From positions 806,001 to 870,000 of the forward strand of contig JANTQA010000032.1 of NCBI GenBank assembly GCA_027625915.1: DNA of 64,000 nucleotides. The letters are read 5' to 3'. Every line of letters begins with the position of its first letter. The first letter of the stretch is position 1. The translations under genes and the position numbers were made by a program. A model generated the notes under the pieces. The model ran no database searches. It was not told the origin of the DNA and saw only the letters and a list, made by a program, of their open reading frames with translations. This DNA comes from Anaeramoeba flamelloides (Eukaryota; Metamonada; Anaeramoebidae). This document shows, piece by piece, positions 1-64,000 of this stretch.

Positions 1-2259
1 AAGATCACAATACAATATCTTTCAATTTTAGAGGCTTTCTAATTAAAACGTTTAGGAAATAGCAATTTAAACACTTTTTAGCTGTTCTATTTAAATAAAA
101 ACAGTGTAAAGTTTTTGAAAGTTTAACAAATATTTTTCTTTTCGATAACTTTCAAAATTTTGGATAAATTTCAAAAGTTATATTTTGTTAAATATTAGAG
201 TAGTTGTGTAATTTATAACGAACATTGTTTAAAAATACAAACAATTGCTTAATTTAAATTATATATTGCTTAAAAAGAAATATTTTTAGGCAATCATACC
301 TATTGCCTAATTAGTAATATTTTAAACAATTTTATGTTATAGAAGCAAAAAGAATTGAAACTATTCCAAACAATTGGAAAATTTATTTATAAAAAGAACT
401 TGTTTTTTAAAATAAGAAATATACAAAAATTGATAATAAAAGAATCATTTTAAAAAATTCAAAAAAAAAAAATTTACTATTATGTCACTCAAAAATGTTC
501 AACATTTCAAATAAAAAATTTTTTGATCAATATTCCAAATTTTAATTTTTCATTGATAGAATAATATCCAATAGATATTAAATTTATATCTCTCATATAA
601 GATTTATTTATTTTTTAATTATAACTAATTATTAAATTTTTTGGAATAGTTACAAAATACGAAAATAAAAAAGTAAAATTGCAAAATAACAAAAAAAAAA
701 AAAAAACACCCAAAAGATAAACTAATGTTTTGTAAAAAAATGATTTTAGTAAAATACATTTTTAATAAATTTTAAAATTTTTTATTATAAATAATAAAGC
801 TAATGAAAGTTTCTCTTATCCTTTAGCTCCTTTATTAATAAAAGTTCTGATTTGCTGAAAAATTCAAAAAAAAAAAAAAAATTCGCAAATAATCCAATAA
901 AATTGAGAACTTATAAAAGAAAAAAAATTTTTTTTAACTAAAAATTATTAATAAAATTAATCTTTAAAAACAAAATCTTGAATAAAATTGAATTTAAGGG
1001 GAATAAGGTCAATTTTATGAAATATGTTCTTTCTATTAAACAAATGATTTATTAATTGCTCAATAATTGTCTGAATTGTTCAGTTTATCGAATGATTGCG
1101 AATAAAACAATCAATTGTGTAAATTATTTTTATTTCGCAATAGAAAATATATTACACAATATTAATTCTTTATTACGCAACAACTGTTTCTTTTATACAA
1201 ACCAATTATACTTTTACGAAACGACTCTATTATTTTTTACCCTTTTTTGTTTGGAGAATAACTGTTTCAGATATGTAAAAAATGATGTCTTAATATTTTA
1301 ATTTTTTATACTAAATTTGTCATTTTTCCAAAAACAATAAAAATTTTCCTATGTCCCCCGACCAGAGAGCATAGGAAAAGTTTTATAGTTTTTGGAAAAA
1401 TGACAAATTTCCTATAAAAACTTAAAATATTAAGACTTTTCTTTTATGATAAATGATAGTATTTTAAAAAATGTAATTCAATTAATCATTATTCTAATAA
1501 GAACTGAGCTATAATTTTAAAACTTAGTTTCTTACATAAAAGAAATTATTCACAATTAAACAACAATTTCTCTAAGATTAACAATCATAAACGGTTTCTT
1601 GGATAATTTTGGTTTTATGTTATTTTTTTCATTATTATACATTTAGATCAATTTGAAAAAAAATAGTAAAGATCTCATTTGAATTGTTGTTGTTGTTTCA
1701 ATTGTTGGAAATTCCAACCCAAGGTTAAATAAACGGATTTGAAAGAGATATGTCTTTAACTTCATGAAGACTTTTCAAATCAAAAAAAACTTTATAACTA
1801 ACATAATTTACACTCTTAACAAAAAGTAAATATTCAAAATAAAATTATTTTGTTTCTAAATTTTTATGATAATTCATCAGATTTAAACAAACTTTCTGTG
1901 AAAATTTTTTATTCCAAAGCTTTCAATTATATATATCAGAAATATCCTAAAAACTGTTGAAATAAAAAATAATAAATTTCTATTAATAATATTTTTCAAT
2001 ATTGTAATTTGCTTAAAAATTCTTTTTGATTTTTGTCCATTTTATTTGTTTTTTGCTTTTATAATTATTTGAAAATATTATTATATTTTCCAATTGGTAG
2101 AATTCAATAACTCATTATAATTAGAACGTTAAATTTCTTCTTTAAGAAGTCTTAAATTCTTTGAATACAAATTAATTTTCTTGTTAATTTATTCTTTGGT
2201 AAAATTATATTAATTTTCAAAAAACAAGTCAGCGATAATTTTTTAATTTATTTTTGAAT
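1..2259. other. AT-rich region without a gene
   Basis: Very AT-rich sequence with many A and T runs. The short open frames have no recognisable motif and biased low-complexity composition, so I call no gene. The one clear structure is the large hairpin at 1287-1436. Confidence 0.6.
1287..1436. repeat. Large inverted repeat (150-nt hairpin)
   Basis: Two arms of about 67-70 nt are near-perfect reverse complements. The left arm holds TTTGTCATTTTTCCAAAAAC and ends in TTTTCCTATG; the right arm starts CATAGGAAAA and holds GTTTTTGGAAAAATGACAAA. They flank a 16-nt, GC-richer loop at 1354-1369 (TCCCCCGACCAGAGAG). The outer parts of the arms also pair (GTCTTAATATTTTAA against its complement near 1430). 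It could be a palindromic MITE or a transcribed hairpin RNA; the sequence does not decide. Confidence 0.75.
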
Positions 2260-3299
2260 TTAAGGGAGTAGTCATTTTTGAAAATAAAATGAAATCCTGT
2301 CAAGATCTTGAAAATTTTTTTTTTGTAATTTGTGTTTCGGCTTATGAAATATCTACATTAACACCATTTAAACAATTTATTGATTTGAGTCTTGTATTTG
2401 AAATTCAAAATTCTCATGTTTTCAATATAAAACGAAAAAAAGTAACCAATTATTTTGTTCAAGAATTAACTTAATTCTTGAAAATCGGAAAAGATATTTT
2501 TCATTTTATATTGTAAAGTATTGATTTCGAAAACAAATTTTTTATTTGGTTTCTTTTTCTTTGATTAATATTTCGATTCAAATCAAATGGATAAAACTAA
2601 TTGTGGTATAGGTGATTCAATAAATGAATATTTGGTAGAAGATTAACTACAATTTATCAATTAAATTGAGATCTATTATTCAAAAAATATTTTTCTTTAA
2701 TGTTTTGAAAAACTTCTTTTCTTGTTTTTAAAAAATGCCAAAAAAAAATGTAGAGAAATTTTTAATTTTGAAAAATTTTTTAACAAATTGTTTGTTCTTA
2801 TTCACAAGAACCTTTTTACCAATTAAATCATTTTTGAAAGAAAAAAATTGATTCTGAATTTTGAGGATAAAATTAACTAATTCCCAAATATCTTCAAGAT
2901 AATTTTATTTTGTATAATCAAATTCTATCTTAATACAAAAACAAAATTTTAGAGTAAAAATTTTAAATGACTTTATAACTTTGATTATTATAACTATAAT
3001 TCTTTAAAAAATACAATTATTGTTTAATATGTTGAATATATCAATTTTTTGGTTAACCAAATGTTTTATCTCAAAAAAGAAAAAAAAATCTTTATGTAAA
3101 TATTACTGGTAAAAAAGACTTGTTATAGTAAACTATTTTTCAGACAAAGTGGCCCAGTTGTGATGGGTATCATATATGTGTTTAAAGGGTTTGCATAGAT
3201 ATTAGAAGAAAAATTTTATTTTGGAAATTTTTAAAATTGATATCATTTTTACACATTTTTGTTTTTTTTTTCGATTTTTTTTGATAATGTAATTCAGTT

Positions 3300-3393
3300 G
3301 CAAAAATTTTTTTATTGCAAGATCAATAGTTACTTGGTGTAAATCTGTTATTCTGAGGTCATTAAAACCATGTAAAGATTGTTGAGAAATCAT
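3300..3393 (-). pseudogene. Possible Smr-domain gene relic (repeat copy 1)
   Basis: The minus strand encodes ITDLHQVTIDLAIKKFLQ, which fits the start of an Smr domain (DLHG-x-T-hydrophobic-x-x-A, then a helix ending FL). The second copy of the same repeat, near 15840-15900, encodes HFDQLTLDLAIKKFLKD in the same relative position. Only this short stretch is protein-like; the rest of the frame is low-complexity. It is either a relic of a coding sequence carried by the repeat or chance similarity. Confidence 0.25.
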
Positions 3394-3894
3394 TTTGATT
3401 TCTATTGAAATTCTATTCGATCTTTGATCTTGATATTTGATTAATAAATGTGAAAAATTTTCACTTCATTTTCATTTGCTTTTTCACATAGAGACTACAA
3501 ATACCAACAAACTTCGTTTTGGATCTTGATTTCTAAAAGAAAAGTATATAAAATAAAGTGAAAAATGTTTCCAATTTATTATTCAAATACCAGTAGAAGT
3601 TCAAAACAGACATTGTTGTTTTTATCAATAGGGCCCTAACAATTTCAGTTTTTCAATTTTTTTATAAATTTATTGTTTAATTCGTTTTCCTTCAGATGGA
3701 TATCAACAATTCTTTTATGTGTACTATTCTATTTATTTCTTATTTGTTCTTCATAGGTCAATTATATAAAATAATTGATATTAGAAAAAAATATTTGGCC
3801 TCTTTGACTGAAACAGAGTTTATAATAATTATCAAAATGGCAATAAACGGGGTAAAAATTGTCGTAATTTGAGAAATAAAATGAATTTAAATGT

Positions 3895-4077
3895 TTTCTT
3901 TTTCGGAAAAAAATGGAAAAAAAAAATTGATCTCACTAAACTTATTTTCTTTTGTAATTTTATTAGTTGATAAGAATTTTTTGACACTTGGAATATACAA
4001 AATTTGTAAGTAGAGAATATCACCCGGAACATATTTAAAAATTTTTGCCTTGTTGTCGTAGAAGACTGATCCCTTAA
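3895..4077 (+). repeat. Dispersed repeat, three copies in window (copy 1)
   Basis: About 180 bp containing AAAATTGATCTCACT, then a GATAAGAATTTTTTGACACTT block and AATATCACCCGGAA. Related copies lie inverted at 33190-33365 and direct at 52335-52520. Order and spacing of the blocks are kept. It is the right-end portion of the TTAA element at 2260-4077. Confidence 0.65.
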
Positions 4078-4569
4078 ATTACTTTTTGTTTACTGAAATT
4101 ATCGTTATTTAGAATTGGAATTCTGTTAAATAAATAACAACTGGTGTATTTTCTCATTATTCTTTATATGTCACTGATACACAGATTAATCTAAGAATTC
4201 AAATAATTGAGAGATTTTATTCCATAATTTATATTTTAAACAGATGTGTTAATTGACTTAATAGAAAAGATTTAAATACTTTACTCATCAAATTATTAAT
4301 TTTTAAATTATTATTAAATAATTGTTTATATCTGTTATATGTTTCTTTTGCCCCTTTTGAATAATTAATTAGATCGATTTTTATAGAATTTTAAATATTT
4401 AATTTTAAAAAATCTTTTGATATTTCTGTTTTGACTTCATTGGTTTTTTATTCAAATTGAATTATCATTAGAAATAATAAAATTAATTTTTAGAAAAAAA
4501 AATTTGTTTGTAGAAAGAAATACTATCCGATATAAAATAATTTACCAGAAGTGTACTTTGTGAAAATAA

Positions 4570-5070
4570 AACTTCACTCTTTTTCAGTCAATGAATTCAG
4601 TTCTATTGAAAAAATTGAACATACTCTATAATTTTAATTCATTATTCTTCTCAAAACAACATTTCAATTTTTAGATCAAAATCATTTTTTTTAACTCAGA
4701 AATTTTTTTTTTTTGTTTTCTTTTCTTTTTTTTTTTATTTTTTTTTTTCTTCTTATCTTTTAAATTTTTTTTAAAAAAGTTAATTTGAAAAAAAAAAATT
4801 GAAACTCCAAATTAACATACAGAAAAGTGATGCTTTGTATTTTCTTTAAAAATGAATATATTACAATTAAAAAATCTAATTGTCAACAATTTTAATTTCC
4901 TAAAGAAATTGTGAATTTTACACAAGAGATTCCAATGAAAGCAGCCCAAAAAATTTTTTTAACAATTTTTTCTTTTTGGAATTAATGGTTTGTTCAGGTA
5001 TTTCGTTTATGATTATCGACTCTAATCTGGATTTTATTATTTCACTTATTTCTAAGCAATCTTAGTTAGG
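4570..5070 (+). repeat. Inverted repeat partner A (pairs with 9650-10180)
   Basis: This 500-bp unit recurs in reverse complement at 9650-10180, in the ALG5 intron. Shared landmarks are TTTAATTCATTATTCTTCTC, TTGAAACTCCAAATTAACAT, TTTCCTAAAGAAATTG, and TTGTTCAGGTATTTCGTTTA followed by TGATTATCG. I judge identity roughly 75-80% by eye. No coding content is evident. Confidence 0.8.
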
Positions 5071-6063
5071 TTGATACTTGAAAAAAAGTTAATTTTTCAT
5101 TTTTTGCTGGTTACCCGAGAGCGAAATAAAGTTTATTTGTTTGAGAATAACACATCATAAAAAAAAAAAACTTAATTTCAAAAATAAATTGGATTGGTAT
5201 TTTATATTTTAGAAAGATATAATTGTCTTATTCTTGGGGGATTTATAATTACTTTTTTCTTTGTTTTTAACCAAAAAAAATGTGAAAATGACCAAAAATT
5301 TAAGATAAATCATTTCCCAAATATTTTTTAAAAATCTATAAAATAGGCATTAAAATATTAAATAAATATTTTTTAATTTGATATTTTGAAATAATAATTG
5401 ATAATAAAATTGATATTATTTAATTGTATACTAATTCAGGTATTAAAATTATCAATAACATTTCTGATTATTTCTCAAAAATACAAAATTTCAAAACAAA
5501 TAATTTTTAAGAAGTTTAGATGTGTTAATAGAATCAAAAAAATACGAAATATTATCATATAAAGGAAGTTATTATAATAAGATTAGTTCTTTATATATTT
5601 GATATATTTGAAAAAAAAGAAAGAAAGAAAATCTTTTAAATTTGAAGTGAAAATACTTTTTTGAAAAGTAAAAGAAAGGATCATTTTTTATTGTTTCCCC
5701 AACTATTCAATATTTGATTTATTTTATATGTGTAATATTTTTCAAAAATTTTGACTCACTTTATAGGTTAATGGTAGTGGATATTATTTGGTTTTATCGC
5801 ATACTCTAATCAAAAAATTTTTACCAAATTTTTGGATCAAAATCATTTTTTCTGTATTATTCAAATTTTTGTTTTTATATTCTTTTTTGTTTTTATGTTT
5901 TCTTTCTACAAAAATTGTTTTTTTTTTTTATTTTTTTTCTAATTTTTTCAATTTTTAGATTAGAACCATTTGTATTTAATTAGTAAAGCTATTATTTCTA
6001 ATAAGGTTAAATTTTTCTTTTCTTTTTCTTTGTTTTTTTTTTTTTTGTAAAAAATTCAAGTAA

Positions 6064-6270
6064 ACTCTTTTTCAAAAATTGTGACTCACCTGAAAAAATA
6101 AATTGAAAAAAAAAAATTATCCATTTAGTATTGAAGAACAATTATAACTAAATGTGAAATGTAATTCGCTTTTAAGTCATTCTAAAAATCTATAAAAGCC
6201 TGATATATTAAAAATTAAAAAAAATAAAACCAAAAACTAAAAAAAACGTGAGTCACAATTTTTGAAATGA
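6064..6270. repeat. Small inverted repeat
   Basis: TTCAAAAATTGTGACTCAC near 6070 is mirrored by GTGAGTCACAATTTTTGAAA near 6247, bounding about 190 bp of AT-rich DNA. Similar partial motifs lie near 5745, 6620 and 6810, so this may be a decayed MITE cluster. Confidence 0.5.
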
Positions 6271-7277
6271 GCATTATGGATTTTTTATTAATGAACTTTC
6301 ACTGAAAAAAGGTTGAACAACAAGATTTTTTATGAATAATTAAATCTATTTTCAAATACATTACATAGTCGAAATTTTCATAGTGATTATTTGTCTTTTC
6401 ATAGAGATCTTTTTTTTTCCACATGATCTTTTTATAAAAAGTAAAAAAAAAAAAAAAAGAAAAACTAAAGAAAAATTTTTCAAAAAAAAAAGAAAAAAAA
6501 ATTAGAAAAAGCAAAACTGAAATTTGCAAAATTAGAAAAAATGATTCTGATCCAAAAATTTGAAAAATATTTTTTGTTTAGTATACTGGAATAAACCCTC
6601 AAAATAATTCCCATTAACATTATAAAGTGATTCAAAATTTTTGAAAAATATTTTAGAAAAAAGTAGTTTTGAAAAGAAAATAATAATTTATAAAATTGAG
6701 ACTATGTAATGTCTTTTAAAATGAATAAAATGATTGGTAAAAAATCTTCATGTATAAACTTTTCCAGTGAAAGTTGAATGATAAAAAAATTGTAAAGCTT
6801 ATTTTAATAATTGTAACTCACTTTTTTTTAGTTTTTCGTTTTATTTTTTTTTAATTTTTAAATTATATAGCTTTTATATGTTATTAATGAATTAAAAATG
6901 AATTATACTTCATATTTAATTACCTATTGTTTTTTAATATTAAAAAAACACCTTTTTTTCGGTTTATAATTTCCAATGAGTTACAATTTATAAATAGGGG
7001 TTTATTTTAAAATACAATTAGATTCTCAAGATGATTTATTCACATTAACTATAAGAATAACCAAAAAGTGAAATTTCAAAAAAAGAAAAATATTTTTCAA
7101 ATTTTTCTTTTTATTTTCCAATTCAAAAATTCAAAGAGTAGGAATCATTTATTTTTTTACTGAAAATTATTTGGAAAATAAGAATTTTCCTATAGAAATA
7201 AAAAATTATTTCTCTAAAATCGATAAAGGGGCTTTTTTATCAAGTTTAAAGGTATCCTGTGTAAATAAGTACTCCAT

Positions 7278-7309
<32 letters not shown>

Positions 7310-7856
7310 GGGGGGTCGGCAAGAGTTATTAGTTCCTTTAAATAAAGACTTTAGACACTTTTATTAATATAATTTAGGTTTAAAAATCTTTCTAGTTGAT
7401 TGTTCTGGTTCTTTGGAGATGTTAAATATATTATTAATTGCATTTTCAAAAGATATTTAAAGTAAAAACTATTCATATTTAACAATACTTTTCTTTTTCT
7501 TTTTTATTTTCTTTTAAAGTGGAAGACACATTTCCTTTTCAAACTCTATATTTATTTAGAAACCGATAAAAATTCATGTAGTGAAATTTAAAATCTATAA
7601 ATTCCTAAAAAAAGAATCTGTAAAAAATTTTGTTTTTTTGAATTTTTTTGAAATTTTTTTTCTCCTTGGTGAAGCTCAATCTTAAAGATACTGGTGAGTG
7701 AAGGTTATTCTTTAATTCTAGTTCTAGGAACATTACCCTTAATTTTTTCAGAAATTAGGTATTAAGCAAAAAAGTATCATTTTTTTCAACTTTTTATCTC
7801 CAAATAAATTTTAGACTTTTCAAGAACAAAACAAAGTAAATTTGAAAAATTAAACA

Positions 7857-10800
7857 ATGAGTAAGTAAACCATTTCTTTTTACTTTTGTTTTTGAGCCTT
7901 CAACTAAAATTCTTTCTAAATGTGAAAAAAAAGGTGAAAATGAAAAAGTAAAAGAAGTAGAAGAAGTCGAAGAAGTCGAAGAAGTACAAGTATTTGACGA
8001 AAATGTAATTGTTCAGGAAGCTGACGAATTTGACAAAAAAGCCAATGACTTACCAAAGAGAACAAAACCAAAAGCAAAAACACAAAGACAACAAAAAAAA
8101 GAAATTCCAAAAATTAGGAAAAATATTGCCCCTTCATTAATTCTTTACACGATCATATTTTATTTTGTAATTCTGCCTGGTTTGTATTTAGGAATTCAAC
8201 ACTACAGAACTCCTAAAGGATGGCCAACTTGGGATCAAAGTGAATTGTCCTTTAAGAATCCAAGTGACAACCAATATTACAAATTCCCCTCCTTAGAGGA
8301 AGATCCAGCAACAGTATTCTTGTCCATTATAGTACCCGCTCTAAACGAAGAAAAAAGACTACCAAAAATGTTTCAAGATGCCTATAGATACCTTGAAGAA
8401 AAAGAAAAAATTGATCCAGAGTTTACTTGGGAGATCATTTTTGTTGACGACTATAGCACAGATAAAACCCGTGATGTCATCATGAAATTGGCAGAAGAAC
8501 ACACAACAAATAAAATCAGGCTATTGCCTTTGGCTAAGTGGTGTGGAAAGGGGTGTGCACTTCAAAAAGTGAGTTTTTTCTCCATCTTTCATACAACACA
8601 CAAAAAAAAAACGTTCATTCAAATCTAACAATATTTATTTTAAATTTTGCTTTGTTTTCAAAAAAAAGAGTAAAAAAAAAAAGAAAAAAAAAAAAAGAGT
8701 CACGAAGAATCTTACTTCCCAAATTTCACTCATAACCCAAAATTGGATTTGTCTCTTTACTTAAGGGAATAGTCATTTCGGTGAAAATTTTTTTTCATCT
8801 TTTTTTCGATTTTGGAGATATTGATAAATTCTAATAAATTTCAAAAAATTTTCAGTTCAATTTCCATTTTTATAAATCCACGAACTGTTTCTTATCAAAC
8901 ATTCCCTGACAAAGAACATTTTGAAGAACTACTAATTTCACAGAGTTTCTTAACACTTGACTTCATAAAATGCTTTATTCAAAGTTTGATCAGCATAAAA
9001 ATTTCAAAAAGGAAAATCAATCAAAAATTTCCAAACATAAATTGCAGTTTATCAGTATGGACAGGAAAAAAAGTTAAAAGAGAGTTGTTTCACAAGAATT
9101 TCGCAAGGATTTAACAGAACGAAAAAGATTTTGACACATTCTTAACAGAGGTCTAAAAGTCAAAAAGAATTTGAAATTGAACGAGAAAATTACCAAATTA
9201 ATCAATTAAAAAATAGTTCAAGTTGGAAAGGCCACACACGAGATCAAAAATGAGACGAATTTCAGGCTACTTTTGAAGGAAACTTTTATGAAAATAAAAG
9301 GAAATATGATTGAAAATCAATTGAATTTTTTAATGAAATTTACTGAATGGTTATTGAAATAACAATGCAAATTACCAGAAAATTCCAAGGGAATTAAATG
9401 AAAAATGTTGAAATATTAACGAAAAATATATGAACATTAAAAGGAAATTTATTGAAATTTCAAAAAAAAAAAATTATTTTTATGATTGGTTCGTGTGAGA
9501 AAATAGAAACACTACCCAAAAATAGAGGGGGGGAAGAAAAAAAAAAGTAATAGAAATCTAACAAAAAAAAAGTTTTAAGATAAACTCCATTCCACTCAAA
9601 GGTCCCCAGCCAAAAAAGAAAAATTCACTTTTTTTTTTAAGAATCAACCAAACTACGATTGTTTAGAAATAAGACCAATAATAAACTTCGGATTAGAGCC
9701 GATAATCATAAACGAAATACCTGAACAAACATAAATTTGAAAATAAAAAAAAAATGTTAAAAAAATTTTTGGGCCCTTTTGTTGGAACATCTCGTGTAAA
9801 ATTTCTCAATTTCTTTAGGAAATTAAAATTATGTCAATACAATTTTTTAATTGTAAATGTATGAATTTTAAGAGAAAGCACATAACCTCGCTTTTCTTAA
9901 TGTTAATTTGGAGTTTCAAACATTTTTTTTTTCAAATTGACTTTTTTAAAAAAAATAAAAAAAAAGAAGAAAAAAAAAAGCAAAAATCAAAAAAAAAAAA
10001 AAAAAAAAAGCAAAATACAAAAAAAAAATTTTACTAAATGAGAAAAAATGAAATTACTGAATTAGAAAAAATGATAAAGTCTAAAAATTGAAATTTTAGT
10101 TTGAGAAGAATAATGAATTAAAATCATAGAATATGTTCAAATTATTTAATAAAACTGGGTCTCTTTGACTGAAAAAAGAATTTAGAATCATCGAAAGGTC
10201 TTCTTGCGTCATTGTTTCCTAAATTTTTTTGCTTCTTGAAATGATCAAATTTATTTTAAAACACGGTCTTTCTATTTATTATTTTATTTTGGACTTTAGC
10301 AGCCCTTTTTTATTTTGAGGTATTTTTTGTTGTTGCCAGAAAAAGAAAAAGAAAAAGAAAAAAGAAAAAAAGTAAACTCAAAATACCCGAAATTAAGTCA
10401 AATTTCTATTCTATATTTATCCCAAGTCAAAAAAAAAACCAAATCCCAGTAATTAAAGTAAAAAAATAAAAAAATGAAAATCTTAAAAACTTATTTTCAT
10501 ATACTATAGTATATGGAAAACTGAATAACTCTCGAGTATAAAGACGAGTGGTTTGTATTAATTGTAAAAACATGACTGGGGATGAAAAATAATTTTTCCA
10601 ATTAATAAACATGCCGAATTTTACACAGTGATTAAATGACTTTATTAATAGCTTTAATTAATTTTAGATCCATGATTGCACTTGGACTGAAAGAAAATAT
10701 GATAAAAACTTTGAATATTTTAAAGTATTATAATGATAATTGTACACAAATTTCAAAGAACAAATCCTTTGGTGGATTTCATTGAAAATTTGAGGATTTT

Positions 10801-12884
10801 CTGAAAAGCTATTCATCAAAATTCCTCAAAATTCCTCAAAGGAAATTTAAAGGAAATTTTATTGAAATTTTATAGAAATTTCAAAAGCCAAAAAATTTTT
10901 TTTGAAATTGATTGAAATTTAATGATTTCATATATATATATATTTACTCATGTGGCGTTAGTTTTTTTTCAATTTGTTGTTTTGATTTGAAAATCAAAAG
11001 ATTTTCAGAATAAAACAAGAATAAAAACAATAGACAATTTGAGACACTCTGCAAAAATATTTAGAAAATAATTGATTTTCAGGGGGGTATTAAGAAATTT
11101 TTGGTTCTTAGAGTGACAATCCTTTTCCAGAATTTGAAATACTTGAGTAAAATATCTGATTTGAATCAATTCTTTTAAATCATGGAGAGCTAAAGTTAGG
11201 TTTTTTTAAAATTTTAGAAATTAAAAGAAAATTTATTTAATTTTCTTTTTATTTTTCAAAGTAAAAAAAAAACAAAGTCAAATGGAAAATTTAAAATGGA
11301 AACGTTCAACGTCTTTTCAGTGGTTAAGAAACCATGCAACTTATTAAAACAGATACTCTTATTGTGTGAATGAAACCAAATCACAATTTTGTCAATTGTG
11401 GAAAATATTAAAGATTTGGATATAATTGAAGATTTGAATCATTTTCCCCGAACTATGAAAATAATCGTAAAATCTGGATTTCTGAATTAAAAAATAATAA
11501 TAATAATTTAAATATTATTAAGAAACCAGATTCAATATCGTTGTTTATTAGTTCGATTTGGAAACAATCACTTTGTTATGTTACGACTTTGGCCTGGAAG
11601 AACGAGAAATATGATATTGTTCGAAGTGATATAAGATTGTATTGGGGGGTTCGAAGAACGACGATTAAGATAATCTTAGCTCCAGAACAATATCATATTT
11701 TGAGTCTGGAAGGGAATCCAAAACGAGGAATAATAACAGGTGATTTTTTTTAGAAATTAGGGCTCTGTAAGAGGAAATTAATTTCCTCCCTTCAAAATAA
11801 AAAAATAAAAAATAACTGGTGATTTTTGAACAAATGAAACAATATGAGGTGCTATTTATTTTTTGAACTCGAGATCTAACTCTACACAACAATAAACAAA
11901 CCAAACAAAAACAAACAAACAACTAATTTCTTGTTTGTCAATGGTACTTTGAATAATCTAACCTTCAAAAGATCTTTTTCTCCCAATGGATTTATTGAAA
12001 AAATTGAAGTTAAATTTTAAATTTTCTCCATTGGGGATAAAGCTTGGTTTGAAATCCCACGAGAGACAAAATAGATCGTCAAAATTTTCAATAGTTTCTA
12101 TCTCTCCTTTTATTTCACGAATGTAAAGAAGCATCCGGAGGTGATCAAAAATAAAAAGGTGCATACATCTATTTTATGTTCTTAACAGTGACTTATTTTG
12201 AGCATTCCTCTAAAATTAAGAACTTGACTTTGTAAAATAAAATGTTTTTTTTTTTTCTAATTTTTTCAATTTGTAAATGTATTTTTTCTCATTTTCAAAA
12301 TCTTCGATTAATGGTCTCTTTTCTCCTTTTTTCTTCGAAAAAAAGAGATACCAAAAGTTTTTAATTTTTTTAAAAATGATATTGATTTCAATCAAAACAA
12401 AACCAAAAACGGTATTTGGTTTTTGGCATTGTTTTTAAACAAAGAAAGAGAATTGATTCAATTTCCAACCATTAATGAGAAAATTGAAGGACTTTTTTCT
12501 TTGTAGTCTATTGAATAAATAATTTGGTGACTTGAACCAAATTAATTTTTGCAATGTCATAAATCCTTATTACGGCGATCTTTTGGGATTTATGAGATTA
12601 ACAACGTAGTAAAAAAATTGGTTAAACTCTTCTAAAATAACTTTAAATAACATTTTTAAAGTCTAATTTATTATCAGTAAAATGCTTCTTATTTTATCCA
12701 AATTCAATTCGAAATTAAGAAGATCAGAAAATTTGCAAATTTGCCTAATAACTAAAGTATTTCCCAAAATCTTTACACAGTGACTACAATACTATCCTAA
12801 ACTTTTTAGTGATCTAATCTCTTTCTTATCAGTAGTTGTCTAGAATTATATACTTGTAATTTTTACAAATAAAAAGTTTGAGTT

Positions 12885-12917
<33 letters not shown>

Positions 12918-15286
12918 CTTTATTAACCCTAGTGGATAATAAAAATATGTTTGTATCTTTTTAAAATTTTCTAAATCTAAGTTTAGGATTATGGAAGTGC
13001 TGTAGAGTTAATAGAGTGCCGCCAAGTTCCGTAGAGTGCCGAGTTTTTCTTGATTTTTTTGTTTAATTCTTGTTTTTGTTTCGAAAATCTATTGATTTTT
13101 CAATCAAAACAAAAATTAAAAAAGCCTAACAAGAAAGAAGCGGAATTTAAAAATTCTTGCTTTAAATTACAATAATTATTTTTTTTTAATTTTTAAATGA
13201 TTTTATGAAGATCTGGCATTTTTTTCAGCAAATTGTTAGAAAATAATTTGTGCTTGAAATAAAAATTTTTATTTCAAAATCGGGAAATGGCAGTATTATA
13301 AATTTGGTGTTCTTACGGGCTATCTGTGGTTTTATGGCCAGTGGATTTTACTTTTATGCTTTACAAAACATTTATTGATTTAAAAAATGTTGATTCAAGA
13401 AATCTTGTAATGTTTTAAATTTAGGTTTTTTTTTGAAATTTTGGTAATTTGGTAAAAATATTTTCACAGATCAAATTCAAAATTTATCATTAAAAAGGTT
13501 CGAAAATACAAACACCTCTTATTACTCTTACTTTCTACTTCATTTTAATACATTCTAGAGTTGTGTAGGTGGGATAAATATATCATAATATAACGTAGAA
13601 AATAAGATAGCTAAGAGGTAAAAAAAATCGATTTTTAAATTTGCCTTGAAAGTTCGACAATTTGAAAAATTTTAGGATCAATAAATGTTTTTTTTAATTT
13701 TCGATCAAAAATACAAAAAATAATGAAATTTGTAATATTTTGTCTTCCCTTTCACCTACATTTTTTAAAACCATTTTTTTTTTTTATTATTTATAACATT
13801 GGATTTTGGTTCTCATAGAACATATAATAAATATTATCCTTGAATTGTATGAATTTTGATAGATGAAAAAAACGAATGGAAATTATTAATAGAAAGTTGG
13901 TGAAATTATAATAATTTCCAGAAACAAATACAAATGGGTTTTTTTTTTTTTTTTTATGGTTGTTACTTAATTTATACATTAAATTTGTAAGAAAATTTCA
14001 GAATGAAAGGGAAAAAAGAACAATTAGTTTTTAATATTTTTATCTGCTTTAGATTTTTCAATGAATTTTTCTTGAAAATCTGAAAAATCTTCAATAACTA
14101 AAGCAATTGATAAAAATCAAAAAAATAAAAAAAAATGTTGATTTTCCTTGCATCCTAGAATCAAATAAAGATTAAAATAACAAATAAAGAATGAAATTTT
14201 TTGTTTGAAAAAAAAAACGGATTTTTTTTCTTATTATTAAATATTTATCCAAAGCAAATCCGAAATAATAAAATATCGAAAAATGGTAAATTATCATAGT
14301 TAATGAGAATCTTGTGAAAGAAATCTCAAGATTAATAAAACTTTTAGAGATGAAATTTAATTTCATTTGGGATTTGTTGGATTAGAAAATTAGTGGAAAA
14401 TTACAAAATAATTTCATATGTTTATGTATATATATATATATATATATATTTATATTATAATTATATTATTATCCGATTCCGACAATATTAGGGCATGTTA
14501 AAAGCAAGGGGAAAATATTTGTTGATTGCTGATGCAGATGGGGCAAGCAAAATGCATGATTTAGATAGATTATTGGCAAAAATGAAAGAAATTGAAACCG
14601 AAGGATTTGGTATCGCACTTGGATCAAGAACACAAACAGATGCTGTTGCCGAAAGATCAGTAATCCGAAAATTTTTAATGGATGCATTTCATATGCTTGT
14701 TTCCATGGTTGTGCACCATATTGAAGATACTCAATGTGGATTCAAACTTTTTAGTCGTGAGGCTGCAAAACAAATAATGCCTAATATTAAAATCCGAGGA
14801 TTTGCAATGGATGTAGAAATGCTATATATCGCACAACATATCTACATTAATGACTTTACATCTAACTATTATAAAAAAAATACCCATATACCTATTGCAG
14901 AGGTGGGTATTGTTTGGAATGAAATTCCAGGTTCTAAGGTAAATCTATTAAAAAGTTCGATAAAAATGGGATTTGATATTATTAATATTAAATTAAATTA
15001 TTTATTTGATATTTGGGAAATTAATTTAATTAAAGACCAGTCAAGAATTGTAAAAGAAAAAATAGAGAAAGAAATAGAAATAGATAAAGAAATAGAAAAT
15101 GGTGATGAAATTAAAGAAGAAATAGATGACAAAGAAAGGGTAAAAGAGGAAAATGAACAAGATTTAAATCAAAATAATAATTCAAATGAAAAAGAGAAAG
15201 GCGAAGAGGAAAAAGAAATCGAGGAAAGGAAAGTGGAAAAAGAACAAGAAAAAGTTATTAAAAATGAAAAAAAAGGTGAAATCTAA
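7857..15286 (+). CDS. ALG5: ALG5, dolichyl-phosphate beta-glucosyltransferase
   Basis: Makes dolichyl-phosphate glucose from UDP-glucose at the ER membrane, the donor for the last glucoses of the N-glycan precursor. Inferred exons are 7857-7860 (ATGA), 7934-8568 and 14492-15286, giving 477 residues with intact phases. The start was chosen because the frame upstream of 7934 has no ATG and ATGA is followed by a perfect GTAAGT donor. In order: acidic N-terminus, basic stretch, one membrane helix (about residues 67-87), then a GT2 fold: IIVPALNEEKRLPKM, the UDP-binding IIFVDDYSTDKT, KWCGKGCALQKG, the metal-binding DADGASKM, ALGSRTQ, and DTQCGFKLF with GFAMDVE. ALG5 is usually about 330 residues; here both the N-terminus and a Glu/Lys-rich C-terminal tail of about 90 residues are extra. 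Intron 2 (5923 nt) is packed with repeats. Confidence 0.9.
9236..10947. mobile_element. Derivative of the TNP2-like element family, in ALG5 intron 2
   Basis: The right end (in reverse complement, CACATGAGTAAATATATATA then GAAATCATTAAATTTC) matches the right end of the element at 18500-24047 (CACATGACTACAAATATATA then GAAATCATTGAAATTTC). The left part shares the repeated TTGAAAT blocks and an ATTACCAG / AAGG-GAAATT stretch with the left end of that element. The left terminus (CACACGAGATC) is diverged and I found no clean target duplication. No transposase frame lies inside; part of the interior is instead the inverted repeat at 9650-10180. Likely a non-autonomous relative. Confidence 0.5.
9650..10180 (-). 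repeat. Inverted repeat partner B (pairs with 4570-5070)
   Basis: Reverse-complement copy of 4570-5070; see that entry for shared landmarks. It lies inside the 9236-10947 element, so it probably inserted there or was carried by it. Confidence 0.8.
11535..11745. repeat. Imperfect palindrome in ALG5 intron 2
   Basis: AAATATGATATTGTTC at 11607-11622 is exactly mirrored by GAACAATATCATATTT at 11685-11700. Weaker pairing continues outward (CGATTTGGAAAC against TTGGATTCCC complement) and inward (TTCGAAGTG against CTTCGAA). The stretch is less AT-rich than its surroundings and leaves a 70-codon open frame by chance. I read it as a decayed palindromic element, not a gene. Confidence 0.5.
12888..12916. 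repeat. (AT)n microsatellite
   Basis: Uninterrupted TA dinucleotide run. A second one lies at about 14429-14451, shortly before the ALG5 third exon. Confidence 0.9.
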
Positions 15287-18236
15287 ATTGAAAACCAAAA
15301 CGAAAATAAAAAAAAGAAAGAAAAAGAAGAAATCTAATTAAATAAGAACCACAATTGATTTAATTTTATTAAAGAACATTTTTTAATGTGTTTTTAATTT
15401 TCTGAGAAATAAATCAATTATATTTTTAAATCATTTTTATTATTTTACATTTACACTTCACAATTCAATTTGTTTTTCCAATTTTTGTTTTTCTTTTAAA
15501 GTTGTTTTTTTTTTTAGTTCAGAAATTAGCAATATTAATTTATGAAAATTTGGAAAAAAGGTTTTTATTGTCAACTTTTTCAAAAAAAATTAGGGAACGT
15601 AGAACATCAAATAAATATGTAAAACTGTTAATAAGTTTATAAAAAAATGGTATAAATAAACTATTTTTTGGTCAAAGTGAACTCTGTTGTAATGGGAGTG
15701 AATTATATATTTTTAAATGGTTTGAATGGATATAAGAAGAAAAAAAATTGATTTTGGAGTTTTCAAAATTGAAATCAAATTTTTTCTTTTTTCTTTTTTG
15801 TTTTTTTTATTTATATTTTTTATTGCCTAATCTTTTAAAAATTTTTTTATTGCAAGATCGAGAGTCAATTGGTCAAAATGAGTTATTTCAATGTTTATTG
15901 AAATGTGAAAATGATTGTTAGAAAAATTATATTGATTTCTATTGGAATTGTAGTTGGATCTTCTATTGAAGATCGAAATGAACCATTTATTTTTTTGCTT
16001 CAATGTGTTCACTTCTAATTTTTGTTTTACAATTTTTTAGAAAATATAATGATTTTTTTGGTTTATTATAAACAGATATCAACTATTCTTCAATGTGTCT
16101 TATTTTATTTATTTCTTATTTATTCTTTAAAGGTCAATTATAAAAAATAATTTATTTTTAGAATTATTTTGTTTATTTTTTTCAAACCACACCAAAAGAA
16201 AGAATATTATTTCAAAGATTGAAGCAAAATATACCTTCTTTTAGGTAGTAATTATATTTTTCAAATTTTTAGTGCCATCATTTATGTGTTACTGAATGAT
16301 TCAAATCATTTCTTAAACCAAAAACATTGATATTATGTAAATACAAGGGTTGAATATATCCTATTAATATATTTTACAGACCAACGAAAAAATGGTATTT
16401 AAAAAATGAAAAGATTGATCAAGATAAAATAAATACAAATCAGTTATTTCTTGATCTTATCTGTGACTTCTAAACCAATTACTTATTCTTAATTTGGTTT
16501 TATTTTCCATTCTTCATGGAAATACTTCTGTTTGTAAAACGTTTGGGAAACAAATTACTAAGAATTTCCAAAATGAATTTCCAAAATGAATTTAAAAATC
16601 CTATTTTCATTTAATTCATCTAATTCTTTATTATTTTAGAAAAAAGAATATTTATTGAATTATTTATCATAAATAACTATTTATTGGAAGGATTTGTTTG
16701 ATTTTATAATAATTTATTTTCCAAAAAATTAGAATTAAAAATAATTATGAATCTTGATTGAATTTTTTTCTAAATTTTTCTTTTATTTTGGATTGAATCT
16801 TTTGTAATTGTTTTTTGATTTCGAGAATTCAACTCCTTTATTTTAATTTTTAAAATAGTGTTATTTATTTTGGTTTTGTTTGATAAAAATATTTGAAAAT
16901 TGAATTTTAGAAGCAAATTTGTAAAAAAAATGTTTTGTAAAATAGTAATAAATAGTAATGGGTGAAGAAATTCAAGGTTATAAATTGGTTGGAATAATAA
17001 AAATTAAAAAGAAAAAGAAGTAAAATCTTGGAAAATAGGCTTTGGTCAATTTTTTTTTTTTTTTTCAATCTGGATTTCAACAAATTTATCTGAAAAGGTG
17101 ATCGTTCGTGTTTGGTCCTCGAAAACAAAATATTTGTTTCAAATACATGTCTTTTCGGGTCGATTTTTTTGGTTTACTCTTTGATTAATTTCAACCATTC
17201 CGATAAATACATTTCTGGATCCAAAATATAATGTAATAAACCAAAAAATTTAATCAAAAAAAATAAATCGAAAAATGAAAGATCCGGCTTTGAATTACTT
17301 TGGGTTCGCTTTCTTTTCACAAATAGATCAATAGATGATAGTTGGTTTCAAAGTTTCAATATCTCATGGCACTCAAAAAAAAATCATTTTTTAGTAATGT
17401 TTACACAATTAAAATTTTTCAAAATGGTAAAATGTACTTACTTTCTTTACCAAAATAGAATTTTCTAACATTTTGATCAAAAAAAGCCAAAAAAAAGTTT
17501 ACAGTTTCAAAAATTAAAATAACGGGGTTGAATTCTCAGAATCAAAAAACAGTTACACAAGATTCAACCCAAAGAAAAAGAAAATATGATGAAAAATTTT
17601 AAAGTTAGATTCCTAATTATTTTGGTTTTTAAAATTAATGCAAAAATAAATAATCTAAAAATCAAACAAATACATTCAATAAATAATATTTCTGAAGAGG
17701 AATTTAAAAAATATCCTATTTTCAAAAACCTAAACTAGAATCAGATAAAAATTGAACTGAAAATTCATTTTCCAATTTCTTCGGAAATTAACAGATAAAT
17801 TTTTTCTCAAAAATTTTTCCCTGAAGAATTAAAAATAAAATTGAGTAAAGAAGAAGTAATTCTTTTAAATATTACAGAAAAAAACAATAAATAACTGTTT
17901 TTTTATTTATTTTTTCAATCTCAAATTTTTCATTTTTTTTATATTGTTTTTTTTTTCTATTGGTATTTAAATATATTACACAAGGATAAATTACAGCCCG
18001 CGATTTATTAAACATTAATTTGTTTATGAAAAGAAATTGTTTTAATGAAACAAATCCTAATCAGCCGAGGGACTCAAAATTGGTAAAATGTGCCTACTCT
18101 ATTAAAGCAATGATTTTAGTGATTCATGAGTTATTTCAATTCAGAAACTTTTTATTTTTAAAGTGAAAGTATTGGTTTGTACTTGCTACAAATAGACTAA
18201 TGTTTCTATTTTCATTGAAGTAAATAATTTTTTTTG
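15287..18236. other. Intergenic, degenerate repeats
   Basis: No recognisable gene. The 15650-16175 segment is a diverged direct copy of 3120-3780 (shared: TCAAAGTG, ATAAGAAGAAAAA, TTGCAAGATC, and the TATTTATTTCTTATTT / AGGTCAATTATA block). The rest is AT-rich with no structure I can name. Confidence 0.55.
15650..16175 (+). repeat. Direct repeat of 3120-3780
   Basis: Same order of short matching blocks as 3120-3780, roughly 70% similar by eye. The minus strand carries the second DLAIKKFL stretch (about 15840-15900) discussed as a possible Smr relic. Confidence 0.55.
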
Positions 18237-18499
18237 AAATAACCATTTTGGAAAAAAAGTGAAACACGGTTTTTAATTGAGAACATTAATAGAACCTGAA
18301 AATGGAAAGTAAAATCAATAAAAAGAAGAAACCAATTAACTTCAAATAATAACCCATTATATTATTAAAAATTTGTTCAAAAAATTGACTATTTTTGGGA
18401 TCTCCAAAACCACACCAATAATTTCCATAAATCAGGTAGATTTAAATTGTATTTGTTGGATTAATTGAAAATAATCAATCAATCAAAGAAAAACCCATA
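18237..18499 (+). mobile_element. Short TIR element, left half (split by a transposon)
   Basis: Starts with an imperfect terminal inverted repeat (TTTTGGAAAAAAAGTGAAAC, then ACGGTTTTTAATTG) and runs to CCCATA, where the 5.5-kb transposon begins. The right half resumes at 24048. An unsplit relative lies at 26784-27213 and shows that the interior runs from ATCAATCAAAG straight into TAAAAGATAG. Confidence 0.8.
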
Positions 18500-18848
18500 C
18501 ACATGACAACAAATTTTTGTGGAATTTTTGGTTATTTTTTAATGAAATCTTATTGAAAAAAAATTGAAAAAAAATTGAAATTTAATTGAAATATTTAATG
18601 AAAATTATTGAAATTTCCTTGAAATAGTCAATGGAAGTTACCAGGAAAATCAAAGGAAATTGTTAATTGAAAAATAAATGAAAAAGGTTGAAAATTTTAT
18701 GAAAAATTAAAGAAAAATAAATGAAAAATTATTAAAAAAATGATTTTTATTGAAAAAATTTTTAGTTATGAGAAAAATATCAGTAATTAGATAAAAAATA
18801 AAGTGAAAAAAAAAAATAATAAAAAAAAAAGATTGATTTACTAATAAT

Positions 18849-20380
18849 TTAGTAATAATCAGAAATCCATTTATTAATCAAAATATCTCGATTTTTTTTA
18901 GTCATAATATTGAAAATGGGTTGATAAATTTTCTTTTCTTCTATGTTTGTAATAAATTTTTTTCGTTGTTCAGAATTTTCAGGTCCAAAATTATTAATTT
19001 TTTTTTGAAATATAAAATTCATTAAAGTACAGTCAGTTTCACTTTTAAGGCACAAACTTTCAACGAAATTTAAGGCACAACAAAAATCTCAAATTAAAGC
19101 ACAAAATTCAAATTCTAGTAAAAATAAATTGTAAAAAAAAAAATTCCAAATTTTGTACCTTAATTTGAGATTTTTATTGTGCCTTAAATTTCGTTGAAAG
19201 TTTGTGCCTTAAAAGTGAAACTGACTGTACTTTTTTGTTTAGAAAGTAAAGAATTACATTTTTTCGCAACTCGTGATGCTTCATCCCTTCCCGGATATCT
19301 TACTTGATTAAAGCTATCTTTTGCCTTTAATATTAAAATTTTGCTAACTATCATCCTTGTTGTACTACGATATGCTGCTAATTTGAGGTTTTCTTCAAAA
19401 ATAAAATCTATTGTTGTTTTCTTCAGATTAGTCTTTGTTTGTTCGTTTGTTTTCATTTGAGACTCTACTAATTTCATCATGTTTGTTTGATTTTCTTCTA
19501 AATGGTCAATTTTCTTGATAATATTTTTTATTAAATTAACAATTATATCTTAAAGTTAATAGTAAAATCGAAATAGAGTGAGAAATAATTTGCAAAAAAA
19601 GAAAATCAAAAAAAGAAAAAAAAAGAGAAAAAAAAAAGAAGAAGAAAAAAGAAAAAATTAGCATATGTAATTCTTCGTTTTTTATTTCAGAATTTTTGTT
19701 TTTTATTTTCTTCACTTTTTCGGGCTCTTTTTCAATTTCAATTTCAATTTCAATTTCCTTCTCTTTTAAATTCTCCTTCTCTTTTTCATTTTCTAATTCC
19801 GATTTCTTTTTATTTTTTGAGAATTGATTTGAATTTGTTTTTTCAGGGATTCGTTTTCTTTTTAGCTGTGAATCTAATATTAATATTAAAAAGAATATTA
19901 AAAAAAAAGAAAAAATTAATAAAAAAAAAGAAAAAAATATTAAAAGAAAAAGAAAAAAAAATTAAAAGAAAAAGAAAAAAAAATTAAAATTTACTTTTTA
20001 TATAATTTTCTTCAAATATATGTTCTCCGTTCGAAAAGGGAATCCATTCTGTGGTTGATGATTCATTATTATTTTTTTTTTCTTTTAATGTAAAAAAAAA
20101 AAAAGAATTTAAAATAAAAAAAAATTGAAGAAAGAAAAGGGAAAAAAAAAAAAAAACCATTTTTTCTTCTTCTTTGAACATAGCTTGGGTCCCACAATCC
20201 TTCGTTAACTAGTTCATCATACACTTGGTTCCATTTGGGTTGGTTACATAATTCTTGGATTTTTCTTCTGCGTTCATGAAACTTACCATCATAAGAAACA
20301 TCGAATTTTTTAAAAATTGCTTCCATTAAGTTCTTTGTAATTTTAATGATTGAAATGTACTTTTCTTTATTTGTAATCAT
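18849..20380 (-). pseudogene. Transposon second ORF, function unknown, interrupted by MITE
   Basis: A minus-strand, multi-exon reading. It starts at the ATG at 20380 (MITNKEKYISIIKITKNLME). It continues through an exon near 20070-19994 (SSTTEWIPFSNGEHIFEENY), a Lys/Glu-rich exon near 19884-19720 and a last exon near 19544-18849 (with KLAAYRSTTRMIVSKIL, RYPGRDEASRVAKKCN and a final DILINKWISDYY). The 198-bp palindrome at 19030-19227 sits in the last exon; without it and one TA copy the frame continues. I recognise no domain. Position and divergent orientation to the transposase suggest the accessory DNA-binding protein many CACTA-type elements carry. The third splice junction does not keep phase, so the copy is probably decayed. 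Confidence 0.5.
19030..19227. mobile_element. Palindromic MITE, copy A
   Basis: A 198-bp near-perfect palindrome. It begins CAGTCAGTTTCACTTTTAAG and ends with its complement, flanked by TA at 19028-19029 and 19228-19229. Three more copies sit in the LINE at 43303, 43576 and 44977. Terminal CAGT with TA duplication is typical of Tc1/mariner-mobilised MITEs. It interrupts the last exon of the transposon second gene. Confidence 0.9.
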
Positions 20381-20504
20381 ATTAATAAAAAAAAAAAAAA
20401 AAAAAAAAAAGAAAAAAAAAAGAATAAATAAATAAATAAAAATAAAAAAGATAAAAAAATGAAACTTCAAATCATTTTTTTTATTATTTCACCAACATTA
20501 GTTG

Positions 20505-23500
20505 ATGTTTCATATACACTATAATTGTTTACAGTGTGGGAAATTATTCCGTACAAAAAATTCACTTGATAAACACATTTCTTGTTATCATGTAAATTTT
20601 TACAAAACTGTAAGAAAAGAGAAAAGAAAAAGGAAATAGAGTAGAATATATACAAGAACAAATCGACAAAAAAGAAAAAGAAAAGGAAAAAGAAAAAGAA
20701 AAAGAAAATGAAGATGGGGGAGAAACAGAATTTATAGAAGAAGGAGAAATAAACACTTCAAATAATTTCATTAATTCACGTGGATTGGAAGACATAATTC
20801 ATCATAATAAAGATAATCGTAAGGTTTTTTGATTTTATTATTTATTTATTTTTTTTTTAATTTTTTTTTTTTGATTTTTTTTCATTAAAAGAAAGAAAAA
20901 GATGAGATAAATAAGAAAAGAAAAAACAAAATTAAATAACATAAAACAAAAAAAAAAGTTTGAGAAAAAGAAAAGAAAAAGAAAAAAAATTTTTGAATTG
21001 ATTTTGGATTGGCTTAACTACAAATCAACCGTGAGGTCCTCCTTCGGTCTGAGGTCTGATTTGCGTTTAGAGGCCAACTAAAAAATCAATTTTCGAAATG
21101 GTTTGCTCCAAATAGTTCATCCGAGGGCAGAATTCAGAGGAGAGGGACCAATCATTTTTCAAAAATTTTCTTTCTTAACTTGGATTCGAACTCGCGTCAT
21201 ACAAAATTATACCTAAACGTACTACCACTAAAATATAAAGAATAATTCACTATATTTAAAAATTGGGATTTTTTTAATTAGATTTTATTTCAATTTTTTA
21301 GAAAATTAATTTTCAAAAAGTTTTGAAAATTTTTAAAGTTCAATGAAAAATTTAGAGAATAATTTTTTTAATTTTTTATTAAATTTATATATAAAAAATA
21401 TATTATCATTTTTTTTTACTCATGAATTAACTTAATATTTTAGAATTACCCACACAAAATAATATTAAAAATGAACAACCACTGCCAAATTTTGACAGAT
21501 TTATTAATGAATTTGATGAAATGTGGATAGAATTTTATATTCTATATTTAGAATCAAAAATTTCTTCAGCACAGGCAGAGAAAATTTTACATTTTATAGA
21601 GAAATTTTTTTATCCAAAAGGGGGGGAAAGACTTCCCAAAACAATGCGAACACTCAAGAAAAAGATCAATCAATTAATCAATATACAGCATCCGAAAGAT
21701 ATTAATCTTATTTCAAAAAAATATATTGAGAAATCTGGAAAACTCATATTACTTGAAGATAAAATTCAAACAAAATATTTTTCACCAATTACATGGATAA
21801 ATATGGTCGTTCACTCGGATATAATTAAGCATTTATCTTTCAAAAAAAAATGAAGAAATAGAAAATTTAGTAACAAATGAGGGTTTTTTCCCTTCGCGTT
21901 TTTCAAGTTTTCCGGCGTTTGATGAAAAAAATTAACAAAATTCCAAAAAATTGATCCTGATCTTTTGTTTCTAATTGGTTTTTATTATGATGATTTTAAA
22001 TGTACAGAATCGTTTTCACTTGGTGGATTATATATGTTTATTGATAATTTGGAATATACTTGGAGGTTAAAAGAACAAACCATTTTTTTTGATTTCACTT
22101 TTACCCGCAAAAACTCGAATAAACGATATTCTAAAAAAACTTTCCTTTAGTGAAAGATCTAGAAAAAATTAAGAAATGGAATTTATTTAGGAGGTAAAAA
22201 AATACAAGGTGTTGTTTCATGTTTTGTGGGTGACACAAGAGAATCTTTTCCAGCAAAAGGTATGCTACAGCCAGGTGCTTTAAATTCATGTTCATTCTGC
22301 AAATCAGAATTAGGTGATCAAAATTACTCAAATGGGGATTTTCAATATAAAAAAAGGGAGAGAAAAGATATAATCAAAATTCAAGAGGAATTGAATGAAT
22401 CTTATTTTCATAATTTATAAATATATACTCTTCGTAAAATTAAAAAAAAAAAAGGAAACTGGAATCAAATTTCAACTAGGAAATATTTGGATAAATGAAT
22501 TAAAACTGGATCCAACGTCAACTTCTCATTTCCCAATTTGTTGGTTTCATCTCCTTCTTGAAGGTTTAATCAAAAATATTTTTAAAATAATGTGTCGTGG
22601 AATGTCCAGAAATCATATAATTCTAGCAAATAAAAGATATAAAAAATTAAAATTCCAAAAGGGTTAAAAAGAATTTATAAACCTTTTGGAAAAAAATCAT
22701 CTTGCTTCTATTGATATCCAATTGTTGATTCAATTTAGTTTGATTTGTGTTGTTGATTTAGTTGAAAAAAAAATTTCTAAATTTTTTATATATAAGTTCA
22801 TATTTAATTAAAAATCTTTATCAACCAACAAGAAGTAAAAAAATAAATGAAAATCTACATAAATATATAGTTAATTTTATTAAATGTTACAAAACATGTT
22901 CAGATCAAAATTGTGATCGTATATCAAACTTACATATTTTTGCACATCATTTAGAAACTTCGATAAAAAATAATGGGGGGATGAATACACTTTTTTTCGC
23001 TTTAGAAAAATATCATCAATGGTTCAAACCAAAATATGGCCAACTTCACAAAAATCAAAAAAAACACAATATTCTATTATTCAAAAAAAGAAATTTTCAA
23101 AAAATATCTTCAATATTTCAAAATATATATTCGAAAAACTGATAAATCTAGTGGGAATCCAAAAAAATTTCGAACAAAATGGCATAAGTTTGATATTGAA
23201 GAAATAAAATTTCAAAGAAATAAATATCCTTTTGAATCAAAGTCTATAATAATTAATAAACATAAATATCTTTTAAAACACGATGCTCAATTAAGAAATA
23301 AAAAAATATGTCAAAATAATCAAATTTTTATTTTTAGATTCTGAAATTAAATCAAAGCCATTTATTGTAGTTAGATATTACACTCAAGTTGATAAAAAGA
23401 ATATTTTTTATTTAAATTCTAATCTTCATTTAATCGATTGTACTGAAATAAAACAAATAGTTCATGTTGTCAAACACTTTCAAAATAAAATTACTCAATT

Positions 23501-23603
23501 TGAGGATTACTATTCAATAAATGAATTATTTATTCCTCATGTTCCTTCTTTTTTATCTTATAACAAAAACAAATTAAATAAAATATCAGAATATATATAT
23601 TAA
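20505..23603 (+). pseudogene. TNP2-like transposase with N-terminal C2H2 zinc finger (damaged)
   Basis: The start ATG at 20505 opens a C2H2 finger: C-x2-C-x12-H-x4-H in YNCLQCGKLFRTKNSLDKH plus ISCYH (residues 8-29). A Lys/Glu repeat follows (about 20660-20820), then a long AT-rich intron. The body from 21440 shows LPKTMRTLKKKI, then GFYYDDFKCTESFSLGGLYM with IDNLEYTWR, a Cys pair in SCSFCKSE, CWFHLLLEGLIKNIF, and LHIFAHHLETSIKNNGGMNT followed by FALEKYHQWFK. Order and spacing match TNP2/Plavaka-type transposases (YYDDF block, H-x-x-LEG block, late H...G...FE-x-H-x-x-K block). Several frame breaks separate the blocks (at least one after FKKK near 21850, another near 22150), so no full-length protein is expected. 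Confidence 0.7.
21182..21231 (-). other. tRNA-like A and B box remnant
   Basis: On the minus strand TAGTGGTAGTACG (A-box-like) is followed about 27 nt later by GAGTTCGAATCC (B-box-like). The presumed T stem does not pair, so this is not a functional tRNA. It may be a tRNA pseudogene or the head of a SINE inside the transposase intron. Confidence 0.35.
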
Positions 23604-24047
23604 AAAAATCAAATAATCTTACAAAATAAAATAAAAATTATATCTTTTCTCCGTTTTTTTTTATATTCAGCTTTCAAATTTTTATAGATTTAATTTAATA
23701 TAAACACATATTTAAAATTCATTTTGAGCTCTATTTTTTTTTTATTATTTTTTTCTAATATTTTATTAAAAATTTGTTTAAAAAAAACTTGTAATTATAT
23801 TTATATTTTTCCTTGTACATAAATTTTCATACATTTTTCATTTGAATTTATATACTTGAAATTATGTTGAAATTTTATGGAATTTTTAAAGAAAAATTCT
23901 TGTATTTTTTGTCATATTTCATCAAAGGAAATTCAATTGAAATTTTAATGAATATTAAACGAAATTTATTTCCAAAAAAAAAAAAAATGAAATTATATGA
24001 AATTTAAATGAAATTTCAATGATTTCATATATATTTGTAGTCATGTG

Positions 24048-24215
24048 TACCAAAAGATAGTATTAAAAAAACTGTTATTGTGGCGAATACTTAATTTGGT
24101 CTTTATTTATTTATTTATTTATTCTTTTATTAATTGATCTTACTTTGAATTTTTAGGTTCTCTTAATTTTCCCAATTAAAAACCGTGTTTCACTTTTTTT
24201 CCACAATGGTAATTT
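24048..24215 (+). mobile_element. Short TIR element, right half
   Basis: Resumes after the transposon with TACCAAAAGATAGTATT and ends in AAAAACCGTGTTTCACTTTT followed by TTCCACAATGG, the complement of the left terminus at 18237. With 18237-18499 it forms a single copy of about 430 bp. Confidence 0.8.
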
Positions 24216-24665
24216 GGAAATAGGTTGGATTTTAATCTTTTTCAAAAAATGAGAAAAATGGATCCCCCTTAAAAACAGTCCATGTACAACCCTAGAATTC
24301 TTTTGAGTAAAAAACTTATTTGGACCCTTGATCAAAATAAAATCAATTTAGCATACATATTTTAAATTTAAGTAAACTCTTAAAATGATTATCGATCGAT
24401 CGATCGTTCGTTTGTTCTTTTTGTCATAAATTTGTTAAAAGTGATAAATAAAAAAAAAACAAAATGCAGAAATTATCGATCTGATGATCGAAAGAGAAGA
24501 AGAAATATTTGAAAAAAAAAACAAACATAATGCTTTAAAATAATTGTCTAGTATTTATTAAATTTTTCCAAGTAAACACTTGATGGATTTTTTGGAAAAT
24601 ATTGTGTGGATCAAACAACAAAAAAGAATTTTTTTTTATTGTTTTTTTTTTTTTTTTTTCTTTCA
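24207..24665. other. Short intergenic gap downstream of eL42
   Basis: AT-rich. It contains a small (CGAT)n cluster near 24393-24406 and a nearby ATTATCGATCTGATGATCG, but no gene. Confidence 0.5.
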
Positions 24666-25128
24666 TTACCATGTTGGTTCATTCTTTTTTCCTTTCGAAT
24701 CAGCAATTTCAAATCTTTTACATCTTCGTACACACGACACCCTGACTTGTTTACATTTTGAGCAAGTTAATTTGGCAACAATTTTTTTTGTTTGTTTAAC
24801 CTTTGATCAAGATTAATAAATTAATTGGATTTTTTTTTAGGTGACGGGCGAATAAAATTTTTGTGTTTTTTATTTGTTAGAACAATGACAAAAAAAAATT
24901 TAATAAAAAGCAAAGAAACTAAAATTAATAAAAAAATAAAACTAAACAAACCTTTTTATGGAAAATTGGTTTTGTTTGACCACCATGACCACTTTGTTTT
25001 CGATCATACCTTCTTCTTCCTTGAGAAAGGCTGGACTCTTTTCCTTTTTTAGCTGTACCAACTTTATGAACGGTATGTTTTTTACATTTTCTACAGAAGG
25101 TTCTTTTTGTCTTTGGCCAGAATACCAT
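24666..25128 (-). CDS. RPL36A: Ribosomal protein eL42 (L36A/L44)
   Basis: A component of the large cytosolic ribosomal subunit near the E site. Two exons on the minus strand: 24952-25128 (59 codons, ending IFHKK at a GTTTGT donor) and 24666-24800 (44 codons plus TAA, starting VKQTKKIV), phase 0, 103 residues against the usual 105-106. The family signature is plain: [39 protein letters not shown], then the second zinc-binding half with CSKC and [11 protein letters not shown]. Zinc ligands are C12/C15 and C72/C75. The proline in QTKPIF, linked to cycloheximide sensitivity in other species, is present. The C-terminus is shorter than usual and ends EPTW. Confidence 0.97.
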
Positions 25129-25194
25129 TTTGTTAGTGAGAGTAAATAAAAAAAAAATATGAGAGAATCAAGAAAAATGTTTTGATAAAGTTGT

Positions 25195-25360
25195 TAAAAA
25201 AGGTAAATTCCTTTAAGGTTTACAATCCCTGAAATTTGAAAATGGGTTATCTTGAGTTCTGCGAAGTAACTTGTTAATATGGTTCTTATCTGATGGATTT
25301 GGTTCTTGGTATGGGTTTTAATAGTTATTCAAAATGGAAATTTTTGGCAATTTATTGTTT
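25195..25360 (-). repeat. Paralogous repeat with empty TTAA site
   Basis: Reverse-complement relative of 27285-27433 (shared: GGTTTACAATCC, TTTGAAAATGG, TTGGTTCTTAT, GGTATGGGTTTTAATAG, TTCAAAATGG). In this copy the sequence past GTAAACC reads TTAA then AGGAATTTACC. In the 27.4-kb copy TTAA is followed by the terminal GGGACTA of an element, so this copy shows the unoccupied target. Confidence 0.75.
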
Positions 25361-25537
25361 TTTTTTTCCACAATCCAAATTCAAGAGGGTAACAATTATA
25401 TATCGGGAAACAATATCTAAAAAAAAATACTTTGTCAGTTTTTGATTGAACTTTTTAATTAGGTTTGGTTTTATTTGGATCTTTTAAAAAATAATTTTTT
25501 TCATTTAGTTAATTAGTAAAATAGTAAATCAAATTTT

Positions 25538-26757
25538 TTAAGGGACTAGTAACTCTTATTTATTTTTTTTCCCAAAGGTAATAGAGTAATTATTTACATA
25601 AGGATACAATTAAAGCCAATAAGAAACTTCGTTTGTCAACTTTAGAGAAATGAATAATCATTTTTAAAAGATTTCATTTTTCCAATGGAATTTTCAGTCA
25701 AAAGATCTGGATCCTTTTTTGTTAGGTTTTTGGATCAAATTAGAAAAATAAAAATTTACAAAAAATTTAATTTTTGAAGAAATATCACTTTGAGTAATTT
25801 CTGAGAGTCTTTATGAACAAGTAAAGTTGTGTCTTTTAATCTTATTTTAAAAATACATAAAAAATGAATCAAATATTGTATCCTTGAAGATCTAAAAAAT
25901 TTGAACATTTATTTTATTCAGAAATATTTATTCAATTTCTTGAAATTTAAAAGACTTGTTAATATACTTTTTCAAATATATAGGGTATAAACAAGGAACT
26001 ATTTGTATTAAAATAAGGTATTTCATAATATCTATTATTTTTTTTATTATTAGATATATGCATTTGAATTGTTTTATTTGTTGCAAAATCTTGAAAAAAT
26101 TGAGAAATAAATGTAAAACCTATTTGATAAATTTAATCATTGGGCTGTTAATAACTCACTGGAATAATTAAGATTGGGTTTATAATTATTAATTATAAAT
26201 AATCAAATTAAAAAGTATTTCTTCGGATAATAAGTTGAATTTTTCAGGTTTTAAAAAAGTATTTCGGGGGGATTTTTAATTCGATTCTTTGGTTCTTTTT
26301 CTTCAGATTTTTTTATTTAATCATTAGAAAAAATAGATTTGGTCTGTTCTTTGAATCAAAAAATTATATTTTTTACAAGTTTAAAATAATTATTTTATTT
26401 TTTTTGAGATTAAGTAGATTTTTTAAACTTAGTTATTTTAGAACTTAGTGGTTTCGTTTTTAAAGTGTATTTTTGTACACTTGCTTTACAGGCAATAAGA
26501 TTTCAATCTTCTTTCAAAGAAAATATTTTTTTTTAAATAATTTGGAAATATGTTGAATTTTGAACTTTTCAAAAATGAGAAAAATGGATCAGTCTTTTAA
26601 AAACAATAATTCATTTCTGAAAATATTATTAAACGTAAGCCATGTTTTGTGGTTATCAAATTTTTACTTTATTTTTCAATTTCAAGACACGGTAAAATTT
26701 TTTTTAATTTGTTAGTAAATTTACTTGAAGATTTTTTTTAGTTTACTAGTCCCTTAA
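25538..26757. mobile_element. TTAA-flanked element with 15-bp terminal repeats
   Basis: Left end TTAAGGGACTAGTAA at 25538; right end is its complement, closing with CCCTTAA at 26757. Length 1220 bp. No coding frame is recognisable, so it is probably non-autonomous. A truncated relative starts at 27430. Confidence 0.75.
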
Positions 26758-26783
26758 CTACGACCTAAAAATCAAAATTGACT

Positions 26784-27213
26784 GTTGTGGAAAAAAAGTG
26801 AAATGGGGAAAAAAGGTGAAACGCAGTTTTAATTAAGAAGATTACTGAAAATGAAAAGTAAAATCAATAAAAAGAAGAAACCAATTAACTTCAAATAATA
26901 ACCCATTATATTATTTTCAATCAGCCCAACAAATACAATTTAAATCTACTTGATCTATCGAAATTGTTGATGTGATTTTGGAGATCCCAAAAATAATCAA
27001 TTTTTTGAACAAATTTTTAATAATTGATCAATCAAAGAAAAAAAACATACTAAAAGATAGTATTAAAAAAACTATTATTGTGGCGAATACTTCATTTTAT
27101 CTTTATCTATTTATTTATTCTTTTTTTTATTGATCTTACTTTGAATTTTTAGTAAGGTTCGTAATTAAAAAGCGTGTTTCGCTTTTTTTCCAGTTTCGCT
27201 TTTTTTGCACAAC
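26784..27213. mobile_element. Short TIR element, unsplit copy
   Basis: Termini GTTGTGGAAAAAAAGTGAAA and, in complement, GTTGTGCAAAAAAAGCGAAA. They are followed by a second tandem block (GGAAAAAAGGTGAAACGC / GGAAAAAAAGCGAAACACGC) and TTTTAATTA. About 430 bp, non-coding. It is the intact relative of the copy split at 18499/24048. A further degraded relative may lie at 62050-62335. Confidence 0.8.
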
Positions 27214-27429
27214 GATTATTCTTTTTTTATAACTTACCTTCAAGCTCTTAGTTTTACATTCTTCAATTCAGATTTCGGAAAAAAAAATTATAAAAATGTC
27301 AATAATTGCCATTTTGAACCACTATTAAAACCCATACCATGTTTAAGATATATCATATAAGAACCAAATTAACTAATCACTACACCCAGCCCAAGATATT
27401 CCATTTTCAAATTCCATGGATTGTAAACC

Positions 27430-27440
27430 TTAAGGGACTA
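27430..27440. mobile_element. Start of a third TTAA-GGGACTAG element
   Basis: TTAAGGGACTA begins at 27430 next to GTAAACC and is cut by the TA-flanked MITE at 27441. After the MITE the sequence resumes GTTTCTATTATTTTTT, which resembles the left end at 25538 (GTAACTCTTATTTATTTTTT). I could not find its right end. Confidence 0.6.
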
Positions 27441-27920
27441 CAGTGGTGTAAATAACCCGTGTTTTTAATTTTAATCCAGTACTAAATTTTAACTCCTGCA
27501 AAAAATATTGACTGACTCTAGAAATAAAAGAAAACAATGAATGTGGTGGAAACAGTATATAAACAAGAAATTGGGTTCTTTACATAAATTTTAAAAAATA
27601 ATTATGAAGATATGGAAAGACTAAAAAGTGATTTTTTTTCACAAAAAAATGAGCAAAATTTCATTTTTTGAATTTTTATAAAAAAATCGTTTAATCTCAA
27701 GAAATTTTGAAAATATGACGAAATTTTTGTAACAAAAAAATTTAATATTATTGAGTCATTTTGACTAATCAAAGATCTAACCTCTAAAGTTAATTTAAAT
27801 CCGAGCCAAGAATATATATGTGTCTTCTATTCTTCAAATACCCAAGTCTGAAAAAAAAAAACACGAGTTAAATTTTAGTAATGGATTAAAGGTTGTCAAC
27901 ACGGGTTATTTACACCACTG
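27441..27920. mobile_element. Tc1/mariner-type MITE, 480 bp
   Basis: Terminal inverted repeats begin CAGTGGTGTAAATAACCCGT and match exactly for about 23 bp. A diverged stretch of about 35 bp (TTTAATCCA-TACTAAA-TTTAACTC) extends them. TA flanks at 27439-27440 and 27921-27922. There is no transposase frame. Terminal CAGTGG plus TA is the Tc1/mariner pattern. Confidence 0.9.
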
Positions 27921-27922
27921 TA

Positions 27923-29490
27923 GTTTCTATTATTTTTTTTTTTTGACCAATTTCTAAATGAGAGATCCTTATCTAGAAATAAGTTATATATTGAAAATAA
28001 ACAGGGATTTTCCAATCTAAGTAATTAGTACAAAATTTTCACAATCTGGATTAAATATAGAATAAAATTTTTAATAGAGGTTAGTATCTTATAGTAATTA
28101 TGCTAAGGTTGTTTCAAATTTCAAGGCTATTTAGAAAAAATACCTTTACCTGAGGTAAAATGAATTTACACTTTATAAAAAAGGAAAAAAGAAAATAAAT
28201 ATTTGTTTATAATATAGGTGTGATAAAATAATGGTTAGGTTCCAATAACTTCAAATCTACATTACTAATTGAGAGAGGGGGGGGGGTCATTAATTGTTAT
28301 AATGCGGATTTTCAAAATCTACATGACACAATAGATGGATAACCCAAGTAAAACTTGATTCATAATTAGATTTCTCAAAAAAGGGTAAATTCATATTTAG
28401 TCACAATTGTGTAAATGGAAAATATATTTCAAATTTTTACTCATTGTTCGAATTGATCTGAAAGGTGGTATTTTTAAAGTTTTGAAATAATTGGATCTTT
28501 GGTTTGGTGTAATAATATACAGAAAGAAACTAATTTTCGAAAAAAAGTAAAAATTACAAAAAATTTTAAACAAATCCCTTTCCTAATTTAAAATTTACTT
28601 AAAATAACAAGGAGTTAATATTAATATCCTCTTTGAACCTAGGTATACTATTTTGTAGGGAATTAAATGTTGTCTCGAACAAGAAGATAAAAAGTAGATT
28701 TTTTAAATTTGAAAAATGGAATTTATGTAAAGATTTACATTTTTTTGATCACTCATAATTAATCAGACCCATTCGATCTGAAAAATAAAAAGTAACAAGT
28801 GATTTAAAGGTCCGAAATCAAAAAAATGTTCTCATAGAAACAATTGGGGAATGTTGAACACTTGTGGGTTTGTGAAAAAAGTAAAAATTATTTATAATTA
28901 GAAAGACTCACCACTAAAAAATAAATCCAAAAAAAACAGATATATTATCAACTAAGGAGAAATTTATCTAAAAAAAAACAACTCTAGATCTTGGTGGTGT
29001 TTATTTGTTTAAGACGAACTCATAAAAGTCTATTTCTTTCAAAAATAATTAATAAATTTGTCATTTTTATTAATCGACAAATGTATCAAACAATAAGTAC
29101 TGAGTATCTTTTAAAACAGCCTGATCTTTTCTACCCTGAACAGTAATTTCTTTTTTATTTCAATTGGAGACAATCAAAATATTTGCAAAGAATAAAATGC
29201 TCCAAAAAATCCATCCTCACAATAATCAAAAAAAATTGGGATTTTTCAAGAGAAATTGAAAGTTGAATACTTTAGAATGTTATTTGCTACTTTTCAATTT
29301 ACTAATATCATTATTCAACCAAAATTATTTTCTTTTGTGAAAGCAAATGAATGAGATCTTGTTCTTTCATTTGAACCCATTTTCTGATTAAAATATTCAA
29401 TTAAAAAATCTAACGGTTTGAAAAATCAAATTGTCACGAAAAGAAAAACAAATATTTATTTATTTTTATCCTTTTTTCAAACAAAATCAA
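27923..29490. other. Intergenic region upstream of glutamine synthetase
   Basis: No gene. It contains a G run in GAGAGAGGGGGGGGGG near 28271-28286 and a GGTATACTATTTTGTAGG stretch near 28641 with a weak relative near 58210. The glutamine synthetase promoter should lie in the last few hundred bases; I recognise no specific element. Confidence 0.5.
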
Positions 29491-30214
29491 ATGTCTTTTA
29501 AAACCGAACAACCAAGCTTTTTAGAAAACGGCGAACCAAACCTTGAAGGTTTACGATTCATTCAATTCCATTTTAGTGATCCACTCGGAAACCCACACAT
29601 GATGGAAGAATCAATCGAAAATACATTAAAAATTATTGAAGGTGGGTTAGGTGTTGATGGATCTTCTGTACCAGGGTTTCAGACAGTAGAAAAATCTGAT
29701 ATGTTGCTTATGCCAGAAAAGGTACCTTTTTACAAATTCCATACTTTTTTTTTATTTTTTATTGTTTTTTTTTTATTGGCTTTTGTTTTGAAGAAAAAAT
29801 CCTTTTTGATTTTTTTTTTTTTATTATTTTTTTTTCCGCTAATTATCCCTCTTCTTTTTTTAAATCTTTTTCTCTTTTCGACTAAAAAGCATACCTTTCG
29901 TAGATTTATTCTTGATGGTGAAGAAATCGGAATGTTTTATTGTCATGTTGATCAAGATGGCGGCAAACATCCAAATGATCCAAGAGGAATTTTGCAAAAG
30001 GTTGTCAAGCGTGCAGAAAAGATGGGCCTTGACTGTACAATGTTTTCCGAATTGGAATGGTATACTTTTGACCACAAAACAAAAAAACCAATTGACACTG
30101 CTGGCTATCTTGATCTCCCTCCAAAAGATAAAGGTATCCATTACAGACATGAACTTGGTTCAATTTTTGAAGCTGCAGATATTAAAGTAATTTTTTGATT
30201 TTTTTTTTTTTTTC

Positions 30215-30257
<43 letters not shown>

Positions 30258-32068
30258 AAGATAATTTTGTTATTAAACCTCATTTCTTTTTGACAATCTA
30301 TTTAAATTCGTTTCTTTTTCTACAATTAAAAAAAGGTAAAAAGAATTCACCATGAGTGTGGACCAGGACAAAACGAAATAGAACTCCAACTTACACCAGT
30401 TCTTAGAAATTGTGATAATACATTACTTGCAGTCTTTTTATCCAAGATGATTGCAGCCAAATATAATTGGTATGTTGATTATTTACCAAAACCTATCCCA
30501 AATCTTGCTGGAAATGGTCTTCATCAGCACATCCTGATCAGAGATTTGTATACAAAAGAAAATTTGATGTATAAAAAAGGGGGACCACTTTCTCCACTTG
30601 CACTTCAATTTATTGGTGGTATGTTAAAATACTCACATGAAATTACCTCTGTATTTGCACGTCATCCACAAGTAAGTTGAATTTTGTTTTATATTCTTGT
30701 TTCCTTTAGATTTGAGCATCAAATTTTTTTTTTATTTTACTTTTTTTCATTGAAAACACTATCTGTTGCAAAATAAATGGAACAAAATTTTCATTTAGTT
30801 TTCCAAAAAAAGATTTTTAATAAATCATCTAAAATTTCAAATTTTTTAAATTCTGTAAACAAGCCTAAATTATTAATTTTCTCTTATAGAATTGGCTTTT
30901 GATGATTTGTTTCAATTCTTGAAATGTGTTTATTTTGCTAATCTGAATGAAAATTTTGATCTTTTTCTTTTATAATTAATAGTAAATTGATCCAAGGCAC
31001 AACCTGTTTGTTATCGGCTGTTTAATTTCTCAGAAAAGAATCACAAAAACAAAATGTGTATTTGTAAATTTGGTTTGAAAGGAAAACAAAAAAAAAAAAA
31101 CAATTCTTAAAAATTAAAAGTGACTAAAATTTGAAAAGGAAAATAATTTTGAATTGTTTTTTTATTGACCTAAAAGTTAAATACTCAAAGAAAGGAAGTC
31201 ACAGAAACTGTATAAAAAGTAAATGTATGATTATAATTTTTTGAAAGATTTTTATTTTTCTAAAGTTCTCGTACAAACTAAACAGAAATCAATTACTTTT
31301 ACTGATCAAATAATTGTTATAAAAAATACACAACACCCAAAAAAATAAAATGGAAAAATACAAAAGTTACAGAAGATTTAACTTGTTAAAAATAATAATA
31401 ATCGTTTTATTTTTAAAACTCACAGACATTTTATTTTTTTAATGATAAAATCAGTCAAAAATCTAATTTTTGAAAATAAAAAATCATGATGCTCCAATTT
31501 CAAAATAAACACACTAATTTTTATTTTTTATTATCGATTTTTAATTTATGATTTTTAATTTATATTTTTAATTTTTCTTTTTATTATTTTTAATTTTTAT
31601 TTAACATAGACATTTGTTAGATTAACACCAGGATTTGAAACCCCTGTTTATTCAACATGGGATTATTCCAATCGATCTGCATTAGTAAGAATTCCAAAAA
31701 TTGGTAAAGGAAGCGAAAAATCAACACGTGTCGAATTTAGAGCAGGTGACCTTTCAGGATCCACACATTTACTTTGTGCAATGATCTTAGGAGCAGGCTT
31801 AAAAGGAATCGAAGAAAAACTTGAATGCCCACCTAACACCGCAAAGGATATTCATGAAGTCTCTGCACAGGACTTTAAAAATCATAATATTTCGCTTTTA
31901 CCACAAAGCTTTAAAGAAACAAACAAAATTCTTGAGAAAAGTGATTTTGTTCATGACATTCTTGGCCAGCCACTTACAGAATATTTCATTCGCTCTGGTA
32001 AAAATTTCATTGCACAGTCAAGCAATAATTGGTTTAATGTCTTTAATTGGGTAAAAAAACTTCATTAA
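29491..32068 (+). CDS. glnA: Glutamine synthetase, type I (GSI)
   Basis: Catalyses ATP-dependent condensation of ammonia and glutamate to glutamine. Four exons keep frame throughout: 29491-29721, 29890-30186, 30336-30671, 31610-32068, giving 440 residues, the usual GSI size. The N-terminal beta-grasp (FIQFHFSDPLGNPHM, then VDGSSVPGFQ, SDMLLMPE) leads into the catalytic domain: GPGQNEIELQ (metal-binding Glu), NGLHQHILI (ATP/metal His), RLTPGFETPVY and KSTRVEFRAGD (glutamate/ATP Arg, Glu). VDGSSVPGF and SDMLLMPE are type I features; most eukaryotes use type II. A GSI gene with its own introns suggests an old transfer or a retained GSI paralogue (lengsin/FluG-like lineages also derive from GSI). 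All key residues I could check are present, so an active enzyme is likely. Introns are 168, 149 and 938 nt. Confidence 0.92.
30196..30256. repeat. Long poly-T tract in glutamine synthetase intron 2
   Basis: Nearly uninterrupted T run of about 60 bases, broken by a few C or A bases, within the second intron. It probably serves as or extends the polypyrimidine tract. Confidence 0.9.
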
Positions 32069-33189
32069 ATTTATTTTTTATGAACACTTTTTTTATTCTT
32101 TTAGTTCGTGGAATTAATTCTTAATTTATATCCAGAGAAATAATTATAATTTGATTTATTAATTAGTAAAAAAATATCAGACTATTTTTACTTGTTATTT
32201 CCTATTATCTAATATTATTTATTAGTCCTTTATTTTTTTATAAAAAAAAAAAAAATAAATAAGAGAAACAACAATTTTTAAGTTTTAAAATTAATTCATT
32301 TTATCATTAATCGTTTTTTATTTATTTTTTTTCTGTTTTGAGAAACTCATTATTTTTTCTTTTTTATTTTTTTACTCCTTAAATTTTTTTTTAAAATATA
32401 TGTTCCTTTTTTTAAAGGTTAGTAGTGAAAAAAATACCAGACATTAAAAAAATAGCGGAAAATTTTTTTATTTTGATTATTAGGAAAATGTTGGGTAAAA
32501 GGATTCGATTTAAAATCAAAAAATTTTTTTTTTTTTAGGATCAAACTTTACAAAATTATACCAGCACCTACTTATGAGAATTATGATAACTTTAATTACA
32601 CATGTTCAAAATAGCATTCAATCAATCAAAAAATAAGAATAAAAATATCATTTTCCAAACTCTAGCAAACCTCAATAAAACTCGATTGTTTTTCAAAAAT
32701 TGTAGATCTACTTTTGGTTATCAAACAATTATTTTGGTATTCTATAGATACCCCCGCTTTAAGGAACTTTAGGCAGGTGTATTATCAGGTTCATAAAAAA
32801 ATTGGTTATTTATAAAAAGGATTTATTTTAAAATGTTTGTAATTATTTTTTTTTTTATTATTTAAGGGAGGAGTTATTGACCCCTCTTATTTGCCCGAAT
32901 TCCTAAATTTTTATTTAGGAATTTAATAAATATTTGTAATTATTCAAAATTTTTCCTAATATTCTCAATTACAAAACTTGACAGGGATTATTTTCATGTC
33001 TGCGATTTTTTTCACTATGATAAATTATTTTACAATATTTTTAGTCCAATTTTAATTGATATTATGAACCTACTTTGATAGTTTTCGAAATTCTTTAATA
33101 TGGTTTAATTTTGATAAAACTTTGTTCTTTGATTTTGTTAGAGAAAATATCAATAAAAAACAATAGCGTTCTTGATCAAATCTTCAAAA
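32069..33189. other. Intergenic, no gene seen
   Basis: AT-rich. One perfect hairpin, AATTCCTAAAT-TTTT-ATTTAGGAATT, lies near 32898-32923, close to a TTTAAGGGAGGAGTTA motif at 32864 that resembles the TTAA element ends. Confidence 0.5.
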
Positions 33190-34316
33190 TATTACTGAAT
33201 CGTCCAGTTTTCAATGACAACAAGGAAAAATTTTTAAAAATGTTATTGTAATATTCTATATATACATATTTTGTAGATTCGAAGTGTCAAAAAATTCTGA
33301 TCAACAAGAAACCCAAAAAAGATATTTTGTCCGAAAGAGATAATTTTTTTTTTCCATTTTTTATAAAAAATAAAAAACATCAAATTCATTTTATTTCTCA
33401 CATTTTAAATATTTTTAATCCGTTTTATTTCATTTTCAACATTTTTATACTATAACAAGTCTTTACGACCTTCAATATTTGTATAAATATTTTATATCTT
33501 TTTGAGATAAAACTTTTGGTTAACCAAAAAATTGATATATTCAACAGATTAATTAATAATTGTATTTTTTTACGAAGGACAGTTATAATAATTAAAGTTT
33601 AAAAGCCATTTAAAAATTGTCCTTTGAAATTGTGTTTTTGTTCTAAGATGAAATTCAATAATTCAAAATAAAAATTTCAGGATATTGTGAATTAAGTGAT
33701 TCTATCCCGACAATTCAAAATCAATTTTTTTTCTGACAAAATTAATTTAAATTTAGATAAACATACTTGTGAGTAAGACCAAACAATTGGTTAATCAAAT
33801 TTTCAAAATTGAAAATTTTTTTTTCCAATTTTTTTTCATTTTTTGAAAACAAGAATACAACTTTTCTCAAACCTTAAAGAAAAAAAACAATTTTTTTTAA
33901 TAGATCTAAATTTAATTAAGAATCTTTTGTTAAACTTTTATCAACTATTCATTTATTAAACCACATATACTTCAATAAGTTTTATAGGTTGATATTTATA
34001 TGAAATTTTAATAATTAAAAATAATAAAAAATAAAAAATTTTCTTTCTAAATCAATGCTTTCCATGACATAACGAGAAATATGCTTTGTGATTTTCAAGA
34101 ATTAACTTAATTTTTAAACAAAATAATAGGTTTCTTTTTTTCGTTTTATATTGAGAACATGTGAAATCCCGATTTCAAAAAAGAGACTCAAGCTAATAAA
34201 TTGTTTAGATGGAGTCAAATTCATCCATTTCATAATTTGAAACACAAATTACAAAAAATAATTTTCAAGATCTCGAAAAGATTTAATTTTATTTTTACAA
34301 AATACAACACCCTTAA
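33190..34316 (-). mobile_element. Inverted copy of the 2260-4077 element
   Basis: Read on the minus strand it starts TTAAGGGTGTTG and follows 2260-4077 with internal deletions: the AGATCTTGAAAA block, AATATAAAACGAAAAAAAG, TTGGTTAACCAAA, AAGACTTGTTATAGTA, and the right-end block GATCAGAATTTTTTGACACTT. The far end (33190) is eroded and lacks TTAA. Its TTAA at 34313-34316 is shared with the next element. Confidence 0.7.
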
Positions 34317-35677
34317 GGGAGTAGCCACAGTAAACAAAATTTTTTTACTTTTTTGCAATTTTAAATAGGATCAGAAAATAAATTTTTTTACTCGGGCTGT
34401 AACTCATTTATTTTTATTATTTAAAGTACTTGGTTCATTAGATTTTTAAATTTTTTTTTTCAAAGTCACAAAGAAATTGCCCCAATAGAATGTTGATTTG
34501 AATTGCTTAAAATAGTTTTTTGAATGTTGGATAAATTATCTTTTATCCTTATCTCAACATTCTATTGTGACATTTAATTTTTATTATTTTATTTTTTTTT
34601 TTCATCATTATTGAATATTTTTAATCATGACAACAAAAAGTAATTAGAAATATTTTTTAATTAGTGACATTTCGGATTAATGGATTTTGCTTAAAAAGAA
34701 CAATGACATTACAATTGAGAGAAAAACGAAAGTAAATATGAATGGGTCTTAAATAGCCAGAAGGATTCCAAAAAATCATAATTATCCCATAACATTTCTG
34801 GTTAGGATTTCAAATAGTTGGATTTGGTGAAATTGGAGAAATGAATGTAATTATATTTTATCAAAATTTAAACCACAAATTAGATATAAATTTTATTATA
34901 AGAATCTAAAATTACCACCCCCCAAAAAAAAAAAAACTGAACCCCATTCTAAATATTTGTCCACATCTAAAATCAAAAATGGGAAAACAAAAACTCAATT
35001 TATTATATTTTTCCAAACTTAATATAAAACCACATTTAAATGACATAGAATTAATGTTTTTATAAGTAATCATTTTCATCCAAATAAAAGAAAACAATAT
35101 AAAACAAAAAAATCAAAACCCATATATGCCCAAAATAATGAATCGAGCTGAGCAAAATATTTATTGGTAAATTCGTTAAAATTTCACCAACAATTGTTGA
35201 TCCATCAAACGTTAAGATACCATGGACCAATTTTATGTGGATTTTTCAATTTAAGAAACTCAACACTAACATTCTATAAACCATCGAAAAAATAATTCCA
35301 GATCTAACGAAACAGATTTTGTTACATCGAAAAAAACGTAATGAAAACAAAACAAAAAATGAAATAGTGTGTAAAAGCAAATAATTATCAAATTGAATGT
35401 AAAGTATGATATTGCTATTCTTTCGATTGTTTAAACTGTGCCCAAATTTTAGAATAAAGTTTATATTCTAGAAATAAAAAAAAAATAAATCAAAACTTTT
35501 TTATCAATTTATTCTCTTTGTTTTTATTGTTTTTCATTACTAAAAAAAAAAATAACAAATAATTTTTTAAAAAAAATTTTTAGAGAATCTACGATCACAC
35601 GCCACTAAAATAAAATACTCTTAGCTCGCACCCATCTCAAATTTTTAGCATGTCTTATGGTGTCGCTACTCCCTTAA
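34313..35677. mobile_element. TTAA-flanked element, 1365 bp
   Basis: Left TTAAGGGAGTAGCCACA; right in complement TTAAGGGAGTAGCGACA: 16 of 17 bases match. TTAA at both ends. No recognisable coding frame. It abuts the previous element at a single shared TTAA, as expected if it inserted at that element's own target site. Confidence 0.75.
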
Positions 35678-36421
35678 ATGTGAAAAAAAAATTTACTAAC
35701 AAATTTGATGATAAATTTGTGAAAAATCTAATTGAAAAATTTGTTTTTGCAACTTGAATAATAAATACCCTAAAAAATAATTTTTGATCAAAGATCTTGT
35801 ATTGGTTATTAATTTTTTCAAAAAAAGGGATGAATAAAAATACGAAATCAACAATTAGACAATTTTTTTTGAAACATTTTTTAATGATTGTGTTTGACGA
35901 ATTAATTTCTTTTGGTGCCTTAATCTTTTTTCAACAGAACAAATATTTTTCTTTTATGGCTAGGTTTTACAAGAACGACAATAAAGAATTGGTTTTGGTA
36001 AAAGTTAGGAAAAATATCTCAACGACTCTCAAAAAAAAGATTTGAGAAAATGTTCTATTGGATCAATTTTTCATTCTCATAATCATGGAAAGTGTCGTTA
36101 TATTAATGAAAAATTTCAAAATCACTCTTTCAAGATTTCAATATTACTTGAGAATTTTATTTGAAAAATCTCGTGTGTTTTGTTGTATAAAAGTGAAATA
36201 TCAAAAATAACTTTTTAAAAAAATGAAATTCTTTCCCAAAAAACAATCAGCAAGTTTTGTTTTATCATAAAAGTTGATTGGTACTTTCAGATAATCAACA
36301 AAATTGGCTATACCCATTAAAAATTTTTTAAAATATTTAAATAAACTTTTTCAATCAACTTTATAAAATCATTTTTTTTAAACTGGTGAATAATCAATAC
36401 AAAAAAACACTGACTCTTAAT
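35678..36421. other. Intergenic, no gene seen
   Basis: AT-rich. One open frame (35797-36045) is low in complexity and shows no motif, so it is not called. Confidence 0.45.
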
Positions 36422-38543
36422 ATGGTAAACAGTTCACTCACTTCTTATTTTTTCAATTCAATGTATTTAATTTTTTTTTTTTTAATCAATTCCCCTCAAC
36501 ATTATCAAAAAGGAAAAAATCATAATAAAAGTGAACCGAGATCATGTTGAAAAAGAATTCAAGATTTTTAAAACAACAAAAGGTAAACTTTTATTAGAAA
36601 GCAGATCAGGGGAAATAGAATTTCTCAAGATCAAAAACATAGATTCGATTGTATGATCTTTCATTTTCTTTTTTCAAAGCATAACAATAAAAAATCAACT
36701 TTTTTATGATCCCTTACCTTGTTTTTTCAATAATGTGTTCTTAATTGAAAAGATTGATAACGGCACTGAAAAACAGATCAAATTACAATTATTCCCAAAA
36801 AGTGAAGCAATAATAAGCTGTACCTCATCGTCAAAGTACAAAACGGTTGAGAAGTGGATCGAAAACTATCTCGATTCAAAAAAAGGCAGCACTCAAAGGA
36901 GAAAAGCAAAGCAAACAGAAAGAAATTTATCAAAAACAAGAGAAACAATCTTCGAACAAAAAAAAGCCAATTCAAAAAAATCTCGAGAAAGGAATTTAAA
37001 TCGTGATCTTCAAAATCCAAGGGCCACTCTTCAAACAAATGAAAAAAAGAGAACCAAAAATCCACAATTAGATTCAAAAAAGAAACAAGATGGAATCAAA
37101 AAATTGAAAAAAACGGAAAGGTTCAATGATCAAAAAAAAAAATTAATCGATCAGAATTTTTCACAAAGATCAAATACAATTACTTTAAAAAGCAAAAAAC
37201 AGAACTTAAAATTAAACACTTGTGATCACCAAAAGAAAAGAAAGGAAAAATCACAATCAAGTAGTACCGAATCGAATGGTCTTGAGAAAGATAAAAGAGC
37301 AAAGCCAAGATCAATAATGAAAATTAAGAATCTCAATTCAGAAGTAAATGGCAAAACAAATTATCGGAAAACAATTCCAAAAAGATACCAACAGCTTGGT
37401 CCTTTTAAAATCACAATTCATCAGGATCAAAAAAAAAATATATTAGGTCTAATTGAATCAAACCTTGATAGTATCAAAATTTTCAAATTAGTCAAAATAA
37501 AATCCAATAAATATGGTAAGAAATTATTACATTTATTTAAATTTGTTCGATCTCAAGCAACCAACGGAAAGAGTAATAAGAATAATAAAAAAATAATATT
37601 TAATGTGAGAGGGTATTTTAATTTCCAAAAAAGAAAAGTCTTCTTAGCCAGTGAAGAATCTGAAAGGTCAATTATTTCCTTTTTTGAATTGGCACATTTT
37701 AGAAAGTTTATCACAATGCTTAAAAAAAAAAACGAAATTGTAAATGTTAATCAACCAAAGAAATTTTTACATCCTGTTGTCGAAGGTGTTTGGATAAATG
37801 ATGTTATTAGAGCTAAATTTGATGTTACAATTTTCGAAAATGAGAAACTTGAAAGAAATAAACAAAGTGGTAACCAAAAAAAAGCGGAGCGGGTCGATCA
37901 CGATGATAAGAAATTACAAAATGAAAGGCGAACAGAAAATATCGGCAAATTGTTAATAACAAGTTTTATGATCAAAATTGTTATTAAGGGGCAAAGCACA
38001 AACGATAAAAGAGATACATCAGTAAAGACATTTACTTCAAATAAAGATTTAAAGGTAACATCGATCAGGGAAAGCCAAACAGATGTACTTTTAAGGTCTT
38101 CAAATTCTAAAAAAATTAGAATTAGATTTTCTTCAGAAAAATTGAGACACAAATGTTTAAATCAAGTAAAAAAAATGAGATACTTTACTCAAGAATTGGA
38201 AATTGAAAAGCAACTAATAGAGTATAAGCAAAAACAAAAACATAATGTTTTTCCATTCTTTATCCAAATGAAACGCAATGGTCATTTTACTAACCGTAAA
38301 CTAGAACTTGGGAATCATGGTTTCCTCATTAGATCTATTGGAAAAAATGATGAAAGGGTTGTTTGTGGCTCATTTGTCTATCAAAATCAAACACTAATAA
38401 ATGTCGCTGTTAATACAATGGAAATTGCAATATATTCTCCTGAAACTGATTGGTTGATCATTCGGTTTGTAAATAATCAAACAGGTAGACAATTTCTTGA
38501 ATTTTTTTCCAAAGTAAAACTTTCGATTCTTTCACAAAAATGA
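36422..38543 (+). CDS. Basic protein with possible repeated PH-like units
   Basis: Inferred exons: 36422-36424 (ATG alone), 36513-36650, 36753-38543, about 643 residues. Splices are GTAAAC/AAAAAG and GTATGA/GAAAAG, both phase 0; the second acceptor was chosen because the nearer TTTCAAAG gives a stop. I recognise no named family. Four segments share a pattern of short beta-like strands ending in a hydrophobic helix: the N-terminus (FKIFKTTKGKLLLES ... KTVEKWIENYL), FKITIHQDQKKNILGLIE ... FFELAHFRKFI, FMIKIVIKGQST ... KIRIRFSSEKLR, and FPFFIQMKRNGHFTNRKLEL ... WLIIRFVNNQTGRQFLEFF. This suggests PH-like folds, a lipid- or protein-binding module. A Lys-rich linker (about residues 80-220) separates the first two. 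The alternative is a lineage-specific protein with unrelated segments. Confidence 0.65.
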
Positions 38544-41500
38544 ATTGGGGATTTATCTAGATATGAGCATGGGTATATGTAGGTAGATGGTAAATAGATG
38601 GATATATAAGAAATGGCTAGATGGGAGGTAGGTGTGATATATTAATTAAGTTTTCAATTAAATATCGAAAAAGAAAATACATTATGAAAGAATGATTGAA
38701 AAGAGAGAATTTATTAATGTTTGTTATTTTATTTTGAATTATTGCTTTTTTTACAAGCCAAACTTTAATTATTTGCTTTAAAAAAAATGGCTTTTTTTAT
38801 ATTGAATTTTATTATCTTGTTAATAAATAAACCATAGGGTATTTTAACTTTTGAAAATTTTAATTTCAATTTTATTATTTATTCTTTTTAAGGGATATAT
38901 TTTTTTGATTTTTCAATTTTTTTATGATCTTTATATTGTTTACTAATAAACCTTTTGATAGTAACTTGTATTATCACGATATTAGAAATAAAATCACAAT
39001 ATTAGCAATAAAATCGCGATAATATTAAAAAAATCGCGATTAGTCCTACTTTATCACGAAGAATCATAAAATTCCGATATTCAAGATTATCACAATAAAA
39101 TAATTATTGCGAAAAAAATGAAAATTATTTTTTTGAAATCACATTAAAAAAAAACATTTTACTTTTAGAAAGATTTGAGACTTTTATACGCTTTTCCCTT
39201 TTAATTATTTTTCGAAAATGTTTGAATGGGTTTACAAGTGTCTCCAAGTGTTTGGAATCTTTGGAAGACACACAAATTGATAAAAGTCATGCAATTGTTA
39301 TAGGGGGTGTTTTCTTTTCATTTTTTTTCTTGGCAAAGGCAAAATCTCATGCGAATTTTAGGATCAAATAAATAATTATCCATTTCAACAATTTACTTGA
39401 ATAAAAAATTGATCAGTTATTTTAAAATGGGGTTATTACCTTCACAAGTCCAATATCCAAAAAGAAGAAAGGGCAATTTTCTTTCTTATTGGTGATTGAT
39501 TGAACAAAAACCTTAGAGCTTGAGTTGTGTTTTCAACGTAATACATGATACACAAAGATGAAGAATAAGAAAAGGAATACAATTGTAAAAACAATCTTAA
39601 TAATTCGTGATAATGTGGCTAGGTTGTCATTGAAAGTTTTTGAAAAGCTTTCTCCAAATCCTTTAAACTTTCATAGAATAAAGAAAATTTTGCACTCAGG
39701 AACAAAATCTTTAAAAAGTAAGTGAAGGTTTTTTTTGTTATCGAAACTTTTTTATTCAACACATTTTAAAACATCACTAGAGACTGGGAAATTATTTATT
39801 TACCATTTTTTATTACAAGTTGATCTAAAAGGATCAATTGGTACTTCAACCAAATTAAAAATAAAAAAAAATGAAAAATCTTGATCTGATCCAAGATTTA
39901 AATCAACTCTTTTTTTTGTTGTTAGTTAAAAGTGTAACTTTTTTTTCAAGGATCTGTTTTTGGATCAAAAAAATTTTTCTTTTTATAAATATTATAGAAT
40001 TAGCCCTAAAAGCCATCAAATTTTAAATTACAATTTAATTTTTATCTAGATTTTTTGATGTATATGAACGATTTTTTAATAATTATTGTGATTATATATA
40101 ATACCGTGATTTTTTGACAATAATCAAGATTGTATATAATATCGTGATTATATTGATTGTCGCGATTTGGTAATATCAATAACTGTTTATGTAACTTTAT
40201 TGTGGCTAACAAAGATATCGTCGAATCCTTGATAATATAATTAGTTTTAAACAAGAAAAACATTTTTGATTTTGAAATTTTTAATTTTTTTTTTTAATTT
40301 TTTTCAAAAAATTCTTGTCTAATGATCAATTTAAGAACTAAATAATTTAAAAACTATTTTATTAATGGTATTTTTATAATATGTCCTTAATATAAAAAAG
40401 TGCTATTTTTTTTGATTAATATTTTTCTAAATCTAGCTTTATATCTAAATTCAATTAACCACTGCAATAAATTTTTTTAGAATCAAAACAATCTCAACTT
40501 TAGGATATTGAAAATATTTCTTGAAATTACTATGCACTTTTTTATTATTTTTTTTTTTAAATGGGATTGAGAAAAATACGAAATCAAATAATAAGTTGAT
40601 ATATTAAATTAGAATATTTTTCCAGAGAGTTTATCTTTTTAGTTAAACTTTTTTTTTAAATTTTAACCATTTAAAAATAAATAAAAACATTTGAAGACCA
40701 AATTAGTGCTTTTTTTGAAAAGAAAATTCCCATAATTTAGATTTTTTTTTAGTATTTGTGTTAAAATAAGATATTGTATTTAAAAACATACATGATTACA
40801 AGTTTGAATTCAATCATTTTGGCAAAAATGTTTTCAAGTAAAAGTTAAATGGAAAAAATATTTATTTTAAGGTTTTCATTTAGTTTTTTTAATTTTTTTA
40901 ATAGGGGATATTTGATAAGTTTTCCATTTTTAGTTTTTTTTTGGGTCGTAGGGGCATATATCATCAAACTTTACAAAAATTTATAAAATTTTTTTACTGA
41001 AAAGTTAGACAATTACTTTTTCAAATATCTTTATTAAACCAAAAGGTTGGAAAATTATTTAAAAATATGACAATTTTATCGAACGTTTATTGGTAAAAAA
41101 TAATAATATACAACCTTTTAATTGATATTATATTACTTTAATTAAAGATTATGAAATTGTCTGTTCGTGATTTGGTATGATATTTTTTAGGTTTGAAAAT
41201 GGACAATTGTTTGTTTTTTTTTCTTTTTGATTATAAAAACTACTTCCTAAAAAATCTAATCCTGGTACGTTTTTAAAAACAATGAAAAGTATATAATTAT
41301 ATTTAATTATTTAAAAATAGTTTTTGTCATTATCTTGTTACTCATTTTTTATTGAAATTGATTTTATCTTTTTTCCACTAAAAAAAGTGTTATTGTTTTT
41401 TTTTTATATTTTTTAAAAATATTTTCATAAACCTTGCAGAAATTGATCATCAGGGTAAGAGTACAATCAATAAAATCATCCAATTTCATTTGAATTCACC

Positions 41501-42659
41501 ATTTCGGAATATAACAAATGAAAGAGGGGATTTCCTAAGAAATATAAGCTTAATTTCAAAAATAGGGGCAGAATTTTCATCTAAAAAAAATTAGTTTAAT
41601 TGTGTTTTTTTTTTTTTGAATAATTCTGCATTTTACTAAATTTTTAAGGGATAATAACCAAGATAGATTAATAAATAAAAATATAGTTTAATTATTTTAT
41701 TTTTTATAAGACAAACAAAAAAAAGAAAAAAATAATAATAAAATAGTTTGCCACTAATTTTGAAATTTGGCTTATAACCAGGGTTCTCACACTTTCTGAG
41801 AAATAATTTCTATTAATTATGACTAAAGAATATTTTTCAATTGAAATATAATTAACTAATTCTGTTTAAAAAATATAAAGATTAAATTTTTTATCTATAT
41901 TTCGAAAAAAAAAATACGATACGAGCCAAAAACCTACATGTTAAGAAAATATATGCTGTTTTTTTTGTTTCTAATACAATTATTTATTTTTTTATATTCT
42001 TTCTAAAAAATAACACATAATGAATTTTTTCCCCATATACCAAGCGGTAAAGAGCATACGAAAGGTAATACAAGTGTTATTTTGAGAAAATGTTAAATTG
42101 GGAATTGAAATTGATGGATATTTTTTTTTAATTTTATTATTTTTAATGTTTTCATTTTGAGTGAATAGTAAACCTAAGAAAAAATATTCTAGTGAATTCA
42201 ATAGCAAATTCGATAAAAACAATTTAACATCTTAAAATTGGAAAATAAAGTATAAATATTTGTACTATAAGACCAAAATTACTTGGAAAGCTATTTGCCA
42301 TTATAAATTATGTTTTTTATAAGTTTGATCACATTTTTCTCATTTTTGCAAAGTTCAAAATTTAACATATTTAAGAATTATTTAAAAAAAATATTTTTTT
42401 TGAAGAATAAAGAAATCTTATTATCTATGAAAGGAAGTGTGTAAATATAAATTTGAATTTCCAACTCACAGGGTTTTAAGATAACTATCTATCAAATATC
42501 TTTATTAATTTCAAAAAAAAATCAATGATTATTTCAACTTGAAAAAATGTAAATTTTTATTTATTTATTGTGAGAAAGGAGTAATCAAAGAAAATTTACT
42601 AAATAAAAAAAAGGAGAAGAAGAAAAATAAGTAAAACATTAAAGTAAAAAAAATATTAT
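38544..42659. other. Long AT-rich intergenic region
   Basis: No gene recognised. Near 38970-39110 there is a cluster of TATCACGAT, AATCGCGAT and AATCACAAT motifs. An inverted-like cluster lies near 40060-40220 (ATCGTGATTATAT, TTGTCGCGATTTGG). Together they may bound a decayed element of about 1.25 kb. Just after the previous gene (38560-38640) a TAGATGG-rich stretch forms a loose minisatellite. Confidence 0.45.
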
Positions 42660-43302
42660 ATCATTTACATGACCAAATTAAAAATTATCCACGTCCTGAA
42701 ACAGGAGGAGTAAAAACCCGATAGAAAGATTATTAATAATAAGATTCCACCAACTGTGATTAATAAATGGGTATTCCACGACTCCGAAGAGTGGGGCACT
42801 ATGTACCTGAATTTGTATATTTTTTTACTATTTTAGGAATTTTTTATTTTCTATTTTTTTATTTTCATTTTTTCTTTATTACTTTAAGTTTTCTAACCAT
42901 AAGAGCTTTGATGAAAAATTCTCGACAAGAAAAATAAATTTCGTAATTTTGATTAACCAGATTAAGGAGCTTTTTGAGTATTTTTTCTAAGGATAACATT
43001 TTTATATAAGTTTTTTTCTAAAATTTTTGCTATTTTTTTTTTCCATTTGATTCTGATAAATTTATATCTTTCACAATACCAAATAAAGTGATTTATATTT
43101 TCATAATATTGAGTACAATAATCACATTTTTTGCATTTTTCTTTTTTTTAAATGTGTTATATTCTGATTTCTTTTTTAAGACATATGAGTATCTATTTAT
43201 CCCGTTTGTAAAAGTGTGAAGTTTTAGAAAAGTAGTACTGGATTTAAATTTGAGGTAGTTTTTTATTTTAAAGTTAAAGTTTTCATTTTTAATAATTTTA
43301 TA

Positions 43303-43498
43303 TAGTCAGTTTCACTTTTAAGGCACAAACTTTCAACGAAATTTAAGGCACAAAAAAATCTCAAATTAAGGCACAAAATTTTGAATTTTTTTTTTACAAT
43401 TTATTTCCACTAGAATTTGAATTTTGTGCCTTAATTTGAGATTTTTATTGTGCCTTAAATTTCGTTGAAAGTTTGTACCTTAAAAGTGAAACTGGCTG
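43303..43498. mobile_element. Palindromic MITE, copy B
   Basis: 196-bp palindrome of the same family as 19030-19227, with TA on both sides (43301-43302, 43499-43500). The first base is T rather than C and the right end reads CTGGCTG, so the termini are slightly diverged. Confidence 0.9.
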
Positions 43499-43575
43499 TA
43501 ATAATCTTTAATTTTCCAACTTTGATTGTTTTTTAAAATATTAAAGTATTGTTTTTTATCTTAATTTTTAGTTTA

Positions 43576-43769
43576 CAGTCAGTTCCACTTTTAAGGCACA
43601 AACTTACTACGAAATTTAAGGAATAAAAAATCTCAAATTAAAGCACAAAATTTTGAAATTCTTTTTTTACAATTTATTTTACTAGAATCTGAATTTTGTG
43701 CCTTAATTTGAGAATTTTTTGTGCCTTAAATTTCGTTGAAAGTTTGTGTCTTAAAAGTGCAACTGGCTG
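43576..43769. mobile_element. Palindromic MITE, copy C
   Basis: 194-bp palindrome, TA at 43574-43575 and 43770-43771. Only 76 bp of LINE sequence separates it from copy B. Confidence 0.9.
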
Positions 43770-44976
43770 TATTAATTTTTTTTGTTTTCCAAATATTTAT
43801 TTCTTTGTTTGGATTATAGTCAAATTTAATAAGTTTTGCTATTTCTTTATATTTTATTTTGTTAAGTTTTTGGATAAATTTCCATTTTATCAAGTTTACA
43901 ATCGTTTTAATGGGTAGCAAGTTGATTTCATTTCGATACGCTAAGACTGGAGTAGATCTTTGAATTTTAAATATTTTTGTAATATGGAGATTAATTAGTA
44001 TATCAATTTCTTCGTATTCTTTTTTTGTGAAACTAAATAATTCTAGTCCATATAACAGTTGACTCAAACAAATAGCTTTATATAGGATAATTTTGAGGTA
44101 ATTAGATAATTCGTTTGATTTGAATATATATTGATATTTCCAAAGAGTACAATTACATTTCATTTTATTGTTAAATATATGTGTTTTTTATCAAATTTTA
44201 TTCCTAAATATTTGATTTTTTTAAGTTTGTTGGTGACAACAGTTTTGTCCGTATTGACCTTTAACCCAAACTGTTCAATTATTTTATATATTTTTTTAAG
44301 TTTTTTTTTGTGATTTTTTGATTTTATTATAATTATCATGTCATCGGCAAACATTTGTATATATTTAACTACTTTTTTAATTTTTAAAATTAAAAAATGA
44401 CTAACAAAAGCAAATAAAATTGGCGATAGTGGGTCTCCTTGATAAATGCCTCTTCCTTCACCTTTATAGTATTTTAATAAAAAAATTTTTAAAATTTTGT
44501 TTTTTATAATTGTTTTAATTGATTCTCTTATTAGACTGTGATGAATTGAATCAAAACATTTTGCTATATCTATTGTTACAATCTTTATTTTATTTTTTTT
44601 CAAATCTTTTAATTTTAATTTTTTTAAAAAATTAAGAACTGGTATTCTAGTTCTAAATCCAAATTGTTTCTTTGAGATAAATTTCCAGTAATATTTAATT
44701 TTTTTATATAAAATTTTAAGGAATATTCTAGAAATAGCTTGATTTATTGAAATTGGTCGATAGTTCATTGGATCTCCTATATTTCCCTGTTTATATATAA
44801 ATAGCATTTTTCTTGATTTGATATAGTCTAATTCATCATCTGAGAGAATAAGTAACCAATCATTGAAAATATTTTTTAATGTCAATAAAAAATTAAAATA
44901 TATTTTATCAATAATTTCTTTATTAGTATTTTTATAATTCGATAGTTTGTCAAAATCCGAAACACTTTTATTTTTA

Positions 44977-45174
44977 CAGTCAGTTTCACTTTTAAGGCAC
45001 AAACTTTCAACGAAATTTAAGGCATAAAAAAAAAATCTCAAATTAAAGCACAAAATACATATTCTAGTAAAACAAATTGTAAAAAAAAATATTTCAAATT
45101 TTGTACCTTAATTTGATATTTTTTTGTACCTTAAATTTCGTTGAAAGTTTGTGTCTTAAAAGTGAAACTGACTG
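44977..45174. mobile_element. Palindromic MITE, copy D
   Basis: 198-bp palindrome, TA at 44975-44976 and 45175-45176. It lies between the endonuclease and reverse transcriptase segments. The LINE frame resumes at once on the far side (KSVSDFDKLSNYKN). Confidence 0.92.
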
Positions 45175-46359
45175 TAATATAATTTATTGTGTTATATATT
45201 TCATCAACACTAATAATTTCTTTATTTTCAAACATTTTTTTTTTCAAAAAAAAACATTGTATTTATTAGAATTTATTTTTGTATTTTTGATAAATTTAAT
45301 AATATTAGGATTCACTTTTGGACATATTGAATTGATATGATTAAAAAAAATTAATTTCCATATTTTTATCATTATAAATTATTTTTTTTGAGTTACCTCG
45401 AATTTTTTTAATTTTTTTCCAAAAATTAAAGTTTGTGTTACATTCTATATGTATTGATTTTAGTAAAAGTTTCCAGTTTTTTGATTTAGTTCTATTTAAA
45501 TTTTTTATTAAATAAGGGTTTTTGAATATTGATTTAATTAAATTTGTTGTATCGATATTGTCGTTATTTGATTTAATTAAATATCTTTTGTAGCTTTTGA
45601 ATTTTTCTTTAAAAGTTGTCATTTTCTCTTTATTCAAGAAGTAAAAATTTTTATCTATTCTAAAATAATTTGTAAATTCTTTCTGAAATTTGATGTTATT
45701 TTTAGCTCTATATGTAGGAATTAATTCGTTTTTAGTATTTATTGAGAATAAATTAATTATCATTTTATGATCTGATATATGTGTCTGAATAACTTTCGAT
45801 TTTTCATAATATTGTTGTTTATTTGATACAAAGTAATCAATATTTCTTTTTCCACTGTTATGACAATTTTGAATAATTCTGAAGTTTAGTTTTTTTAAAT
45901 TAATTTTTCTTTTAATTTCGTGTGGTTTTAAGTTGAAGTCGCCACATAATATTATTTTAAATTTTTTATATTTATCTAAATATTTATTGAGACTTTTTAA
46001 AATTGTTTTTTTTTCTCTACCATGTCTCAAATAAATATTTATGAAGATAGTATTAAATATTTTTATAACCATAATATTTTGGTTTTTGGTCAGGATCTCT
46101 TCAAAGAAATTTCTAAAATAGTATCTGAAATAGATAATCAGTCCACCCTTTTTTTGATTTTCCCCATATTCTTTTTTGAAGTAGCAAAAGTAATGGTGGA
46201 GATAAGGAGGTTTTGAGAGATTGCTTTCTTGTGTATAGTATATATCAATTGATTTTTTCAGTAAGAGTGATTCTAGCTGGTTTATTTTATTAATTTTTAA
46301 AGTCTTGTTATTTTCTTTTTTTAGTTTAAATATACCATTAATATTAAGAGAAGAAATTT

Positions 46360-47714
46360 TTACAAAAAATTTCTCCATTTTTTTAATATTTTTATTTCTG
46401 CCTTTTTGTATACAGTCAGTTTCACTTTTAATCCAATTAAATGGAATTTGATACTATTTGGTATAATTTGAATTTTCTTTTTACATAATTTAAAGATTTT
46501 TTTCATAATATTACGTGAATCCCATATTTCAATAATATTATTTCCAATTAATAAAAGTCTTTTTATGGGGAGTCTGTCGATAAGCTCAATGATTGTAAAA
46601 AAGCTAATATTGAATGAATAAAATCTTATTTTATTGAGGTTGTTTGCATATATTAGACTATTATAATTTTTAATATTTTTTTTAAAATATTTCTCTGAGA
46701 ACCCATATTGTGTTGTAGGTTTTAAATAATAATTAATTTTAAATTTATTTTTTATTAAATAATTATTTAATTGGGGTGTCAATTCGATAATGAGGTATTT
46801 GGATTGGCGGGCATAATTGCTAAAGTTAATTAAGTGGCTATAGTTTATTGATTTTTTAATCCAGTTTTTAAAATTTTCATAATTGATTTCAGTTGTTTTA
46901 AAAAGATGAATTTCTTTTTTAAAGATTTTAATAATTAGTTTTTTAATCATTTGTAGCCTTTTTTTCTCTGTTGTGTTCTTGGTCATAACTTGTTGTCTTG
47001 AGTTCAGTCTTATTATCAAGGATGCCTTAAAAGGAGTTTTTTCATTTAGAAATCTAGTGTATAAGTCATTTTTAGTTTCATTTTTGATTTTTGGAAGTTT
47101 AATTGGCAATTTACTAGGAAAAGTGTCTTTTCGAATATTTTTTGAATTTTCTAGAGGTTTTTGTTGGATCTTTTTTACATTTGAAAACATTTTTTTGCAT
47201 GCACATTTATTGTCTAAAAAAAGTTTTTTTTTTTGAAAATGATCAGTTTTATGATCCAGTTTTACTAGTGTTTCTCTATTAGAAATGAGGTCAGTTTTTG
47301 TTTGATCTTCACCATAAATTTTTTTTTGGTTTTTTTTTTTGAAAATTTTTCCACATTTTTTTTTTGTTTTTCTTTTTGTTTTTTTTAACTTTTTGTTTTT
47401 CTTTTTGTTTTTTTGAGTTGTACTAAGTATTTTTTAGACAGTTGTATCTCGATTTTAAATTGGTTAATATATAAGTTTTTGCATCTTTGAATTAGTTTTT
47501 TTGGGTAGTCTACTTTGATAAATCCATACTGCATAATTTTTTTTTTTTGTATTTTTGTATTTTCATTATCTTTGTTTTTGCTGTGTAGCTTTTTGTATTG
47601 ACCACTTTGTGAAATTAAAAAGCCTTGTAGAGGGGAGTAGTCTGAGAATATTTTGTAAATGGTTGAAACTGTGAACGTGGAGGGTATATTTTTCAAAAAA
47701 ATATTCCCAACCAT
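46360..47714 (-). pseudogene. LINE ORF1, RRM-type RNA-binding protein
   Basis: Starts MVGNIFLKNIPSTFTVSTIY. An RRM is visible: RNP2-like IFLKNIP, then RNP1-like MQYGFIKVDYP about 55 residues later, at the very N-terminus. A Lys-rich linker with a frame break (about 47385-47330) leads to the second part (47190-46360), a mostly helical, basic region rich in Ile, Asn and Lys (for example KRLLLIGNNIIEIWDSRNI). LINE ORF1 proteins coat the element RNA and deliver it to the nucleus. The frame break means this copy gives no complete protein without slippage. Confidence 0.7.
46411..46431. repeat. Isolated MITE terminus in LINE ORF1
   Basis: TACAGTCAGTTTCACTTTTA matches the MITE end with its TA, but the palindrome does not follow. 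It is read in frame within ORF1 (LKVKLTVYKK). It could be a deletion remnant of an insertion or chance. Confidence 0.5.
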
Positions 47715-47840
47715 GATTATCTACTATTAGATTCGGATTAACTGTCAACTAATTATTGTTGGTAATTAGTAGAGTGCAAAGACCCTTCTGTAATCTAGAC
47801 TAAAAGTAGAGGGGTTATAGATTCTCTTCAAGTAAAAACA

Positions 47841-48387
47841 AAAATTTGGATTTATGGAAAACGAAAAAATAATAAAAAATGTAAATTTTTATCCCAAGAG
47901 TAGTTCGAATCAATTTTTTCTTTTTTATTGATAAAAAGAAAATAGGAGAAGAGCAAATCAAAAAATTATAAAATTCACAAAATACTTTTTTAAAACCTAG
48001 GAAAATTCAACTATTAACCTATCAAAATATTTTTACTTTGAATATTTTTTAATAAATTTTTAATAACACAATCTTAATTATTCCATTGGGTTAAGAATAA
48101 CCTAAAGATTTATATTATCAAATAAGTTTTACAATTATTACTCATTTTTATAAAAATTTTAAACAAATAAAATAAATTCAAATCAATAATTCTAATAAAA
48201 AAATTAGAATAGATATTATCAAATAACCTGATTCTAATACAATGGTTCTTTGTTTATACTCTTAATATTCAAAAAAGAATATTTCCTAAAATTATAAATT
48301 TCAAGAAAATTGATAAATATTTATGCATAAAAGAAATAATACATTTCTTTTAGATCTTCAAGGGTTCAATATTTAATTTATTTTTAT
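47841..48387. other. AT-rich gap, nothing seen
   Basis: No reading frame or repeat that I can support between the LINE 5' end and the next candidate gene. Confidence 0.5.
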
Positions 48388-49410
48388 TTACACTTTTAAA
48401 ATAAGTATATATCCCGAGGTTATTTGTTCATATAGACTCTCCTCAGAAATTACTAAAAGTGAGTTATCGAAAAAATAAAAATAGTTTTGTAACTTTATAA
48501 TATTCTTTTTCTGTATTAAAATATTAAAAAAAAAAAAATCAGATCTTTTTACTGAATCTTTAATTGAATAATCAACTATTTGAAATAAATGATAACTCAT
48601 TTCTTTAAAGTTGTTAAAATAAGTTGCCAATAGGATTTAATGATACCTTTGTGGGAAATAATTGTTCTATTAGCTTGGGAAAAAAAAATAAAGAAGAGTT
48701 GTTACACACTAATGTAAAAATTGTATCGATTTTGTGATTTATTTCAAATTTAATCCTTCATTTTGAGAATCTCTTTTTTTTCACAGTATAACCTTAAGAA
48801 ACCAATACATATATTTAGATCTTGTTTATTGCCTGGGTTCTTTGATATATAAATCCTTGTATCCAAAAGAAACATCTTTAAATTTTGAACACAAATTAAT
48901 CCATTGTTAAAGGATTTTTTTGAATGACAGAACATAAAGAAATCATCAAATTCCAATGCTATTTAAAAAAACGAAATAAAAACCATTTTGTGGTTTAAAG
49001 TGGGGTTTTCAAATTCATTTAAATCTGTTCTCTTAGCAAATGAAAAATTTATAAATGTATTTTTAACTGAAAAGAATGGAGCTGGTCATTTCTTTCAAAT
49101 TAAACAACAAATTTTTCTCATTTACTAAAAAAAAATAATTAAGCGAAAAATTAATAATTCCTATAAAAAACCTGTTTCTTACAACAGCTTTAAAACAGAA
49201 CGGTTGTGAATCAACTTGAATTTCAAGAATTCCAATTTGGCTCAGATTTGTTTTTACAAATACAGTTCTTTTTGGATAAAAAGATCATTTTAATTTTTAG
49301 TTTTCTATTTTGAAACGTAAATCAATCCAAGTCTAATTTTAGACATGTTTGGCGAAAGTAGCTTGGAAATTTTAGATAGTTGTTCTTTTAGATGTTGTAG
49401 ATTTTTTTGT
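48388..49410 (-). CDS. Spliced gene of unknown function (candidate)
   Basis: Minus-strand exons with consistent junctions: about 49410-49315 (QHLKEQLSKISKLLSPNMSK), about 49268-49172 (RTVFVKTNLSQIGILEIQVD, donor AGAAACAG/GTTTTT), 49124-49068 (NEKNLLFNLKEMTSSILF, donor TTCA/GTTAAA), 48958-48793 (LEFDDFFMFCHSKKSFNNGL ... DLNICIGFLR, donor TTAAG/GTTATA) and a last exon ending at 48388 (SYHLFQIVDYSIKDSVKRSD). The third-to-fourth exon phase fits exactly. The first-to-second and last acceptors are unclear, so the gene may be decayed or my model incomplete. Composition looks protein-like (balanced D, E, S, N, C, H), unlike random AT-rich frames. I recognise no family. The 5' end is not defined. Confidence 0.4.
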
Positions 49411-50095
49411 CTAAAAAAAATGAAAAGAAAAAGTAAAATTCTGAAATGATCAATAGAAATAAGAAGTGTCTACAAATATGAATAATTACCAACAGAATTT
49501 TTTCTGAAGATCACAACTACAAACAGACTTGATTTATGTATCTTACATTAACTTTTTAAAAAAAAGAATATTTTTTAGTGTAAGTAGACAAACTCGAAAT
49601 TTAGAAGAACAAATATCCCTTTAAATGATTTCTAGGTTTAACAATGGGTTTGTTTTTTTTGTTTGCTTTGATTATTTCAAACTTAAAAAGTTTAAGAATA
49701 ACTTTCTAAACGAACCCAACATTCAAACAAAACAAGAACACAAACCAACCAAAGCATAAGTGTAAAAGTAACTCTCAAAAAAAGATAAAATAAACAAAAC
49801 TTCTTCTTCCCAAAAAGTGGAATAAAAAAAGAAATAATTTCGTGTCTTTTGATAAAGTGAAATTTTCAGAAAAAAATCGTTAATTATTTGAATGTAGAAT
49901 CTCACCAAGATGAAAAGGTGTGAGAATTATATAATTTCCAATTCATTTTTTTTAAACTTTTATTTCCAATAAAATTTCCTTTGTAAATTTTTCTTTTTTC
50001 CTCTACAAGACAAAAAAAAAAAGAAAACACAAAAACAAAAACAAAAAACAAAAAACAAAAAACAAAAGCACCTGAATTTTAATCCAAACACAAAA
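49411..50095. other. Intergenic, upstream of homeobox gene
   Basis: No gene. The 70 bases before the homeobox ATG are an A/C-rich ACAAAAACAAAA tract, probably its 5' leader. Confidence 0.5.
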
Positions 50096-51658
50096 ATGAG
50101 TTCCAAATTTTCTGAACAAATGGATCTAGAATTTGAAGATGACAGATTAAGAGAGTTATCGTTCACCCCCTTTTTACCTCCAAATGAGGTCTTTTTAAAA
50201 AATTCAAATGAGGGCTCTGACAAAAACGAAAAATGCTTCAGGCCGATTGACTCTTTGACCCAAACCCAGATTAAAATGTTCGTGTTGAACCAAATGAAAA
50301 ACCAAGAGCTTTCAAATTATGAAAATGACGAAATGAAAAATTGTGGCTTCACTCATGAGAAAGGATCTTTTTGGAGCAACAACGAAGATGAAAACCAGAA
50401 TTTTAACAATTCTGAGAATTACAATTATCAGAATAATAATAGCTTCAACAGTGACTACAACACCAACAGCAATAATAACAGCAGTAAGAACAATAACCAT
50501 CACAACAACAACCGAAGCCTCAACAACAATAATTGTACTAGTAATAGCAATGGTAATAGTAATCAAAAATTTCTCCAAATAAACCAATCAGCATTTTATG
50601 ATCCAGAGTTTATTAATTTTCTTGATCAGGAAATCAAAGAAAACGTGTACTCGTCAGAATGTGTGAATTCGTTCCCATTAAAAATGCCAGAATTTGAAGA
50701 TCAATTAGTGTTTGGAGAACAACGAAACTATGATTTTTGCTTTGAAAATAAGGCCAACAAGCAAAACATTAACAAATATTCGGACATTGAAATCGACGAT
50801 CTTTTAACAGACAATTATAATAATTTATCTGAAGCTTCCATACAGACGGCGAACCGGTCACTAATAAAGCCAGTGATAAGGAACAAAAGCGAAAACATGA
50901 GTAAGAACAAGAATATGAACAATAATATGAACAATAATATGAATCTGAATATAAATATGAACAAGACCAAGAGCAAGAGCAAGACCAAGGCCAAAAATAA
51001 GAATAAGAATAAGAATAATAAAAAGAAAAAGAAAAGCAAAAGCAAAAGCAAAAACAATTATGATAATGAATATACAAATACTTTTGCCAACCCACCGTCC
51101 CCAAAAATCCCAACCAACAAACCAAGAATAACTAATAAAAAAAATTGCAAAAATATTAAAAAAAAAAGTGGTTCTTTTTCAAAAAGAACTTTTAAACAAA
51201 AAAGCCTTTCAAAAAAAGACAAAAAAAATATACTGTTAATGGAAAAATACCCAAAGAAATTAAATTCCAATAAAAATGAAAGATACAATAATTATAAAAA
51301 AAATAGAAAAAAATATTTTAAAGATAAAAAAGGGATTTATATTGAAGATGGATGGGGACAAAAAACATACCAAATTTTGCCTGGTGATAGATACGGACTA
51401 AGGATCTTGAAAAAAAAGCGAAGAACACGCAAAAAGCGCCAAAATATCACCGAAAATGCGCGCAAACTTTTAGAGAAATGGTTTCAGAGGCATTCGAACG
51501 ACCAAAATGGTCCATATCCGGACAGAATCACGCGGATTAGACTTGGGATACGAACAGATACACCGGAATTACAAGTTCAAAGATGGTTTGGCCAGAGAAG
51601 GAGAATTGAAAAATCACGTTGGGAAAATGGTAAAATTGAAAAGCCATCCTGGATGTGA
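50096..51658 (+). CDS. TALE-class homeobox transcription factor
   Basis: A single exon of 520 residues. The first 440 residues are low-complexity: acidic start, Asn-rich runs (about 120-160), then Asn/Lys and Ser/Lys repeats (about 265-330) likely to act in nuclear import. The homeodomain occupies about 441-508: a basic arm (KKRRTRKKRQ), helix 1 (ENARKLLEKWFQRH), the TALE three-residue insertion PYP at 473-475, helix 2, and recognition helix 3 (QVQRWFGQRRRIEK). Spacing from PYP to WF equals that of TALE proteins. The otherwise nearly invariant Asn51 of helix 3 is Gln here (W497-F498-G499-Q500), and position 50 is Gly instead of the TALE Ile. It probably binds DNA, but with altered specificity. 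Confidence 0.9.
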   Translation: MSSKFSEQMDLEFEDDRLRELSFTPFLPPNEVFLKNSNEGSDKNEKCFRPIDSLTQTQIKMFVLNQMKNQELSNYENDEMKNCGFTHEKGSFWSNNEDENQNFNNSENYNYQNNNSFNSDYNTNSNNNSSKNNNHHNNNRSLNNNNCTSNSNGNSNQKFLQINQSAFYDPEFINFLDQEIKENVYSSECVNSFPLKMPEFEDQLVFGEQRNYDFCFENKANKQNINKYSDIEIDDLLTDNYNNLSEASIQTANRSLIKPVIRNKSENMSKNKNMNNNMNNNMNLNINMNKTKSKSKTKAKNKNKNKNNKKKKKSKSKSKNNYDNEYTNTFANPPSPKIPTNKPRITNKKNCKNIKKKSGSFSKRTFKQKSLSKKDKKNILLMEKYPKKLNSNKNERYNNYKKNRKKYFKDKKGIYIEDGWGQKTYQILPGDRYGLRILKKKRRTRKKRQNITENARKLLEKWFQRHSNDQNGPYPDRITRIRLGIRTDTPELQVQRWFGQRRRIEKSRWENGKIEKPSWM

Positions 51659-52334
51659 AGATTTCTCGAATGTTACTTTTCAAAAGGCCGTTTGATATAT
51701 TATGGATTAAAAATAAAAAAAAAAATACATATTATAAAATAAAAAAAAACAAAAGAAAAATTAAAATGAAATTTATTTGGAATATTTTTCTTTCTTTATT
51801 TTTTTCTTTTGTAATCTCAGCAAGTATTTGTCATTTTAAAAAAAATGTAACAGACAAAGTTTTAACAAATATCTAATAATTGATTACAAATTACAATAGA
51901 GCCATTTTTAGGGGCATATTAAAAAAATGTTTTGTTAAACAATTTTTATAACGACTTTACGAAACAACCAACCCATGAGAAAAATTAAAAAAAAAAAAAT
52001 GAATTAAGATAGAGCAGAAACTAAGAAAAGAAATTTAATCTTTGGGCGGTGGTCATAGCCTTAGTATTGTATAAGATTAAACACGGTTGCTTAAGAAGGT
52101 AAATCATTTTAATGTATTATAGGTTTTAATCCATCAGAAATAAATCTAATATTTATAATCCGGATAAATAAATTATTGTTTATTTTACCAAAGTGTGAAC
52201 AATTAACAATTGTATTTTTTGTTTTTATTTTATTTTGTTTTTTTACTTGGTGGACTATTCCTATAACAACAGAATTCAAAATTCGAGTATTTTGTTATTT
52301 ATTGAATACAATATAACTGTTCAAAAGTTAAAAT

Positions 52335-52520
52335 AACCAAAAAAAATGGAAAAAAAAAATTGATCTCACTGATTAATATTTTTGAATTTCTGGGGTTTCT
52401 TACTCGATCAGAATTTTTTTGATACTTAGAATCTAAATTTAGAAGTAGAAAATATCACGAATAAAATATTTTAATATTTGTCTCAATTAGGAGTGAAAAA
52501 CTGATACCTTAAAAACAATT
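52335..52520 (+). repeat. Dispersed repeat, copy 3
   Basis: Direct copy of 3895-4077: AAAAATTGATCTCACT, GATCAGAATTTTTTTGATACTT, GTAGAAAATATCACG, ending ACTGATACCTTAA. The final CCTTAA corresponds to the TCCCTTAA terminus of the 2260-4077 element. Confidence 0.65.
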
Positions 52521-53027
52521 TATTAAAAAACAATTAATTGTTTAGTCTCTTAAGGGATTAGTTTCACAATAGATTACTCTATATAATCAAAGTATATTGT
52601 AATTGGGTGCAAATGATATTAGTACACCATGGCTCGAATAGCTCTAAAAAATCTATTATAAACCTTCTTGCACAATAAATTATTACATTTTTTACTAATG
52701 ATCACAATTAAAAAAGTTTCATTTTGAAATTTTTTTTTTTAATTCCTTTTCAAAATCTAAAAATAGAAACCCAAAAAAAAATAGTATTCCGATATTTAAT
52801 AATTCATCTTTAGAACTTCCAAAAATACATATTTTTATAATTTTTGAATTTCAAAGATTAACTGAATAATCATCATCATAAAAGCACAAAGACTGATTAG
52901 TTTTGTTTGGCTTTGATAAAGATACTTGTTGCATCAATATATTTCCATGATTTGAGAAATAATTTGTTAAAAAAATTTATTCCGTTAATTATTTAATTTT
53001 TAAAAAAAAAAAGAATTTTTTAGTAAC

Positions 53028-53126
53028 TAATCTACATTTCGCCACAAATTTAAGAAAGATATTTCGTGACTTTGTAGTCGAAATATTGATAATTCAACCT
53101 TTAAATTTATGGCGAAATGCAGATTT
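53028..53126. repeat. Hairpin with nested second stem
   Basis: AATCTACATTTCGCCACAAA pairs with TTTATGGCGAAATGCAGATT. Inside, ATATTTCG pairs with CGAAATAT around a GTGACTTTGTAGT loop. About 95 nt in all. Palindromic MITE or structured RNA. Confidence 0.65.
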
Positions 53127-53558
53127 TATTCTGAAATTGCCGAGTTTTTTAACTAAAACACTGATCATTTTTAATTGATGAGATCAACAAATATTTCTAC
53201 TTCTCGACTGATTTTTTAGAGACATTTGAACCATGTAACACCAATGTTGTTAGGTCCAATAACAGCATACTTTGATCCTAGGCTTCTCCTTGGTAGAAGT
53301 TAATCGCTTAAATAAAAAAAATTATGTAATTCGATTGACTCAAAAAGATTAAAAAAAAAAGTAAACCTAAAAAAGTTCATGAATTTTTATTTAAATAGAA
53401 AATTAAAAGTACTCTCTCTTTAATAATTAAAAAAAAAATTAAACAATATTTTAAACTATTAAAAATTTAAAGAAAAAATAAAGAAATAAATATTTTAACT
53501 AATAAATATATTTGGGGTGTATTTAAAAAAAAAAAAACGCCAAGGGATCGGTGATCAC

Positions 53559-56500
53559 TTAGAGGTCAAGTTTTTCAATTTTAACTTCCCTACAGACAAT
53601 TAAATCAACACCTTCTTCCCCTAAGATATTTTTAGCGACGACTTCACCACAATCTGTATCTTTTTGAATGAAAATTTTGTGGATTTCTTCGGAACCTTCG
53701 ATTAATTTGTCTTTTGGTAAAGGATTTGAAAGTTTGACTGGGACAACGTTAACGTTTTTGAAAGTGGAGTCTAGTCTTGGGGCGATTGTTGTTGAGAAAA
53801 CTCTTCTTGGGTCGACGAATTCTTGGATACCATATTCGACACCCTTTGGGCATCTGTTTCCTGTGACCTTGACAACTTTTTTACCGTGGTGGAATACATC
53901 TAATCTACATCCTTCGGGACAACAGACACAGGTGATGTGTGATAATTGAGCGTCTTCGGTGTGTGGTTCCTTGATCATTTTAGCTTTTTCTTTCTTTTCT
54001 GGGAGTTCTTCAAGAGAGACTTCTAATTCCAATTTTCCGCCATTTTCGTCGGCTAATTTTTTCAATTTCTTGATTTGCTTTCCCTTAATTTCAAAGATGA
54101 TCATTTCTGCAGGCAAGATTGTTTTGATTGTTCTCGACAAAACCTTTTTACCGGAGATCTTATCGGTGACAGTAAATTTGGCAGCGCTCATGATTTTTTT
54201 GGAACGGAGGGAAAGGGTTAGTGGGAGATCCTTTCTGTTAAAGGCTTCCAAGTCCTTGGAGAATCTTTCTGGGACGACATATCCGACATTTTGTCCTGTG
54301 CTGATTGTAATTTCTGATGGTTTGAAATTGAATTTGTCTTTCAAGTAAAGGACAGCAGATTTACCTGCCTTTAGGCCCTCTTCGGTGACATTATCGACAA
54401 TATCATGTACGTGTAATACATTACCACATGAGAAGATACCTGGGATGTTGGTCATCATTTCGGAGGATACCTTGGCACCTTTAGTCTTTGGGTTCATTTC
54501 AACACCGATGGTTTCGGCGAGATCGTTTTCTGGGATCAATCCGACAGATAATAAGAGGGTGTCGCATTCCAAATCAAAGGCTTCTTCCATGATTGGCTTC
54601 CATGTCTTTGGATCGACTGGTGCAATTGTGACCTTTTCTAAACGCTTTTTACCGTGGATCCTGACAACGGTATGAGATAATTTCAATGGGATACCGTAAT
54701 CTTCGAGACATTGGACAACATTTCTGTGTAAACCGGAGCAATTTGGTAAGATTTCAAAGACACCGAGGACCTTGCATCCTTCAAGGGCTAATCTTCTTGC
54801 CATGATCAAACCGATGTCACCAGAACCAAGGATGACTGCGGTTTTACCGGGGATGACGCCCATTTCGTTGATCATTTTTTGTGCCAAACCGGCAGTGTAG
54901 ACACCAGCTGGTCTGTCACCTGGAATGGAAATAGCGGCTCTTGTTCTTTCCCTACATCCCATACCTAAGATGACTGTTTTGGCTCGTACATTGGCAATGG
55001 TACCGCCGAGTTCTGATCCAACGAGTACTCTTAATTTTTTGATTCCGGTTTCTTCGTTATTTTCCATTTCATAGACATATGAACTAGTGTAAACTTCGGC
55101 ACCGGCTTGTCTGGCTTCAACGCCTACTCTGTGTGCGTATTCTGGTCCAGTTAATTCTTCACCAAAGTATTTTAATCCAAATCCGGAATGGATACATTGT
55201 GTCAAAATACCACCTGTGACTGGCTCACGATCAAAGACGACAACATTTTCAGCGCCTTGTCTTTTAGCTGATGTAGCTGCAGCGCATCCTGCGCCACCGC
55301 CACCAATAATGGCAACGTCGTAGATCTTGGATTCCAATTTTCTCTTCAATTTTTTACCGTCTGGTAACTCTCTCTTTCTGAACTTGTGTTTGAGGATGGC
55401 CTCTTGTGTCTTTAAGTTTCTTCTTGGATCGTCCCATTCAGGCACCAAGATGTTGGATCCTTCTCCAAACTTGGAGATTGTTTCTAAGGGGACGTTCATT
55501 CTATAGGACAATAGTTCCATGATTCTCGAACTACAGAATCCACCTTGGCATTTTCCCATACCGGCTCTTGTTCTGAATTTGATACCATCCATGGTGTCAG
55601 CACCGTGATCAATGGCTGATTGGATGTCACCAACAGTGACAAATTCACATCTACAGACGACATCACCATAGTTGGCGTCCTTTTCAACGGCGATTTCTTG
55701 TTCAATTGGAGACATTCTGGCAAATAGTCTCAATGGGTTGTCTAATTTGCTAACCCATTGTTTCTTTTGCTTTCCGGATAATTCTGGCCAGATCTTGTCC
55801 AAAATGTTCAATACATAGTCACCAATGGCTGGTGCAGCAGTTAACCCTGGGGATTGGATACCAGCAACGTTGATAAATTGTTTATTCTTTTCGGAGACAT
55901 CAATGATGAAATCGGCTGTGTGTGAAGCTGCTCTTAACCCGGCAAAGGAGGCAATTACACCCCTTTGTGTGATTAATGGAGACAAATTATTTTCGGCAAA
56001 TTCAAAGATCTTTTCAATACCATCACTTGAGGTTGTCAAGTCGTCACGATCGTCGACGTTTAAGGCGGTTGGCCCACACATGACAGTCTTGTCAACAGTT
56101 GGGATGATCAATGTTCCTTTGGAGACCTTGTCACCAACTGGGAAAATAACGTGGTGGAACAAGTCGTTGAAGGATTTGTCTAAAAGGTATTCTTCTCCCT
56201 TTCTTGGGTGGATTGTAAATGATTCGTCACCGATCATACGTGCAATTTTATCTGTGTATAAACCGGCTGCATTGATTACATACTTAGTTTCAATGTCGCC
56301 CTTGTTGGTGTGGATCACAAACCCGCCGCCAGATTTTTGATCAATCCCTGAGACTTCGGTTTGTAATTGGAAATCACATCCGTTAATTTCAGCAATTTCT
56401 CGAAGTGCAAATGCAAATTCATATGGATTGATGACACCTCCAGTTGGCCCGTAAACAGCTAACAAAATGTCATGGCTTAAGTTTGGTTCTTCCTTTCTTA

Positions 56501-56903
56501 ATTTGTCTTGTCCCCAGATCTCAATTGGGATTCCCTTTTCGTTGGCGATTCTTGCAATGTCCATGATCTTGTTGATTTGTCTTTGATCTCTTGCAACAAC
56601 AAGTTCTCCAATTTGCTTATATCCAAAATGTAATTCCTTGGCTAATTTTCTAATAGCTCGGTTACCGTGGTGTACCAATTTTCCTTTTAATAAGGATAAT
56701 TCAGTATGGAAACCTGCGTGAACAATTCCAGAGTTGGCCTTGGTTGTTCCCATTCCGACGTCAGTATATTTATCAATGACTAAGGATTTGATGTCGTATT
56801 TCGAAAGCAGTCTTCCAATCGAACACCCAACACATCCTCCTCCAATTGTAACAACATCATATTGTTGTGTTGTTGTTGAAAATGATCGTGCAATTGTTTG
56901 CAT
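53559..56903 (-). CDS. Fused GlpA glycerol-3-phosphate dehydrogenase, FAD/NAD oxidoreductase and DUF1667
   Basis: One intronless frame of 1114 residues joins three proteins that are neighbours in many anaerobic bacteria. Residues 15-490: GlpA-type FAD enzyme oxidising glycerol-3-phosphate (VVTIGGGCVGCSIGR, ANSGIVHAGFHTE) with a BFD-like [2Fe-2S] domain (C417-x-C419, C452-x4-C457 in GKCQGGFC). Residues 525-850: pyridine-nucleotide oxidoreductase with two Rossmann motifs (VAIIGGGGAGCAAA, AVILGSGDIGLIMARR). Residues 985-1110: DUF1667 with C992-x-C994-C995-x3-C999 and C1018. The first 14 residues (MQTIARSFSTTTQQ) look like a mitochondrial or hydrogenosomal presequence. The enzyme probably passes electrons from glycerol-3-phosphate to NAD or an acceptor in a mitochondrion-related organelle. 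GC content is clearly above its surroundings, consistent with transfer from bacteria or strong expression. Confidence 0.93.
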   Translation of the reverse strand: MQTIARSFSTTTQQYDVVTIGGGCVGCSIGRLLSKYDIKSLVIDKYTDVGMGTTKANSGIVHAGFHTELSLLKGKLVHHGNRAIRKLAKELHFGYKQIGELVVARDQRQINKIMDIARIANEKGIPIEIWGQDKLRKEEPNLSHDILLAVYGPTGGVINPYEFAFALREIAEINGCDFQLQTEVSGIDQKSGGGFVIHTNKGDIETKYVINAAGLYTDKIARMIGDESFTIHPRKGEEYLLDKSFNDLFHHVIFPVGDKVSKGTLIIPTVDKTVMCGPTALNVDDRDDLTTSSDGIEKIFEFAENNLSPLITQRGVIASFAGLRAASHTADFIIDVSEKNKQFINVAGIQSPGLTAAPAIGDYVLNILDKIWPELSGKQKKQWVSKLDNPLRLFARMSPIEQEIAVEKDANYGDVVCRCEFVTVGDIQSAIDHGADTMDGIKFRTRAGMGKCQGGFCSSRIMELLSYRMNVPLETISKFGEGSNILVPEWDDPRRNLKTQEAILKHKFRKRELPDGKKLKRKLESKIYDVAIIGGGGAGCAAATSAKRQGAENVVVFDREPVTGGILTQCIHSGFGLKYFGEELTGPEYAHRVGVEARQAGAEVYTSSYVYEMENNEETGIKKLRVLVGSELGGTIANVRAKTVILGMGCRERTRAAISIPGDRPAGVYTAGLAQKMINEMGVIPGKTAVILGSGDIGLIMARRLALEGCKVLGVFEILPNCSGLHRNVVQCLEDYGIPLKLSHTVVRIHGKKRLEKVTIAPVDPKTWKPIMEEAFDLECDTLLLSVGLIPENDLAETIGVEMNPKTKGAKVSSEMMTNIPGIFSCGNVLHVHDIVDNVTEEGLKAGKSAVLYLKDKFNFKPSEITISTGQNVGYVVPERFSKDLEAFNRKDLPLTLSLRSKKIMSAAKFTVTDKISGKKVLSRTIKTILPAEMIIFEIKGKQIKKLKKLADENGGKLELEVSLEELPEKKEKAKMIKEPHTEDAQLSHITCVCCPEGCRLDVFHHGKKVVKVTGNRCPKGVEYGIQEFVDPRRVFSTTIAPRLDSTFKNVNVVPVKLSNPLPKDKLIEGSEEIHKIFIQKDTDCGEVVAKNILGEEGVDLIVCREVKIEKLDL

Positions 56904-59900
56904 TTAATTTAATAGCTATTTTTGTTCATTAAAAAATGTCAGAAAATAAAATTAAATGAAAAAAAAAAAATAAGTAAATAAATTTTTTTTTTGTTTTGAA
57001 AAAAAGGAAAAAAAACAACAAAAACAAGAAAAATTGATAAGCGAAAAAAAAAACTTTTTAAGTTTTGTTTTCTTCATTCATTTAGAATAAAAAAATATGG
57101 TGTATTTTTCATGAAATGATCTTTTGTTTCGTTCTTTTTTGAAAAATTTAATCAGAAAAGAAGTAAACTTTTTTTCGTGTCAAATATCAAAATAAAACAA
57201 AAAGAGATCAAAGATAAAATCCCATTCATAAAAAAATAAGATAAAAAGGGTTTGGTAAAGATATTAAAAAAAAAAAAGAAAAAAAAAAAAAATGTAGAAA
57301 AAAAATTTACTAAATGAAGAGATGATCTTTTAAAAAAAATAAAAATTTCAAAATGAATATTTTTCCTAAAATAGGACGAAGTAATTAAGGAAAAAACACG
57401 GCCTACTGTTTTTCAAGATCATACTTTGATGAGAAAAAATTAATCGTAATAATTTTTAAGGATGAAAGTTTATACAGAAATTACTGATAAAAAAATAATG
57501 TGTATGTGTCATGTGGTTGTTTTAGAAGATAAAATTGTGTAGGCTGCTATTTATCGTAAAATTGTTCATTTTAAAAAATTTCTTAAAACGTTGAATCAGA
57601 AAACATAAAATGACTACCGATCATTTTTTCAATCATTGTATATTTTGATATTGTAAATTTCTTTATGAGTGGATAGTGCTTTTTGAACTTTTTGAATTGG
57701 TTAAAGCAAAGAATTTCTTTTCCCAAATAAAGATTATTTTTTAATTCAACATAATTATTTCTCAACTTACGACATTTCGTGGTTGTGTATATTTCTTTGA
57801 GAACCATTTACATGATCGCAAGGTTCGAAAAAGTAAATTTTACTGTAGTCAAAATAAAGCGTGCAAAAAAATATAATGTGTGTTTGAAAATAAAAAGCGT
57901 GTTTTTTTGTTAAAGAAGACCTAAACATTAACCAATCAAAGAAACCAATAATAAACCCTAAAAAAATATGGTGTTGGTTTCTTAAAGTTCTATTATTGAA
58001 AAAGTAATTCTAAAAATGAAGGATCAAATTGCAAAATTTATCTCAAAAAATTGAGTAAATTTTTTTAAGAAAATTTTAATCATATAAAAAAACACGAAAA
58101 ATTCAAAAAAACTGAGAATATTAAGAAAAATTTCCAACTATTTGCGTGAATAATTTAAATTTTACAGAAAATAACCAGACTTTTACTTTCAAAATTGATT
58201 TGAACTTAGGTATACTATTTGTTAGTCAATTGGATGTTGCCTTGGTACAAGAATAAAAAAAAGCACGGATAATATTTTTAAACACGGATTATAGTCGTTG
58301 TGAACGCTTTATTTTGATCACTGTAAATATTTACTTGTTATGTAATTTTTATCTTGACAATTTACCAAAAAATAAGTTAGGTCTGAAATTCTATTTCTTT
58401 AAAGTTCCCCCCCTTTACCAAAGAATTCAATTGCAACAAGTTTCAAATTTTCAGTCATTTATAAAATAATTGTTTTCGAAGCATATTATTTCTGAGTTTT
58501 TGATCATAAAGAAAAATTCTTTGAATATTTATTGTTAAAATGGAACTGAAAATAACAGGAAACCATTCCACAATAGTTGCTAGGGTGGTAAGAAAAACTG
58601 AAAGTTCACGTGTTGTTCTATTTATCAAAAAATTTATTTTTTTCAAGAGAATCTCTATGATTTTTTTGAAAAATTTTTTTATTTTTGTAAAACAAATGCA
58701 AATGGATAAATACCCATTTTTCAATTAAAATAGATATTTTAACAATTTGTGAAGAAATCCAAATAATTACTTGAAAATTTCAAACTTTTAAAAAGCAAAA
58801 TTATTCAACAACACATCAAGAAAATTTAATAATATAATTTTTGAAAGTTAGTTTCTGAAATCTCAAATTTTTCACAAAATTTTGATACTTTTTCTGTATT
58901 TCCAAACACCACTTGGAATTTATCAATAAGTTTCTTAATTTAAAGGAGTTAAGATCAGATTTAATATAGAATAAACATTGGATTTAAGTAGAAAACAGTA
59001 CATGTGACTATAATACATTGGTAATATTTTTTCAAATACATTTGGTAACACTATTTTATAATCCCGGTTTAATTATTTGTGCCTTAGTAGTAATTGGATT
59101 GTTATTCAAATCGAAATACAATTTGTATTATTTCGGAAAATTAAAAAAATGAAAACAGAAGAAGTGGATATTTGCTTTTTTTTTTTTAAAGAATTTTTGA
59201 ATTGAGTAAAAATTGAATTTTTACAGTTTTTATAAAATTATAAATTTTTTCTTTTGAAAAACCATCGTTATTGCTAGAAGTTCGAAATTTGTCAAATAAT
59301 TTCTGATCGATGATGTTTAAATTCACAAAATTTTTATATTTCAAATAAAATTTTCTTAATGTATATCTAGATTGGAAATTGCTGAGGTTTAAATTGGATT
59401 TTATAAAATGAAAATCTTAATATTAGTATAAATTTGAAATGAATAAATCAGATTTTTAAAGATCACATCTATTTACTTATTTTCAGTAACTTGAAATTTC
59501 TTATTATTATTTTTGTTAATAAAAAAAATTAAGAAAAGATTTTTAATTTTCGATATATACCCTGAGAGAATAATGTATAAAAATCAATCAACAATTGCTA
59601 AATTCAGAATTTCAATCTATAAAAGAAAGTATAAACTCTAAAATAAATTAAAAATCCCCAGTTTTATACCGATATCAGAAAAAGTCACAGTTTCCAAAAA
59701 AAGATAATATCAAATTTAATCAGGGAATAGATAACTTCAGGCACTCTCGTATATTTCCAAATGAATTTTGTGAAAATTTAAGAACAAAAAATTTTAAATT
59801 GAAAGCATAACAATATATTTTAATAATTATAAAGTAAAATAATTATAATACGATAAATAAACAACCACGGTGTAAATTACACTGTGGTACCATGTAGATT

Positions 59901-61829
59901 AATCTACATGGTTTTAAGTTCATAATAGTACCTTAGAATACTTCTACATACCTATATTTTTTTTTAATTCGTGTCTTTGTTGAAAAAATCTATAGATTAT
60001 CCCAAAAAACAGAAAACCCAAGAACATCTAACAACAGATTTTTGTTTTGGAAATTAAAATAAAAATAACCACCTTTTCCACAATCCAAAAGAATAGAGGC
60101 TATGATTAATTTTCCCCTATTTTTTAAATTCTGGATTAGATATTGATATTTTTTTTTTAATTCTGGTTATTGATATACACTTTTGATTTTCTAATCAAAA
60201 CAAAAATTCGAAAAAAAAAAAACATGAATATTTCTGACAAGTGCTGTCAAGTGACGTAGAGTACCTAGGCTTTCTTGAAGTTTTCTGTTTTATTTGTGAA
60301 GTATTCTAAGTTTTTTTGAATTTTCTATTTTATTTATCTAGTGCTTAGTTTTTTTTTTTTTTTTAAAATTTGATATCAGAAAATTTTAAAAAATTTCTTT
60401 GTATTTCAAAAAGTAAAAAAAAATATAATTGTACTTTTCATGGGGGTTTCCGCTTTATTAATAAAATCTATTGTTTTTCCAAATAAATAGAAAAATCAAG
60501 AAAACCTAATGCTAGTTTTACAGAATTTAAAACAATTGATTTAAATCTTAGATTTTTCTCCAGTGTTTTACATCCTGGAAAACTTAACAGCTTGAAGACA
60601 AAATAACAACCCCACTTCAAAATAAAAAAAATAATATGCTACATAATCAACTACTGACATTGTGTCTATATACCCATTGTTCCCACTAAAATTCCAATAT
60701 GAAATATTATCTGTGAGATCATTAGAGAAATCGATATAAATAATCACATGATCTATTTTTTTTTTAATTTATACCCCTTAATGGGATATTTAAACCCCAA
60801 ATTATTGTTTTCAAACATGTATTTAGTCAAGTTAATTATTCAACTAACCATCATTTAAAAATTTAGAATTTTCTCTAATATATTGTAACACCCTTGGATA
60901 TTTATTATTTAATATCCAGTCTAAGTGTTTTATGATTAAATTCTTATTCATATATTGATTCATATTATTATTTTAATTACACATTAGATGGTTCAACTAA
61001 ATTTAAAGGGGAATAAAATATTATTTTGATCTATAACCCCTTTTATTTATTTTTGTAATTCTATTTTCTAAAATTAATTGTTTATTAAGGATTTTTGTGT
61101 TGACCAAATTATTATTTTTTCAATTAAAATAATTTTTATAATTAAATATGAATTTATAAACTATTGGATTGCAATTGGTTTGTAATACTATCTGAATACC
61201 ACTACCACAATTTGAAATTTAGCCACCCCACCCATAGAATCACATAATCCTAAACAATTAAAATTCTTTGTTAAATTAACCAATCTATTATATTACAGGA
61301 ACTGTTAATGATGCAAACATTCCAAAAAATTGTTGCTATCTAACCGTTATTTATTAAATTCACAAACAAAGTATTCGGGATATAGATTAATTATTAACCA
61401 AAGTTCATTTTTAATCGGCACTGATCAGGTAATTTTCAAAACCTTTTTAGAGTTGAATTATCGGTAAATTTTTAACAAAATTTTAAATAAATCTAAGAAT
61501 GGTTCATAAGTTTGAAAAGATGAGAATATTTTATTTTACAATATTCATCAGCTTCTTTAAAACATTTTTGTTGATTTTATTAAAAAAAAAATTAAAAAAA
61601 TATTATAGTTGTATTGCTAGATAAAAATGAAAAAAAAAAAAAACACTAAACGAAAATCTATCAAAAGATTTTACAAATTGTCAAAAAAAAAAAAAAAAAA
61701 AAAAAACTACATAGTAATGGAATTAAAATCACGTAATCAATTTAACCAATCTTTTAAAATGTTTTATATAATTAAAAATAATAGATAAAAAACCTATCCT
61801 TTCAGGACCTCATATAAACTTTTCTAAAT

Positions 61830-61862
<33 letters not shown>

Positions 61863-62987
61863 ATTATCTCTTATATAATTAGACTAAGAGACCACTTACA
61901 TTGAAAAATACTTTCAAATAATTATTAGCAATTTGGAAAAAAAAATACAAAAAGATTTTTATTTGTAAAATATCAAAAAAATAAAATGTTAGATCCATTA
62001 CATAAAAAAGAAAAAAAAAAAAAAAAAACCCTATAAGCAAAGATTTATATTATTACCAACCAAATCAACAAAAACCACATATATCACCCCTATTAATGAA
62101 AATCTGATGAGTAGTTTTGTAGATCCCACAAATAGTCATTTTTTCCACATATTTTTCATCTAAAAATCAATCAAAAAAAAAACCCAGAACAAAAAACTAT
62201 ATTAGTAAAACTGTTATTGTCTCGAAACCCCCATTTTGTTAAAATATTTATTTTTTCTTTTATTAATAGATCTTAGTTTTCACTTTTAGGTTAATATAAT
62301 ATTACCAATTAAAAATTGTGTAAAAATTTTTTTATAAACAGGAAATATTAGATGAATAAAATCTGAACATTATAATAAAAAAAATTTTACACTGGATGCC
62401 AAAATAATAATCATAAAAAAATCAAAATTTTTTTCAAAAAACCAGCTTTTTTGTTTTTTATTATTATTTTCTAAGTAATTTTAATATGGTCTCTGAAAAA
62501 TAAAGTTCTGAATTTTGTTTTTTAATTTTTGAACTAAAGATCGATAAAATATAGATATATATTAATGAACTACCACATATTTCAATTCCAGTGGGTTTAT
62601 TACTCCCTTAAGAAGAACAAATCGATAAAATTAACAAAAAATTTACTTAAATTTCCTTCGTGTCAATTTGAACTCTACTTTTAAAAAATTTATTTCATAG
62701 ATTTCGAAAATCGACTTTTTTTGGATTTATTGTGAATTGAAAAGAACAAAACTCTTTCTTCTTCTATATTGTAAAGTTGCACAAAAAAAGCCACAAAAGT
62801 GAAAGTGAATCAAAAAACTACAGATGATTGCAATAAATTTAAGATTAGTTTGAGGTAGAAAATTTATTAAAGTGACTTTTTGAAACAAAATTCTATAGCA
62901 GCAACAGAAATAAAGAATTAACATTATGAATCAGAAGAAATCCCTTGTGTCTGTCATTTTTTTTAATTTTAATCTTTTTAAAGAATC
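56904..62987. other. 6-kb AT-rich region without a gene
   Basis: Short frames here are low-complexity. Structures seen: tandem palindromes at 59865-59911, a small hairpin near 60886-60930 (TTGGATATT / AATATCCAG), a poly-T tract near 61832-61861, a degraded relative of the short TIR element (about 62050-62335), and ACTCCCTTAA near 62602-62612, which resembles a TTAA element end with no partner found. Confidence 0.5.
59865..59911. repeat. Two adjacent palindromes
   Basis: 59865-59887 (CCACGGTGTAAATTACACTG plus TGG) is palindromic apart from its centre and one mismatch per arm. TA follows, then a perfect 22-bp palindrome at 59890-59911 with half-site CCATGTAGATT. Confidence 0.8.
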
Positions 62988-64000
62988 ATGTCCTCCCTCA
63001 AAGAAAAACTTGAAAATACCCAAGATCCAATGAACATTGGATCTCTTATTCTTTCTTACACAAAAAAATTTGATTACGAAAGTTTAATTTCCATTATTGG
63101 TGTTGAGTATAATTCCGATCCTGTTTTTTCTTATTGTGACTGGGAAGTGATCGAAATATTATTTGCCCAGCTCTCCAGTTCGACATCAGAAAACGAAAAA
63201 CAATTAATTATTAAATTATTGAAGCATTTGTCTCAAGTGTATTCTGCACGTGAAATGTTTATGGTCATATTGAGTGGGTTTGGAAATCATAAAACACCAA
63301 AAATGAGGAACTATCTCTTATCTTTTCTTTGTATGGTTCTTCAAAGAATCAAAAGAAGAAGAGATAGATTTTTTGAAAATGCATTTTCAAGGGTTTTGGG
63401 TCTTTACTTTTCTTCAGGTATGTTTCATTTGTATTCAGATTTGAAAAATGTCGAAGAATTAAAAGAAAAAGAAACAAAAAACGAAAAAGTGACAGAAAAA
63501 GAAAAAGTAACAAAAAAAGAAACAGAAAAAGAAAAAGGAAAAGAAAAAGAAACAAAAACAGAAACAGAAACAAAAACAGAAAAAAAAAATGAAAAAGTGA
63601 TTGAAAAAGAAAAAGAAAAAGAAAAAGAAAAAGAAAAAGAAAAAGAGACAGAAAAAGAGACAGAAAAAGAAATAAAAAAAGAAAAAGAGACAGAAAAAGA
63701 AATAAAAAAAGAAATAAAAAAAGAAAAAGAAACAGAAACAGAAACAGTAACAGAAACAGAAACAAAAACAAAAAAAGAGACAGAAAAAGAAAAAGAAATT
63801 AATAAAGACAATAAATCACAAGAAGAGTCTTACAGTTCTTATACTGGATCCAGTGAATATACCGATTCAGAAGAAAGTTGGACTGACTCATGGAGTGAAG
63901 ATCTTAGTGACAATGAGGAATCAAATATTAAAGAAAAAACACTGGAAACTGAAGTAGTCTTTTGGAAATATCATCTCTCTCAGTTGATTGACTTTATTTT
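62988..64000 (+). CDS. Glomulin/ALF4-like protein, partial (runs off the window)
   Basis: Open from ATG 62988 through the last base, 337 complete codons. The first 150 residues are helical (ITFAQ-free, for example LIIKLLKHLSQVYSAREMFM, LSFLCMVLQRIKRRRDRFFE) and resemble glomulin/ALF4 proteins, which inhibit cullin-RING ubiquitin ligases by binding RBX1. The pattern is a lysine-rich helix, an S-x-R/K-E-hydrophobic helix, then a helix ending near a basic LQRIKRRR. Residues 160-275 are a KEKEKE/KETE repeat, followed by an acidic Ser/Tyr-rich stretch (SSYTGSSEYTDSEESWTDSW) and a return to helical sequence. The match is by pattern only; another HEAT/ARM-like protein is possible. There is no intron in the visible part. 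Confidence 0.6.
   Translation, partial: MSSLKEKLENTQDPMNIGSLILSYTKKFDYESLISIIGVEYNSDPVFSYCDWEVIEILFAQLSSSTSENEKQLIIKLLKHLSQVYSAREMFMVILSGFGNHKTPKMRNYLLSFLCMVLQRIKRRRDRFFENAFSRVLGLYFSSGMFHLYSDLKNVEELKEKETKNEKVTEKEKVTKKETEKEKGKEKETKTETETKTEKKNEKVIEKEKEKEKEKEKEKETEKETEKEIKKEKETEKEIKKEIKKEKETETETVTETETKTKKETEKEKEINKDNKSQEESYSSYTGSSEYTDSEESWTDSWSEDLSDNEESNIKEKTLETEVVFWKYHLSQLIDFI
63463..63800. repeat. GAAAAA-type coding minisatellite
   Basis: Hexamer-like repeats (GAAAAA, GAAACA, GAGACAGAAAAA) inside the partial gene encode about 110 residues of Lys-Glu and Lys-Glu-Thr-Glu repeats. Such tracts are prone to length change. Confidence 0.85.

Follow-up and report, generated by a model that had tools for sequence, protein, structure and literature searches.

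Gene structure and domain composition

The window analysed here is a 64,000-nucleotide stretch of the Anaeramoeba flamelloides genome (contig JANTQA010000032.1), and a single-exon gene is located near its end on the minus strand. The frame starts with ATG, encodes 1114 residues and has no internal stops. The features of the gene and of its product, all on the minus strand, are as follows:

53559..56903 (-): whole single-exon gene, probably a fused glycerol-3-phosphate (G3P) dehydrogenase, 1114 residues
56862..56903 (-): leader with R-x-F-S, residues 1-14 (MQTIARSFSTTTQQ), candidate targeting peptide for the hydrogenosome
55812..56858 (-): DAO, GlpA/GlpO-like FAD domain, residues 16-364 (Pfam)
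Within the DAO domain: candidate G3P site S58, H62, K262, R324 and S351, conserved
55509..55661 (-): BFD-like [2Fe-2S] domain, residues 415-465 (Pfam PF04324)
54402..55322 (-): pyridine-nucleotide FAD domain, residues 528-834 (Pfam PF07992)
Within the pyridine-nucleotide domain: FAD GxGxxG 534-539, NAD GxGxxG 693-698 and acidic E717
54006..54311 (-): beta-rich region between flavoprotein and DUF1667, residues 865-966 (AlphaFold2 strands)
53850..53930 (-): probable [4Fe-4S] site C992-x2-C995-x3-C999-x18-C1018, start of the DUF1667 module
53589..53849 (-): DUF1667 Pfam core, residues 1019-1105

Four Pfam domains were recovered above their curated cut-offs and in a fixed order on a single chain, namely DAO (2.7e-68), Fer2_BFD (7.4e-13), Pyr_redox_2 (5.9e-31) and DUF1667 (4.6e-17), in agreement with the first-pass annotation, which had read a GlpA-like part with a BFD-like [2Fe-2S] domain, a flavoprotein and DUF1667 from the letters alone. 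The BFD cysteines C417, C419, C452 and C457 are all present in 126 of 126 aligned rows, and the residue at E717 is likewise acidic in 126/126. An acidic residue at this position points to NAD, and by that rule the flavoprotein is of the NAD type, as had been proposed. The beta-rich block at residues 865-966 was modelled with a pLDDT of 86-96, and no Pfam match falls within it. The list of Foldseek/VIA matches to the full model was filled by the first domain.

The closest solved fold of the DAO domain is that of GlpO. The scores of the protein lie below the equivalog cut-offs of TIGR03377 (128 of 552.8 bits) and PRK11101 (105.3 of 425 bits), both describing GlpA of GlpABC, and of NF033460 for the GlpO type 2 oxidase (248.1 of 460 bits). 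Among the Pfam matches of the protein there is neither DAO_C (PF16901), the C-terminal domain of GlpD and mitochondrial GPD2, nor a GlpC-like part.

Copies and base composition

A search of the 254-Mb A. flamelloides genome revealed six full copies of the fused gene, arranged as three pairs with all frames intact; the other five share 83-97% identity with the gene in the window, and dN/dS between copies, tested for 5 of the 15 pairs, is 0.046-0.096. Because of these five further intact copies and the low dN/dS, the frame is not a chance one, and the reading of one domain-complete 1114-residue protein holds. A DUF1667 profile search of the genome detected these six copies and no others, and the two nearest proteins among the matches listed both come from A. 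flamelloides and bear the name glycerol-3-phosphate dehydrogenase (90% and 83% identical). A by-eye check of the copies' ends for a peroxisomal PTS1 signal found no canonical C-terminus.

The higher GC and the missing introns of the gene, which had been put forward as notable, are true as measured (GC 0.415 against about 0.23 in the flanking kilobases), but they carry no weight as pointers to transfer, since conserved genes of the same genome share both. Coding GC is 0.42-0.44 in SCS-beta, 0.34-0.44 in the [FeFe]-hydrogenases and 0.44-0.47 in glycerol kinase, and SCS-beta and glycerol kinase are single open frames as well; the spliced genes have 0.28-0.39 (IscU frames), 0.34-0.38 (SCS-alpha-type frames) and 0.32-0.38 (NAD-G3PDH). 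The GC of the gene is thus at the top of the native range but within it, and these two traits are rejected as a signal of recent transfer, as the SCS-beta, hydrogenase and glycerol-kinase frames equal it.

A probable iron-sulfur module in DUF1667

The four cysteines of the motif C-x2-C-x3-C-xn-C are invariant in 39 of 39 DUF1667 sequences. Of these members, 29 match the Pfam family Molybdop_Fe4S4 at E <= 1, with 1.9e-5 as the best value, and the copy in the window stays below the cut-off of 22.7, at 14.1 bits. The fold matches of DUF1667, at low Z, are to the Fe4S4 domains of Nap, FDH, NuoG and Nfn-ABC. Taken from sequence and model, this suggests that DUF1667 proteins probably open with a [4Fe-4S] domain, which is new here and gives DUF1667 a concrete prediction, that of a [4Fe-4S] cluster.

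Substrate, direction and electron transfer

The residue list that we used as the G3P site is that of GlpO. Conservation of this site, the GlpO-like fold and the activity of the Giardia orthologue together support G3P as the likely substrate. For the enzyme in the window we infer cofactor occupancy, acceptor, direction and compartment. G3P or dihydroxyacetone phosphate (DHAP) would exchange a hydride with the FAD of the GlpO-like domain, the BFD [2Fe-2S] cluster would relay single electrons to the second FAD, and this FAD would exchange a hydride with NAD(H), while the putative [4Fe-4S] cluster of DUF1667 would be a further one-electron port, either towards a ferredoxin-type partner or as a relay. 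The enzyme is probably reversible. Of the earlier claim that G3P oxidation is linked to NAD(H) or another acceptor, the G3P substrate and the NAD-type flavoprotein stand, but the direction is less settled, as silencing in Entamoeba points to DHAP reduction. The A. flamelloides genome holds NAD-G3PDH at seven loci and FGGY kinase at two, one of which was checked as glycerol kinase; a search of it for the GlpD/GPD2 C-domain PF16901 gave no matches, and 6 of 14 control genomes gave matches. G3P oxidation is the more likely direction in A. flamelloides because a separate NAD-G3PDH makes G3P. The reaction would therefore run as oxidation where glycerol kinase and NAD-G3PDH supply G3P, and as DHAP reduction to glycerol in Entamoeba.

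Two other readings of the catalytic modules were weighed. An electron-bifurcating or -confurcating enzyme, in which the second FAD would couple G3P/DHAP, NAD(H) and ferredoxin and DUF1667 would carry the cluster of the ferredoxin side, is unlikely, even though its energetics would parallel those of the confurcating lactate dehydrogenase. It would explain an extra [4Fe-4S]-type module that is superfluous for simple NAD-linked transfer, and among the relatives with added modules (flavodoxin, CPR-like or Nfn-like) P0121 is fused with an Nfn-like pair and P0011 with a CPR-like module. However, the Pfam matches of the protein include no additional dedicated bifurcating domain, DUF1667 is missing from many homologues (the fusions of about 910 residues, many among those listed), and Nfn-ABC (9bov), which is included in the sequence and fold matches of DUF1667, ranks there amid many molybdopterin enzymes that do not bifurcate. 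In favour of this reading, a paper on Pseudoclostridium thermosuccinogenes guesses a role from ferredoxin and NADH to NADP+ for the bacterial operon, which is also described as over-expressed under CO2 limitation. It is more doubtful still that the FAD domain serves mainly another 2-hydroxy acid such as L-2-hydroxyglutarate, a very improbable reading to which the oxidase model (151 bits), the third-best solved fold (8w7f) and the name LhgO of some relatives lend something; the nearest fold and family are those of GlpO, glycerol genes lie beside 28 of the 80 bacterial operons (best 80 of 591), and the Giardia orthologue is described as active on G3P and inactive without it (PMC4450592).

The N-terminal leader

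A leader of 14-15 residues, M-[QY]-[TS]-[IL]-[AS]-R-[SP]-F-S and then YDVV, was noticed in all six genome copies. It may send the enzyme into the hydrogenosome, where with the cytosolic NAD-G3PDH it would form a soluble G3P shuttle passing electrons to NAD+ or ferredoxin and on to [FeFe]-hydrogenase; we take this seriously as a possibility without favouring it. The five leader sequences that were scored contain no acidic residue up to position 15, residues 1-9 have a pLDDT below 50 in the AlphaFold2 model and thus appear unstructured, the glycerol kinase start is leaderless, and the metabolic setting of NAD-G3PDH and glycerol kinase with the GlpD/GPD2 C-domain absent would suit such a shuttle. 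None of 18 further long frames taken as a sample contained R-x-F-S, but this background is poor, 11 of them being hydrogenase paralogues and several first methionines probably internal. The leader reaches about 11 residues beyond the median start of 164 homologues, of which 21, two of them A. flamelloides proteins, start as far out or farther; the relative P0003, at 59% identity, lacks it, it is absent from the seven non-flamelloides eukaryote-group rows of alignment A1, and P0014, P0121, P0123 and P0124 have different, longer N-terminal starts. The SCS-beta and IscU presequences of A. flamelloides are also longer (about 28-32 residues) and look different. The Giardia orthologue is described as partly at mitosomes during encystation and otherwise mostly at the plasma membrane (PMC4450592), and that of Entamoeba as mainly cytosolic (PMC10480196). 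Of the organelle-type leader that had been claimed, the presence in every copy is confirmed, but its shortness, its restriction, among the sequences compared, to the A. flamelloides copies and the published locations, mainly outside the organelle, leave import as plausible. If the leader works, the enzyme would be a membrane-free substitute for the mitochondrial glycerol-3-phosphate dehydrogenase.

Bacterial operons and other fusions

Bacterial loci were taken as the best 80 of 591 from the genome_contigs scan, and the counts that follow refer to these. GlpA, flavoprotein and DUF1667 follow the order of the protein in 70/80, which bears out the view that they are adjacent separate genes in bacteria; the DUF1667 call is missing in nine and GlpA in one, with several of these loci at contig ends. 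GlpA and flavoprotein occupy two frames at 75 loci and a joint one at five, against the single chain of the window's protein, and in locus L057 GlpA is separate while flavoprotein and DUF1667 are joined. A GlpK, GlpF or G3P-antiterminator-like neighbour adjoins the 28 loci already mentioned, and within the available flank the remaining 52 have none. These 28 operons give good grounds for tying the family to glycerol metabolism. In Thermoanaerobacterium, losing two genes from an operon tied to glycerol, possibly this one, is reported as seeming to lower glycerol slightly.

Fused relatives with all four domains also occur in bacteria, among them P0135 from an Eggerthellaceae metagenome-assembled genome (MAG). 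The fusion is neither new nor uniquely eukaryotic, as publications already describe this architecture from Giardia, Spironucleus and Entamoeba, and such fusions have formed in bacteria as well.

Phylogeny and origin

The first trees comprised 126 rows (45 of 120 listed proteins, the window protein and all 80 loci); the protein relatives seen were 120 of 439 and 120 of 2256 matches. The concatenated tree comprised 54 hand-picked rows, 48 of the 126 and six new ones. The Giardia sequence was left out of the alignment, no archaeal row was knowingly included, and the P0011 row was taken from EukProt. We placed P0003, P0005, P0007 and P0009 in the eukaryote group of the 126-row trees, and P0003, P0005, P0121 and P0123 in that of the concatenated tree and AU tests; P0018, P0024, P0078 and P0138 are among the seven rows taken as bacterial four-domain fusions.

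All 15 eukaryote-group rows came together in the GlpA-BFD tree (461 columns, SH-aLRT 90) and in the flavoprotein tree (326 columns, SH-aLRT 83), and both trees put them in a set of 20 rows (support 99) together with five bacteria that did not differ between the trees, namely a Proteobacteria MAG, Geitlerinema, Nitriliruptoraceae and two Trueperaceae (L070, L076, L048, L085 and L088), whose genes are separate frames. The concatenated tree again gave this type of set at 99, with the five bacteria as one clade and with these and two eukaryotic groups left in an open fork. Held as one clade, a grouping chosen after the trees, the eukaryotes gave a log-likelihood 5.65 higher (p-AU 0.655) and were not rejected. 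The DUF1667 tree, with too few columns and with 11 loci and 15 three-part fusions dropped, lacked the eukaryote grouping. The per-domain phylogeny that had been suggested as a check hence yields one congruent eukaryotic group for GlpA-BFD and flavoprotein, and DUF1667 is too short to decide. That the eukaryotic fusions group beside five bacteria with separate genes is new here. Eukaryotic contamination is unlikely for L076, which adjoins a CP43/PsaL-type photosystem gene, and for L070, which adjoins a NifU gene; the L048 locus ends at the contig end.

A single origin was rejected by AU tests both for every four-domain fusion (p-AU 6e-55) and for the seven outside eukaryotes (p-AU 1.3e-54), and the bacterial four-domain fusions arose separately from the eukaryotic ones. 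This bears on the proposal of Lalle 2015 (PMC4450592), repeated by Jeelani 2023 (PMC10480196) and taken by us from there, that the eukaryotic gene arrived already fused from an Eggerthella-like gut actinobacterium. The four-domain P0135 and the common anaerobic gut niche argued for in both papers speak for such a donor, but forcing the eukaryotes into one clade with P0135 and the neighbouring P0108 lowers the log-likelihood by 165.7 units (p-AU 9.3e-69), joining them with all seven other four-domain fusions fails by the test given above, and the nearest bacteria have separate genes. The published donor is rejected as strongly disfavoured, and an arrival in fused form from that source is highly improbable. 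Instead, a three-gene bacterial glycerol operon would have been taken up once by a protist ancestor, and the captured genes would then have fused in operon order, once, in or before these eukaryotes. Entamoeba lies among the fornicate rows in both 126-row trees and in the concatenated tree, which fits a later eukaryote-to-eukaryote transfer.

The family, published from protists that live in the gut, thereby extends to an anaerobe that is free-living and to several metamonad lineages (Trimastix, Dysnectes, Chilomastix, Hexamita, Spironucleus and Kipferlia), the proposed donor is corrected, and a "recent gut transfer" becomes a testable older operon capture. The fullest version, with a hydrogenosome-imported, ferredoxin-coupled G3P:NAD oxidoreductase, DUF1667 as its ferredoxin port, a quinone-free shuttle replacing GPD2 and an operon captured once, long ago and close to the root of the anaerobic metamonads, would be quite improbable as a whole.

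Comparison with known systems

The whole is best explained, and we think probably so, by a gene that is the A. flamelloides member of the fused GlpTk-NOX-MOX G3P dehydrogenase of anaerobic protists. The fusion itself is already in print, because papers on Giardia (PMC4450592) and Entamoeba (PMC10480196) and a third (PMC11962113) describe the same architecture, and the protein is a further member, set apart only by its possible organelle-import leader; a search of one literature library joining Anaeramoeba with glycerol-3-phosphate returned nothing related.

The Giardia flavoprotein gG3PD (GL50803_16125, 1111 residues) has the same modules in like order on one polypeptide, is reported to have a G3P activity of 86.7 nmol/min/mg (30.5 for the N half alone) and to dimerise via its C half, and has relatives in Spironucleus and Entamoeba (Lalle 2015, PMC4450592); no predictable targeting sequence is reported for it, whereas the window protein has a leader. 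Among the fused protist enzymes, these papers give G3P activity for Giardia only. Entamoeba histolytica EhG3PDH (1066 residues) carries the same four domains on one chain (DAO, Fer2_BFD, Pyr_redox_2 and DUF1667), and its silencing lowered glycerol by 45.5% (Jeelani 2023, PMC10480196); the orthologues of E. dispar, E. invadens and E. marina start without a leader, unlike the window protein. The GlpTk-NOX-MOX family was named by Schmerling 2025 (PMC11962113) and described as "fused in protists", while the Thermococcus kodakarensis enzyme has the same three modules as a separate-subunit complex from separate genes. E. coli GlpA also has DAO and BFD (PMC11962113), but GlpABC differs from the window protein, which falls short of TIGR03377, has a Pyr_redox_2-type flavoprotein and lacks the GlpC-like part. 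Mycoplasma GlpO (4x9m) is an oxidase that acts on its own and has neither Fe-S nor NAD modules. The operons of Caloramator (L018) and Clostridium lacusfryxellense (L013) hold the same modules in the same order and adjoin glpK, glpF and the G3P antiterminator.

Extended relatives of the fused dehydrogenase

With reference to the homologous proteins listed, the fused G3P dehydrogenase was found to carry different additions in several of its relatives. In P0121, a metagenome protein of 2549 aa, the fused G3P dehydrogenase is lengthened by a stretch resembling flavodoxin and by an Nfn-like pair, and the protein falls among the eukaryotic fusions in the concatenated tree of 54 rows. We also observed that the Nfn-A-like part of this protein is split by an intein-type insert (Hom_end_hint 1623-1694 and Hom_end 1834-1910). 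The enzyme is also extended at its C-terminus in two further ways: by a CPR/CysJ-like flavodoxin-FAD-NAD module in P0011 (EukProt, 1560 aa), and by an FMN-reductase/flavodoxin-2 domain in P0005-P0010 (about 1315 aa), which was checked for P0005 and taken from precomputed Pfam for P0006-P0010.

Among the matches listed, a NagD-type HAD domain was detected on the GlpA-BFD-flavoprotein fusions P0054, P0062, P0064, P0066, P0076, P0098 and P0107, with P0064 checked individually. P0054 and P0064 were placed among bacteria in the GlpA-BFD tree of 126 rows. A NagD-like gene was present at 3 of the 80 best operon loci out of 591.

At the residue level, C1104 of the window protein is Cys in 14 of the 15 rows of the eukaryote group, the fusions that group together in the 126-row trees, and elsewhere the position is mostly occupied by Thr (75 of 111 rows).

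Hydrogenases and large-scale layout of the genome

The [FeFe]-hydrogenases of A. flamelloides are a large family, as the large domain PF02906 gave 48 matches in the genome, of which 26 reached at least 272 bits. No clear leader was readable in the 20 hydrogenase frames inspected, several of whose first Met codons are probably internal. On contig G000:C24 of this genome, both dehydrogenase copies of the contig and both FGGY-kinase loci occupy two distant stretches, at about 7.9-8.1 Mb and about 17.3-17.9 Mb, suggesting that there may be a large internal duplication within it.

Other frames

The following frames were recorded at L076, one of the five nearest bacterial operon loci, and in the window.

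L076:1418-2920, minus strand: cyanobacterial frame, its first part matching CP43/antenna models and its second part PsaL models
Window 50096-51658, plus strand: homeodomain protein of 520 aa in a single frame, near the dehydrogenase gene
Window 44160-47190, minus strand: reverse transcriptase and endonuclease frames, like those of a non-LTR-type retroelement
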